Assembly (NCBI GenBank): GCA_963576565.1
Contig: OY755038.1
Span: 205,379,013-205,443,012, forward strand
DNA length: 64,000 nt
Direction of reading: 5' to 3'
Origin: Aspidapion aeneum
Lineage: Eukaryota; Arthropoda; Insecta; Coleoptera; Brentidae
In this document: positions 1-64,000 of the stretch, piece by piece
Layout of the letters: the number at the start of each line of letters is the position of its first letter
How positions within the stretch are numbered: position 1 is the first letter of the stretch
The notes under the pieces: generated by a model
What the model was told of the DNA's origin: nothing
Database searches by the model: none
The model's input: the letters and a program-made list of their open reading frames with translations, nothing else
Position numbers and translations under genes: made by a program

Positions 1-3000
1 GCTAAACCAAGTGGGTCAAATAATTTACTAATTAAGCTTAAAATTGAACGTTTTGTTATATTTGACAAATTTGGAATTTCAAAATTTACTGTAAATCCCA
101 AAACATCTTGACTAGTATCCCACAAAATGCCCAATGTCTTTGTTTCATGGTTGTCAGTAATAATGTATTGGCAAATTTCATTATTTTTACGTAAGTCTTG
201 TAGAGTAGTCTTATTATTAGAGGACCACTTTCGTAAAAGAAAATCAGCGTCGCCCAATAATTCTAAAATTTGCTTTCTTAGCTTAATACAGTTGTCAATT
301 GTGTCCGATCCCGTGAGTAAATCGTCACAATAAAAATCGCGCATAATGGCTCTTGCAGCTTCCGGAAACCTTTTCTCGTTATCTAAGCCTACTTGGTATA
401 AACACCTTATTGCCAAGAAGGAAGAGCAAGCTTGTCCATATGTCACTGTGTTTAGCCTAAAAATTTGAATTGGATCTGAAGGATTTGCGCGCCAAAAAAT
501 CCGTTGTAAATCGCGTTGACTTTCGTCAAGTAATACGCAGCGAAACATTTTAGCAACGTCCCCAGTAATCACGTAATTATGTTTTCGAAATCGAGATAAA
601 ATAGAAAATAAGTCGTCTTGAATGACTGGACCTACCTTGAGGACATCATTTAATGAAAGACCTGAGCTGCTGACCGCACTACCATCAAAGACAGTACGAA
701 GCTTAGTGGTTAAACTCGAAACTTTCAAGACTCCGTGATGCGGTAGGTAATACAATACCTTATCAGGTTGTGTCTGTATCATAGGTACTAAAGTCATATG
801 ACCTGAATCGGCATATTCGGTCATAAACTCAGTATAAAGCCTTTTTAATTCCGTGTCTTTATTTAGTCTCCGTTCAAGTGAATAGAATCTTTTGAGTGCC
901 ATGTCATAGGAGTTACCGAGTTCCGTGTAATTATCACGCAACGGAAGTTTAACTACGAATTTTCCGTTTTCGTTACGCGTAGTATTTTCCACGAAATGTT
1001 TTTCAACTTGTTTTTCCTCATTTGAAAGTAACTTGACCGATGAACACTCTTCTATATGCCAAAACTTTTCTAATTGTTCTTGAACGTCAGAATTTATAGT
1101 TAGGTTACAAAATGACTCTGACTTATGACAATCTTCAAGAGCCATTAACAAAGAACCCGAAAGGACATAGCCTAATTTTGTTTGGCATAAAACAGGTTGT
1201 GTTTTACCTAAACTGATTTTATGATTGCCCAAAAGTTGATAAAATATGTCTGCCCCCAAAAGCGCATCGATTTCTGACGAAACGTTGCACGAGGGATCTG
1301 CCAACTTTATGTGTCTGGGCAGATCTAAATCTGTTAATGAAAATGACATTACCGGAATTTTTCCTGTAATTTTATCGACTACCAAAAAATCTAAATCAAA
1401 TTGACTTTTGTTTTGTGTAGATTGCATTATCGTGCTTACCTGCCCACGAATATTAATAGAAAATCCACTGACACCCGCCACTGGCGTGTGTGACTTTTCC
1501 ATTTTAAGCCCTAATTGTTTGGCAATATTCGTAGTTACAAAATTACTCATGCTCCCGGAGTCCAGTACAGCCTTGCATTTTACCTGCTGCCCGTTTTTAC
1601 CACGTAAATAAATTAAAGCTGTTGAAAGAATCGTTTGCTTTTTATTTAATTCAGTTTTACTGTCAGGGAGGGCAATATAACTAGATCCAGTGTACGCTGC
1701 CGTAATCGATTGATTTGGTTTGCTGTTCTCGGGTGACTCTGAAACGGCTTGCGTGTCTTTGCGTACATTTGCACCAGAGTTTTTCTCTGCTGATTGGGTA
1801 CTCAGCAAAGTATAATTGTCTCTGTGAACCAGTGTGTTGTGTGCTTTAAAACATAGCTTGCATTTGTTCGACGTGCATTTGTTTACATCCGTATGGTCTG
1901 GCTTAAAACAATTAATGCATAACTTTAGTTTTATTACTTCTGATTCGCGATCTTTTGTATTTAATTTTAAGAAATCTTTACAATTGAAAATAAAATGTGA
2001 GCCTTTACAAAAATAACATGCTAACTTGTTATTTGTTGATAAATTAGAAAATGACATATCTTTTTTAAACGGTTTTTTATTTTCGAATTTTTTGTTTTGA
2101 TTTTGTGGTTGACTTAAACTACTTGAGTTGTCTAATACCTCCAATAATTGGCATTTTGTTGACAAAAATGTAATTAATTGGTCATAAGTCGGAAACTCAA
2201 ACGGGTTTGTTTCATTTTGTGTATTGTTTGAAACGTATTGTTCCCACTCTTTTTTCGTATAGAAATCTAATTTGGATGTCACCAAAAAAATAACCATTGT
2301 GTCCCACTTGTCAGTAGGTTGTCCAAGGTTTTCTAGAGAGCGCATATTTCTTTGTAGTTCGTCTAAAAGTGTACGTAGGTCAGTTTTGTTATCTTTACCG
2401 ATTGAAGACATGCTAAATAATGCTTGTAAATGACGATTTACCGTGATGCGTTTGTTTTCATATCGCTTGCATAACAAATCCCACGCTATGTCGTAGTTTT
2501 GTTCTGTGGTTTCAAAATGCTCTAAAAAGGTTGCGGCCTGCGATTTTAAACAACTTTTAAGATATTGAAGTTTAGTGACCTTAGCGATATTTTGATCCAA
2601 ATGCACAATTGCCTTAAATGAATCGTAAAATTGGCCCCAAGTTTCCCGTTTTCCATCAAATGATGGTAAACTTATCGGCGGTAAATTGTATTTGACTGAA
2701 AAAGATGAAGCAGAATTATTCGATCCTTGTACATTTTGCGCCGGTGCCACGGTCACAGCTGCTAGTCTGTTACTGATGTATACTTTGGCCTTGCCCATGT
2801 ACTGAAAATAAGTTGATTCGAATAATTCTCTTTCTGTCTCATGCGCATTTAAATTAGCCTCGTCTAAAAGTTCTAATTCTGTCTGAATTGAATCAAAGGC
2901 ATTATACACACTGTCAATCCTGTCTATGCGTGTCTCTAACTCCTCGATATTATTTGATTGTAAATCAAAACTGTCTACGAACTTCGTAAAACGTGTCAGT

Positions 3001-3071
3001 TGCCCTTTGTAAGTGCGTCTACTAGATTTTAAATCCACGATTTTTTGTACAGTTTGCCCTTCGTTGGCCAT
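1..3071 (-). CDS. BEL/Pao retrotransposon Gag-Pol polyprotein, partial (runs off left edge)
   Basis: Reading the minus strand from the ATG at 3071 gives about 1,023 codons without a stop to the window edge. In order: a Gag region of DUF1759 type (the LPSFDG/W-F motif near residue 135 opens the conserved block), three Cys/His zinc-knuckle-like clusters near residues 350-410 (the first starts CYFCKGSHF), a retropepsin-like protease with LDSGS near residue 502, and a Pao-type reverse transcriptase with TVFDGS, the GDVAKMF block and the catalytic YCDDLL near residue 913. Family knowledge: BEL/Pao elements encode Gag-PR-RT-RNaseH-integrase as one polyprotein; RNase H and integrase should lie left of the window. 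No frameshift or stop is visible, so this is the best-preserved retroelement frame here. It differs clearly from the other two BEL/Pao copies and is a separate lineage. Confidence 0.93.
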   Translation of the reverse strand, partial: MANEGQTVQKIVDLKSSRRTYKGQLTRFTKFVDSFDLQSNNIEELETRIDRIDSVYNAFDSIQTELELLDEANLNAHETERELFESTYFQYMGKAKVYISNRLAAVTVAPAQNVQGSNNSASSFSVKYNLPPISLPSFDGKRETWGQFYDSFKAIVHLDQNIAKVTKLQYLKSCLKSQAATFLEHFETTEQNYDIAWDLLCKRYENKRITVNRHLQALFSMSSIGKDNKTDLRTLLDELQRNMRSLENLGQPTDKWDTMVIFLVTSKLDFYTKKEWEQYVSNNTQNETNPFEFPTYDQLITFLSTKCQLLEVLDNSSSLSQPQNQNKKFENKKPFKKDMSFSNLSTNNKLACYFCKGSHFIFNCKDFLKLNTKDRESEVIKLKLCINCFKPDHTDVNKCTSNKCKLCFKAHNTLVHRDNYTLLSTQSAEKNSGANVRKDTQAVSESPENSKPNQSITAAYTGSSYIALPDSKTELNKKQTILSTALIYLRGKNGQQVKCKAVLDSGSMSNFVTTNIAKQLGLKMEKSHTPVAGVSGFSINIRGQVSTIMQSTQNKSQFDLDFLVVDKITGKIPVMSFSLTDLDLPRHIKLADPSCNVSSEIDALLGADIFYQLLGNHKISLGKTQPVLCQTKLGYVLSGSLLMALEDCHKSESFCNLTINSDVQEQLEKFWHIEECSSVKLLSNEEKQVEKHFVENTTRNENGKFVVKLPLRDNYTELGNSYDMALKRFYSLERRLNKDTELKRLYTEFMTEYADSGHMTLVPMIQTQPDKVLYYLPHHGVLKVSSLTTKLRTVFDGSAVSSSGLSLNDVLKVGPVIQDDLFSILSRFRKHNYVITGDVAKMFRCVLLDESQRDLQRIFWRANPSDPIQIFRLNTVTYGQACSSFLAIRCLYQVGLDNEKRFPEAARAIMRDFYCDDLLTGSDTIDNCIKLRKQILELLGDADFLLRKWSSNNKTTLQDLRKNNEICQYIITDNHETKTLGILWDTSQDVLGFTVNFEIPNLSNITKRSILSLISKLFDPLGL

Positions 3072-3301
3072 GACTGTGATTTAAAAATTTTAATTAAAAT
3101 GACTTGACTTTAAAAAGAAAGGTAGCCAAATATGCAAAGCTAACCTCCCAATTGTACCAAATGAACTGCTTTAGTTGTAAGTAAACCCGATTAGGTTAAA
3201 CTTGGTTAAAAGGAATATTTTTAGAAGGAGGAGAGATTCACTTAGATCGGAAAGTACTTGAAAGCATGGAATAGACTTACAGTTTATAAGCTTTTGTCCA
3301 G
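3072..3301 (-). other. 5' leader of the left BEL/Pao element
   Basis: Non-coding stretch between the Gag ATG and the inferred LTR. On the minus strand a TGGACAAAAGC stretch lies directly after the inferred LTR end, where a tRNA primer-binding site starting TGG is expected. The tRNA was not identified, so this is inference. Confidence 0.35.
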
Positions 3302-3355
3302 TGTTCTTTAACTCCTTGACTTCTAGTTTTACTTTGTTCAGTTGATTTTTGTATT

Positions 3356-3520
3356 TTTAGTTGTCACTAATTTATTGTTTGTTTAGTTGTCACTAATTTT
3401 GTTTATTTATTTAGTTGTCACTAAATATTTGTTTAGTTGTCACTAATTTTTGTTTATTTATTTAGTTGTCACTAAATATTTGTTTAGTTGTCACTAATTT
3501 TTGTTTAGTTGTCACTAAAT
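3356..3520. repeat. Minisatellite, seven copies of a TTTAGTTGTCACTAA core
   Basis: The 15-bp core TTTAGTTGTCACTAA recurs seven times, separated by variable T-rich spacers, giving units of about 22-30 bp. Confidence 0.9.
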
Positions 3521-3681
3521 TATTACGAAACTAGTCTTTTTCGTAACTTTTCTTTGGTGCTTACGCGAAAATAGTATTTTTCCCGTAAATTTTCTTTGTT
3601 TTTTACAAAAATAGTCTTTTTTGCATTTTGGGATACGTCACAAAAATAGTCTTTTTTGCAATTTACCCGTTGATTCACTGA

Positions 3682-3770
3682 CTGTTGTCCACTTGTCCAA
3701 ATATTTGGCTCGAAGGTCCAAAATGGATGTTCCACTTGTCCAAATATTCGGCTCGAAGGTCCAAAATGGG
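3682..3770. repeat. Two-copy tandem repeat of about 42 bp
   Basis: Two nearly identical units, each running from a CCACTTGTCCAAATATT core to GGTCCAAAATGG. They lie next to repeated AAAATAGTCTTTTTTGC motifs at 3610-3660. All lie inside the inferred LTR and may be U3 regulatory repeats. Confidence 0.75.
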
Positions 3771-3966
3771 TGGTCCTGAACTCGTCGTTTCAGTTACCGT
3801 AATAATGACAGATGAGGTTTATTTGTAATAGCTTGTATTGAGATAGCGGACTGTAATTTTGACAATAAATTGATTTTAAATAGGTAATTAATTGTAGCAA
3901 CGTCTACGACCCTTCTCTGTATGGCTTTGTCGAGCGAATGTCCCCACCTACGTCTCGGCCGGTTAC

Positions 3967-4093
3967 ATTACCACAATCCAAGCGCTAGCATCAGGTGATC
4001 GTCGATCTCCACCAATCAGAGCGTGTGCCGCGCTAAGCGAAGCTTGTGTTTCTTTGGAATGCGAGGGATGATATAGGCCATTGAATATAAGAA
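3967..4093 (+). pseudogene. Degenerate 5' part of the Penelope-like element
   Basis: Just before the intact frame, 4087-4115 resembles, across small indels, the Penelope-family K-[IV]-H-K-x-G-x-P-x-RPI block that precedes the RT core. Sequence further upstream does not align to RT. I infer that the 5' end is truncated or eroded. Confidence 0.35.
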
Positions 4094-5611
4094 GTGCAAA
4101 GAAGGCCCCGACAGCGACCAATTACCAGCTCCAGGGACTCACCGACCAGCACTTTGTCGAGGTTTTTGTTGGACATAATTCAACCACTACAGGGTAAGTC
4201 CGAATCTTTTGTCAAAAACTCGGAACATTTTGTGGAGGTTTTAAAAGGTATCGAATTAGATCCCGGCGATAGATTTGTAAGTTTTGATGTAGAAAGTCTC
4301 TACACCAACGTGCCAATAAATGAGTCACTCAGTATCATTAAAAACAAATTACAAACTGATGATACACTTCACGAGAGAACAACGCTATCGGTGGAGGGGG
4401 TGATGGATCTTTTGGAGCTCTGTCTCCGTAACTCCTACTTTCAAGTGAAAGATAAGTTTTACGCGCAAAATGATGGACTCCCAATGGGTTCATCTCTTTC
4501 GCCAGTGGTAGCAAACATCTACATGGAGTGGTTCGAGGGCCATGCGATCAACACAGCAAGAGTCAAACCAAAACTATGGCTACGATACATGGATGACACA
4601 TTTATTATATGGCCGGAAAATGATGACGAACTACAAAATTTTCTACACCATTTAAACGGTATTCGACCGACAATCAAGTGCACCATGGAAATTGAAAAAG
4701 ATTCGGCCTTACCTTTTTTGGATGTTCTTGTCAAACGATTAGACAGAAACATTCAAACCACTGTATATAGGAAACCTACACACACGGGACAGTACCTAAA
4801 TTTTAAGTCTAATCATTCTGTTGCAACAAAACAAGGAGTTATAAGAAGTTTGTATTTAAGAGCCGTAAATATTTGTAGTAATAATGAAGAATTAACCACA
4901 GAAATTAACAACATTAAAAAGGACTTACAACAGAATGGTTATTCCGAGAAATTAATAAACTCAACGATATTTAAAATTAAAAACAAACTAAATGTACCAA
5001 ATTCTCAAAATAATAATCCGTTAGGTGTTATTAACATTCCATATGTTCAAGGGATTTCAGAAAACATAAGACGAATAGCTAAACACTATAATATAAAAAC
5101 AGTATTTTCTTCGGGAAATACGATAAGAAGTTTTGTAACTAAAACAAAACCAGACAATCCCTCAAATAATAAGGAATGTATTTACCAAATCCCGTGTGAG
5201 TGTGGTAAATCATATGTAGGTGAAACGAAACGCCCTCTTCAGGTTAGAGTAAATGAACATCTAAAAAGTACCCAATTAGGGGATATTGAAAAATCCGGTT
5301 TAGCAGATCATGCTTGGTCAAATGATCACAGGATTCAGTGGTCAGAAGCTAAAGTTTTACATAAGGAGTCGCATTGGCGAAAACGAAAGTTTATTGAAGC
5401 TGCGTATATAATGCAGAATAAAGAAGTTTTCAGTCAACCAAGCACGGACATACCAAACATATGGAAACCACTCCTTAAGGAAAACAGGCGTCTTAGGATT
5501 AAAAAAAGGGGGCGGGCCGTCACACCTGACTGCACACCAAGTAGTATAAGTAGTAGCCTAGAGACTAGATTGTTTAGTTCACACTTGATAACGGTTAGAG
5601 ATACTTACTAA
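4094..5611 (+). CDS. Penelope-like element reverse transcriptase with GIY-YIG endonuclease
   Basis: A 505-residue frame. RT motifs are in order: RPITSSRDSPT at 8-18, SFDVESLYTNVP at 63-74, GLPMGSSLSP at 128-137 and the catalytic YMDD at 165-168, followed by the conserved PFLDVLV and YRKPTHTGQYL blocks. A C-terminal GIY-YIG nuclease follows: CIYQIPCECGKSYVGETKR at 362-380, a His near 405 and an RKFIEA Glu near 435. This domain order is diagnostic of endonuclease-bearing Penelope-like elements, which prime reverse transcription at a nicked target. Full-length members are longer at the N terminus (typically 700-800 residues), so this copy is 5'-truncated and the annotated ATG is simply the first in frame. 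Two further fragments of the same family lie at 22195-22433 and 25360-26180. Confidence 0.93.
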   Translation: MQRRPRQRPITSSRDSPTSTLSRFLLDIIQPLQGKSESFVKNSEHFVEVLKGIELDPGDRFVSFDVESLYTNVPINESLSIIKNKLQTDDTLHERTTLSVEGVMDLLELCLRNSYFQVKDKFYAQNDGLPMGSSLSPVVANIYMEWFEGHAINTARVKPKLWLRYMDDTFIIWPENDDELQNFLHHLNGIRPTIKCTMEIEKDSALPFLDVLVKRLDRNIQTTVYRKPTHTGQYLNFKSNHSVATKQGVIRSLYLRAVNICSNNEELTTEINNIKKDLQQNGYSEKLINSTIFKIKNKLNVPNSQNNNPLGVINIPYVQGISENIRRIAKHYNIKTVFSSGNTIRSFVTKTKPDNPSNNKECIYQIPCECGKSYVGETKRPLQVRVNEHLKSTQLGDIEKSGLADHAWSNDHRIQWSEAKVLHKESHWRKRKFIEAAYIMQNKEVFSQPSTDIPNIWKPLLKENRRLRIKKRGRAVTPDCTPSSISSSLETRLFSSHLITVRDTY

Positions 5612-5682
5612 CCGAAACGTCGTGTTTTAAAATAAATAAAGACAATGGAAGTCCGAAATTTTATTTCTACACAATCATTGTC
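5612..5682 (+). other. 3' tail of the Penelope-like element with hammerhead-like stem
   Basis: The stop is followed by CCGAAACGTCGTG and an A/T-rich AATAAATAAAGACAATGG tail that also ends the copy at 26180. A perfect 6-bp stem (GGTTAG/CTAACC) at 5593-5613 sits directly before GAAAC, as in stem II of a hammerhead. The expected CUGANGA is degraded (TTGATAA) and no usable cleavage triplet follows, so it is probably inactive. Confidence 0.6.
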
Positions 5683-5689
5683 TACGAGT

Positions 5690-5999
5690 TTCAAACAAAT
5701 AAACAAATACCATGACAAAAGCAGATGTCAAAGTCAAATCTATGTGAAATATAACACTTGGCGTGCGATGCATGGCGGGAAAATTGAATTAAAAATAAGA
5801 AATCTTGAAGATTTCAACTTTATTATATAGTCATTTTTCATACTTAGAAAAGTTTGGAGGAATATCCCCATAGTGTCTGGGAACATGTTACTGAAATTTC
5901 GCGAAAATATGTCTTCTCCCATAAGATCCAATGTAAAATTCAGTCCACGATAACAGCTGGTTTTTTCAGGGTCGTGGCCTGTATTTTTTGTTGGCCTTG
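5690..5999 (+). mobile_element. Truncated copy of the CAAGGC-ended (P-like) MITE
   Basis: Carries the right half of the MITE family seen complete at 16721-17331, 17581-18923 and 55061-55632. It includes the GTCGTGGCC block and ends in TTGGCCTTG at 5999. The left end is missing where it abuts the Penelope tail. Confidence 0.8.
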
Positions 6000-6191
6000 T
6001 ATTTACTTCGGTCTATTTTTCGAGTGATGACGCATAGGGTGACTTGGGGAAATAAGTGTAATAACTTCAAGAATAAAATACTTTTTCACATTTTCAGAAC
6101 ACGAAAACAAAGCTCAACTAATAGCTTACTATTGCATAAATATATAATGGTCCAAGTTTGTTTGAAAACACTGTTATAAAACAATTTTTTG

Positions 6192-6622
6192 TCATGGGTG
6201 CGCTTTTACCCCATTCACCGGGGTAAATGCGTACATGTTTGCTATTTTCTGTAAAGCTGCGTTGATTCACTAAACGAGGCACGTGCGTAAAATTACATTA
6301 AATATAGTTTATTTTGCAAATGTTGCATTTTGCCAGTCTGTTTTTTAGGGGAAAAAGTTTGTTAAATAGAAGTTTACTGAAGTAATTGGTTATGTTAATA
6401 AAACAAAATATTATTTACATATAAATAAGTTTTAAACAAAGATTAATAATTTTAAATTTAAAGAAAGAATTTTTTTTGATATATAATAGTTTTAAACCAA
6501 ACCGAACCGGACGCATTTTCCCCATAGAAAAGATGCGCACTTACCCCAGATGAAAAAATTTTCGGGGTAAATGCGCACTTACCCCAAATAGCCAATTTCT
6601 CGGGGTGAATGCGCCCACATAA
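6192..6622. repeat. Repeat with multiple GGGGTAAATGCGCAC / TACCCC motifs
   Basis: Motifs of the type GGGGTAAATGCGCAC recur at about 6222, 6527, 6560 and 6598 in both orientations, and the outer copies are inverted (GGGTGCGC...TACCCC against GGGGTGAATGCGCCC). It looks like a terminal-inverted-repeat element without coding sequence. Its class is unknown. Confidence 0.45.
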
Positions 6623-7392
6623 TTAAGTTCAACCAGACTAATGTCACCTACAAAATAACATAAATATTGCACTGGTAGTGAAAACTTCTGACTTAAATCG
6701 GCGATTCCGTCTGCATATATTATGCAAATTAAGACACTGCCGCAACGGAAAACAAAATATAGTTTTTGCAAAGTCAATTGAAATGGAGTAAAAATTAATC
6801 GTCGGCGTATTCTTTTTAAATAAGTACAGGAGCGGCGGTAGATTTACTCATGAAAATTATTTCATTTAATTATGGCGTAAACTATTCGTAACACCTACAG
6901 GAACGACACTGATTTATTTTTTAACTCATACATAATCTGCCAATCAGGTGCCGTCCATCCACCTGGGCTCGGTCGGTCGAAAAACAAATACTTTGTCGTC
7001 GGACCAAAAAGAGCCGCGGCTCTTCTTTGTATAAATGTTGATAACTTTTGAGGGGCAGAATCAAGCAAAATTCCATGAAATCGATAGAACCCCGTAATAG
7101 GAAGTAAAGTTCATATCATTATTTTTGGGATAACTTTTTATGATTTTTTTTCGCTGGCCTATGCTATTTGTTATGGTAACAGCTGATTACTATCAAAAAG
7201 TTATCTAAAAAATTATGGAATGAACTATATTTCAATTGATTTTGCAAAGACTATACAAATCGATACAGAAGTGTGCAATCATCAACACCCCACTATTCGT
7301 ACACATTTACACGCGGGTAAAAATGCTACATTTTTAAAAAATTCAGCCTGTTTTCTCATCACTTAAAAAATAGACCACTGCTCTGTTGTGGA
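6623..7392. other. Non-coding; contains a 130-bp dispersed repeat at 7110-7240
   Basis: No gene is seen. 7110-7240 matches 17435-17556 in opposite orientation; both have a short internal inverted repeat (GATAACTTTTT...AAAAAGTTATC) around a GGCCTATGCTATTTGTTATGG core. The rest is unassigned. Confidence 0.6.
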
Positions 7393-7564
7393 CAGTGACG
7401 TATGTAGGCCTGGGGGGCCCGCCCCGCACCTCGAAGCCAAGATTTTTTAGATATTTTTCACATAATATGTCTGAATAATAATAAATACGGCCTCATAGGG
7501 TCTTGGGCTCTTCCCCAAAACTGTCTCGGGCCCACCCCGACACTTTTTTTTATATACGCCACTG
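7393..7564. mobile_element. hAT-type MITE with perfect 8-bp target duplication
   Basis: The termini are CAGTGACGTATGT and TATACGCCACTG (imperfect inverted repeat), flanked by GTTGTGGA at 7385-7392 and 7565-7572. The G/C-rich interior matches the MITE at 33352-33540 and the fragment at 61211-61325. Confidence 0.9.
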
Positions 7565-7580
7565 GTTGTGGACTAGTAGA

Positions 7581-8175
7581 ACAGACCTGCTTATTTGGAT
7601 AAAGTCTACAACCTCTATCGGTTTGTCAATTATTAACCTAACTGCCGGTACATACCAGTTTGTCCATACAATTAAATGCTTGGAGGTGTTCGCTACGTGA
7701 AATACTAGGCAATGACTCTCGGAAAGGAAAATATTTTAAAATGCGATAGGAGCAGTTAAAGAAGTTTTTTCCGTAAGTCGAATGACTTTCTCAGAGGAGA
7801 AACCTACTTCAGACAAGGAACAAACTATTAAGATTTATCAACATGTAGTTTTAATTCAGAAGCATTCAACGGCCGGCGGTTAATAATACAGACCTGTTTA
7901 TTTTGATACCACAACCTCTATCGGTTTGTCAAAATTATTAACCTAACTGCCGGTACATACCGATTTGTCCATACAATTAAATGCTTGGAGGTGTTTGCTA
8001 TGTGAAATACTAGGTCAGTGACTCTCGGAAACGAAAATATTTTAAAATGCGAGAGGAGCAGTTAAAGGAGTTTTTTTTCCGTCGAGTCGAGTGACCTTCT
8101 TAGAGAAAAAACTTACTTCAGACAAGGAAAAAACTATCAAAATTCAGCATAATGTAGTTTTAGGTCAGAATCATT
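7581..8175. repeat. Direct tandem duplication, period about 307 bp
   Basis: The segment starting ACAGACCTG at 7581 is repeated at 7888 with roughly 85-90% identity, through CTCTATCGGTTTGTCAA, TGCTTGGAGGTGTT and CTTCAGACAAGGAA. No reading frame is conserved between the copies. Confidence 0.9.
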
Positions 8176-8178
8176 CGG

Positions 8179-8390
8179 TTCAGGAAAAAAAGTCTGGGAG
8201 GAAAGAAATGGTAAAATGGTGACCATAAATAAACGTACAGGAAAAAAGCCACAAGTAAATATTTGCACAGGAAAAAAAGCTACACAGGAAAACACAAGCG
8301 CAGTAAACCGCACACTAAAAAAGTACGCAAAGAAAAAAGCGCACATAGTAAAACAGCGCACAGGGAAATCCTACAAAGTAAAGTTTTGAT
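8179..8390. repeat. Degenerate A-rich minisatellite (ACAGGAAAAAAGC-like)
   Basis: Loose repeats of ACAGGAAAAAAGC/GCACA follow the tandem duplication directly. Short reading frames here are by-products of the repeat. Confidence 0.5.
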
Positions 8391-9139
8391 GTATGGAAAA
8401 ATCATAATGATATAAATGTAAGTCTCTAGAATTTTTAGAAAGTTACTTAATCATCTTAATTTTGCTCACAAAAATAGGGTAGCATACAAGCTGTATAATT
8501 TTAGGGCTCTGGAACGAAGTAGCGATGTATGTACAAAATAGCGAGTATTAAAATAGCGGTATCGAAATAGCGACAATCAAAATAGCGATGTATTGAAAGG
8601 GCGACTATCAAAATAGCGATGTAACAAAATAGCGATGTAACAAAATAGCGATTGTAACAAAATAGCGATGTAACAAAATAGCGATGTAACAAAATAGCGA
8701 CTATCAAAATAGCGATGTAACAAAATAGCGACTATCAAAATAGCGATATTTCGGTTCCGGTTTGGCATATAGTTCGACTAAATGGTTTCATTCTTAGAAA
8801 TTTTTTCAAAAAAAAAAAACTTTCCTGACTTCTTTCCCGGGATCCTAGAGGGTGTGAATCCGAACCGAACCGAACCAGCATATTTTTTCAAAACAAAACT
8901 CTCCAGACTTCTTTTCCGGAATCTTAGAGAGTGTGAATCCGAACCAAACCGAATTCGGTTCAGATCGGTTCGGTTCGGATTCAAACCCTCTAGGATCCCG
9001 GAAAAGAATCGGGGAAGTTTTTTTTTTGAAAAAATAAGCTGGTATAGTCAAAATACCAAAGGATATAATAGTGCATTTCGGTTCGTTTCGGTTTGAATTG
9101 GTTTACTTCGATTCGGTTTGGTTTGATTCGGTATTTTGG

Positions 9140-9610
9140 TGTTAGCTCCCGCTAAATTTCGCGGTTGTTTATATATATTTTTAAAAACACACAACTGTAT
9201 GAAGGACAAAGCGCATTCCGCGTATTTGGACATGCGCACCAACAACCAGAGAGATCCTTGTCAATCGCCTAGAGAAAAAGGCGTGTTAATTTCGTTCTCC
9301 AACTATTTCAAATATCTACACCTGAAAGTGCTCGATTTTTGTGTACTGAAGCATAGAACTAGAAACTTCAACCCTTCAGCTACGTGGTGACATCATTAGA
9401 TCCATCAGGGGCCCCTTGGAAGTGGAGAATTTGGCTGCAAAAGAGGTGAGTGCATTTGTCTCTGATTACCGTTGTGTGCCAACAATATTTTACCTATGGA
9501 CATTTTGATTATTTCGTAATTCATATCAATATTTATGTTTGTTCGCGCTATCATCAATTAAAATTTATACAGTCCATTGCCTTTAACGTTTTTCTAACCG
9601 TGGACTAACA
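9140..9610 (+). repeat. 5' LTR of BEL/Pao copy 2
   Basis: 471 bp, TGTTAGC...CTAACA. It is identical to the 3' LTR except for the last base. It contains a GGGGCCCCTTGG block and a downstream AGGTGAGT-like splice-donor sequence near 9445. Confidence 0.95.
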
Positions 9611-9970
9611 TAAAGTGCTCCTTCGACCGAATTATTTTAAATAATAAATCCATACGACGGTATTAATAATTATTTACCTAATCTGTGGCCAAGCCAAACA
9701 ACGGCCTTGAATTTTCGCATCGCATCGAAAGTCGTCGGTGTGACACGTGTCTGGAGCGTGGTCATTCAGTAAACAAAGCGAGTAGGAATCAAAACAAACA
9801 AAACAAAAGTTCAGTGGTGTACCATATCATTTCGATATTTAAAACAATTTTCATCAATTGCGATAAATTAGTGCATATTTTCGACAATTCGTCATTTTTC
9901 TATTTCAGAAGCATTAATTTAGCGTTAATTGTTTATTTACCGACAATTTCGTCATTTCAAAGGTAAAATC
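9611..9970 (+). other. Leader of BEL/Pao copy 2
   Basis: Non-coding, between the LTR and the Gag ATG. A TGCTCCTTCGACC stretch lies just inside the LTR where the primer-binding site is expected; copy 3 has a similar TGGTCCTTC. The tRNA is not identified. Confidence 0.5.
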
Positions 9971-10710
9971 ATGTCTGTCAAAAAAGCCGTACAAAAACGC
10001 AAGGGTTTTTTATCTGCGATCACCGAGTGTTATGTGTTGTCAAAGACCGCGGAAAAGGATGAAAGAGCGAGAAACGAGTTTCAAGTGAGGTATTCCGATT
10101 TGGATGAAACCTTCGATAAATGCATGCTGGCGCATAATGACGTCATTATGTTGATAGACGACACGGACGACGAGGAGTTTAAAACGCAGGATGCGATCCT
10201 TTCAGAAGCTCGTAAATATTTTTATGCGTGTAAGAGGGTTTACTCTAAAATATTTCCGGTTGAGGCCCCATCCTTTTCGGGATCATATGTTCGACAAAAC
10301 GAATCTGAAACTCCAAAACTCAAAGAGTTAGGTATTCCCATATTCCGAGGTGATAAAAAATTATGGCCAAGCTTTTTCGATCTTTTTAATAACATTATAG
10401 ATCAAAATCAAAGTCTAAGTAACGTTCGAAAACTTCAATATTTATTTTCATATCTCGAGGATGAGCCTTTAAAATTGATATCAGGGATTAGCTTATCTGA
10501 TCAAAATTATAAAATTGCTTATGACAAATTAGTCAATAGATATCAAAACAAGCGAGACCTCGCAAATGATGCTTTAAGCTCAATTATGAACTCCACTTTA
10601 AAAAACGAGTCAGCTAAGGAATTGCGTAATTTAATTGACACCTTTTCTGAATCCCTAGAAATTTTAAAATCACTTAGCTTTGACGTTGACAGTTGGGACT
10701 TTATTATTTT
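9971..10710 (+). pseudogene. BEL/Pao Gag N-terminal part, interrupted
   Basis: The frame starts at ATG 9971 (MSVKKAVQKRK), preferred over the upstream ATG at 9929 because copy 3 Gag begins with an equivalent MSTQKQKK. It encodes the coiled-coil-like acidic N terminus and the DUF1759 block: the IPIFRGDKKLW and FDLFNNII motifs, IAYDKLVNRYQNKR, and ELRNLIDTFSESLE. Homology ends at SWDF, about residue 246; copy 3 continues from the equivalent EWDF. From 10711 the frame reads into the inserted hairpin repeat and is meaningless. The rest of the Gag C-terminal half is missing. Confidence 0.9.
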
Positions 10711-10843
10711 AGCTCACACTACTACTATAAGTAGTGTGAGCTATGGTGATCGTAATTTTTTCGAGAAAAAAAAAGTTGCTCCGATTTTAAAAATTTTTAT
10801 ATATCTTTGCGTTTCAGATGATTTTGAAACTTTTTTGTTTTGC

Positions 10844-10882
<39 letters not shown>

Positions 10883-11105
10883 ATGTATGTCTGTCTGTAT
10901 GTCTGTCTGTAACGACCAACCCGCATAACTCAAAAACCGCTTGTCCGATTTTAATGAAATTTGGTACCTAAGTTGGGTCTTGGGCCGTGATGGTCCCATT
11001 TAAAAATGAACAAAATCCACCGAAGGCAAGTCAAATAAAAGGGTGGGGGTAGATTCCAAAAATTAGAGTTTATGTGAAAATATGGCGTGTGTGATATCAA
11101 ACGAA
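10711..11105 (+). mobile_element. Hairpin-ended (TCTG)n repeat, truncated copy inside BEL gag
   Basis: Starts with the hairpin AGCTCACACTACT...AGTAGTGTGAGCT, then a (TCTG)n run at about 10850-10910 and the CCGATTTTAATGAAATTTGG module. It stops within the first of the three internal tandem units found in the full copies at 17648-18388 and 24515-25250. Loss of its 3' part together with the Gag middle indicates a deletion spanning the joint. Confidence 0.9.
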
Positions 11106-12258
11106 ACATTTCTTGATCTCTCACCTATCGATCGCCTATCTTTCGTCAAACAGAAAAAATTATTTCTAGCGTGTTTTCATCCCTTGCATGATGTAGATAC
11201 GTGCAAATCAAAATATTCATGCAGGACTTGCAATAGTAAAAGGCACCACACTTTAACTCATATCTTAGAAACTAATCAAGAGTCTGGAAGCCAAGATACT
11301 AGTTCTGTCATTCACACACCACCTGTCAATAATCTTCATGTGTCATTAAATGCCTCAGGACCTTCAGGTACCTTTCTTTTATGCACCGCCATAATAGATG
11401 TTATGGACGCTTGCGGAAATTTTCAACCTGTAAGGGCACTGCTTGATTCTGGATCACAGACAGGATTCATCAGTGAAAAGTGTATTCAGCGTCTTAATCT
11501 TCCTAGGCGAAGTTACACCACTGAAATATTCGGATTAAATCAGATGTCTTCTTTTACTTCCAAAGGGCTCGTTCAATGTCACATTAAGCCACAAGGACAA
11601 GTCACTCCTTTACTTAATTTCGAAGCAATTGTGGTTCCACAACTATGTTCCAATATGCCTACATTCTCTTTGAACGATAATCAGTGGAAACACTTGCAAA
11701 ACCTTAAACTTGCCGACCCATCTTATTTCAAATCTAGACCTGTGGACCTGGTTATTGGTTGCGAGCTATTCGCACAGATATTCAAGGAGGGCAGGGTTCT
11801 TGGACAGGTAGGGCAGCCTTCAGCCCTTGAAACTATCTTTGGCTGGGTCGTCATGGGAAAGGTTGACGAAGTAGGTAGTCTTACGGAACGAACCAGTTGT
11901 TTTTTAACGAGTCATTCACCTCCTTTAGAGGTCATTCTCCCTAGGTTTTGGGAAATCGAACATTTGCCTAAAAAACAAATCTTATCAAAGGAAGAAAAAC
12001 AGGCAGAATCAATTTTTACTGCTAGTGTAGTACGGCAACCGAGAGGTAGATTCATGGTAGATCTTCCGTTTAAAGATAAAATAAACCCTGACCTAGGAAA
12101 TACTTATCCGCAAGCTTATCGTAGATTTTTACTTCTAGAAAATAGATTAATCAAAAATCCTGATCTGTACACTGCCTATTCAAGTTTCATGCAAGACTAT
12201 ATCGATTCTAATCATATGAGTTTAGTTTTATCTAGTCAACCAAAGGTCGACGTATCGT
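11106..12258 (+). pseudogene. BEL/Pao zinc knuckle and protease region
   Basis: The frame resumes with a Cys/His cluster (FLACFHPLHDVDTC, CRTCNSKRHHTLTH) and the retropepsin motif LLDSGSQTGFIS near 11440-11475, then the GCELFAQIF and GQPSALETIFGW motifs usual between protease and RT. The first residues of the longest open frame (from 11082) belong to the inserted repeat, not to the element. The frame is lost near 12250, where comparison with copy 3 shows a small deletion that removes the FIPHH-type motif and shifts the phase. Confidence 0.88.
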
Positions 12259-13734
12259 TTAAGTACAAAATTAAGGGTAGTCTGGGATTGTTCGGCAGTC
12301 ATCCCAAAAAATATTAGTCTCAATGACACATTGTTATCTGGACCGAAACTTCAAAAGGATATTGCTTCTTTACTCCTTACGTTTCGTCTTAATCCTATTG
12401 CCTACATTGCTGACATCAAACAGATGTTCCGTCAAGTCCTTATCAATCCTTATCACCGTCCTTATCAAAGGATATTGTGGAGGTTTTCTCCACAGGACCC
12501 ACTTTCAGTGTGGGAACTTTCTACTGTCACTTTTGGCATGACATGCTCACCTTTTCTAGCCATGCGTACCTTAAATGAGCTGGCAGAGAGAGAAAAGGAA
12601 CGTTTTCCTATGGCTAGTACTGTTCTAAAAACGTCAATCTATATCGACGATATCTTGGGAACTAGCCCTTCGCTTTCTGAAGCTCTCTCCCTTCAAACAG
12701 AACTCAATGATTTGTTGAAGTCGGGAGGATTTGAACTTAAAAAATGGGCAAGCAATTGTCCTGAGTTATTGGCAACATTGCCAGAGTCCGATCGTCAAAT
12801 GCCTCTCTCTTTCGACAAGGAGGAACCCCACTTTATCAAAGTTTTAGGACTTCAATGGCATCCAAAAAACGACATTTTTTCTTATCAATGCCGAATGAAG
12901 GACAAACCCCCAACCAAACATTTTATTTTATCTATCATAGGGACAATCTTCGATCCCTTAGGTTTTCTTTGTCCCTTGTTGCTACAAGCAAAATTTATTT
13001 TGCAACAGTTGTGGATATCGAAAATAGGCTGGGACGAAGAACCAGATTCTTCTATCATCGACTCTTGGAACAAACTTCGTTCTGAATTCCCGCTTCTTTC
13101 CAATTTTCAATTACCCCGACAAATCAAACTGTCAAAAACCAATACCTGTCAATTCATCGGCTTCTGTGACGCTTCAATTCGAGTCTACGCAGGCGTCGTA
13201 TATTTTCGTGTAGAAGAGGAAAACAATATATCTGTTTCTCTCATATCTGCAAAATCTAGGGTCGCGCCTATAAAGTCACAAACTTTGGCTAGGCTAGAAC
13301 TCCTAGGCGCATTTCTTTTAAGCGAATTAATTGACTTCGTTTTATCTAGCTATGAGGGAAAAATAACTTTTACAAATATCGTTACTTTCTGCGATTCGCA
13401 AGTCGTATTGCACTGGCTTTCATCCCCTCCTAATCGCTGGCAAACCTTTGTTGGAAATCGAGTCAGTAGAATCCAAGAAATCATTCCCTCAAACTCGTGG
13501 CGCTACATTCCTTCTGCTTTGAATGCAGCCGATATTGCGTCACGAGGGGCCACCCCTTCACAGCTCATGTCACATGACATGTGGTGGAACGCACCGTCGT
13601 TTTTGTGGTCTCCCGAAAACGAATGGCCCGATTTTCATAAACCAAAAATGCCGATTGATTTCGGAGATATTAATCTGGAGGAAAAGCCAAAAGTCTGTTG
13701 CAATGCGATAATTGATGTCAACTTCTTAGATTAG
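12259..13734 (+). pseudogene. BEL/Pao reverse transcriptase and RNase H region
   Basis: Frame 1 from about 12259: SLNDTLLSGPKLQ, IADIKQMFRQV, the catalytic YIDDILGT near 12640, GGFELKKWASN, IGTIFDPLGFLCP, and RNase H-like FCDASIRVYAGVVYF near 13163 and FCDSQVVLHW near 13389. It ends at a TAG (13732-13734), beyond which the same frame continues with recognisable Pol sequence, so this is a premature stop rather than a natural end. Confidence 0.9.
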
Positions 13735-15012
13735 CTTCTTATCAAATATTCCTCTATATCAAAAATTCAACGTATCATTTGTTATGTCCTTCGAATAGTT
13801 AACCTTTTTCAAAACCATTCCTATCAAAAACCCACTAAGCCGCCGGACCAAAAAGTTATTTTTGAGAATATTGTTTTTCCTAGCACCGGTGAGATGCAAA
13901 GTGCGTTACTCCTTCTTATCAAACGCGTGCAAGGTTCTTGTTTTTCTGAGCTTTTTTCCGCGTTATCTAAGGATAAACCAATACCGAAACCTTTGCGAAA
14001 ACTTTCACCTTTTCTTGATGAGAATAATATCATTAGAGTCGGTGGCAGATCCGACCTTTTGTCTTATTCTGCAAAACACCCCGTCTTACTTTCGAGTGAC
14101 CATCGTTTAACTACTCTTCTTATCGAGTCCGCTCATCGACAATATCTTCATCCTGGGTTTAAAACATTACATAATCTGCTTTTACAGCAATTTTGGATAT
14201 TATCTGCCAGACGGGCAATTCAAAGAACCATATCCAAGTGCTTGCAATGTTTTAGAATCAACCCTAAACCCTATAGACCGCCCATAATGAGTTCACTTCC
14301 CGCTCATCGAATCAATCAACTAAAACCTTTTTCGAGTGTAGCTATCGACTTTTGTGGACCTTTCTTTGTGATTCCTCATCGTTACCGTGGTTGTAAAGCT
14401 TTCAAATCGTATGTCTGTGTGTTTGTCTGTACGGCCACACATTGCGTGCATTTGGAATTAACCATGGAACTGTCCACCGAAGGGTTCGTAGGTGCATTCC
14501 ATCGATTCATTTCCAGACGCGGAAGCGTGACGCAATGCTGGTCAGATCAAGGCAGTAATTTTATAGGGTTTCGTAACCAATTACTGGATTACGCAAGAAG
14601 TGCTGCCACCAGACTTTCTATTCGTTGGCATCTGGGACCTCCTCTCAGTCCACATTTCAATGGCCTGGCAGAAGCTGGCGTCAAAAGTTTTAAAACTCAC
14701 TTTGTACGAGTTGTCGGCGACCAGAAGTTGTCTATCATGGAGATGTCCACCCTTGCCTGTCGCATAGAAGCCGTACTTAATAGTCGCCCTTTATCTCCTG
14801 CCTCTTCAGACCCACACGATCTTCAACCTCTTACCCCTGGGCATTTTTTGACACTTGAACCCCTTAATTCAGAAATTCCGGAGTCAGATTTGTCCGAGGT
14901 TCCCCTAAATCGGCTCTCGAGATGGCAACTAATCCAAAAACTACATAATGATTTTTGTATACGCTACAACAGCGACACAAGTGGGCTGATTCGTCCCCAA
15001 ATATCAAATTAA
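13735..15012 (+). pseudogene. BEL/Pao integrase region
   Basis: Continuation of frame 1 after the TAG. It carries an HHCC zinc-binding region (HRQYLHPG ... CLQCF, 14129-14260) and the DDE core: first Asp in VAIDFCGPF at 14347, second Asp in WSDQGSNF near 14544, Glu in NGLAEAGVK at 14671. All three catalytic residues are present. It loses phase near 14957, next to a short deletion relative to copy 3. Confidence 0.9.
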
Positions 15013-15185
15013 ATGATTTGGTTATCATAACAAGTGATCACATTCAAACGCCTTTGAAATGGCCGGTCGGTCGGGTCATCGAACTGCATCCCGGCGGGGA
15101 CGGTCAGGTGCGTGTTGCGACGGTACAAACGGTTACCGGTGTTTATAAGCGGCCAGTTGTAAAACTGTGCCTCTTGCCAAATTAA
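14958..15185 (+). pseudogene. BEL/Pao integrase C-terminal domain, out of frame
   Basis: Frame 3: LQQRHKW, IKLNDLVII, WPVGRVIELHPG and YKRPVVKLCLLP, the DUF5641-type C-terminal tail of BEL/Pao Pol. It matches the tail of copy 3 (40137-40385) and is separated from the integrase core by a frameshift. Confidence 0.9.
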
Positions 15186-15414
15186 AGTAATTTTAATTTT
15201 CTACCTTTTACCGGGTATTACAATAGGTTTTTTTTATTTTTTATTTTTTTTGAATTTTTTGTTTGTTTTGCCTTTTTTCGGGATTTCGTTATATCTAAAT
15301 AAACTTACGATACTTATCTGTTTTCATTCATTTATATTTATCGGTCGATTCTTTTTCTTATATCTATATCTGTCCGGTTGAGATTCTAAATTTGTGTGTT
15401 TTGGAGGGCAGTTA

Positions 15415-15885
15415 TGTTAGCTCCCGCTAAATTTCGCGGTTGTTTATATATATTTTTAAAAACACACAACTGTATGAAGGACAAAGCGCATTCCGCGTAT
15501 TTGGACATGCGCACCAACAACCAGAGAGATCCTTGTCAATCGCCTAGAGAAAAAGGCGTGTTAATTTCGTTCTCCAACTATTTCAAATATCTACACCTGA
15601 AAGTGCTCGATTTTTGTGTACTGAAGCATAGAACTAGAAACTTCAACCCTTCAGCTACGTGGTGACATCATTAGATCCATCAGGGGCCCCTTGGAAGTGG
15701 AGAATTTGGCTGCAAAAGAGGTGAGTGCATTTGTCTCTGATTACCGTTGTGTGCCAACAATATTTTACCTATGGACATTTTGATTATTTCGTAATTCATA
15801 TCAATATTTATGTTTGTTCGCGCTATCATCAATTAAAATTTATACAGTCCATTGCCTTTAACGTTTTTCTAACCGTGGACTAACG
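15415..15885 (+). repeat. 3' LTR of BEL/Pao copy 2
   Basis: 471 bp, preceded by a purine-rich GGAGGGCAG that may be the polypurine tract, and followed by the TTTTGG duplication. Confidence 0.95.
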
Positions 15886-16720
15886 TTTTGGTACATCGCT
15901 ATTTTGATACATCGCTAATTTGATACATCGCTATTTTGATACATCGCTATTTTGATTGTCAATATTTTGATTGTCACTATTTGGATATATCGCTATTTTA
16001 ATTGTCGCTATTTTGATACATCATTATTTTGATATGTCGCTGTTTTGTTACAAACGCTATTTTCATACATCGCTATTTTGATAGTCGCTCTTTCATTACA
16101 TCGCTATTTTGATAGTCGCTATTTTATTACTCGCTATTTCGTACGTCGCTATTTTGTACATCGCTATTTCGTTCCAGAGCCTAATTTTAGTGGCCATCAG
16201 GGCATCATAATTATGCGATCAATTCTTTTTAGGAAAACCATAAAATGAGGTTACCTTGCTCTACTTTTTTAAGTTAATTCGAAAAATTCTAAGAAATAAC
16301 CAAAAATTATACCATAAAAAATGTTTTTTTTTGGTTTTAATGAAAAACACATGGTATAGGTAAATAACAAAGGACATTTTTATTACAAAAATACTTCGTA
16401 TTATACTTTTTTAATTTGAAAAGTGGAGCAAAATTTATCATAGTAATATAATAATAATAATAATATAATAATAGGTTTATTTATTCAAATAGATAATATA
16501 AATGATACAAAAAAAATCCATTTTGATTAATAAATAAACACGTTAAGCGCTGAAGCAGTATTACGCTGCTTGTTAGCGCTGTTTTTTACACAAAAACTTA
16601 TAGTATTTTTTTTCATTAAATTTTAGTCCATAATCACTTTATTCTGGTTTTTTGTTACACTTGGTAAAATGTCAAAATCGTTATAAAAGATTCACTGATC
16701 GGGCACAACATACATCTTAC

Positions 16721-17331
16721 CAAGGCCAACACAAAAATAGAGGCCACGACCCTGAAAAAATCAGCTGTTCTCCCGGGGCTGAATTTTACATTGGGTCTTA
16801 TGGGAGGTCAGACGTTTTTTTATGATATTTTCAAAATGGCACTACAGATTTCCGCAAAATTTCACTGAAATATTCTCAGACACCATCCCGATATTCCACC
16901 AAAGGTTTGTAAGGAAGCAACATGATTAAAAGGTTAAAATCTTCAAGATTTAGCATTTCTTATTTTTAATTCAAATTACCCGCCATGTACCACATGCCAA
17001 CTGTTATATTTGACATGTATTTGACTTTGTCATATGTGATTGTCACATTCGCTTCTCCTTTAAACTTAATTTTTGTGTGAGCTAATGAAGCGGCTATGAA
17101 AAATTAGGGCTTACTATACGTTTAAAAAAAATTGTTCTGCCAGAATAAAGTAAAAACAATCTCAAAAACGGCTTTATTTAAAAAAAAATCAAATATCCAT
17201 GAACCGTCATTCCAACTTCAATATTTTACAGACAATCCGCTGTGTCGTAACGTGACCATCAAAAAAAAATCAGCCCCGGATGTGACGTCAACAAAGTGGA
17301 GGATCGTGGCCCGTCCATTTTGACAGCCCTG
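16721..17331 (-). mobile_element. P-like MITE copy B, 611 bp, perfect 7-bp duplication
   Basis: The termini are CAAGGCCAAC...ACAGCCCTG, an imperfect inverted repeat of about 30 bp, flanked by ATCTTAC at 16714-16720 and 17332-17338. It is inverted relative to copies C and D. No reading frame is shared between copies. Confidence 0.92.
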
Positions 17332-17434
17332 ATCTTACAATAACTTAAAAGCTACACATAGGCAAAAATGTACTACATATGAGTAGTAAATATTATTTAG
17401 TTACAACCATGTTTTAACACATGTCATAAACTCT

Positions 17435-17556
17435 ATACCATAATTTTTAAGATAACTTTTTGACAGTTATCAGCTGTTTACCATAACAAATAGCATAGGC
17501 CAACGAAAAAAAGCTGTCAAAAGTTGTCTCAAAAATAATGGGATGAACTGTACCAT
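17435..17556. repeat. Dispersed 120-bp repeat with internal inversion
   Basis: Matches 7110-7240 in inverse orientation; see that entry. Confidence 0.7.
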
Positions 17557-17580
17557 ACATTTTTCATTTATATTATAAGG

Positions 17581-17780
17581 CAGGGCTATCAAAATGGACG
17601 GGCCACGATCCTCCACTTTGTTGACGTCAGATCCGGGGCTGATTTTTAGCTCACACTACTACTATAAGTAGTGTGAGCTATGGTGATCCTAATTTTTTCG
17701 AGAAAAAAAAAGTTGCTCCGATTTCAAAAATTTTTATATATCTTTGCGTTTCAGATAATTTTGAAACTTTTTTGTTTTGC

Positions 17781-17823
<43 letters not shown>

Positions 17824-18923
17824 ATGTCTGTCTGTATGTCTGTCTGTAACGACCAACCCGCATAACTCAAAAACCGCTTGTCCGATTTTAATGAAATTTG
17901 GTACCTAAGTTGGGTCTTGGGCCGTGATGGTCCCATTTAAAAATGAACAAAATCCACCGAACGCAAGCCAAATAAAAGGGTGGGGGTAGATTCCAAAAAT
18001 TAGAGTTTATGTGAAAATATGGCGTGTGTGATATCAAACGAAAGGTAATTAAGTCTGGAGTTAAACAAAATGAATTTTAAGTTATTTAAAAAAAAGGGTG
18101 GGGGTAGATGTCCAAAATTAGAGTTTAAGTGAAAATATGGCGTGTGTGATATCAAACGAAAGGTAATTGAGTCTGGAGTTAAACAAAATACATTTTAGTT
18201 TTTTTCAAAAGGGTGGGGGGTAGATTAAAAAAAATTGAGTTTAAGTCAAAACATGGCTTGTGTGGTATCAAACGAAAGGTAATTGAGTCTGGAGTTGAAT
18301 AAAATATATTTCAGTTTTTGATTATATTAGCTCACACTATAACTATAGTACCTAGTGTGAGCTTAGGTGCCCATAGATTGGCAGAGTATTTTTTTGATGG
18401 TCACGTTACGACACAGCTGATTGTTTTTAAAATATTGAAGCTGGAATGACGGTTCATGGATATTTGATTTTTTTTAAATAAAGCCGTTTTTGAGATTGTT
18501 TTTACTTTATTCTGGCAGAACAATTTTTTTTAAATGTATAGTAAGCCCTAATTTTTCATAGCCGCTTCATAAGCTTACACAAAACTTAAGTTTAAAGCAG
18601 AAGCGAATGTGACAATCACATATGACAAAGTCAAATATAACAGTTGGCATGTGGTACATGGCGGGTAATTTGAATTCAAAATAAGGAATGCTAAATCTTG
18701 AAGATTTTAACCTTTTAATCATGTTGCTTCCTTACAAACCTTTGGTGGAATATCCGGATGGTGTCTGAGAATATTTCACTGAAATTTTGCGGAAATCTGT
18801 AGTGCCATTTTGAAAATATCATAAAAAAACGTCTGACCTCCCATAAGACCCAATGTAAAATTCAGCCCCGGGAGAACAGCTGATTTTTTCAGGGTCGTGG
18901 CCTCTATTTTTATGTTGGCCTTG
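17581..18923 (+). mobile_element. P-like MITE copy C, interrupted, perfect 7-bp duplication
   Basis: Begins CAGGGCTATCAAAATGG at 17581 and ends GTTGGCCTTG at 18923, flanked by TATAAGG on both sides (17574-17580 and 18924-18930). It is split in its T-run by the hairpin-ended repeat 17648-18388. Without that insert it is about 600 bp. Confidence 0.93.
17648..18388 (+). mobile_element. Hairpin-ended (TCTG)n repeat, full copy 1
   Basis: 741 bp. A 5' hairpin AGCTCACACTACT/AGTAGTGTGAGCT is followed by a (TCTG)n microsatellite (about 17780-17848), the CCGATTTTAATGAAATTTGG module and three tandem units of about 115 bp (each with GGGTGGGGGTAGAT and GATATCAAACGAAAGGTAATT). A second hairpin AGCTCACACTA/TAGTGTGAGCT lies near the 3' end. 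It sits in a T-run, so target duplication cannot be judged. There is no coding sequence and the class is unknown. Confidence 0.88.
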
Positions 18924-19534
18924 TATAAGGTTATAATTATGTTTTGACACGACGTTTCATTTTACGACATATTGCAATACATTTAACGCAATTTTTGTAC
19001 ATCTATGTTAAATTTTCAAACATTCTATGTATTGCAGATCTACCTGTTGTATAAATCCATTGTTTGAGGTTTTGTTTAAATTTTTTTAAATAAACTATAT
19101 CTTTAAGTCCGAGGTTACTTTACCCCACTTTATAAAATATGAAAAAAAACATTGGTGTTTTATATGTTGGCGTAAACTACACCCAATATTTAGTTAGCTT
19201 TTCCCCAAATATTTAAAATGGTGTATAAAAAATTTAAAAATATTGTTTTTTTAAGTTTTTATTGCATAGAAATCGATAACTGCACTAGACACCAAATTTT
19301 TCGAGGTCAAATTTAAAAGGAATTTCAAGCTGCACTTCACTCTGGTATTAACTCGAGACGACTAAGCGGAAATCAGCGGCTACCGCGTCTTTAAAAAGTC
19401 AAATTCACAACGGATAATTCACGCGTGGTGGCGTTGTGGTGCATGCGCAGATTTTTAATGTGGAAAATCTAAGAACTTTTTTTCGCAATGGAGCAAAGTA
19501 GGACCAGGGGGCGCAAAGTAACCTCGTTTTACGG

Positions 19535-20290
19535 AAACTATTTTTTCTTGATAATTTTTCTTAATAAAAATAAGTAAGACATAATAATAAAATATCATTT
19601 TTTTTTTAAATAAGTAAGCAAAAATTAAAGATTTTTAGTTTTTATACATTTAATTTTGAGGAGGTTTTTTTGATACCCTATATCTTCTTAACATTTTGTT
19701 TTTTTTTTAAATTCTGAAAATATTTGCAATTTTTTTAGAATTTTAAAAATAAAAATTAATTTTTTTTTTAATTTATAGAAACTTAAAATTATCAAAATAT
19801 TTAAAACTTGAAGATTTCTTTTTTGAGAACTATTTTAATGTGTTTGGAAATGTTCGTAACTATAAATAAATTTTCTAGATCCTAGATTAGTATTATTATC
19901 AACGTTGCTTTATAAAGAAGCTCTGAAGTTAATTTATTTTTAATGACTTTGAAAATGTACCATTTTCGCAACTTCAACGAGTAATGTTTGCAAAATTTTG
20001 TTCAAGTTTTCTAAAATTTTGAGGGGCCCTCTATGCGCTTTATTCTGTGTGCAATTTTTTCCACAGGCGATTTCTGCCTTGAGTGCTTTTCTGATAAGGC
20101 AAGTCAACAAAAACATAATTTGTTTCAGCCGATAACTTACCTATAGTAGCTGGCCGCCCTTATACATTACATATTTACATATTTTTTCAGGTTCTGCGTA
20201 AGGTAATTTCCTTTTACCCCCCGTAGAACCGCCAATGGAAGCATTCAAAACCCTGACTAGTCCGCGACTAAAACACTCTTTTAATAACAT
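19535..20290. other. AT-rich, no feature recognised
   Basis: Long A and T runs; no conserved frame or repeat end seen. Confidence 0.6.
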
Positions 20291-20297
20291 ATACTCA

Positions 20298-21814
20298 CAG
20301 TGTGCCTGAATTAGGATACATAAAAATGGTTCCAAAAACTAATTGCACATTGTGAATATGGACTTTCTCCTGACTTCAGAGCCATATTCATATAAATCCT
20401 AGCTGATCCTCTTCTCGAAATTTTATGAATTTTTTGCTTTTTTTCTAGTTAGTCTATAATAGGTGTATAAAAAAAGTTTGGTCACGTGGTCAAACTCATG
20501 GTCGTTTGGCCGCCATCTTTGAAAATGGTCGCCAAATTAAAAGATTTTTTGTTTAGGTGCATCTCCCTACCCAGTGGTCCTATTTTAATTTCTTAAAGCT
20601 TGTTTTACTCCCTTTTCAAGGGCAAACAAATTTTGTCATAACACAGTTTTTGATAAATTACGTAGTTTTTGAGATATAGCAGGATTATTAGTATTTCCGC
20701 TCGCAAACGAGTCAAAATAATACCCATGCTCATTTTATTGTAACTACAATATTATTGACATTTGTTTTTTTTTGTTACATAGAAGGCTTTAAACCGTTCA
20801 CAGAAGAGGATATTGACTATATGTTTTTAAAGTTCGTTAGATGGTAAAGACTGAAAGAGGGTAGTTTCTGAAATAGTTCACAATATTATACAAAAACTGA
20901 ATTTGCAGCGAAACGATGCATCCTACCGGAAAACGATAAAATTAATTTTTATAGTACTTTTAATTTCGCTTCTTCTGATGTATCACTTAGCACCCTAGCT
21001 TTGACAGTTAGCTGTACGAGCCAGCTAAAATATACAATTTTGTAAAAATTCCATGTTTTCGCTCCAAAATCGATTTTTTTCTCAAAAATTGTAAAAGATA
21101 TGAAAATAATCGAAAGATGCGGAATTAAAAGTACTATAAAAAATTATTCTAACCGTTTTTCGCTAAGATGCATCGTTTTGCTACAAATTCACTTTTTGTG
21201 TAATCTTGTGAACAGTTTTAAAACCACCCTCTTTAAGGCAGTCTTTAGGGGTACCATCCATCGAATTTTTAAAGCATAAAGTCAATATCTTCTTCTGTGA
21301 AAGGTTTAAAGCCTTATATGTAACAAAAAAAACAAATGTTGATAATATTATAGCTACAATAAAATTAACACGGATATTATTTTAATTCCTTTGCGAGCAC
21401 TAATAATCTTGGTATATCTCAAAAACTACCTGCGGCGCATGAAAGTGTTATTATCATCGAAATTACAACCACTGACTAACTCGCTGCTTAAAAAAATATA
21501 TACCGTTTTTTACCAACAGAGAATGTCACCTAAAGTGCCCCCCCCCCCGAAAAGCACCTCTGGATCCGCCCTTGTATGAATGCTTAACGATGTCTTGCAG
21601 TCAAACTGAGCGCACATAGTAGGTCGCACGTGACAGGAGCCAGCGCCTAGACTAACTAGAAAAATGGCAAAAAATTGATAAAATTTCGAGAAGAGGATCA
21701 GCTAGGATTTATAGGAATATCGCTCTGAAGTCAGGAAAGAGTCCATATTCAAAATGTGTAATTAGTTATTGAAACCATTTTTCTGTAACCTATACTTCGT
21801 TCAGGCACACTGTG
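20298..21814. mobile_element. Large imperfect palindrome (foldback-type element)
   Basis: Outer ends CACAGTGTGCCTGAA and TTCAGGCACACTGTG are inverted. Matched blocks continue inwards: 20330-20460 with 21645-21790 (GAAGAGGATCAGCTAGGATT in one arm), then 20650-21010 with 21060-21430. The arms are about 700 bp with a centre near 21035. The middle of each arm (20460-20640 and 21430-21645) does not match. The right arm contains a CTGGATCCGCC hAT-like scrap. A 4-bp TACT may flank both ends. Confidence 0.8.
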
Positions 21815-22150
21815 TACTGCGTCTGTTTAGATCGTGTATGGAAAACTTATGTACGTTTATTTTTAAGTAAAAACCTAGTTTATACTCTGCATGTTCTAAA
21901 ACATTAAATAAATTTAATTAAACTGCCATTCATATTTTTTGACACGTGTCGTATACGGCTGGAAATTTTTAATGTCCGTGTCCATAATTATTTTATTCAA
22001 TAGCAATTGTGTTACGTCCACAGGGACAATTAATTATTTTAATGCAATTATTGTTCGACGCTATTTATTAAGTTTTAACATTAAAAGACGACGGCCCTCT
22101 CAAAAATTTTGTAATTTGCCAATTTTGTTTAATTAACTTTTAGTGTTTCA
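21815..22150. other. No feature recognised
   Basis: AT-rich. A 65-residue frame at 21939-22136 has no recognisable motif. Confidence 0.6.
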
Positions 22151-22194
22151 ACTTTTATTTCTTTGTTTGAACAATGATTGATTGGAAACAAAAT

Positions 22195-22433
22195 TTTGAA
22201 ATTCAATTGTCTTTATTCATTTAAAACACGACCTTTAAAGACGAAACGCTCAATTTCCTACACCATCTGAATGGTATTCGACCAACACTCAAATGCAAAA
22301 TGGAAACTGATAAAGATTCGGTTTTACCTTTTTTAGATATTCTTGTCAAACGAAAAGACAGAAACAGTTAAGTCACTGTATATAGGCAACCTACACACAC
22401 GGGACAGTACCTTAATTTTAAGTCTAATCACCA
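22195..22433 (+). pseudogene. Penelope-like fragment with inverted 3' tail at its 5' side
   Basis: 22195-22241 is the reverse complement of the Penelope 3' tail (AATAAAGACAATT, GTCGTGTTTTAAA). It is joined directly to a forward RT fragment, about 22248-22433, matching 4630-4815 of the coding copy (LPFLDILVKR, THTGQYL) with a frameshift and stop. Such inverted joins are characteristic of Penelope insertion. Confidence 0.85.
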
Positions 22434-22860
22434 CCCTTCTCGACAGGGGCCTGGTTATGTATAATTGGTTGAAATTGATGAATTTATACGATTTGAACTG
22501 CAAATAAATACAAATAATGTATTTTGCAGTGGCAAGAATATTTAAACGATTGAAATTTTATGAATTTTTGGTAATTACTTTATCAATATATGTAGCTATT
22601 CATAAATAATACTATTTACAAATGGACACAGACATTTTTTCTCGTAAAACCAGGAGAAGGGAAAAAAGGAAGGTGGGATTAAAAGTGAGAGTTCGGTTCG
22701 GAATTAAGGGCAAGGGTTATTATAGTTTTTTAAGCTTAAGAAAACAATGAAGATAATATATATGCTATAAGTAATTGTCATAAAGTTTATAGAGTTCGTG
22801 GTTTGGAGAAACGTCCAGATTGGAAGGTTTTTCTTTGGTTTGAATTTTAAAGTTATGTCA
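22434..22860. other. No feature recognised
   Basis: Unassigned AT-rich sequence between a Penelope fragment and the THAP-type exons. Confidence 0.5.
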
Positions 22861-23302
22861 TCAAAATATGTGTTCTTGCTCTTGCAAATAAGCAGCGGAA
22901 GTCTTCAGGCTTTCTTCAACAGCTTGGCGTATTAAATCATATTCCAAACGCTTTGTCTTAGATTTTGGACTTTCCCTGAAATGTTCTTCTTTGTTCATAT
23001 ATTTTGGACAGTCGGGAAATTTGGTAGGAATAGCAGCTAAAAATTTAGAAAACCTAAACCTCTGATAGGAATGGAATTTCGCCTCTTTGACCAACTATTA
23101 CCAAAAAAAATTGTTTGTCACCAACACTTTGAAATGCATTTATAAAATATACCCTGTACATTATTTGGGTCAGCTCGGGTCGGCTCTTTGATTTACCTTT
23201 TTTAAGTTTATTTAGTGGCACATCTAATACTTCTCCTGTGTTTGTGAAATATTTTATGGAACGCTCAACTTCCTCACTTTTAAAGTGCAATTCATACACC
23301 TA
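22861..23302 (-). pseudogene. Two exons of a THAP-domain (P-element-type) transposase, fragment
   Basis: On the minus strand an acceptor TTGTTAG precedes an exon (23302-23197) reading YELHFKSEEVERS and GEVLDVPLNKLKK. This is the C-terminal half of a THAP zinc finger, which normally ends V-C-x2-H-F then L-K-x-x-A-x-P. A GT at 23196-23195 and AG at 23038-23037 bound a 160-bp intron. Joining in phase 1 gives KK|AAIPTKFPDCPKYM, completing the THAP AVP-type box. The second exon continues with a charged segment to a stop at 22861. The expected Cys of the C-x2-H pair is Tyr. Upstream exons with the first two Cys and the downstream catalytic exons are not seen, so it is a remnant. P-element transposases carry an N-terminal THAP domain; a host THAP gene is an alternative. 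Confidence 0.6.
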
Positions 23303-23340
23303 ACAATTTTGGAAAAAACATCATTACGAGTATATTAAAA

Positions 23341-24087
23341 AATAAATGGATCCATGACGGATCTGATACATTCCTAGATAGCTTTTAGATTAGCACACTT
23401 CAAGTGAACTCCATGATATATCCGCATTGAAAATACTTTTTTGTTAATATCTCAAAAGCGAAAGCTCATACGAAGCTTTTAGACAAATTATTGAGAGAAA
23501 TAGTCTACTACATTCCAAAAACCGCATATTGATGTAATGCTCCGTTAAAAAGTTAGAATGTTAATTGCCCAAAAACTGTTAGCATCAATGGATAACACTA
23601 TTTTACCTAAAAATTTTATGAAAATCGGTTAAGCGGTTTCAGGGCTATCGTGTTACGGACAGACGTATACACACACACAGACAGACATCACGACGATATT
23701 GCTAAGATAGATCAAAATATACACCCAGTGGCGAATCCAGGATTTTCTGGGGAAAGGGGCCAAAGTGGCAGCAAATACCAATGTATTTATTTTTGTAGTT
23801 TCTCGTAGGTCTGAGCTGTGAAATTTAGCGTCAAAAGGTGGTCCAAATGCGCCGCAGGCGAAAAATGTTGAAAACTTCAGTAGATTTTGTTAACAAATTT
23901 AAATAAGTGATGCAGCAGAACTAAAAAATAATCTTTGTCTGGAGGTGGGGAGGGGGGTGCCCGAGCCCCTCTGCTCTTTCACCCCTGGATCCGCCACTTA
24001 ATACACCCAAATAAAATATTTACCGAGTTATCTCAAAAAAAAATAATACCTTCTCTAGTCGTTGCTGCTCAGGCTAGGAAGGTAAAA
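23341..24087 (+). mobile_element. (AC)n-bearing dispersed repeat, copy 1, with nested hAT MITE
   Basis: Shares ends with 58008-58566: ATGGATCCATGACGGATCTG at the left and TTCTCTAGTC...GGCTAGGAAGGT at the right; the CTTCCTA/TAGGAAG segments are inverted. The core holds GTGTTACGGACAG, a short AC run and CACGACGATA. It is interrupted at 23726-23999. Confidence 0.85.
23726..23999. mobile_element. hAT-type MITE inside the (AC)n repeat
   Basis: The termini are CAGTGGCGAATCCAGG and CCTGGATCCGCCACTT. Flanks TATACACC (23718-23725) and AATACACC (24000-24007) agree at 7 of 8 bases. The uninterrupted sister repeat at 58008-58566 has the empty site CACCCAAATAA. Confidence 0.88.
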
Positions 24088-24510
24088 AACACAATCTAAT
24101 ATATTTATACCATTGACCACTTGGTTGGGAAAAAATCTTCCCGCTTGATAGCATGTTTTCATTTCTTGACAAGTTCTCCATCTTTAGAAAATTTAAAAAT
24201 TTAGTATCTTTTTCCTTGATTACTCTAATTGGTTTTGCAATTTGGAACGGCGCAGCGACCTGGCATCTCTAAAAAAATAGGAACACAATTTTCTGAGCCA
24301 TAAATTCACCAGCACTTATATAAAATAACCTCAATTACAAGGTATTTGAACCGAATTTTTAAAAAAAATAGAACCACTGGATAACCTAGAATTCACTTAA
24401 GGTCGGAACCGAACCGAACCTAAACCCACTATTCCCCTGGCTATCATATTGAATTTTACTTCTGAAGTTCATACGCTTTATATACAGGTCGTGGTGGTCT
24501 AATCAATCTG
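24088..24510. other. No feature recognised
   Basis: Unassigned. A short GAACCGAACC run at 24404-24420 recalls the cores of the foldback elements. Confidence 0.5.
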
Positions 24511-24514
24511 TTTT

Positions 24515-24647
24515 AGCTCACACTACTACTATAAGTAGTGTGAGCTATGGTGAACCTAATTTTTTCGAGAAAAAAAAAGTTGCTCCGATTTCAAAATTTT
24601 TTATATATCTTTGCGTTTCAGATGATTTTGAAACTTTTTTGTTTTGC

Positions 24648-24686
<39 letters not shown>

Positions 24687-25250
24687 ATGTCTGTCTGTAT
24701 GTCTGTCTGTAACGACCAACCCGCATAACTCAAAAACCGCTTGTCCGATTTTAATGAAATTTGGTACCTAAGTTGGGTCTTGGGCCGTGATGGTCCCATT
24801 TAAAAATGAACAAAATCCTCCGAACGCAAGCCAAATAAAAGGGTGGGGGTAGATTCCAAAAATTAGAGTTCATGTGAAAATATGGCGTGTGTGATATCAA
24901 ACGAAAGGTAATTAAGTCTGGAGTTAAACAAAATGAATTTTAAGTTATTTAAAAAAAAGGGTGGGGGTAGATGTCAAAAATTAGAGTTTAAGTGAAAATA
25001 TGGCGTGTGTGATATCAAACGAAAGGTAATTGAGTCTGGAGTTAAACAAAATACATTTTAGTTTTTTCAAAAGGGTGAGGGGTAGATTAAAAAAATTTGA
25101 GTTTAAGTCAAAACATGGCTTGTGTGGTATCAAACGAAAGGTAATTGAGTCTGGAGTTGAATAAAATATATTTCAGTTTTTGATTATATTAGCTTACACT
25201 ATAACAATAGTACCTAGTGTGAGCTTAGGTGCCCATAGATTGGTAGAGTA
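24515..25250 (+). mobile_element. Hairpin-ended (TCTG)n repeat, full copy 2
   Basis: Same architecture as 17648-18388: 5' hairpin, (TCTG)n at about 24646-24712, the ATGAAATTTGG module, three 115-bp tandem units and a 3' hairpin. It is flanked by T-runs on both sides. Confidence 0.9.
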
Positions 25251-25359
25251 TTTTTTACGGTTATGCGCACTTGCAAGGAGATCCCTATCACGCTCGAGAA
25301 GCGGCAAATGCGCGGAAATGTTTGTGTATGTTGGTTTTGAAACGGGTTCATTGCTGCTA

Positions 25360-26180
25360 CAAAATAAGAAGTTTGTATTTAAGAACCGTAAATATTCGTA
25401 GTAATAATGAAGAATTAACCACAAAAATCTATAATATTAAAAGGACTTACAACAGAATGGTTATTCCGAGAAACTAATAAACTCAACGATCTCGATAATT
25501 AAAAACAAACTGAATGTAGCAAATTCTCAAAATAATTATCCGTTGGGTTTTATTAAAATTCCATACGTTCAAGGGATTTTAGAAAACATAAGACGAATAG
25601 CCAAACAGAACAATATAAAAACAGTATATTTATCAGGAAATACGATAAGGCGTTTTGTTACTAAATCAAAACCAGAAAATCTCTCAAATAATAAAGAATG
25701 TATTTACCAAATCTCGTGTGAGTGTGGTAAATTCTATGTAGGTGAAACGAAACGCCCTCTTTAGGTTAAAGTAAATTAACATCTACCCAATTAGGGGATA
25801 TTGAAAAATCCGGTTAAGCGGATTACGCATGGCCAAATGATCACAGGAATCAATGGTCTGAAGCTAAAGTTTTGCATAAGGAGGCGCACTGGCGAAATCG
25901 AAAGTTTATTGAAGCTGCGTTTATAACGCAGAATAAAGAAGTTTTCAGTCAACCAAGCATGGACATACCAAATATATGGAAACCTCTCCTTAAGAAAAGC
26001 AAGCGTCTTAGTATTAAAAACGGGGCGGGCTGTCACACCTGACTGCACACCATGCAGTATAAATAGTAGCCTGTAGTCTAGATTGTTTCGTTTACACTTG
26101 AACATGGATGAAGATACTGACTAACCGAAACGTCGTGTTTAAAATAAATAAACACAATGGAAGTCCAAAATTTTGTTTCA
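25360..26180 (+). pseudogene. Penelope-like element, 3' half, frameshifted
   Basis: Aligns with 4845-5680 of the coding copy: the RT thumb region, PYVQGILENIRRIAK, the GIY-YIG core (CIYQISCECGKFYVGETKRPL, whose frame ends at a TAG at 25762) and the C-terminal region in shifted frames, ending with the same CCGAAACGTCGTG and AATAAATAAACACAATGG tail. It is clearly diverged from the coding copy. Confidence 0.9.
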
Positions 26181-26499
26181 ACTTTTATTATTTTAGAAAT
26201 TACTTGTTATAACAATTAAATGGATTGTCTGTAATTTATGGTTTTTGTTCACATTATTAATTAAAATATTTTGTTTTCTATCCCGTAGAATTAAAGATCT
26301 GAAAAGTAAGCGACATTCGCAAGATTGTTGCCTTTTAACATCAATGCATTTTACACCATGACACTACGTTAAAGGGGAAAAACTGGCATATTTATCATTC
26401 TGTACTAGTGATGAAAATGGAAATTATTAGAAATTTCTGAATGTGTCTCGGAAATATTGGAAATATTAAAAAATATATTATCTTTCATATTTTGTAACC
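26181..26499. other. No feature recognised
   Basis: Unassigned AT-rich sequence after the Penelope tail. Confidence 0.6.
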
Positions 26500-26502
26500 T
26501 TA

Positions 26503-26665
26503 GGCATTCTTAAATTACGCAACGCAAGAATTCAGGATTTTGGACTCCCACCCCCCTCGTAACGCATTATCAAGAAAAAACACATTAAAATAACATTGAG
26601 TGTAACGCAAGGCCAAAATTCTTCTACCCCCCCCCTTGAGCGTTACGTAATTTAAGGATAGGCCC
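26503..26665. mobile_element. Short MITE with TTA flanks (Harbinger-like)
   Basis: Imperfect inverted ends GGCATTCTTAAATTACGCAACGC and GCGTTACGTAATTTAAGGATAGGCCC are flanked by TTA on both sides (26500-26502 and 26666-26668). TTA duplications suit PIF/Harbinger, but three bases are weak evidence. Confidence 0.65.
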
Positions 26666-26944
26666 TTATAAGCATTAAACTTACTATAGAACAATTTTTA
26701 TTTCCGATACTATTGAAGATTTTAAAGAAGTAGATTGGCAAAACGATGTTATTAAGTATGATACTGATGACAGCGATGAAGATATGCCTCTTGCTCGACT
26801 AGTGAATAGTGTAGTGTGTCAAGAATGAGATTTTTGTTGTACAAATTTGACCTTGTTTCTGTATATTTGTTTAAAGAATAACTAATAATTTGTAAAAACT
26901 AAAACTAGGGATTAGGTACCTACTTGTTAAACGAGTACTCTCCT

Positions 26945-27200
26945 TACTCTTCAATTTTCTATCTATTTGTCTTCTGTCTCTTTCTTCGATCCATCTTTGG
27001 ACATAGGCCTTCACCAATATCTTCCACTATTCTCTGTCTGTTGCCATGTGCATCCATCTAGTTTCTGCATGTTTCTTCAAATCGTCCGCGCAACTCATTT
27101 GGGGCCTTCCCTACTTGTTTTATTTTCCCAAGATCTCCAGTTTAAAATACATTTGTTTCATCGATCGTCTTTCTGTCGGATATTATGACCAGCAATTTTC
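26945..27200 (-). pseudogene. LINE (RTE-like) ORF2 C-terminal fragment, inverted copy
   Basis: The reverse complement gives, with stops and shifts, the same C-terminal region as 27299-27535: the ADDLKKHA, W, ATDRE and VQRW pattern. With that copy it forms a head-to-head inverted pair separated by about 100 bp. Confidence 0.75.
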
Positions 27201-27298
27201 AATTCATCAGACTTGTCTCTTAATTTCAGCTGTTAGCTTTTTCTTTTTTAATTTAATAATTTGTCTCTGGTATATATATTATAAAATTAAAATTTAAT

Positions 27299-27550
27299 TA
27301 GAATGGAAATTTGCCGGTCATAATATCAGACAGAAAGACGATCGATTGAACAAATGTATTGTAGACTGGAGACCTTGGGAAAATAAAATAAGTAGGGGAA
27401 GACCCCAAATGAGTTGGGCGGACGATTTGAAAAAACATGCGGGGACTAGATGGATAAAGACGGCGACAGACAGAGAAGAGTGGAACATATTGTGGAAGGC
27501 CTATGTACAAAGATGGACCGAAGAAGGCTAAATAGATAGATAGATATATA
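27299..27550 (+). pseudogene. LINE (RTE-like) ORF2 C-terminal fragment with (TAGA)n tail
   Basis: An open fragment reads GHNIRQKDDR, SRGRPQMSWADDLKKHAG, WIKTATDREEW and YVQRWTEEG then stop. This GRP-W-DD-G-W-A-DR-W-VQRW pattern is the conserved C terminus of RTE-type and related non-LTR ORF2 proteins. A short TAGATAGATAGATATA tail follows, as in LINEs that end in short tandem repeats. Confidence 0.8.
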
Positions 27551-27584
27551 CAGATATTATTATATTCCTCTACTGTTCTATTTT

Positions 27585-27890
27585 TTCTTGGTTTATTCTG
27601 ATCGTGATTTGTCTGTGTTTGTAATGATTTTAGTTTTATTGTAGTTCATACTCAAGCCTATATTTGTAGCTGCTGTATTCTTTCATCATTTTTGTTAGTT
27701 TCTGTCTTATCTGTTATTAAGGCGATATCGTCAGCATACCGTAGGTGGTTCAAGTATTGTCCGCTTGCTTTGATGCCTATTTCGTCCCAATCTAAGATTT
27801 TAAAAACTAAAAATCTTCTAGGGCCTGGTTAAATTGTGTTGCTCAGTTCTGACACCCCTTCTTATGTAGATTGGCTTGGTTCCTTCGTGG
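27585..27890 (-). pseudogene. LINE (RTE-like) reverse transcriptase fragment
   Basis: The minus strand shows a degenerate GVR...(Q)HNLTR segment (equivalent to the RT GVRQGD-SP motif), then LDWDEIGIKASGQYLNHL and the catalytic RYADDIALITD near 27720-27750, followed by frameshifted sequence. Probably the same LINE family as the adjacent C-terminal fragments, but in separate pieces. Confidence 0.75.
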
Positions 27891-28199
27891 ATTTTCAATT
27901 TTCAATTTTCTACTAACGAAAAAAAAATTAGTCGAGGTAGGTCACGAATTATTTCGTTCCAAACTTCTCTCTTTTTGAAGTCGCAATCTACATGCAAAGC
28001 ACTTAATTTCACACAACATTTTCTTAAGTTAAAATAAATCCTTATCCCATAAAACGAAGAAATAAGCTTCCGCAGTTGTTTAGTTATTTATAAATCTAGA
28101 GAGTGCATTAGTAAGTGCACTTATAGGATAGAAAATAGAAAACCCTGGATTATGATATTATTAATCTCATCAGGGTAGCATATTTGGCTGAGGCCCGTT
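27891..28199. other. No feature recognised
   Basis: Unassigned. Confidence 0.5.
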
Positions 28200-28429
28200 T
28201 CGCAAAAGTACGGATGATCCGCAGTGGTTAGGAGAAGTTTTTTTTCCACCAAATATCAACTGGTGGCAACAATTCCCGATGCCATCAATTAAGTTACTAT
28301 ATTTTTCTGATGGATTTTCGATGCGATCAAATGATGCCATCTACTGCAACCGGATCTTGGAGTCGACGGAAGGTTTTGGTGGAGTACATACCCGCACATT
28401 TTTTTCGTTGAGAGTCAAGTTAAAAAAAC

Positions 28430-28725
28430 AGCATGTCTGCAATAAATAGGGCTGCGGCCAAAATTGCGCTAAAGCTATTTGAGGGTAGTAGTTTGTTATC
28501 TGAGGATTCAGACAGAATATTATATTGTATATTGTAGCGGCTTGCGTCTTACATAACTTTGTCATTCGTCATAATGAATTATAGTTTATTGAAGAAGAGG
28601 GAATGAACTTATTGGACGAAATTCTTGACAATGATCAACTTTTTGAAGGAGATATTGCCGAAGTAGATGAAAATGAAAAAAAAAAACAAATAATGAAAAG
28701 TTTTTTTTTGAAAGTTGCCCAATAA
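28430..28725 (+). pseudogene. PIF/Harbinger-type transposase C-terminal fragment
   Basis: After a frameshift near 28535 the plus strand reads IVAACVLHNFVIRHNE, the hallmark A-A-C-V-L-H-N segment near the C terminus of Harbinger (DDE_Tnp_4) transposases, followed by an in-frame stop and an acidic stretch (NLLDEILDNDQLF, EVDENEKKK). Nothing upstream could be assigned to the catalytic core with certainty, so it is a remnant. Confidence 0.6.
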
Positions 28726-29237
28726 AATTTAAAGCATTCAGGCAGAATTTCGTCTTCGTTACACATGTTTTTCCTCCAAAAGTTGAAGGTGAAAAAAGGT
28801 TATGTCCCTTTCCGCTCTTGTCATTTGTGGTCATGATGCTATCGGGTTTTTATTTCAACTAATGGCTTTATATATTTTATCTGATGCTATCAGAAATAAT
28901 GTCAGATTGATGACATATGTCAGCTGTTGGCATCGTAAATCCACCGATGATCGTGACTTCAACAGTTCAACAAATTTACAATCTATTTATTTGGCAATAA
29001 TAAATTCTAATTCACATTTATTAGTTCATATCTTCTATCTGACTTAATTACACATCGTCGTTTAAACGCAGCAAACTACGTACTCACGTGCGGTAAATTT
29101 TCCTTCTCATTTGCCGTCATGTCCGGTAAAATCAAATTTTTGGCATTTTTTAGAAAAATAGCTATCCAAATATTTAACTTATGAAATACCCACATTGGGA
29201 ACAAACAACTAAAACTCTCGGCTACAAGCAGAGGAAA
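28726..29237. other. No feature recognised
   Basis: Unassigned. Confidence 0.5.
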
Positions 29238-29253
29238 GGGTGGCAAAATCGGG

Positions 29254-30951
29254 TACAGGGGTAAAACGGAACACCGGAGTTTTAGGTAAACTGTGCAAGA
29301 ATAAAACCTCTTAGTATCAGATATTTTATCCCCATAACTGGTTCAACTCTCTGCAGTATGATTGGTGTCGGTCGGCTGAGCTTAAGTTGGTTTTTGCTTA
29401 GCATGTGATTATGTGCTGTTTATTGTAAAAATAGCTTGCGCATTTTGTGACAGTAAGTACATTTTTTACAGACTTTTCAAAATTTTGTTTACATTGAACA
29501 ATCAGTGGGCTTATGTATTATTCATAATTAAACACATTGTCCGTAAAATAAGCCTTTTACTGTGTATGATTTTTGTTTGAATTTAACTGGTGCTTTGGGG
29601 CAAAACGAGGTTTTTTCATGGAATAAAACGGGCTAGGGGAAAACTGCTATGAAACGGACGGGTTTTAAAACAGACAGTTGTCGTAGTTCCAGTATGATTG
29701 TATGACCGAGAATTTCAAATTTACATATGGCAACCCTGTGCCCAGATCACACTTCGACCAAAGTTGTTTAGTAAACAACTTCACCGTGTGACGAAGGCAA
29801 GCGTTTTATTATTATTCGTTGAAAAAACAGGTAAGCTAATGAAATTTAGTTAATTTGAAATTAGTAAGGTTGTAACTAAGTTACTATAGTACGTAAATAT
29901 AGCTGTAGATCTTGGAAAATATTTCTCTGTTTATATCTTGTATTGTCATTTTGAGGTTAAGTAGGTGTCGCTTCGAAGTAGACATGATACGCTGTATTGT
30001 GCGTTTCAAGACGATGTGTCCGTTTCAACGCTTCGATAAGAAACAAAAAAGGGTATTCGACATTTTTATTGCAACAACTGTTCTTAAAATAGTTTCTGTT
30101 TGAATAAAAGTTATTTTTGAAGCAATTAATGTCTTTTAATGCGAAAGAAATTTTCAAAACCGCTACTGTCCATTTTAAAACCGTCACTGTCCGTTTCAAT
30201 ACATCGAAGTTTTGAAATGGACAAATGCTACTTTTTCCAAATTTGAATATTACTCAGACCATAAGCTTGCCTATTTTCTTTGAATAGTTCATTTTACAAG
30301 TATATTAATTAAGCTTTCTCCTTACATAATTTTGAATAATTACATTGTCTATAAAATGTCAATTTTACTATTTTTGATAAAGTGTCCACTTCATAGCGGT
30401 TCTCCTGGGTTCTCCCCTACTTTTTATACCCCATTTTGTCCAAAACAAATTTTTTTTTTTGGTACCATCACTGAAAGTTGTAATTTATATTGTCTGCAAG
30501 AAATGGGCGCAAAATTTGTGTGGAAGAGTCGACAGCAATGACTAGGTCGCTGTGCTTTATAAATTTTGAGGATACTAAATTTAATTATTATAAATGTATT
30601 GTTTATTATAACTTTTTATTTTTTAAAGTATTTTAAACTTGGTTACTATTTTAATAAATAAATCTTGTCATACAAAAATATTGATTCCTAATTACAGAAC
30701 CGCTCCGCCCGTTTTGCCACATATAGGTATCCCATTTTACTTCGTATGCGGGGCAAAATAAGGCAAAGTCAACTTTTTACAAAAATGAAAATAAAAGCAT
30801 GATGGAGTTCCAAATCGCTTAGACTGAAAATTAAAAAATAAAGATAACATATCTAGCCAACTTAGTTCGAAATGGCGAACGCAATGGTGATAATTTAGTA
30901 GGAGAAATAAGCATATAAAATTAGGTATCCCATTTTACCCCCCGTTCCCCT
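29254..30951. mobile_element. Candidate terminal-inverted-repeat element (GGGGTAAAACGG ends)
   Basis: The left end CAGGGGTAAAACGGAACACC and the right end GGTATCCCATTTTACCCCCC are imperfect inverses, each beside a TA. Similar motifs recur internally (29592, 30428, 30728). There is no transposase frame. It could be a decayed mariner-type element or a cluster of ends. Confidence 0.38.
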
Positions 30952-33343
30952 ATTAATGTTACGTTAATCAGAGTGGGTCTCATGTGATATATTCTGATAT
31001 ACAGGTAGGTAGTTTTGATTAAAGGCATTAATCAAGCTTGATGGTAATAAACATCTAAATTTATAATAAAACGAATATAAAACTGTTCAACTCATAACAT
31101 GCATGACAATAAAAACCAGTAAGTATATTACGGCTCAAATGAGTCATTAAACATCTAATATTAGATGCACTTGAAGCGTCATTTTAAAGAATTTTAAATA
31201 ACCGTGCCAACTTTTGTTTACCCATTACGATAGTTTTTTCTTTTATAAAAAGATCTTTAATATTATTTAATATGCATTTTTGTTTATTTTAAAATAAAGA
31301 ACATTGCGGCTGCCAAAAATTAAATAATTTTCGCCTTTTTTAACAAAAATGTTCACAAAATACACATTGAAATTTTTATTACTGTGATGCAAAACTCCTT
31401 CTGGCCTCTCTCGGTTAGGTCCTTTGACGGTAGGCAGCCAACAATTCGACAACCGCACACAAAAGCAACCAACAAAGCACAAGGCGAAAGCTTTTTCTCA
31501 AATGTCAAGCACGCAATTGTCAGAAATTTGACGTTTAAGATGTGCGCAAAAGGTTTAATATTATCAGCAAACTTTGTGTGCTGAAAGCTACGTTTACAAT
31601 CAATATTAAAACAACCGTAATTTCATTCAAATTTGACATTTCTGTCCGTACCCATTTATAATGGGCAATTTTTAGGTTATTATATGCCTCGTTTTTATTC
31701 TTTGAAAGCGTATTAGAAAAGTGTGATTTTCATGAATGTTAATGTGTAAACTTTCATAGATAGCACTATCATTTTATCAAAAACGACCGAAAACAAAAAA
31801 TTATTTTTTCTTACCTTAAATTCCAACCAAATTGAGTCAAAACTTGCAATTATTACCAAGGTTCTTGATCAAATTCCAATTCCGCTTTGGTTTAAGTAAC
31901 CGTCAAATTGGCAATGTAAATGATCCTGAACAAACCAATATGTAAAGCTTCTATTAAGCTGGTTCAAAATTGATTGTAAATGTAGCCTAATTGTTTCTTG
32001 CGTGCGTCTTTGCCAGTTTTACCCAGGTCAATAAAAGGTTGTGTAGAAGGGACTGGTTATCTCAAGTTATACTTTTACATAGGTTGCCCACAGAATTTGA
32101 TCAGTCATGTAAATTTAGCTGCACGACTGTAGCTGGGTCATCTGGTTCCCATAAAACATAAGGGTTTAAAGCAACCCGGTGACGTAGATTTTTTAATCTG
32201 GTTACTGTTGGCTAGTCACCTGTGTAATATTATTGGGGGAATTTGGGGTTTTATAAGCTTAGTTTAACGTCACATTTGAACGTCAAAATAACTGTCATTT
32301 AAAAGCGCCATCTTCCCAATTTTATTAGAAGCCTTAGGCACAATTTAAAGATGTGCTAAATAATTAGTATACTGTGGATGTGCTCTACTATAATTAAGCA
32401 AAGACATACATTGGGGTACAACTTATTCCAATATGGCTTCCAGTATACAACAGTCTACTCCAATTTATTTTCGGTTTATATTCAGGGCTGTTTGTGTTTT
32501 TTTAAGTAGGATATTAAAAATCTTTCAAAATATTTGATTGTTTTGATGACGAAAAAAGTTATTGAACTCATTGCCCTCAATATTTTCGAAAGATAAAGAA
32601 ACAAGTCAAACTGTATAAAATTACACCCTCAAAAAATTAAATATTCATTCTTCCAAACCGACTTCAACCAAACTGATTAAAATTTGCCTGAATTCTACGC
32701 TAAGAAGTTTTCTATGCTCGCCTTGTCGGAACAATGAACATTGACAGACAAAGCTAATTTATAACAACTTAGGTAGGTAATACATAAAAGATTAGTTAAA
32801 ATGGAGGGTTGAATAATTTATTTAATTCAAAATTCTAGCTTTTTTGTCAATTTCAAGGCTTATTAAAAACATATTCCTCACTATTTAAAAAAGTGGTAAC
32901 TATACCTTTCATATACTGCTCCTGTTTTTCTTATACACACACGTTCACAATTTGGATTGCTTTGCTGCTTGACGTTATTTGGGTCACCGCTTAGTTTAAA
33001 ACCATTCTAGAGTCGGCAAAATTTATGCGATGCGTGCTTTTGATTGGTCAGCCACCAGTTTTATTTTATTTTGTTTCCTTTTTGTAAACAGCCATTTCGT
33101 TACAACATCCTTTTTGTTTTGTCATCAGTGGTACTTTTTTTTATACTGGTACTTTTCATCCAAACAGGATCAATCGCCCAGTTTCGCAAAGTTTGAGCAT
33201 GGTTAAAGAGATCAGTGGTACTAAAAACATAACCCTCTTGTAAAATAAAATAACATTTATATTGTTTTTGGATAAATTTTTAAAAAAATACGTGTATGTT
33301 TGTAAAATAATTCGTGTGTATTGATTAAGTTTCTATTTTATTA
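30952..33343. other. 2.4 kb without recognised features
   Basis: AT-rich; no repeat ends, RNA genes or conserved frames seen. It may be unique intergenic or intronic DNA. Confidence 0.5.
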
Positions 33344-33351
33344 GGTTGCTG

Positions 33352-33540
33352 CACTGGCGTATATATGGGGGGGCCTGGGGGGCCCGGGCCCCCCCCGAAG
33401 CTGAGATTTTTTTAGATATTTTCGACATATTTCATGAATAAAAACATAAAATAGCATAAAATACGCCCTCATGGGGTCTCGGGCCCCCCCCAAAAACTGC
33501 CTCGGGCCCACCCCGAAACGTTTTTCTATATACGCCACTG
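33352..33540. mobile_element. hAT-type MITE with perfect 8-bp duplication
   Basis: CACTGGCGTATATA...TATACGCCACTG, flanked by GGTTGCTG at 33344-33351 and 33541-33548. The interior carries C and G runs and matches the MITE at 7393-7564. Confidence 0.94.
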
Positions 33541-33667
33541 GGTTGCTGTGTCGTTTTTAACCGTTTTTAACAATGTTGATGTCTCCTTGGGATGCTTTTA
33601 TGTATTGACTGATTTTGTGTAAGTAATATTTGTAATTTTATTTTACATTTACAATTTGTCTGTTACT

Positions 33668-33712
33668 TGCAGAAGCCCTAAAGATGACGTCTATACGTCG
33701 AAATGCGTAGGA
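33668..33712 (+). ncRNA. Hammerhead-like motif of Penelope-tail type
   Basis: CTAAAGATGACGT-CTAT-ACGTCGAAATGCGTAGG: a perfect GACGT/ACGTC stem followed by GAAA, with a near-consensus CUGAAGA that has one change (CTAAAGA) before it. This arrangement is typical of hammerhead-derived motifs in Penelope-like element tails. No Penelope coding sequence adjoins it, and activity is unlikely. Confidence 0.4.
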
Positions 33713-33889
33713 TTGATTCAAAAAAATTTAAAGAAGGTTGGACTTTCCCTAAGAAATCCGTATTGTCCTGTTAAATTGCTTATTTTAATTGGTTTTCAAA
33801 GTTTTCTTATTTTAATCAGTTTTTTCCAGCGATATTCTGTTGTTCCGGGCTTGTTCCTCCTCAAATCAATTAGGATAAAGCATATTTGA

Positions 33890-36190
33890 GGTTTTGATGA
33901 AAAGTTTGCCAGCTCGGCGTTGGCGAAGCCGAGCCACATCAAACTTGAAATGTTAAACTTTCTGAGCTACGTTCTCTGTTTTACTTGTCTGAATTCTGAG
34001 CATATTGGCAGAAGTTGTTTAATATTAGTTTTTTAGGGATATACCTATATTATTGCAAAGTCAATAGAAAAAGCAAACTTATATGTTATCGTATAAAAGA
34101 TGATTTTGTTTTTCTTGCATATTCATAGGTTTCTCAAAAGCTTTGAACCCATCCTGTCAAAAAAACTGCGAGATTTAATTGACTTGTCGAGTATTAACCA
34201 GGCAACAATCTATGCAGATAAAAACTGACGAGATCTGATTAGGATTTATATTATCCCATTTATATTTATAAATCTTAATTCTCGCTGTTGAAAACTCACA
34301 AGAAGGGATCTTACAAGGAGAAATTTTTTTGCGCCAAGAGACTGTACAAATACGAGATTTTATTGGTTTACATGAGGCATACATTTTAAGCAGATTTCGG
34401 TTTTATAAGCAGGATTTCTATAGGATTTTACGAGGCTGTGCAAGAATTAAACAGGGATTTTCCTTCAACAAGCATAAGTTTTGCCGAGATATGACAAGAT
34501 TTTATGAGTATTCAACCAGTTGAATGGTAACCAGTTTCCACAAGTTTTGAGCCACAAGTGTTTTGATAAGAATTTAAAAGATTATATAAGTATTCAGTTT
34601 TACACAAATTGTCTTATATCAAGGCAAATTGCTTTAAAGTAAAATAATTTGTGATTTCCTATTCACCAAGATAATATTTTCTTGATATAGCACAAGAAAT
34701 GTCTTGCCTTTTATTTTAATGTAAAACAGAAATTGTTTTAGTATAAATTGGAACTGAATTAATCTAAGGCACCGTTTTCTCTGTAAGCAAAATATCACTT
34801 ATATGAAGACAATTTGCTTTGTTACAAAGGGAATATACTGAATCAAAACAATTAAAGAAGAAAAATAAAGTCTCATTTCAAGATTAAACGCTGCGTTGAA
34901 CTAAAAAGAAATATTTTAATTCAAAACAAATTGTTTTAAAGTAAATTAATTTATTGGAGAAAGGAACGTGTTTTCGTTGTAGACAAAAATTTTTACCGTG
35001 TAAGCAGTTTTAGCTAGCCAATTTTTTAATAAGAGTAAAATATTTAATAAGAATTATATCGCAAAATGATGATCAGTTTTGGTAAGATTTTAGAAGCAAG
35101 TTTTTCTATAGGAATTCAAAAGATTTTATGAGTACCTATTTTTAGGAAGCTTTGAGCAGCAAATTTATTATTTTCCTTATGAGATTTTAAAAGATCTTAT
35201 GGGTTTCCACTTCTCCAAACTTTTCTATAATAGATTAATAATTTGCCGACAAAAACTTGTAATATTTGATGAGAAGTATCTTGGTGTTCTCTCACAAACT
35301 GTCAGCAGTTTAATTATACATATTTGTGGAAAGTTCGCGAGATCTGTTAGGAATTTGACGCATATCATAAAACCAATTTTTTCTGAAATTTTGTCGACTT
35401 TCGGCAGATTTAACCCAGATATGTTCGTATTAAAGTTCTTTTAGAAACTCATAAAAGTTAGTGAGATCTGCTGGAGATTTGCGTTAAACTCTAGCTAATA
35501 TTAAATATGATACTTAAAATTCAGGGTATAATGTAAATAGTGCACCAAACTTTAAGAGAAGGTGCAAAAGTTCTAAAAAATGGACAAAAAGTTCAAATAA
35601 CTTTTGGTCAAGATATATAATAAATAGTCTTTGCAATAGGTATAAATTTGTCAATTTTTTAAAGATTTTATTTATGCCTTATTAAATTTTAAAAAATTGA
35701 AATATAATTTTGTACATATCTAAATGCACCTTAATAAAAACAGAAAATAGTAATATCAGCACTAGATTCATTAAGATTTTTTTTTAACATAAAAAAGAAA
35801 ACAGATTTTTGGTAATAATTTTGAGTATTTTTGTTTATTTTTAAATAATTTTACCATTTTTAAAAAAAATTAATTTTCGGTTTTCTGTAAGGAAGTTTCA
35901 ACAAAACATAAAATAAAAATTGTTAAGTGTGGGTACATTTATCTAAAAAACAAAAAGGTTTAATGCAAAATATAAAAAGAAAAAAATTCTTCTTTTGATC
36001 TTTTCTAGCACCCATTAAAGTGTGCCGCATCATTTAAATTACACCTTGATATTAGGGCAAAAGAAAAAATAAAACAAATATTATTTATTTTTATTGTGTC
36101 AAAAATAATAATTTATATATGTTCTAGATGTTTTAAAGTATCAAATTTGTCATAAACAAAATAGTTTTCAAAAAATGAGCGCTATTTAAA
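33890..36190. other. AT-rich tract with diverged AAGATTTTATGAG repeats
   Basis: Variants of AAGATTTTATGAGTATTC recur at about 34495, 34565, 35110 and 35190, suggesting an ancient eroded satellite. Nothing else is recognised. Confidence 0.4.
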
Positions 36191-37163
36191 TATACCGGGT
36201 GGGCAAAAAAAACCGGACACAATGTTTTTTGTTATTAACTTTCCAACTATAGCACCGATTTCACCAAAAAAAACAGTGCTTCGCAGGGAATTGGTCGAGT
36301 TTTTACGTAAAAGTATATTTTTATCCCGAACTTAAAATCCAAGATGGCAGACAGAATCCAAATTTACCCTTGTAAGAGGCTTGTTTATTCTTGTGTTACG
36401 GAAATATTTTATATATTTTTTTGTTCGTAGAAAAGCTCTACTCTTGAAACGCACAACGAGATGTAAATCGTTAAAATGGGTTAAGCGGTTCCCCACAAAT
36501 AAATTTTTGATTCAACTATATTGTTTTACAGATTAACGAAAGAAATACGAAGGAGCGATTCTTCATGGGGAGAAAATTGTACCCTTTTTCCACCATATTG
36601 GATTTAATAATGTCGGATATTTCAATAGTTTTGTTCAAAGAGCAATCCAGTGTCACCATAATGCTTTTTTTTCATTAAAATTCGTTCACTGAATTTATGA
36701 TAAAATTAATTTAGACAAACAAAAATCAAAATAATGGTTGCAACAAAAATTATTATGTAGAGGACCAATAGACCGATTTTAAAGATTCTTAGCTAATTAT
36801 GCGCTGCAGAGAGAGAGTTTTTCTACAAATTTAAAAAAGATTTAAACATTTTTTAAACATAAAAATAAACGGGTCTATTTAAAAGGTGAAGTTTGATTCT
36901 CTCCATCATTTTGGATTTTAAAATTGCTACAAATGTTGGTAAGGGTCCTTAAAGGGAAAATCGATTGTCATCAGACTGCTATTATTTAATTGAAATTGGT
37001 TCAGAATTGATGAATTTATGAGGAAATGAATACATAAGAATTAATAAGACAATCGTACGTAATGATAAACACATACAAAGAAAAGAGTGAACTGCAAAAA
37101 TTTCTAATGTCTTCGATCATAGTATTTCGGAGAAGTCCGAAACCGGTTTAAGTTGGAATTGAC
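36191..37163. other. No gene; possible transposon end at 36196
   Basis: CCGGGTGGGCAAAAAAAACC after a TA resembles a mariner-type terminus, but no partner end was found. Confidence 0.35.
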
Positions 37164-37171
37164 ATTTCAAT

Positions 37172-37540
37172 CAATGTTGCCAGACTTTTCTGACGACTTT
37201 CCTTCAACTAAGAAATAAAAACCCTTCATATCCTTCAAAACAGTAAGGCGTGGGTGGTCGAAACCAAACCAAAAAAAACTTTATATCATGAACAACTTTT
37301 TTTAATAAAAATGGAAAAAAAAGCAAACAAATAAAAGATTTATACCTTAGATCATCAATTATAAACACCAAAATTAAAAATAAAGTCTAAATTAACCTAG
37401 TTAAGTTAAGTTTGGTAAAATTATTGGAATATTTGCAAAATATATAACTTTGCCTCAAAATAATCAAAATCCTTCAAATTCAATTCCAAAACCTTAAATC
37501 CCTTCATATTGAAGGAAAACCTTCAAATCTGGCAACACTG
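37172..37540. mobile_element. hAT-type MITE (CAGTGTTGCCAGA ends), perfect 8-bp duplication
   Basis: CAATGTTGCCAGACTT...AATCTGGCAACACTG, flanked by ATTTCAAT at 37164-37171 and 37541-37548. The interior repeats CCTTCA/TGAAGG blocks. Confidence 0.92.
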
Positions 37541-37548
37541 ATTTCAAT

Positions 37549-38480
37549 ATATCTTTGGCTACTCGGCGGTAGGATAAGTTAAAGAGAGAATCACTTTAAG
37601 TGATAGCGAGTGGGAGTGAGGTTGGCAAGCGGATGGGGAGTTTCACCCAATCTTTTAAAAGGGATCCTTATCCGTGTGCATTCTCTCGCGGTGTTGTTTT
37701 TGTTGACTGTCCGATAACAGTACAACGCCGACCTGTAATGCAAATTGGATTTTTTGTACGGTTTTATGACTGTCCAATGTCCTGATGGAACAGGGGTCAT
37801 AAATTAAACAGAATCGACCATAATAGGACGTGTTTTTATAAATAACTATCTATATGTTGACTTTGTAGTTGTTTGTTAAAAATAACAACCAACAAAACAA
37901 AGTTTAAATTCAAGCTCCCTCTATTTATTTGCTTCGAAAAAACATGCAGATGATGTTATTGTTCTACTCGCTGAAACTGAAATTTAATATGATGGATTTT
38001 AATCCAATATTTTCTTTTATCCCTTTTCCAGTATTGTTTCAAAAAACATTCAAAAAATCAGCATGCATGTATTTTAGTAGAGTGTGAAAAGATAACATAG
38101 CCATATCTACAGGGTGTTTAATTTTCAAACTACTAACATGTTTCACGCCCTTTGACTTTTTAATTTTTTTTTACAATATTTTTGAATTTAAGAAAAAATT
38201 ACTATTTTAATTTTAATTAACTATGATTATTTTCAGAGGTCATTTATGAGCAATTGGGTGGAAGAGAGGCAAAAAACAGTTTACTTGCAAAAATTTAGAA
38301 AAATATTTCAAAACTAGTAAGAACCTTTCATTTTAAAACTTGTATTGAAGAATTTGGCTTAAATTTTATCTCAATTCTTTTTACGAAATATCATTTTCGC
38401 GTACTTGGCTTTTTTTTACATAAAATGTTTTTGTTATGATTTCACTCCTTTTTTTATTACAAGCTTTTATTTAGCTTCAG
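37549..38480. other. No feature recognised
   Basis: 37600-37800 is less AT-rich and open for 61-69 codons on both strands, but without a motif. The rest is AT-rich. Confidence 0.4.
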
Positions 38481-38488
38481 ATGTTCTG

Positions 38489-38918
38489 TCTAACTATCTA
38501 ACTATCTATCTAACTATCTAACTATCTAACTATCTAACTATCTAACTATCTAACTATCTATCTATCTAACTATCTAACTATCTAACTATCTAACTATCTA
38601 ACTATCTAACTATCTAACTATCTAACTATCTAACTATCTAACTATCTAACTATCTAACTATCTAACTATCTAACTATCTAACTATCTAACTATCTATCTA
38701 ACTATCTAACTATCTAACTATCTAACTATCTAACTATCTAACTATCTAACTATCTAACTATCTAACTATCTAACTATCTAACTATCTAACTATCTAACTA
38801 TCTAACTATCTAACTATCTAACTATCTAACTATCTAACTATCTAACTATCCAACTATCTAACTATCTAACTATCTAACTATCTAACTATCTAACTATCTA
38901 ACTATCTAACTATCTATC
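38489..38918. repeat. (CTAACTAT)n satellite, about 430 bp
   Basis: About 53 copies of an 8-bp unit CTAACTAT with occasional CTAT slips and one CCAACTAT variant. Confidence 0.97.
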
Positions 38919-39200
38919 AAATCTTGTGAAGCGTTTTTGACACACTTCACATTATCCGATTTGGATGAAATTTGGTACACACATAGTGGTCCTATGACAA
39001 TACAACATTAAGAAAAAAATATCCTTTGTCCTCCCACCCTACCCCCCACCCCCTTCCGTAAAAAATGCGTTTTTGACACACTTCACTTCAAATGACTTTT
39101 GTAAAATTTGGTTTATGCATAAAGGTCCGATGGCAATACAGCCCAAACAAAAAATATATTTCAACCTCTACCCCCACCCTCTCTTTCCCCCAATAGAAAA
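38919..39200. repeat. Repeat module downstream of the octamer satellite
   Basis: Contains CCGATTTGGATGAAATTTGG, like the module beside the (TCTG)n repeats, and two direct units starting GCGTTTTTGACACACTTCAC (38931 and 39068), each followed by a C-rich block. Confidence 0.6.
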
Positions 39201-39522
39201 ATGAGTTTCCAAACAACTCACGATCAGCGATTTCATTATAATCTAGAATAAACTCTAAATTTGTGATCTAAACACTTAAAGAATATTCAACATAGCAGGT
39301 CATCAAAGATATGTTTGATATGCCGCAATGCTATGCCATTGCCATACCTATGTCAAAGAAATGCTGGAGTATCTTGGGTCGGGTTGGATGGGTTTTGTAC
39401 ATCTGCATTTTTCTGCTAGATTGATTCTTGCAAATAGTGATATTTAATTGATACGGATATCTTATCGTGCTAACATCGCCAAAGTTTCGATCAGTCGGCC
39501 ATCGCTTTTATTATTATGATAC

Positions 39523-39933
39523 TGTGCGTGCAAGTAGTGAAAAATAATGGAATTTCCTTCGACAGGTCGCCGGTTTGGCTTTACAAGCACATTTAAAAAT
39601 AATTGTCGGTATTGACGATTGAAATTGGAAAGTTACGATACATATGGAATTTTATATGAAAAGGCACCTACCTCGGACTCTCTTGCGGCTCCAGTCAACG
39701 TTTAAACGTCCAGTTTTTCACCTCAAAATTCACTTTTTCGGGAACGTGATTTTTCTAGTGTCTTGTTGTGACGGTGGTTCTTTGCGCACTCATGGCGACG
39801 CTGCTTCTCCTCCCACGTGTGCGGTGCCGTGAAAACCCATATGCATATGTAAGAGCGCGAAAATTTAAATTATTTTAAACGCGCAAAAATGGAAAAGAAA
39901 ATGAAAATAGGAAATTCATTGCTTGCACCAACA
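39523..39933 (-). repeat. 3' LTR of BEL/Pao copy 3
   Basis: 411 bp. In element orientation it starts TGTTGGTGCAAGC and ends CACGCACA, preceded by GGCCGGAAAA, a possible polypurine tract. Confidence 0.95.
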
Positions 39934-40136
39934 TTTTCCGGCCGCCAAAACACGTGTGTTTTTACTTAGTTAAGAAAAGGAAAGGGAAAAAAAATTAAAT
40001 AATATTCGCCGATTAGCGATTAAACGATACAATTTAACATTAACCCAAATATGCATTAAATTATGCATGTAAATTAAAATTAAAAGAAAAGAAAAAATAC
40101 TTAGAAAAAATTAAGAAAGAAAAGGAAAATTTTGCC

Positions 40137-40385
40137 TTATGCGTCGGGCATAGGCAAAGGACATAGTTTCACTACTGGTCGACGATATGTTCCTGTAGCT
40201 GTTTTAACGGTCACAACACGAATATGACCGTCTGAGCCAGGGTGTACGTCGACAATTCGCCCAACAGCCCATTGCATTTGCGGTTTTTGTTCATTTTTTA
40301 CCACGACTAAAGTATTTAGTTTAATATTGTTAGAAGCCTCTGTCCATTTAGAACGCTGTTGCAAGGTGTTTAGGTACTCCAAGTT
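40137..40385 (-). pseudogene. BEL/Pao copy 3: Pol C-terminal tail
   Basis: YLNTLQQRSKW, IKLNTLVVV, WAVGRIVDVHPG and YRRPVVKLCPLP form the DUF5641-type tail. It is in the same frame as the integrase but cut off by an in-frame TAA at 40386-40388. There is no ATG at its start; it is part of the polyprotein. Confidence 0.88.
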
Positions 40386-41978
40386 TTAGCGTTTCCAAAA
40401 ATCGGACTGGAGCCTTTGCACCAGCTGCCAGCGGGACAGGGTGTTCAACTTGGAATCAGAAAAATCGGGTTCAGGTACGGAATTCAACGGTTCCAGGGCA
40501 AGAAAATGACCAGGGGTCAGTGGAAGAAAGTCATTCGGATCCATACTTTGGGCATACAGAGGCCGGCTGTTTAGTATGGATTCGACCTGACACAAAAAAG
40601 TAAAAAACCCTTCATAGGTTAACCGTTGCTCACCTATTACACGTTTTAAATTTGCCTTGGTGGATTTAACTCCTGCCTCGGCTAGTCCGTTTAGGTGCGG
40701 ACTACCAGGACTTGAAAAATGCCAGGTAATTTTTAGACTGTGACATGCTTCCTGGGAGTACTGTTTGAGTAAACGATCAGCTCCCAAGAACGCGCTACCA
40801 CAATCTGAGTAAATGTCAGAGATTCTTCCTCTTCTTGCCACAAATCTCTTAAAAGCCGCAAGAAAGGTAGGGGTGGAAATATCGGAGGTAAGTTCTAGGT
40901 GAACTGCCTTTGTTGCGGAGCAGACTAAGACAAGAATATAACCTTTGGATACCTTTGCACCTCGGATAGAGAGTTCGGAAGAATGTGGTAATCGACCCCC
41001 CACTCTTAAGCAGCCTTGTGTATCTAGAAAAAGTGAAAGTTTACGAAATTGTTTAGGAAGTAGCTTTGCGTCATTCAAACGTGAAATGAGATCAGCAAAG
41101 ATGGAACGTTGAACATGCCGAACGAGAACAATAAGAGAATGTTGAAGTTCTACTTCGGTAATATTTTCGTTAGGATATTTAGATTTCTTCTCGGTAAGGC
41201 AAAAAATATAGGAAATTATGCGTTGAATTTTCTCTAGGGAAGAGTAACGAGAAAGAAAAGTATCAAGCATGTGTGGTTCAACTGTGCATGTTTGAAATAC
41301 TGATTTTCGTTCTTCCAGAATAACCTCGTTTTCCGGAGGGTCTGGACAGCGAAAATCATCAGGCCAGCTCTCTTTTGGTAGCCTAAGAAAACAAGGACCT
41401 TCCCAATACAAGTCATGTTTGACAAGTTGATTAGGCATAAGACCGCGCGAAGCACAGTCGGCTGGATTTAGCGCTGATGGAATATATTTCCAGGCCGTAG
41501 GAGAAATGGTTTCTTGAATGTGACAGATACGGTTTGCCACAAACGTTTTAAACCTGTGAGGTGAAGCCGCCAACCAGCATAGAACCACTTGGGAATCACA
41601 CCATGCACAGATTTGGTTGAAGTTAAGAATATCTGAATAAGTGTTTTGAATAAAGGAAATTAGGTCGCAAAGTAAAGTGGCACCAAGAAGCTCCAGTCGC
41701 GGAAGACTGACTGTTTTCACTGGTGCGACCTTAGATTTGGCCATTACAAGAAAGGTATGGATTTCTCCGGAAACTGACTCCATTCTGAAATAGACCGTAG
41801 CCGCGTAACCTATCATAGAGGCGTCTGAAAAGCCGTGAAGTTCAATGCTACGTGGTTGATCAATGGAAAGGCGTCTAGGTAAATGAATATTTGAAAGATT
41901 TGGAAGTTTGGTTCGAAATTGATTCCAAACATTTACGATATGCGGAGGAGGCTGAGAATCCCAGTCCAGCTTCTCCTT
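40386..41978 (-). pseudogene. BEL/Pao copy 3: RNase H and deleted integrase
   Basis: Continues the Pol frame after the TAG at 41981-41979: RNase H-like HGFSDASMIGYAATVYFRM, AWCDSQVVLCWL, and integrase parts LRVGGRL, VHLELTSDIST, IYSDCGSAFLG (second catalytic Asp) and NGLAEAGVKS (catalytic Glu). Between HSSEL and KGYILVLV, near 40960-40975, about 125 residues present in copy 2 are missing, including the HHCC zinc site and the first catalytic Asp. The integrase cannot be functional. Confidence 0.9.
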
Positions 41979-43892
41979 CTACAGATCTTGCATGAGATGC
42001 TGAGCAAGTAAAGAAACGGGAGAACAGAAACCTAAGGGATCAAAAATTTTCATGATTTGAGATAAGATACCTCGCTTGGTGCATGGTTTATCTTCTGGTA
42101 CGACCAAGTAGGTAAACGAATCTGAGATAGGATTCCATTGGAGACCTAATATTTTTACAAAATTAGGTTCGGATTTGTCGAAACGAATGGACATTTGTGT
42201 TTCTGATTCTGAGAATGAGGAGAGAAGTTCCGGACTGTTGCTCGCCCATTTTTTAAGTTCAAACCCTCCTAGGCGCAACAGGGAGATTAACTCCGACTGA
42301 AGTTCTTTGGCAGAGGCCACAGAATCCTGCCCAGTGAGCACGTCGTCGACGTAAATGTCTTTAAGAAGCACCTTGGAAGCATTAGGATACCTTTCAGACT
42401 CAAGTTTAGCTAGTTCTTGTATAGTACGAATAGCTAAGTAAGGTGATGACTTAAGTCCATAAACAACTGTTCTTAAGGAGTAGGTTTGGACAGGATCATC
42501 CTCAGAAAATCTCCATAGAATATTTTGATAACGCGTGTGCTCAGGAATAATTAAAATCTGTCGGAACATTTTTACTATGTCAGTAACAAAGGCTACAGCA
42601 TGAATTCGAAAATTAAGTAGACTTTCACGGACATCATTTTGCAGTTTAGGACCTGCGCACAACGTCTCGTTGAGTGAGACACCTCTGGGACTACGTTGAG
42701 ACCCATCAAAGACCACTCTTATCTTCCCAGTGTTCCAGACACTGTGATGAGGGATAAAGTAGGAATTATCCAAGACATCTTTAGATATAGGCGTAGGAAT
42801 AGGTATCATGTGACCAGTGTCTAAATAATCTTGCATAAAATCTTTGTAAGCTTGATAATTAGCTGAGTCTTTGAGAAGTCTAGCTTCCTGAAGCTTGAAA
42901 CGTTTTAAAGCGATTGGATAGGTGTCACCCAACTGGGGTTCTAAGTTTATGAAAGGTAATGGAACGACGAATCTACCTGATTCGTTGCGTGAAACTGATT
43001 GTGAAAATAATTTTTCGCACATAATATCCTCAGGACTGTGATGAACCTTATGTGGAACCTGCTCTATCTCCCAGAAGCGCTCTAGGCAGATATCCAGAGA
43101 TGGTTCGATGGAAGTGTAACAGCTTATGAGTGATTGTGGATTTTGTTGCTTTGAAGTTTCAACTTTACCAATCAGCACATAGGCAAAGATGCTATTAAGC
43201 GCACTAGGTTGTCCACGCTCTCCGTGGATAACTCCCTCTTGTAAGAGATGCGGAAAAAGTTCACAACCTACTAGGACATCAATGGAACTTGGTATATGGA
43301 AGTTTTGATCAGAAAGTTTGATATTGCGAATGTGATTCCACTTGCTCGAGTCGACAGCGCAAGAAGGAATCTCTGTACAAAGTTTTGGAAGTACTAAAGC
43401 CTCAAAATCAAAGGTAGGTCCCGCTTGACCTTGAGGTTTGATAAGACATTTCGTCTTACCTTTGGTATTGGAAGTAGAAAAGAAGCTTTTCGAAAGACCT
43501 AAACGATTTAGACATTTTTCTGAAATAAAGTTTGCCTCTGAGGCAGAATCGAGTAAGATACGAACTGGTTGGTAATGTCCCCTTGAGTCTAACATGTCAG
43601 CTACAACGGTAGAAAGTAAAAAAGTGGAATTTTTGGAAATCATTGTCGCATGACAGTTTGTGGAATGGCTTCCTGACATAGGGGTGCTATTGGAATTGGA
43701 AAGTGGAATATTAGCGTTCTCTGGAGGATAAGAATTAACACTCACAGAGGGCGCTACTGGTTGTGGAACGTGAAGAAGACTGTGGTGCCTAGCTCCACAC
43801 GTAAAGCAGTTGTAGGAGGAGGGGCAATTCACGGTCTGGTGAGCAAAATGTAAGCAATTTTGACATAGATTCACCTGCCGAACATAACCCAT
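41979..43892 (-). pseudogene. BEL/Pao copy 3: zinc knuckle, protease and reverse transcriptase
   Basis: A 637-residue frame: CQNCLHFAHQTVNC and CFTCGARHHSLLH clusters in the first 45 residues, the protease motif LLDSASEANFIS near residue 110 (DSA in place of DSG), and GCELFPHLL. The RT follows with RVVFDGSQRSPRG, VTDIVKMFRQI, the catalytic YVDDVLTG and GFELKKWASN, ending at FDPLGFCSP and a TAG that replaces a codon in otherwise continuous Pol. Upstream, 43893-44028 holds the first knuckle (CYLCSSNHA) with a TGA and a TAA in frame, so the ATG at 43892 is not a natural start. Confidence 0.92.
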
Positions 43893-44330
43893 CCTTTCCT
43901 GTGGACTTTTGTTTTAAAATTCGATACATTTCGATCATGCGTGATTCGAAGAACATAGGTAACATTTTATTTTTGGATTAAAAGTTCTGTTCTGATTATT
44001 TTGTATTTGAGGGTTGCTGCGTTGATTGAATGAATGAATGAATGAATGAAACGTCTTTTATTGATATAAAAAAAATATACATCAACAAGGCGAGATTTAG
44101 CTTTTTTTCTCGGTGGAGAACAATTGCTACTCTTACATCTAACCTTTTAAGTAGACTATTTTTATATAACAATTTAATAAATAATTTATACTATAATTAA
44201 TAGATATTTAATTATTTTTAACTTAAATTTAAATAAGAAATATGCTCTTATATATGTAAGCAAAATTACTAAACCTACAGACGAAGACAAAGGAAATTTA
44301 TTTGCCGAGATATTATACTGGTTATCAAAG

Positions 44331-45038
44331 TTATATTAGTTCACCATTCAAAAGCAACAATTTAGTTTTTGTTTTAAACTTTTCAATAGGCAGTGCTGCC
44401 AGATTATTCGATAATTTATTATAAATATGTGGCGCATTATAAGAAAAGCTTGATTTAAAAGATGAAGTTTTATGTTTTGGCAAGTGAAGTAACTGCGAAA
44501 GTCTCAGATGTCTATTATGACACTGTGACCTAAATTTTAATTTTTTTGCCAGGTATGAAGGAGTTTGTGTCTTGAGTATTTTATGTGTAAACACCAGAAA
44601 ATGGTGTTTACGCCTTTCTTCCATTTTTAGCCATTTTAGTTCCTGAAACGTATGCGAAATATGATCATATTTACGTAATCCAACTATTAATCGAGAGCAA
44701 GTGTTTTGAACTTTTTGAATGCGTCTTTTTTCATTTTCAGTTAGACAATTTCCGTAAACAACATCGCAAAAATTAAAATGTGACAAAACCAAAGCATCAC
44801 ACAGCTCTTTTTTGTTTTTGTTTGATAAGAATTGTTTATTGGCATATATCAGTTTAAGAGAAGCGTATGCTCGTTTTAACATTAAAGAAACATGTGTGTT
44901 AAACTTTAAATGTGGGTCCATATGCAGACCAAGATGTCTAGCATTTTCTTTCTCTTGTTTAAGAATATTGTTCTGAATACGAACAGTAAAATTTTGTTCA
45001 ACTTGCCTAATGTTATTTTTGGATCCAAACAGCATAAA
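44331..45038 (-). pseudogene. LINE ORF2 C-terminal region (frameshifted from RT)
   Basis: About 234 residues from MLFGSKNN: a LGLHMDPHLKFNTHV block, then KRAYASLKLIYA and CDALVLSHFNFCDVVYG, which is the thumb/C-terminal region of CR1/L2-like RTs, ending with a natural stop at 44331. It is separated from the RT by a one-base shift near 45040. The rest looks intact, suggesting a young copy. Confidence 0.88.
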
Positions 45039-46081
45039 CTTGCATTTTTTCTGAATTAAGCTTTAGGGAGTTTTTCTCCGATAAGTTTGAAATATGATTA
45101 AGGTCTAAGTTAAGTAGGTGATTAGGTTGTTGTGGATTTTTGGGGTCAACTTCTATATGGATCTCCGTGTCATCAGCAAATGATTGAGCCTGACAGTGTT
45201 TTATGGAACGAATTATGTCTGCAAGGTATATGTTAAAAAGTAGAGGCCCGAGTATTGACCCCTGGGGTACACCTGATAGTACTTCCTCTTTTTCAGAGAT
45301 ATCATCATTAAATATTACCTGCTGTAGCCTGCTAGTTAAATATTCGTTAAAAAATAAACAAGATTTATGATCGAAACCGTAGTATTTTAGTTTCTGCAAC
45401 ATTAGTTGATGGTCAATCGTGTCAAATGCCTTCGAAAAATCGAGTAGTACCACTGCCATAACCTTTTTATTATCTATACTAGTAAAAATTTCATCAACCA
45501 CTCTGGTTAGTGCAGTAGCAACATCATGACCCTGTCGAAAACCTGACTGATATTCAGAAAGAATATTATTTTTTGTTACGTAATCATAAACCTGCTTATA
45601 AACTAGCTTCTCAAGAATTTTAGAGAGTGCAGGCAATATACTTATCGGCCGTAAATCATTTAAAGAGTCAAGAGTCTGTTTCTTGGGAAGCGGTATTATA
45701 TTGGAAGTTTTCCATGCCTTTGGAAAATAGCCCCGAACAAAACAGCTATTAAAAATGTTGACAAGAAAGGGTTCAATAAAATGCTCACAATACCTCAACA
45801 TAAATAATGAAACATCATCAGATCCCCTTGCATTGCTTTTGAGGCATCGCATAGCCTCCGAGATATTATTTTCATTGATTAGTTGAAATTGAAATGATTT
45901 GTCAGAGAAAGAAAGATTTTCGAACTGATGACGATCAACGGCAAAGTTTTGTTTAAATATTGATGCAAAGTGGCTGTTGATTTCTGATGCTGTTGAAAAG
46001 TCTTTGGGAATTGTTTGGTTATTTTTAGTCCCTACAATGTTTAAGGATTTGAGAGCCCTCCATCTCTCTTTTTGGGTACCC
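45013..46081 (-). pseudogene. LINE ORF2 reverse transcriptase, in frame with BEL Gag
   Basis: The LINE RT motifs are complete: LRPISILPALSKILEK, SGFRQGHDVATAL, LLDFSKAFDTIDH, GVPQGSILGPLLFNIY and the catalytic FADDTE near 45165-45180. The frame has no start of its own: it continues from Gag at 46082, giving an uninterrupted 719-residue Gag-RT chimera (47172-45013). It ends in frameshifted residues near 45040. The 5' truncation removed the endonuclease domain. Confidence 0.92.
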
Positions 46082-47172
46082 TGATTGCTATTTTGTAAAG
46101 TATTTTGTTGATTTCTTGAATTTGAACTTTGATTTGAAATAGTTGTATTGAAAGCAGAAGGTGAATTAAAATTATTAAAACTGTTTCTCTGAAAACTGTT
46201 CTGTTGAGAATTACGCGTAGTTTGAGGTTGTCTAGGGGTTTGATTTTGCCTACTAAAACTGGGCATTTGCACTACAGATTCGAGCGCAACGCAATGATTT
46301 TCTATAAACGTGTAAAGATCAGTGTAGGACGGAATTTCTGAATTGTTTTTCTCTCTACTATAGTAAAGTTCGAAATCAGTCCTCATCTTGACTTCAAGTT
46401 TTGAGAGCATCATGTTAAAAGTAAGAAAGTCCCATTCTTTTGTAGGAAAACCAAGCTCATTTAAGATGGCTAGATTCTCAGAAAATGTATCCAACATGGA
46501 ACGTAATTCTTTCCCAGAACTGGATTTAGTTGAAAGAAAGTTAATAGCATTCAAAGCGGTAGTAGCAATAATTCGTTTATTTTGATACCTCTTTACTAAG
46601 GTTTCATACGCAATGTGATAATTGCTATCTGCGAGGGGAATGGTTTTTACTAGAGAAAGGGCTTCATTCAGAACAGAACTCCGCAATTGTTGAAATTTCT
46701 CTATATCACTTAAATCAGAATTTTGATGTACCATTACTTTAAATAAGTCAAACCAGTGTTGCCAGCTTTTATAATTACCATCGAAAATTGGCAACCTTGG
46801 TTGTGGAAATGATCTTGTATTTGACCTCTGAACAATATTTTGTTGGTTAGGGTTGCTCACGTAATTGACAGGGTTGGCCCTAAAAAGGTCGTAGTAAATA
46901 CCCTTACATTCATAATAAAGGTTGTCAAAGTCTTTTCTAGTTTTATCCTGCTCGTCAAATGAAAGTTTAAACTCTTCGAGAGAGCCAATAATTTGGTTAT
47001 GAAAATTATAGAATTGAGCATGACATTCTTCGACGTCTTCATATCTGGATTTAAACAAAAAGTGAAGCGCTGTATCCGAGTTCGCTTTCAAAGCTACCTC
47101 GTGAGCTTCCGCCATTTGGTTGAAGCTCAAAAGCCTTATGTCGCAAAGTTTTTTCTGTTTTTGCGTAGACAT
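46082..47172 (-). pseudogene. BEL/Pao copy 3: Gag N-terminal and DUF1759 region
   Basis: Begins MSTQKQKKLCDIRLL. It has the DUF1759 motifs PQPRLPIFDGNYKSW and HWFDLFKVMV, IAYETLVKRYQNKR and ELRSMLDTFSENLA, then a Q/N/S-rich linker (residues about 300-363) before the LINE joint. It is the parallel of the Gag of copy 2 and shows what copy 2 lost. Confidence 0.92.
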
Positions 47173-47904
47173 TTTTGTTTTTGAAAGTTAATTTGTTTTT
47201 AAAATTACCCAAAAAAATGCTTAAAATATAGATTAAAATATAACCCGAATTTTAGCAAAAATTAAACAATTTTATTATTTTAATTTTATTAACTTTTTTC
47301 GAAAATTTTGAAATGAAATGTTTGTAAGTTTGTCTGTATGTTATTATTTGAACATATCCTTTAAAAAAAACTTTTATGTCTCACCAAGGATTGAACCCCG
47401 CACCTCTCGATTCCAAGTCGCACACTCTGTGCATACGACTAGCGGTCCTGTTGAAAGTTTTTAAGAAAATCGGTATTCGAAGCGGTATGACCCTGGTGAC
47501 GGCGACACTTGCACCTGCGCGTTAACGCGACACCTGTAAAATCGATAATTAAAGAAAAGTAGATGGAAGAACCGCCTTAAAATTTCACTTTCGGCGTATT
47601 GACGCCACTTTTACTGAAAATGTAATGAACAAAGCGATCAACTTTCTTTGATGAACTAGTAAACTATACGAAATATGTGCATTGGCTATAGCTATTTTTG
47701 AAACGTAATGAATACTTCGGTCAACTTTTAGGAAAATATGTCCAACCGGTGTGAATCAATGGCGTGATTACCGATAAGCCGACTCACTTTTGGAAATGAA
47801 ATTTTGAAAATATATGGAAATTTGGAATTTTTGTAGGAAATTGGTGAACCACAGGAGTCTAGGTAGTTTGGAAAACTATTAATTTGGAGAGAAGGACCAT
47901 CAAA
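47173..47904 (-). other. 5' leader of BEL/Pao copy 3
   Basis: A 730-bp leader, long for this family. Just inside the LTR a TGGTCCTTCTCTCC may be the primer-binding site. It contains the tRNA-like segment below. Confidence 0.55.
47379..47455 (-). ncRNA. tRNA-like segment (B box) in the BEL leader
   Basis: On the minus strand a perfect B box GGTTCAATCC (47397-47388) is preceded by a GACTTGGAATCGAG stretch like a Ser/Leu tRNA anticodon arm and a poor A box (GCTAGTCGTATG). It does not fold as a full tRNA. A captured tRNA-derived SINE head is likely. Confidence 0.4.
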
Positions 47905-48315
47905 TGTGCGTGCAAGTAGTGAAAAATAATGGAATTTCCTTCGACAGGTCGCCGGTTTGGCTTTACAAGCACATTTAAAAATAATTGTCGGTATTGACGA
48001 TTGAAAATGGAAAGTTACGATACATATGGAATTTTATATGAAAAGGCACCTACCTCGGACTCTCTTGCGGCTCCAGTCAACGTTTAAACGTCCAGTTTTT
48101 CACCTCAAAATTCACTTTTTCGGGAACGTGATTTTTCTAGTGTCTTGTTGTGACGGTGGTTCTTTGCACACTCATGGCGGCGCTGCTTCTCCTCCCACGT
48201 GTGCGGTGCCGTGAAAACCCATATGCATATGTAAGAGCGCGAAAATTTAAATTATTTTAAACGCGCAAAAAAGGAAAAGAAAATGAAAATAGGAAATTCA
48301 TTGCTTGCACCAACA
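47905..48315 (-). repeat. 5' LTR of BEL/Pao copy 3
   Basis: 411 bp, partner of 39523-39933; followed on the plus side by the GATAC duplication. Confidence 0.95.
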
Positions 48316-48484
48316 GATACTATTAGAATGTTAGAAAATTATTTTTTAATTTTTAGTGCATTTTATAAAAGCTTGTGACTAAAATTTTTTTACCAATGTT
48401 TAAAGGATTTGAATAATATTTAAGTTTTAAAGTAGTAAAATATGCGGAATATAGTTTTGCAATGCCTTATTTAAAATTTTGAGG

Positions 48485-48940
48485 TTTTTTATTTTTTTCT
48501 CATGGTTTTATCATAGTTCCTATCAGCCTTTACATTTATAGGGGACAAAAGTAAATTATAAATTTGGTGTTTTTAAATTTTTTTCTATAGTTTTATCATA
48601 GTTCCGATTAGTCTTCCAAAGCTCAGCTCTCTAGCGCCTCTGGAAGTGGGCAATGTTGATTTTATATAAATTTACATTTATAGGGAAGGGAAGTAAATTA
48701 AAATTTTGAAGTTTTTGAATTTTTTTCTATAATTCTATCATAGTTCCTATCGGTCTTCCAAAGCTCAGCTCTCTAGTGTTTCTGCAAGTGGACAATGTTA
48801 CTTTATATTAATAGGGAAGGGAAGTAAATTAAAATTTTGGGTTTTTTTCCAGGGTTTGGTCATAATTTCTATCAGTCTGCCAAATTTCAGCTTTGTAGCA
48901 TGTCTAGAAGTACAGTGAATTTTTTGAAATTTCGTTATTA
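48485..48940. repeat. Decayed tandem repeat, unit about 130-140 bp, 3-4 copies
   Basis: Units carry TTATCATAGTTCC, CTTCCAAAGCTCAGCTCTCTAG and GGGAAGGGAAGTAAATTA blocks in the same order, with divergence increasing outwards. Confidence 0.85.
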
Positions 48941-49650
48941 CTTTACTACTGTATGGAAGTCTATGAAACTTGGAGGGGTTGTTAATCCTATAAAGATCTA
49001 CGTCTGCGCAAAGTTTGAGTTTCGTAATTCATTCGCAAGTAGATTTTTAGATAGGCCAAATCTGGGCTGAAATGTTTCAAGAAAAGATGGTACGCGAACT
49101 TGGCGAAGCAGTGCCGTGCCCTCAGATTTGTCTAGACTAAATATGTAAGCGCCCGCACTCAGATTTAGATCACCCTGTGGTACAATCAACAAGATTAGTG
49201 ATTTTATTAGCCCTAAATGACCTAAGGGCATTAAAAGGGGCAGTAAAATAAAAAAAAAATTAAAAGCTTCGTTTTTAAAAAATACACAGTTATTTTTTTC
49301 TAACATAATTTGTCTCTTTAATTTTAAAAGGCAATTTATAATATTTTCGCCGTGTTCTTCGAGCCGTATGCAAAGGATGCTCTTAAAACGAGCCAATAAA
49401 GTTCTTTGTTGGCTTCTAAAAGCATTTGTTTTTAAGGGCCTGCAAACCAAAATTTCATATGGGATTTTAAAAAAATATTATTTGAACTTTTTTGTGTATT
49501 ATTATTTTTGTACATTTTCTTTGGAAAAACCGCATCTTTTTTTTTAATGAAGCTAATTTAACATTTTTCGTGCTTGATTCTTCAATACCTAAAAAATTTA
49601 TAAATTAATTATGTTTTATTTAAATAGATTAACTTTTTGTATCTTGTAAC
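48941..49650. other. No feature accepted
   Basis: A 150-codon minus frame (49450-48998) has no recognisable motif; see rejected items. Confidence 0.4.
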
Positions 49651-49658
49651 CTGGATAA

Positions 49659-50318
49659 TGAGGGTGTCTCAACTTAAAGGCAACAGAGGTGTTTTTGAGT
49701 ATTTTTCGTGCAAATTTGGAGAAACGCTCGGACACGTCGATTTTGTTAGCGAGGGGGACACTTTTTCGCTTGAAATTTTTGTAGCACGCACCTTTTCAAG
49801 CGGTATACTTTACCACTATATTTTGAATAGGGAAAGTGGGTATAGTGATACCTTGTTTTAAAGGACTTTTGAATGTCTTTACAACCGAGAAAAAATTTCA
49901 AAAATCTATCCATCCATCGTTGCCTTTAAATTTTCAAATTTAACATGGACTGATAAAATAAAAACTTAATCAGAATTTTATATTTAATTTTTATTTTATC
50001 ATTCTATGTTAAGTTTGAAAATTTAAAAACAAATATCTCAAAAACTAATCAATGGATTTTTAAAAATTTTACACGGTTGTAAAGATATTCAAGAGAACTT
50101 TAAAACAAGTTATCACTAGACCCACTTTGCCCATTCAAAATATAGGGGTAAAGTCGAGGGTAAAGTATACCCCTTGAAGATGGTGCGTGCTACAAAAATT
50201 TAAAAATATCCAAAAAGTGTCTCCTTCGCAAACAAAATCGATGTGTCCGAGCGTTTCTCCAATTTCGCACGAAAAATACCCAAAAATACCTCCGTTACCT
50301 TGAAGTTGGGACACCCTG
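49659..50318. mobile_element. Palindromic MITE with GGGTGTCYCAACTT ends
   Basis: Two arms of about 300 bp are inverted around 49990. Outer ends are AGGGTGTCTCAACTTAAAGG and CAAGTTGGGACACCCTG-like; the right end is followed by TA and the left by TAATG. Such CAGGGTGTCCCAA ends suit mariner-type MITEs. Short frames in it are palindrome by-products. Confidence 0.8.
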
Positions 50319-50631
50319 TATAGAGATTTCTATCATACGACATATTAAGGATGTCTTTAATATATATTTCCGTAAATATGGTAGGTCTAACACCAGTGGC
50401 GGATTCAGGATTTTCGTATGAATAGCATAGTTTCTTCAAGATTTTTTGTTATAATTTTTCGATCCTTAATTTCATCCTTAATTTGGAATTGTTGTTTATG
50501 GTTTTCAGTAAAATCTAGCAGTATAACACCTTGGGTATTTAAAAATTATCATTGAAATTCGCTTTTTGTGATTAGCAAATTTTAACGCATAAAGGTAATC
50601 TCACGCTTTCAGACGTTGATACTTGAGACTA

Positions 50632-51263
50632 CCGTAAAACGAGGTTACTTTGCTCCACTTTTTTGAGTTAATTCGAAAAATTCAAAGAAATAACCAAAAA
50701 TTATACCATAAAAAATGTTTTTTTTGGTTTTAATGAAAAATACATGGTATAGGTAATTAACAAAGGACATTTTATTACAAAATACTTAGTATTTTAAATA
50801 TGATGATAACTTGAAAAGTGGAGCAAAGTTTCCCATAGTCCGAGGTTACTTTGCCCCACTTTAGAAAATATGAAAAAAAACATTGGTGTTTTATATGTTG
50901 GCGCAAACTACACCCAATATTTAGTTAGCTTGTCCCCAAACATTCAAAATGGTAAATAAAAAATAAAAATACTGGTTTTTTAAGTTTTTATTGCATAGAA
51001 ATCGATAACTGCACTAGACACCAAATTTTTCAAGGTCAAACTTTAAAGGAATTTTAAGCTGCACTTCACTCTGGTATTAACTCGAAACGACTAAGCGGAA
51101 AACAGCGGCTACCGCGTCTTTGAAAAGTCAAATTCGCAGCGGAAAATTTATACGTGGCGGCGTTGTGGTGCATGCGCAGATTTTTAATATGGAATATCTA
51201 AGAACTTTTTTTCGCAATGGAGCAAAGTAGGACCAGGGGGAGCAAAGTAACCTCGTTTTACGG
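50632..51263. mobile_element. Mariner-like MITE, intact, 25-bp perfect inverted ends
   Basis: CCGTAAAACGAGGTTACTTT...AAAGTAACCTCGTTTTACGG with TA on both sides (50630-50631 and 51264-51265). 632 bp, no frame. It is the intact sister of 16238-19534. Confidence 0.94.
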
Positions 51264-51413
51264 TACGTCTAATTTAAGTTTATACCTTACCTAATAGTGA
51301 GAACACACAATTATAAAATCTAACTTGCTTAGTTGAGTGAATACCCTGGAAACTACCGTTCTTGTACTGCAGCTTTAACAGTGTGTAGAAGTTTAAAATA
51401 AATTATACCTACG

Positions 51414-51487
51414 TGTTTAATAGCTCAATTGGTGAGGCGTTGGCGTACATAGCCAGAATTCCCCAGTTCGAGTCCCGGCTGAGAATA
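51414..51487 (+). ncRNA. tRNA-like segment with A and B boxes
   Basis: A box TAGCTCAATTGGT at 51421-51433 and B box GTTCGAGTCCC at 51466-51476, with about normal tRNA spacing. The acceptor and T stems do not pair, so it is a tRNA pseudogene or SINE head, not a working tRNA gene. Confidence 0.55.
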
Positions 51488-51862
51488 AGAAACTTCCTTT
51501 TTAATTTTTCGTTCTTTTATTTTACCACAAGTTGGCAGTTTTTATTTATGGTATTTAAATGTTGGAGCTTATTGTTAAAATTCAGTAATTTTTTTTCTCG
51601 TATTTACATGAATTACCTCATATGTTAGCACTTTGTAATCTGTGTCTTATCACATTTTGGCACAATTTTGATGATATTAACCGAGTTGCTGTTCTCGGAT
51701 TACTGTACCTACTCCATAGAATAGAATAGAATCGTTTATTTTCCCAAAGGCAATTTAGTGATTTTAGTCAAAAAAACCGTTTCTTATAAAAACTAAGAAG
51801 ACATATTATTTAAAAATTAAAAAAACGCACTACAGATACATAAGTAACAAACAATAATTTAC

Positions 51863-52130
51863 TAGGGGCTTATTGCAATAGTACCAGGCACTAATTGTGC
51901 CGGGTACTATTCTGACAGATTCACATTGAAAACTAACAGTTGATCTTTCAAAATTGACATACCAAAGTCGAATTTATAAATCCAGTCGTTTATTTTCCAT
52001 TAATAGTGGCGGCACTATTAATTTTGGCTCTTATAATACACAAAGGCCTAATTTTGAAAGAAGACAGTTCTTATAATGCAAAAATGTGCCCGTCACAATT
52101 ATTGCCTGGCTTTATTGCAATAGGTCCTTA
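51863..52130. mobile_element. MITE with TTATTGCAATA inverted ends
   Basis: TAGGGGCTTATTGCAATAGT...CAATAGGTCCTTA with inner CCAGGCA/TGCCTGG and AATTGTG/CACAATT blocks inverted. 268 bp; class unknown. Confidence 0.7.
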
Positions 52131-53276
52131 ATATCATTCAGTACATTAAAACTTCATTGAAGTCATAAAAAAATTAATCAATTAAATTTATTAGTATTAC
52201 TTACATATTTAATGTTGTTTGGTAACTGAATAAATATTTTGCATCCCAATATTGTAGGAGCTTTTGAATTTTGAATTGAGCCTATGAGGTTGCAAGAGTC
52301 CCGGAGCTCCTTCCTTACAACACCGGCAGTCATAAGCAGTCTATTTGTACAAAAAGTGACAGCAAAATAAATTGTCACCTTAAACCTCCCGGTTGTCTTA
52401 CCCATTGGTCATAGTATGAATGTTCCTTCAAAGTTATAAATTGCATGTGGAATTTTTGGTTGACGCAATTTAGTTTAAACAATTACACAAACATCATAAT
52501 GAATTCGTTGTTCTGGGTTCCTCGGCTAAAAACTAGATTAACGTTGCCCCGCAGAAATCGAAGTAATTTCGGGGTTTGCGATAATTGACCAATAGAACGG
52601 CTCTATGCTGGACTTTTGCGAGGACGGGGGAGTTAAGTGTCATGCAAAAGTAGGAACGTGGATGCGGAACAGTGAAGGTGACGATGGCTTTTTAGGGGTC
52701 GTGGCATTCGGTTTTTTAGGGTTTGAAAATTAAGCATCTCAAGTGGCCCAGGCCAGAGAATCCGAAGGGCTACAAAAGGGTGATAGCCAAGTCAACGGGG
52801 CGTAAATAAGTGTAGTTTCTACGAAAAAAATAAGTGCAGTGCCGGTTATCAAATTAAAAGTAAATAAATTATATCTGTATTATCGATCTATATAAATCAG
52901 AACCCAAAGTAATTATTATAGCAATTTTTAACCCAAACCAATATCCTGTTTCCTCTGCACAGCGTTTCTCATCCCTGGATTTTTTACCCTTAGCGGAACG
53001 ATCCCGAAGGACCAGCGAACCGTCGCGGCTTCTGCCAACCCTGCTGACACAATCCGGGCGTTGAAAGTGGTCAGGATGTAATTGCAAGACCGCACAATGT
53101 GACAATAGGATATGATAGCCGGTGGCTCTAAATGGATTTAATTATTTTATTTCTGATTTAAAGCCAGACCATTTTAGAGTAGACTGTCCCCACAGGCACA
53201 ATCCATACCGTAACTCAGATTACACCTTAGCATACGCCAGCAAACAGTTGATTATAATTCGTTACCTTAGTGTAGA
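52131..53276. other. Less repetitive region, no gene assigned
   Basis: Locally higher in GC and CpG (52500-53100) and without recognised repeats. It could be a host promoter region for the candidate exon that follows. Confidence 0.3.
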
Positions 53277-53467
53277 ATGCCACACGTTTTTGTGAGCTGG
53301 ACCTTTAAGAGGCTTTACGGCTCTAAGCTATGTCGACTGGTTGGATCCGATCCGAAGCAACTTTTTGGAGCGCAACTCTATGGCACTGTTACTCAAACAC
53401 AGCTTAGGTATACACACAGCAAATTACAGCTCAACAATAAAACAATTGAATGGTTTTTGAAGCATTT
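53277..53467 (+). CDS. Candidate first coding exon of an unknown host gene
   Basis: ATG at 53277 opens 63 codons followed by TTTG/GTAAGT, a good splice donor at 53468 by position of the GT (frame would close with a stop just after, if unspliced). The peptide begins MPHVFVSWTFKRLYGSK and is rich in Arg/Lys with few acidic residues, compatible with a mitochondrial presequence. The stretch is not seen elsewhere in the window and is richer in GC than its surroundings. I do not recognise the protein, and no following exon was found. It may be spurious. Confidence 0.25.
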
Positions 53468-55053
53468 GTAAGTTAAGCCCATTGATCATTTTGGGTTAAC
53501 GTCACAAATAGATCAGCTCACGCGTTGACATATCGTGGATGACAAACAAAGTGTTGTTTACATTAACATGCATGTACCTAGTTATTAGAGTTTTGTTTTT
53601 AATTTTTTGTAAAAGCGGAAACATTTTTTTGGGGTGGTGGGTTGCTTAAATAAGGGAGATAGAAACAAAGTTCGATTATTTAAAAGTTTCGGTGTTTTAC
53701 AAGAATCCCTTAAAAGAGGAGAATCACGTAATTCCTGTCTTAAATAACATTTTTCAACAGAAAAAAGTGTTAATGTTAATAAATGTGTTTTAAGGCAGAT
53801 TAACCTAAAAATGTAGTCAACAATGCATTTAGTACTTAATTTGCTTAACGCCAGTTTCTAATTGTACAAAACCACTAACAGTAGGGTGCTTTTGATCAGG
53901 CGTTTTGCCAGTCTGTAACCTTTAATTTTATTCTGCGCAGGCGCACCAGCGCCAGCGCTCTGCTGCTATTAGTAGTAGTAGTTCAGTAATTTGCGAATAG
54001 ATGGCGTTTTTTATAGCAATGGAGATTAAGGCACTAAATTTTCAGCGCCATCTATTCGTGTAGTACAGAAATTTTCCGTATCTTTGATGGTACTTTAAGG
54101 ACACTATGTACATTTCTATCATATGAATTAAACAAAAAAAAATGTATGTGGTATCAATTTAGGATTTTTTAAAATTTATATACAGTGCTTTTGGTCAGGT
54201 GATAGCTAGTTTAACGTACGTTTTCTTCCTGAGGTACTTTTACTACTAACGTCACCCCTGAAATGCTACTTAGGTTAGGTTATTAAAAGCTCTTTACACT
54301 AATTTTCGGGAAAGTTGCAAGGTTAAATTTTACCAATGTTTTTTATTTGATTTTATAAAGGTATTATTAGCAAAAAAATGTATTGGATGTCTTAACAGTA
54401 TTTTATGGAGCAGAGGGATAAAAATAACAGAGACTTGTTGCATAACAAAATAATACAAAACCAAAATGGAAAGTGTCGAAATGGATGATATAATATCAAT
54501 ATGAATATTTTGAGTAGAGTAGGTCCGAGAATGGCAACCAATAGGGACGTGCTAAACTGGAATGGCAACAGTCAATCCAAAGATAAATGAGTCAAAACAA
54601 CCTGACAGGATCGAAGGAGGTGGAGAATAGGCATCGAACAACGTAGAAACACGTTCTAAAAAGACATAGTAGTAGTATTATTACTACCAACCTGTTCTAA
54701 ATTCATTCAGAGAGCCTCAAATTACAGAGGAAGGAAATGCAGTCCTTTATCTGTTTCCTCAAAATTTTAGCTGTCACCCGGAAGCTGCCTATATTCGAAT
54801 AGAACCCCTAAATCCTTTTTATGACTAAAGGTCTTTAAAAAGTGGTTATTCGACAGTTTCATAATATATGGTTTTTAATTTTCAGGATAATAATTTTCCG
54901 AGAAAAATAGATCAGAAAGTTTCTTTACAAATAAGGGCTTTTAAAACAACAAATTATTAACAATATGTCTTAATTTTATAGTGTGCTTAAATTCAATTCT
55001 TTCAAATTCAAAAATCTCCAGTGCGGAAGACAAGGCATATGATCTAACCATAC
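53468..55053. other. No gene; small inverted repeat at 53990-54065
   Basis: CGAATAGATGGCG and CGCCATCTATTCG flank a 45-bp spacer. The rest is unassigned. Confidence 0.5.
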
Positions 55054-55060
55054 GATCTAA

Positions 55061-55632
55061 CAGGGCTATCAAAACGGACGGGCCACGATCCTCCACTTTG
55101 TTGACGTCACATCCGGGGCTGATTTTTTTTTTGATGGTCACGCCACGACTCAGCTGATGGTCTTTAATTTAAAAAAAAAGCCGATTTTGAGTTTGTTTTT
55201 ACTATATTCTTGCAGAACATTTTTTTTTTAAATGTATGGTAATCCTTAATTTTTCAGAGGCGCTTCATTAGCTCACACTAAAATTAAATTTAAAATAGAA
55301 GCAAATTTGACAAACACAGATGACAAAGTCAAATACATTTCAAATATAACAGTTGGCATGCGGTCCATGGCGGGTAATTTGAATTCAAAATAAGGTATGC
55401 TTAATCTTGAAGATTTAAACCTTTTAATCATCTTGCATCCTTACAAAAGTTTGGTAGAATATGAAGATGGTGTCTGAGAATATTTCACTGACATTTCGCG
55501 AAAATCTGTAGTGCCATTTTGAAAATATCATAAAAAAACTTCTGACCTCCCATAAGATCCAATGTAAAAGTCAGCCCCCGGAGAACAGCTGATTTTTTCA
55601 GGGTCGTGGCCTGTTTCTTTTTGTTGGCCTTG
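55061..55632 (+). mobile_element. P-like MITE copy D
   Basis: CAGGGCTATCAAAACGG...GTTGGCCTTG, flanked by GATCTAA (55054-55060) and GATCTAG (55633-55639). It is the uninterrupted sister of copy C, showing the empty T-run where the hairpin repeat inserted. Confidence 0.92.
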
Positions 55633-55979
55633 GATCTAGCAATGGAAAGGCGGTGAGCGAAAGAATTGCGTTGATGTGATAAGCGAATTTCAGACCTTAC
55701 CTTATTCGCTTGTAAGTTTTCTTCTTTTTCCAACTCTTTATTTATCGAATGCCATAAAAGAGGGAAGTAAATAATTTTGAAATAGACGGAAGTGACTCAA
55801 TAACACCAAAATCAACAGTAAATGGGTAATAACATCACTTTTTTAACTACCCATTTTGCATTTATTTTGGGAAGGTGTTTTATTTCAGATTTTTGAAATT
55901 TTTGCATCGTTTTTTTTTGTATTTATTATTTTATACAGCAAAAATTATCTGATCGAGATTTCTGTACGAAAATGATATA

Positions 55980-57203
55980 CAGTCGAACCTCTCTAACTCG
56001 AACCTCTATAACTCGAACCTCTCTATAACTCGAACCTTTTAAGGGCTCTGTAACGAAATAGCGCGTATCAAAACAGCGCGCTCATTTAAGCGCGTGTTCA
56101 AAATAGCGGCTATCAAAATAGCGCGTGTTCAAAATAGCGTGTATTATAGCAGCGCGTGATCAAAATAGCGCGTAGCATAATGGCACGGGTTCAAAATAGC
56201 GCGTATCAAAATAGCGCGTACCAAAACAGCGCGTATCAAAATGGCGCGTATCAAAACAGCGCGTATTCAAAATAGCGCGTGTTTAAAATAGCATGTGTTC
56301 AAAATAGCGCGTCTTAAAATAGCGTGTCTACAAATACCGCGTTTTGAAAGATCGCCATTACAAAGGTCGCTGTTACCAAATAGTTCGAGTAAGGGGTCTC
56401 TATAATATATTTTTTCAAAAAAAAAACTTTCCTGACTTTTTTCCCGGGATCCTAAAGGGTGTAACCAAACCGAACCGAACCGATTCAAACCCCACCGAAC
56501 TAAAATGAACCGAACCAAACCGAAACATTTTTTCAAAAAATTATTTCCCTAAATTAGCTTTCCGATCCTTATTTTCGTAGGTTTCTATTCTAACCTGTGA
56601 CTTGGGGACATTTTTTTTGGTGAAAAAAGGTCAGGGAGTTACTGGAAAAAACGTTTGGGTTCGGTTTGGTTCGGTTGGGTTTGGTTACACACCCTCTAGG
56701 ATCCCGGAAAAGAAGCCAGGGAAGTTTTTTTTTTCAAAAATATGTTAGAAAGAGACCCCTTAGTCGAACTATATGAATTGTGTTAAGTATAGCAAGCCAT
56801 CGATTTATTTAACGGTTAAGTAAGTATAACTTATCTGACCTTGCTCAAACTGAATATACCTAAGCAGACCTGATAGTTGCCATTTTGTACACGCGCTATT
56901 TTAATACGCGCTATTTTGAACACGCGCTATTATGAACACGCGCTATTTTGATACGCGCTATTTTGAACACGCGCTATTTTGAACACACGCTATTCTGATC
57001 ACGCTCTGTTTTGATACGCGCTATTTTGATACGCGCTATTTTGATACGCGCTATTTTGATACGCGCTATTTCGTTACAGAGCCCTTTTAAGTAGTCCCTG
57101 CACTTTTTATATGTATTTTAACTTGAATTTCTATAACTCGAACTCTCTATAACTCGAACTGTTTTGGTTGTCCCTTTGAGTTCGAGTTATAGAGATGCGA
57201 CTG
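55980..57203. mobile_element. Pogo/mariner-type MITE split by foldback element 2
   Basis: The left piece 55980-56035 (CAGTCGAACCTCTCTAACTCG) and right piece 57092-57203 (ending CGAGTTATAGAGATGCGACTG) form inverted ends with TA on both sides (55978-55979 and 57204-57205). ACTCGAACCTCTATA units are tandemly repeated within. Confidence 0.85.
56044..57083. mobile_element. Foldback element 2, tandem-repeat arms
   Basis: GGCTCTGTAACGAA...TTCGTTACAGAGCC with an 8-bp duplication CTTTTAAG (56036-56043 and 57084-57091). The left arm (56044-56370) is an array of AAAATAGCGCGTATC-like units; the right arm (56880-57083) is the inverse. The core carries the same TTCCCGGGATCCTAAAGGG and GAACCGAACC palindrome as foldback element 1. 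Arm units differ between the two elements (GCGCGTAT against GCGATGTAA) while the ends are conserved. No transposase. Confidence 0.92.
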
Positions 57204-57205
57204 TA

Positions 57206-58007
57206 TTTCTCTTCCAAAAATTTATAAATATCCAAGTAAAAGGCATTTCTCTACAAAAATCTTCTTTATCAACGTTGCGCCTACTAACCATATACATAAT
57301 ATTCCAATACCCACGGTAACTGCCCATTCATGATGCAAACATGAGGGCCTTGGGGTCTTTAAGCAAAAAAGACCTGATTGGTTACTTTCAAAGACATATG
57401 CATATTATTTCCATATAGTACGTATTATTGCAATACCTACCTTTCGATGCAGAATGCAAACATATTTGAAATAGCAATATCAATGGGAAGTCTATCCTTT
57501 TTGCGGTCCATAAGATAAAATGTCCTGATTGGTTATACTTTTACGCATGACTATTATTTTATTCTTGTATTCGTTACGTCAAATCATCGGCGTACAGTTG
57601 ACAAAAACTCTATCTATGTAAATTTGGTATCTGTGCAAATAGGTAACAGGGAGTATTTGAATATTACGTATATGCTGCTAACACGGCACCAGTCCCAGGG
57701 ATTTAAGGTAAACCCCATTTTTATAGGTACTTATAAACCCTATGTGTATAAGGTTTAGCCTCAAAGCATCAATGGCCGTGCTTAGCTCGCAAGCCAGTTG
57801 CATTTTCAAATGGAGCAAGGGTAAAGTGTCTCCTAAGAAAAATCATTGTCCACCTTGGTCAAAATCACACATAAAAAATCTCCTATAATTATTATGCTTT
57901 TAAAATTGTGACAAACAGAACAATAAACATAAAATAACATAAAAAAAATAACCTCAGACACCAATCTAATGATTTGAACATTTGAAAGTATAAAAATGTG
58001 GTTAATA
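57206..58007. other. No feature recognised
   Basis: Unassigned. Confidence 0.5.
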
Positions 58008-58566
<559 letters not shown>

Positions 58567-58570
58567 AAAA

Positions 58571-58807
58571 TTAAATAAAAAAAACACTCAACTGCTAAAT
58601 TTACTTGTACCTACTAGTCGCAGTTACAAAATTGATAGTTACACCTATAATGTACGACATGCTTCAACTTTTAGTTTTGATGCCCGAGCGCACTTACCAA
58701 ATTATACAGTTTTGTATTTTCATGAATCAGGTTATTGGGATACTTTGTAGCGAACTGCGACTAGTAGGTATACAAGTAAATTTAGCAGTTGGGTGCTTTT
58801 TTATTTA
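58571..58807. mobile_element. Small MITE with about 56-bp inverted ends and TTAA flanks
   Basis: The left arm TTAAATAAA...CTACTAGTCGCAGTT (58571-58624) is inverted at 58753-58807 with few mismatches, including ACTGCTAAATTTACTTGTA. TTAA at both ends would suit piggyBac-type duplication but is also part of the palindrome. Confidence 0.75.
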
Positions 58808-61210
58808 AAATTACACATACGCAATTCATTTAACTAAACCAAGGTACCTGATTATTGTCGAACATGCCCAAAGGGTAGATAGGTGCGTTTCTACAAACAT
58901 TGAGTAAAAGTGGGGGAGGGGTGAACTAGCAAAACGGTATTGACAAAAATCTTAAAGCATGTGCAGAAAGAATTTTTGAAATCCCTTTATATTTGTGAAA
59001 GTTATAGCTACAACTATTGCTTCGTCCCGGCGTTTAGTTTTAAGATATAAAATTTAGAGACATTTATCTAAATTAGAATGCTTTTTATTTTCTTTTTTTT
59101 TCTATAGTTATGCTAAAACTTTATACTTAAAGTTACTTTTATTTCTTGGTTTAAACTAATTTAGTTACTAAGATATGCCTTGCCTACAAAAAGGGTAAAA
59201 ATTTGAATTTGCGCAGTGAATTATATGCTCAAGAATGCATTGACTTTACTTTATTATGTTTGCTTTCTTTCTACCTTGAGTATATCAATTTTCCATCCTT
59301 TTTTTAATTTAAGTTTTTTCCCTAATTTTACACATACCATTACTGCTGTATTGCTTCATATAGCAGTGCTCCAACATCCGTCTTGCTATACGGAGCTCAT
59401 GCGAATATTTGGGGTACTCTCCATACCAGAGATATATATTGATCGCCAAGTGAAATCACATGCGTGCTTTTAAGACCGCGGTCGTGTATAAACATTTTAT
59501 GGATTGCTTCGATGTACTACTGCTACTACTTTGATTGGAATTATTTGGATTCGACTGTGCAGCTGTCCATGTAACAAGTTCCTTTCATCCAAGGGTAAGT
59601 CAAAATGTTTTTGAGCTGCGTTTCTTTACATTTTTTACTTATTCCCTATGCTACTATTCATAACTAAGAACACAAAAGTGTAACCTAAGAGTGGGAACTA
59701 TTGGACTGGAGATCCCTATTGCTACAGTTCGGTTGGTTTGTTGACTTTTTCATGCGAAAGACGTCTCGACCGACCATTTTTTGGTTCTTCGAGCCGGATT
59801 TCCCGTTCTGCTTAATAGGTGCTCTCAGAGTTGCATAATTGTGTTTGAAGTTAGGACTTTACTTTGCGTCTTTTTGAGACAAGGCATATCTTAGGTTTTA
59901 CATTTTATCTACGGTGTGTCTATTGTACGTTGCACGTACCAACTTGCATTGCATTTTTTATCAGGAGGGCGGGGCGGAGAGAGGGAGAGGTAGGAGGAAC
60001 TAGTAAAATTGTGTTGGAAAAAAATCTTATAGCGAGTGCAGAAAGAATTTGGAAATCATAAAATGTATTTGATGAAATTATGCGAATATGGTTTTTGAAG
60101 AGGGTGGGGGGATGACAGGAGGGGACATTGGTGGGAGTAGGGCCGACTTCAAAGTAATTACCGCAAACTAGAAGACATTTGCAATGGATGATCAAAGGAA
60201 TATCATTAATATTGCCTGAAACTTTGGTAATTTGTATGCCTTAAAGCCTACATCATGTGACGAAATGGCATCTGACGACCGTTACGTTGACTTCTGTTCA
60301 TCACAAAATATAACCTATAGCACCTTCGGGATCAGTAGCAATTCAACGACACCTTTTTTGTCAAAATTGGTTCAGCCCTTCCTTTATGCAATATGTGTAC
60401 TTCTGGCAACCATTTTGAGTAATTGCGATGGGGATATCCCTGTAGGCGTAGGCAAGAAAAATCAGTGTTTAGACGTGTGTCATACATCACGGAAGGCAGA
60501 CCTGCGTTCTAATAAGAAACGTTATTGACATGCTGTTTTAAAATGCTTTTTTGTCTGTTTTAAACTAATATTTTATATATTTTTTGTGTTTGAGTTAGTC
60601 TAAAAGCATTAAAATGTATGTTTTAAGCAGTTTTTTTAATTTTTTGTATAATTTAACACAAAAAAGTGCCTGCCGAAATTACCCACAGCCTAGAATGGGG
60701 TTTTGGTATTTTCGGCAGTACTGCCGAAAGTACGTGCAGGTCCAGTTTTTTGATTATTTGTTTGATGTTTATATGTTATATCTCAAAAACCACTGAAGCA
60801 ATTAAATCAGCACATGGATACTAACTTAGCACCTAAAGAACACTTTAATATCCACCAACAAAAAAAAATATTTTTAACTCACCAAAGCCATTTCACGAAT
60901 CTGACCAGTTAGGGATAGTTTTCTTCTAAAAAAGGGCGTCCAGAGTGGTATTTCGATGGTGAACATGGAGCACTTAAATAGTAGAGCCATTTGCACCCAT
61001 TTTTTATTAATAGACATGTTTTTTAACATTTGGTCTGCTAACTTTTTTTTAAGCTAGCAGATCAATCAATAGCAAACCAATCAATATCTCAAAAACCACT
61101 GGAGCAATTAAATCGGGAATTGGGTACTTAATTAGCACTTAATATGCACTTAATAATCCAATCAAAAAATTTTTGATCTGCCACAAGTGGTCTGCTAACT
61201 TAAAGGACGT
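58808..61210. other. 2.4 kb, no confident gene
   Basis: Mostly unassigned. A 98-codon plus frame at 60232-60528 contains a hydrophobic stretch (FLYAICVLLATIL) and two Cys near the end but matches nothing I recognise. 60660-60745 has CTGCCGAAA/TTTCGGCAG inversions. Confidence 0.4.
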
Positions 61211-61325
61211 CGTATTTTATACTATTTTATGTTTGTATTCATGAAATATGTGGAAACTATCTAAAAAAATCTTAGCTTCGGGGGGGGGGCTAGACCACCC
61301 AGGCCCCCCGTTATATACGCCACTG
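61211..61325 (-). mobile_element. hAT-type MITE fragment
   Basis: The reverse complement matches the left two-thirds of 33352-33540 (CAGTGGCGTATATAACGGGG, AAGCTAAGATTTTTTTAGAT) and stops short of the other end. Confidence 0.8.
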
Positions 61326-61825
61326 AGGTCTGGCACACACTATTTAAATAAAGTTATTGCTTTATTACTGCTAGATTTTGAAATATCCATTAAGTCGCTC
61401 TATTGTTAAAAAAAAATTACTTTAAAGTGTAAGCCGAATGCCGATCAAAGAAGAAAAGCAAACGTCGTTTTCTAAATTTCCAAATAATAAAAAAGCAATT
61501 TTCCGAAAGTAGAGTGACTCGATGGAATAGTAAACAAATCCGTTTGGCCCGCAATATTCGCCAGCACTGCGCCCTACTTTTCTCGATATCATTCCCCTAA
61601 AAAAACTTTTGGACCTTTCCTGTTTATTATTTTGTCATAGATTTTTAGAAGTTCATTGTTATCAGGAGAAATTTATTTCATTCACCAAAAAAATTTTACC
61701 ACGTTAGTAGGGTTTGATTTTAAATTAAAAATCAAACAAGTTTCGTGGTTAATCGGGTATAAAGGAGTTTTTGTTTCTCTCATATTTTTCCGTGGGTAGC
61801 TTGAAAGCCTAATGGACACCTAATA

Positions 61826-61873
61826 AGTGTTGACAATTAACTGTTTCGTCCTTATGGGACTCCTCAGAACACT
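61826..61873 (-). ncRNA. Type I hammerhead ribozyme motif, complete
   Basis: On the minus strand, in order: stem I strand AGTGTT; core CTGAGGA (consensus CUGANGA); stem II GTCC-CATAA-GGAC; core GAA; a 3-bp stem III ACA/TGT with loop GTTAAT; cleavage C (GUC triplet type); stem I strand AACACT, fully pairing with AGTGTT. All conserved core bases and both core-flanking pairs (G10.1-C11.1, A15.1-U16.1) are present. Predicted cleavage is between 61832 and 61831. The open stem I and very short stem III are the form known from Penelope-like elements and retrozymes. Confidence 0.85.
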
Positions 61874-62084
61874 ACTTGGTCAATGCGACACTCTTGCGAA
61901 GTTAATTAGACGGTTTCGTTTCTAATCCTATGTAAACAGTGATAAAACTCTAGCAGGAAGCGCCATCTACCGAGATACGAGAGAAATTAAAACAAGAGCA
62001 GGCAAAAATAAACTGCTATACATACCGATCAATGAAAAGACCGATTACAAACAAAAAGAAAAAAAGTAATCCATGACCTACGAC

Positions 62085-63257
62085 CATTGGCGTAGCTAGG
62101 GGGGGGCAGGGGGGGGCCCTGAAGTCCCTCAGGCCCCCCCTAAGATATTTTAGGCCTCCCCTACCGACTACTAGTAAAAGAACATGACGCTGAAAATACA
62201 TACTTTTCTATTATTATTCGGGAAATATTCAAATAAAATAGGTGCATTAAAATTTAAAATCATTCAGATAATGTTTACATTTCAGGAAAAAGCCCTTGTC
62301 TTGCGGAATTAGGCTTTTTCTCTTTAAATTATCGGTAACTTTTCTGCACACATGCAATTTCCCGAAAATATTTTTTAAAATTAAACATAATTATGCATAT
62401 TGAATATTTCATACATGTTGGCGACATCTTGTAAAATAAATGTAAGTTAAATTTCGCATTTAATAAAAACAGCGACCTTTGCCCCTCTGTTTCCGAAATC
62501 GGGTTGTAGATGTAAGGTTATAAAAGACCTTTTTAAACTGTTTTTCTAAAATAAATATAATAATCTTTTTAGTTTTTTTGAGGTTAGCGTTTAGTGTCTT
62601 ATGAAAATTTTCCGATTTTGGTGACAATTTCATAACCATTTTCATATTAAGTTTTCCACGTCGTTAAATGGAATAAATTCGTCGAGCAATACCGGGAAAT
62701 TTTTAATATTAATACTTCTACTCTAAGAGCAGAAATTACCGTTTTAAAGAATTGTATTTTTCGGTTAAATCAAACTGTTGGTCATGATTCTATCAAACAA
62801 CATATAGCAGAAACAGCAAACCTCTACCAACTTTTTAAAGTTGCGAGTATTCTTCCAATTTCAAGTGCAACTTGCGAGAGGTATTTCTCTGCCATGAGGA
62901 GAGTTTTTAATTGGCTTAGAACAACTATGACTCAAGAGAGACACTCAGGTTTGTCATTGTTATTCATAGAAAAAGATGTTGAGGTCGACTTAGACAGTGT
63001 GGTAGACGCTTTCAGTCAGCGACGTAGAAAACTTTCTTTGTAGAATTGCTGAATTACATACTTCCTGTGTATACATATAAATAAGTTGGTAAATGTATTA
63101 TTAAATTTGTTATATTAAAATATTAGAACATTTAATGCGCGTATTTTTTTTATTCATTGCACACTTTGCACGACTCTTTAAAACCTATGTTTGCTTTTTG
63201 TTCAAGATAGACCGGGGCCACGGCCCCCCCTGAAAAGCAAGGCTAGCTACGCCAATG
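62085..63257 (+). mobile_element. hAT element, internally deleted, perfect 8-bp duplication
   Basis: CATTGGCGTAGCTAGG...CCTAGC-like TAGCTACGCCAATG, flanked by CCTACGAC at 62077-62084 and 63258-63265. 1,173 bp; it retains only the C-terminal end of a transposase. Confidence 0.94.
62650..63043 (+). pseudogene. hAT transposase C-terminal dimerisation region
   Basis: The plus strand reads LPISSATCERYFSAMRRV, NWLRTTMTQERHSGLSLL and a short acidic tail ending at TAG 63041-63043. This is the hAT-family C-terminal dimerisation motif (L-P-x-S-A-x-x-E-R-x-F-S and W-L-R-x-x-M), of the ZMYM/P52rIPK-like group. Upstream the frame extends to about 62650 with only weak similarity; the DNA-binding BED finger and DDE core are absent, so the copy is non-autonomous. 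It lies in the same orientation and within the inverted ends of the element above. Confidence 0.85.
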
Positions 63258-63650
63258 CCTACGACAGATCTTCTGCCTTTCAGGCCAGATCAACACTTAT
63301 TGCGTTTTTATCCGCCATCAGACACGTGGGCGTCTATCAGCGGAATTTTTAAGTCGAATAATACTAGCAAACGTGAAATTTAGAAGCCTGAAAGGCAGAA
63401 GAGCTGTCGTAGGTCACGGATTAGTTTTTTTTTCTTTTTATTTGTAATCGGTCTTTTCATTGATCAATATCTATAGCAGTTTATTTTCGCCTAATCTTGT
63501 TTTGGTTTCTCTAGTATCTCGGTAGATGGCGCACCTTGCTAGAGTTTTCTCACTATTTACATAGGATTAAAGACGAAACCGTCTAATTAACTTCGCAAGA
63601 GTGTCACATCGACCAAGCAGTGTTCTGAGGAGTCCCATAAGAACGAAACA

Positions 63651-64000
63651 TAAAAATTCAATTTGTGATAAAATAAATCTATTTCAATTATTTTTTTTGC
63701 TTAATTAAAAACTGACTTTGCTTGTCGACCGTGAAGTAAAATAAACCCATCTCCTAGGAAACTAAACCGATTTTAAAAATCAGAAGAAGAATCCAAATAC
63801 CTTTCAATGGGGGTATTGCATGCCCCCCCTTTATTTTTAAAAATGTTGATTTTGTCAAATGTTTGACATTAGGTTCATTCGACATAATTGCCACTTATTT
63901 CAAATATCCTCAAAAAAAAGTCCCATTAAAAAGCCTTTTTACCAGAAATCGATATCTCTGTCTGTTTAAAAGTTAGAAGGGGAAAGTCTATCCTAAAAGG
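63651..64000. other. No feature recognised
   Basis: AT-rich, with a C-run at 63822. Nothing assigned. Confidence 0.6.

Follow-up and report, generated by a model that had tools for sequence, protein, structure and literature searches.

The window analysed here, which is the whole 64,000-nt stretch of Aspidapion aeneum DNA under study, carries near one end two copies (A and B) of a repeat containing a hammerhead ribozyme motif, together with a DNA transposon remnant that interrupts copy A; fragments of Penelope-like element (PLE) coding sequence lie further away. In the following list and throughout, u-coordinates refer to U, a 510-nt reference unit that is one genomic copy and no consensus.

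4115-5494, 22171-22431 and 25441-26009: Penelope coding fragments, 36 kb or more from the hammerhead
61722..62084, minus strand: copy A, 3' three quarters (u120-497), with the hammerhead inside
61726..61732, no strand: TAAAAAT, a weak candidate for the left target duplication of the A+B pair
61826..61873, minus strand: complete type I hammerhead of copy A, from motif, chance and pairing checks; predicted cleavage 61832/61831
62077..62084, no strand: 8-nt target duplication of the hAT element, CCTACGAC, left copy
62085..63257, no strand: hAT DNA transposon remnant inside copy A, with 15-nt terminal inverted repeats
62651-63043, plus strand: transposase ORF, C-terminal piece, in the hAT remnant (Dimer_Tnp_hAT, 3e-9)
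63258..63265, no strand: 8-nt target duplication of the hAT element, CCTACGAC, right copy
63258..63383, minus strand: copy A, 5' part (u2-127), beyond the hAT insertion
63386..63650, plus strand: copy B (u100-365), lacking both ends of the unit and facing copy A head-to-head
63619..63650, plus strand: 5' half of the copy B hammerhead; stem II contains a C-A mismatch, and stems III and I lack their closing strands
63651..63657, no strand: TAAAAAT, a weak candidate for the right target duplication of the A+B pair

Elsewhere in the window we see coding pieces of a BEL/Pao retrotransposon (9929-15012 and 40386-47187), the second of which carries a LINE-like reverse transcriptase insertion; the best-scoring relatives of a BEL element come from Tribolium madens and Harmonia, then from ants. 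Long palindromes at 56426-56725 and 8802-9033, whose microRNA-model scores are far below the cut-offs, are probably foldback elements. A pair of G-rich short inverted repeats with 88% identity (61211-61325 and 33352-33465) was seen near the hammerhead element.

Read on the minus strand from 61873 to 61826, the motif comprises the core CUGAGGA and GAA, a 6-bp stem I (AGUGUU/AACACU, pairs checked), a 4-bp stem II (GUCC/GGAC) with a 5-nt loop, and a 3-bp stem III (ACA/UGU) with a 6-nt loop. The conserved core, three helices, cleavage triplet and open stem I of a type I hammerhead are all present, and cleavage is predicted between C61832 and A61831, at GUC/A. Stem lengths, core and cleavage C are as given in a preliminary description of this DNA, and its claim of a complete minus-strand type I hammerhead is borne out both by the pair check and by the genomic copies of the core described below.

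The covariance check named in the same description gave a divided answer. Rfam Hammerhead_1 (RF00163) scored the window hammerhead at 25.0 bits against a gathering score of 34 bits, and an Rfam scan of the window at the curated cut-off listed nothing; at an open threshold, E was 0.11 (64 kb, 4,227 families), corresponding by arithmetic to a single-family E of ~2.6e-5, which speaks in favour of the motif. The isolated 48-mer folds poorly: a misfold that pairs the core CUG with CAG is computed at -9.8 kcal/mol versus -6.7 kcal/mol for the native pairing, and the fold z-score is -0.84, with equally good folds in 39 of 200 shuffles. Both the low Rfam score and the poor folding would suit a mere chance resemblance to a hammerhead, but the remaining data contradict it. 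A strict sequence-plus-pairing descriptor found one site in the window, namely 61873-61826, and in simulated 64-kb sequences it gave 0 matches in 200 and 2 in 2,000. A genome search for further copies, also proposed earlier, found the commonest form of the 36-nt core, matched exactly, in 2,754 copies in the 1.286-Gb source genome, with 0 for the reversed control. Among 43 related copies, each stem pair is kept in 37 to 43 that have letters on both sides. For the motif we consider chance resemblance refuted, with next to no probability left to it. As a hammerhead with this many genomic cores receives just 25.0 bits, RF00163 under-scores the family, and counts made at the curated cut-off would miss it; over the whole genome the model gave at least 1 hit, with 74 of 155,298 candidates scored.

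When two 48-mers are folded as a homodimer, both hammerheads are formed and are joined by a 12-bp stem III, at -26.2 kcal/mol. Stem-loop III is a perfect 12-nt palindrome, ACAGTTAACTGT, in 24 of 43 copies, which suggests that the hammerhead may possibly cleave as a dimer. In the window, one changed base relative to ACAGTTAACTGT results in two G-U pairs.

The window hammerhead belongs to a non-autonomous, non-coding unit of ~510-520 nt with one hammerhead in each. The host element, which had been left unidentified, is therefore now identifiable as this tandemly repeating unit. Its true extent was revealed by the tandem loci L047 and L034 (about 500-515 nt), and spacings between tandem cores, read by eye, are 509-521 nt. 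Tandem copies are found at L034, L047, L103 and other loci, and none is tandem at the window locus. L103 is a tandem trimer, in which both complete units are 518 nt long and agree at 498 positions. In U the hammerhead core lies at u340, the GC content is 0.37 and the longest stop-free frame has 56 codons; we saw no LTR and no reverse transcriptase or endonuclease ORF in U, and blastx of the unit against a protein set gave no match below E = 9. A short open frame that follows the hammerhead in some copies showed no convincing similarity among the 240 proteins compared.

The exact 36-nt cores are spread over both strands (1,357 on one, 1,397 on the other), and the window core is one base off this commonest form. 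A 485-nt copy A query matched the genome at least 46 times, that is itself and 45 copies at 81-93% identity, a lower bound from 40 scored candidates among 2,492. CTGANGA..GAAA is kept in 29 of 43 copies from the loci, and in 26 of 43 the GTC is kept too. Searches of viral contigs with two patterns gave no relatives of the element, and no hammerhead core lay near two viral 17-mer matches; sixteen stretches with hammerhead-like matches were observed in bacterial genome contigs. Two loci have features of their own. At L048 (C7:25464519-25465598) there are tandem copies with a period of 352-359 nt, in which the hammerhead part is present in the last copy only. At L019:1501-1547 (minus strand) lies a distinct type I hammerhead of canonical form, which scores 40.6 bits; it is ~120 nt beyond the element copy and on the other strand from it, and perhaps represents a second hammerhead family.

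Copy A spans 63383-61722 on the minus strand, and the 8-nt overlap of its two parts on U is the hAT target duplication. As the hAT remnant interrupts copy A, it must be the younger of the two. Copy B, whose incomplete hammerhead went unmentioned in the preliminary description, aligns with copy A over 263 columns with 24 substitutions, 18 of them transitions, and the 5' ends of the two copies are separated by 2 bp in a head-to-head pair. One copy of the 7-nt repeat TAAAAAT meets A at its usual short 3' end, and the other meets B where B ends; the repeat is weak evidence of one shared A+B insertion, because the element unit has the same sequence there. We conclude that A, a near-full unit, and B, its truncated partner, are probably the product of one old event that was later split by the hAT element.

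Other delimitations of these copies were tried and set aside. A 360-nt unit starting at the cleavage site, which folds with z-scores of -1.62 (sense) and -1.54 (antisense), was rejected as tandem relatives show a different unit. The stretch 63291-63385 had been taken for the 5' end of B, and tandem relatives assign it to the opposite strand, within the 5' part of A; the 12-mer (p ~4e-4) linking it to sequence past the cleavage site of A is a chance match. An end of A ~10 nt past the cleavage site proved wrong, as A extends to ~61722. Finally, A and B do not constitute a MITE with terminal inverted repeats: their outer ends are unlike, and relatives occur singly and in tandem.

The insertion anatomy was mapped at 31 loci (L019, L021-L049 and the window, with L020, the window's own copy, excluded); detailed reading was mostly of the loci with the highest scores. 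They contain 51 element runs and 12 adjacent inverted junctions, all 12 of which are head-to-head, two being the duplicated halves of L024. Among listed core places on C1 from 0.35 to 25.39 Mb, read by eye, 4 of 4 inverted neighbours less than 1.5 kb apart were likewise head-to-head. The 3' ends form two clusters ~40 nt apart: 28 of the 51 runs end at u470-509 (short) and 16 at u520-539 (tailed), with 7 elsewhere. Not one of the 51 runs has a 5' or 3' end 5 nt or less from the cleavage site; this suggests uncut or re-closed RNA as the template for insertion.

Direct repeats of at least 8 nt flank 7 of 27 insertions (L020, L024 and L047 being left out of this count), compared to 3.8% of shuffled flank pairs. 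At L029, L036 and L041 one repeat encloses the whole head-to-head pair, indicating a single insertion event, and at L102, which was picked because it holds an inverted pair, a tailed end and a short end have the 12-nt repeat TTTATTATTTTT on both sides. At L031:1320-1865 a PLE ORF is broken and contains an inserted element copy, for which a 9-nt duplication was seen. For 11 head-to-head pairs classified by eye we count 6 short-plus-tailed, 1 short/short, 1 tailed/tailed and 3 with an atypical end, the window pair A+B being among the last.

These ends bear directly on how the element spreads. A hammerhead satellite multiplied through DNA recombination, without reverse transcription, would account for tandem arrays, and a ~500 bp hammerhead satellite is known in cave crickets (according to the accessible text of PMC2837043). 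However, the copies lie scattered over many contigs, their 3' ends cluster while their 5' ends vary, some have target duplications, and none of the 12 junctions is tail-to-tail, so we regard a satellite origin as highly improbable. Mobilisation by a LINE-type retrotransposon, with inverted pairs arising from twin priming, could draw on the LINE-like reverse transcriptase present in the window at 45013-47187. Twin priming, however, inverts a different part of one RNA, while both partners of the element pairs carry the same part, 3' end included; the two classes of 3' end, moreover, match those of PLEs, and the LINE explanation is in our estimate improbable.

PLEs offer the closer parallel. As stated in the preliminary description, the hammerhead is not adjacent to Penelope coding sequence in the window; the genome, on the other hand, holds PLE ORFs of 807-843 codons, of which 52 of 55 are free of stops (55 of 20,537 candidates scored). 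The three best named relatives of the PLE protein are from Anthonomus grandis (65%), Harmonia axyridis (50%) and Diabrotica virgifera (42%), followed by a termite and then a longhorn beetle. Taken with the relatives of the BEL element, they point to a beetle as the probable host, mobile elements being an imperfect guide. Among the 55 resident ORFs, neighbours less than 8 kb apart comprise 12 head-to-head pairs, 1 tandem pair and 1 tail-to-tail pair, the last 5.6 kb apart. Outer ends were read in 10 of the 12 head-to-head pairs, and all 10 are short-plus-tailed, the tailed 3' end being ~32 nt longer than the short one; a direct repeat of 12-15 nt was found at 9 of the 10. The anatomy of the hammerhead element is that of the resident PLE, although less regular than in the PLE itself. 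This match ties the element to Penelope machinery despite its having no Penelope ORF. Published work offers a basis for such anatomy: a PLE protein is reported to cut the two DNA strands and to prime and extend on each, with reverse transcription starting internally, which explains the optional tail (PMC11167929). According to the accessible text of PMC3846280, PLE inserts are mostly head-to-head; its examples include one inverted repeat that bears a 31-bp tail, and duplications of 9-10 bp.

Sequence comparison of element and PLE gave negative results. The unit and 30 PLE loci have no common sequence at blastn E <= 1e-3. The 3'-end similarity between element and PLE is not significant, with 78 of 500 and 600 of 1,000 shuffles scoring as well; a 3' tail common to both was not found. 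Rfam at E up to 1 found no hammerhead in 8 of the 30 resident PLE loci, and a loose core pattern run on all 30 gave 8 places, none hammerhead-looking by eye. The PLE loci (L052 to L081) share a conserved hairpin with GAAACGTC after it. All 30 have it at their downstream end and 27 of 30 have it upstream of the ORF as well, for example at about 1433-1477 and 3988-4032 of reverse-complemented L052; with some uncertainty, this hairpin looks like a minimal PLE hammerhead whose core bases have changed (TTGATAA).

PLE pseudo-LTRs can carry hammerheads, as described in the accessible text of PMC7761336, and the unit might accordingly be a PLE deletion derivative, a pseudo-LTR from some other Penelope-like family that has multiplied in the absence of the ORF. 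Insertion would work alike in that case, the anatomy is the same, and with 55 of 20,537 candidates scored just one PLE family has been sampled. On the other hand, tandem copies of the unit recur every ~500-520 nt without an intervening ORF, and the unit is absent from the 30 loci of the sampled family. PLE coding matches lie near 2 of 30 element loci, in one of them (L031) because the element was inserted into a PLE ORF. PLE hammerheads are also described as minimal, whereas that of the element has helix III. On balance such a derivative seems unlikely.

Several known systems resemble the element in part. It has in common with the metazoan non-LTR retrozymes of Cervera & de la Pena 2020, as far as the accessible text of PMC7229834 goes, a type I hammerhead, a short non-coding tandem unit, GC below 50% (here 0.37), many copies, strongly self-paired RNA, target duplications of more than 4 bp where present, and a genome that also contains PLEs. 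It differs from them in its unit of ~510-520 nt, outside the 170-400 nt given there, and that text makes no mention of frequent head-to-head pairs or of two classes of 3' end. With PLEs it shares head-to-head inserts, partial tandems, 5' truncation, an optional 3' tail, target duplications of similar size and a hammerhead (PMC11167929; PMC3846280, accessible text), but it is without an ORF, has no sequence common to the sampled resident family and possesses helix III. pDo500 of Dolichopoda cave crickets is similarly an insect hammerhead repeat of ~500 bp, for which single and dimeric forms were proposed, a likeness drawn by description; the accessible text of PMC2837043 does not describe PLE-like insertion. 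Plant LTR retrozymes are likewise non-autonomous hammerhead elements with dimeric or tandem copies, but the accessible text of PMC7229834 sets them apart by their LTRs, their type III hammerheads and duplications of 4 bp.

We consider that the element is quite probably an animal retrozyme, or a close variant of one, inserted by PLE machinery, and that this is the best explanation of the data. The folding of the unit counts in its favour: circular RNA of the L103 unit is computed at -138.2 kcal/mol, better than shuffled sequences (z -4.19, 60 shuffles). Other observations count against it. The antisense of that unit also folds well (z -3.38), and the unit is longer than the published range. With no sequence common to the element and the sampled PLE, recognition of the element RNA by the PLE is unexplained. 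There is no flanking repeat of 8 nt or more at 20 of 27 insertions, and the short-plus-tailed arrangement is seen in 6 of 11 element pairs versus 10 of 10 PLE pairs. The metazoan retrozyme is an element kind already known, and the element is not a new kind of retroelement. As to the earlier suggestion of an undescribed hammerhead-carrying retroelement, a literature search, mostly of papers outside subscription, found no report of this hammerhead family or of PLE-like anatomy in a retrozyme.

A more specific version, to which we give about an even chance, is that a retrozyme is inserted in trans by the PLE, with both strands primed, two fixed internal start sites, uncut or circular RNA as the template and no common tail. 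In the most likely cycle, tandem copies would be transcribed as read-through RNA, the hammerhead would cut between units of the transcript, and some of the cut units would be re-closed into circles. The PLE reverse transcriptase/endonuclease would cut both strands of an AT-rich target and prime on both; with uncut or re-closed RNA as template, reverse transcription would begin at either of two fixed positions inside the element. Such a process would leave head-to-head pairs as well as copies that are single or in tandem, with 5' ends that vary, 3' ends that may or may not be tailed, and target duplications of ~9-14 nt. Self-cleavage, RNA circles and PLE action in trans are the steps that we infer here from sequence.

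The authors of the animal retrozyme work have named PLEs as a strong mobilisation candidate on the basis of co-occurrence and common traits (PMC7229834; PMC7761336, accessible texts). What is new here is locus-level evidence for this suspected partnership. In one genome there are thousands of intact hammerhead cores and a PLE family with intact ORFs, both with the same unusual insertion structure; a single protein and a single RNA would now suffice to test the suspected partnership of retrozyme and PLE.
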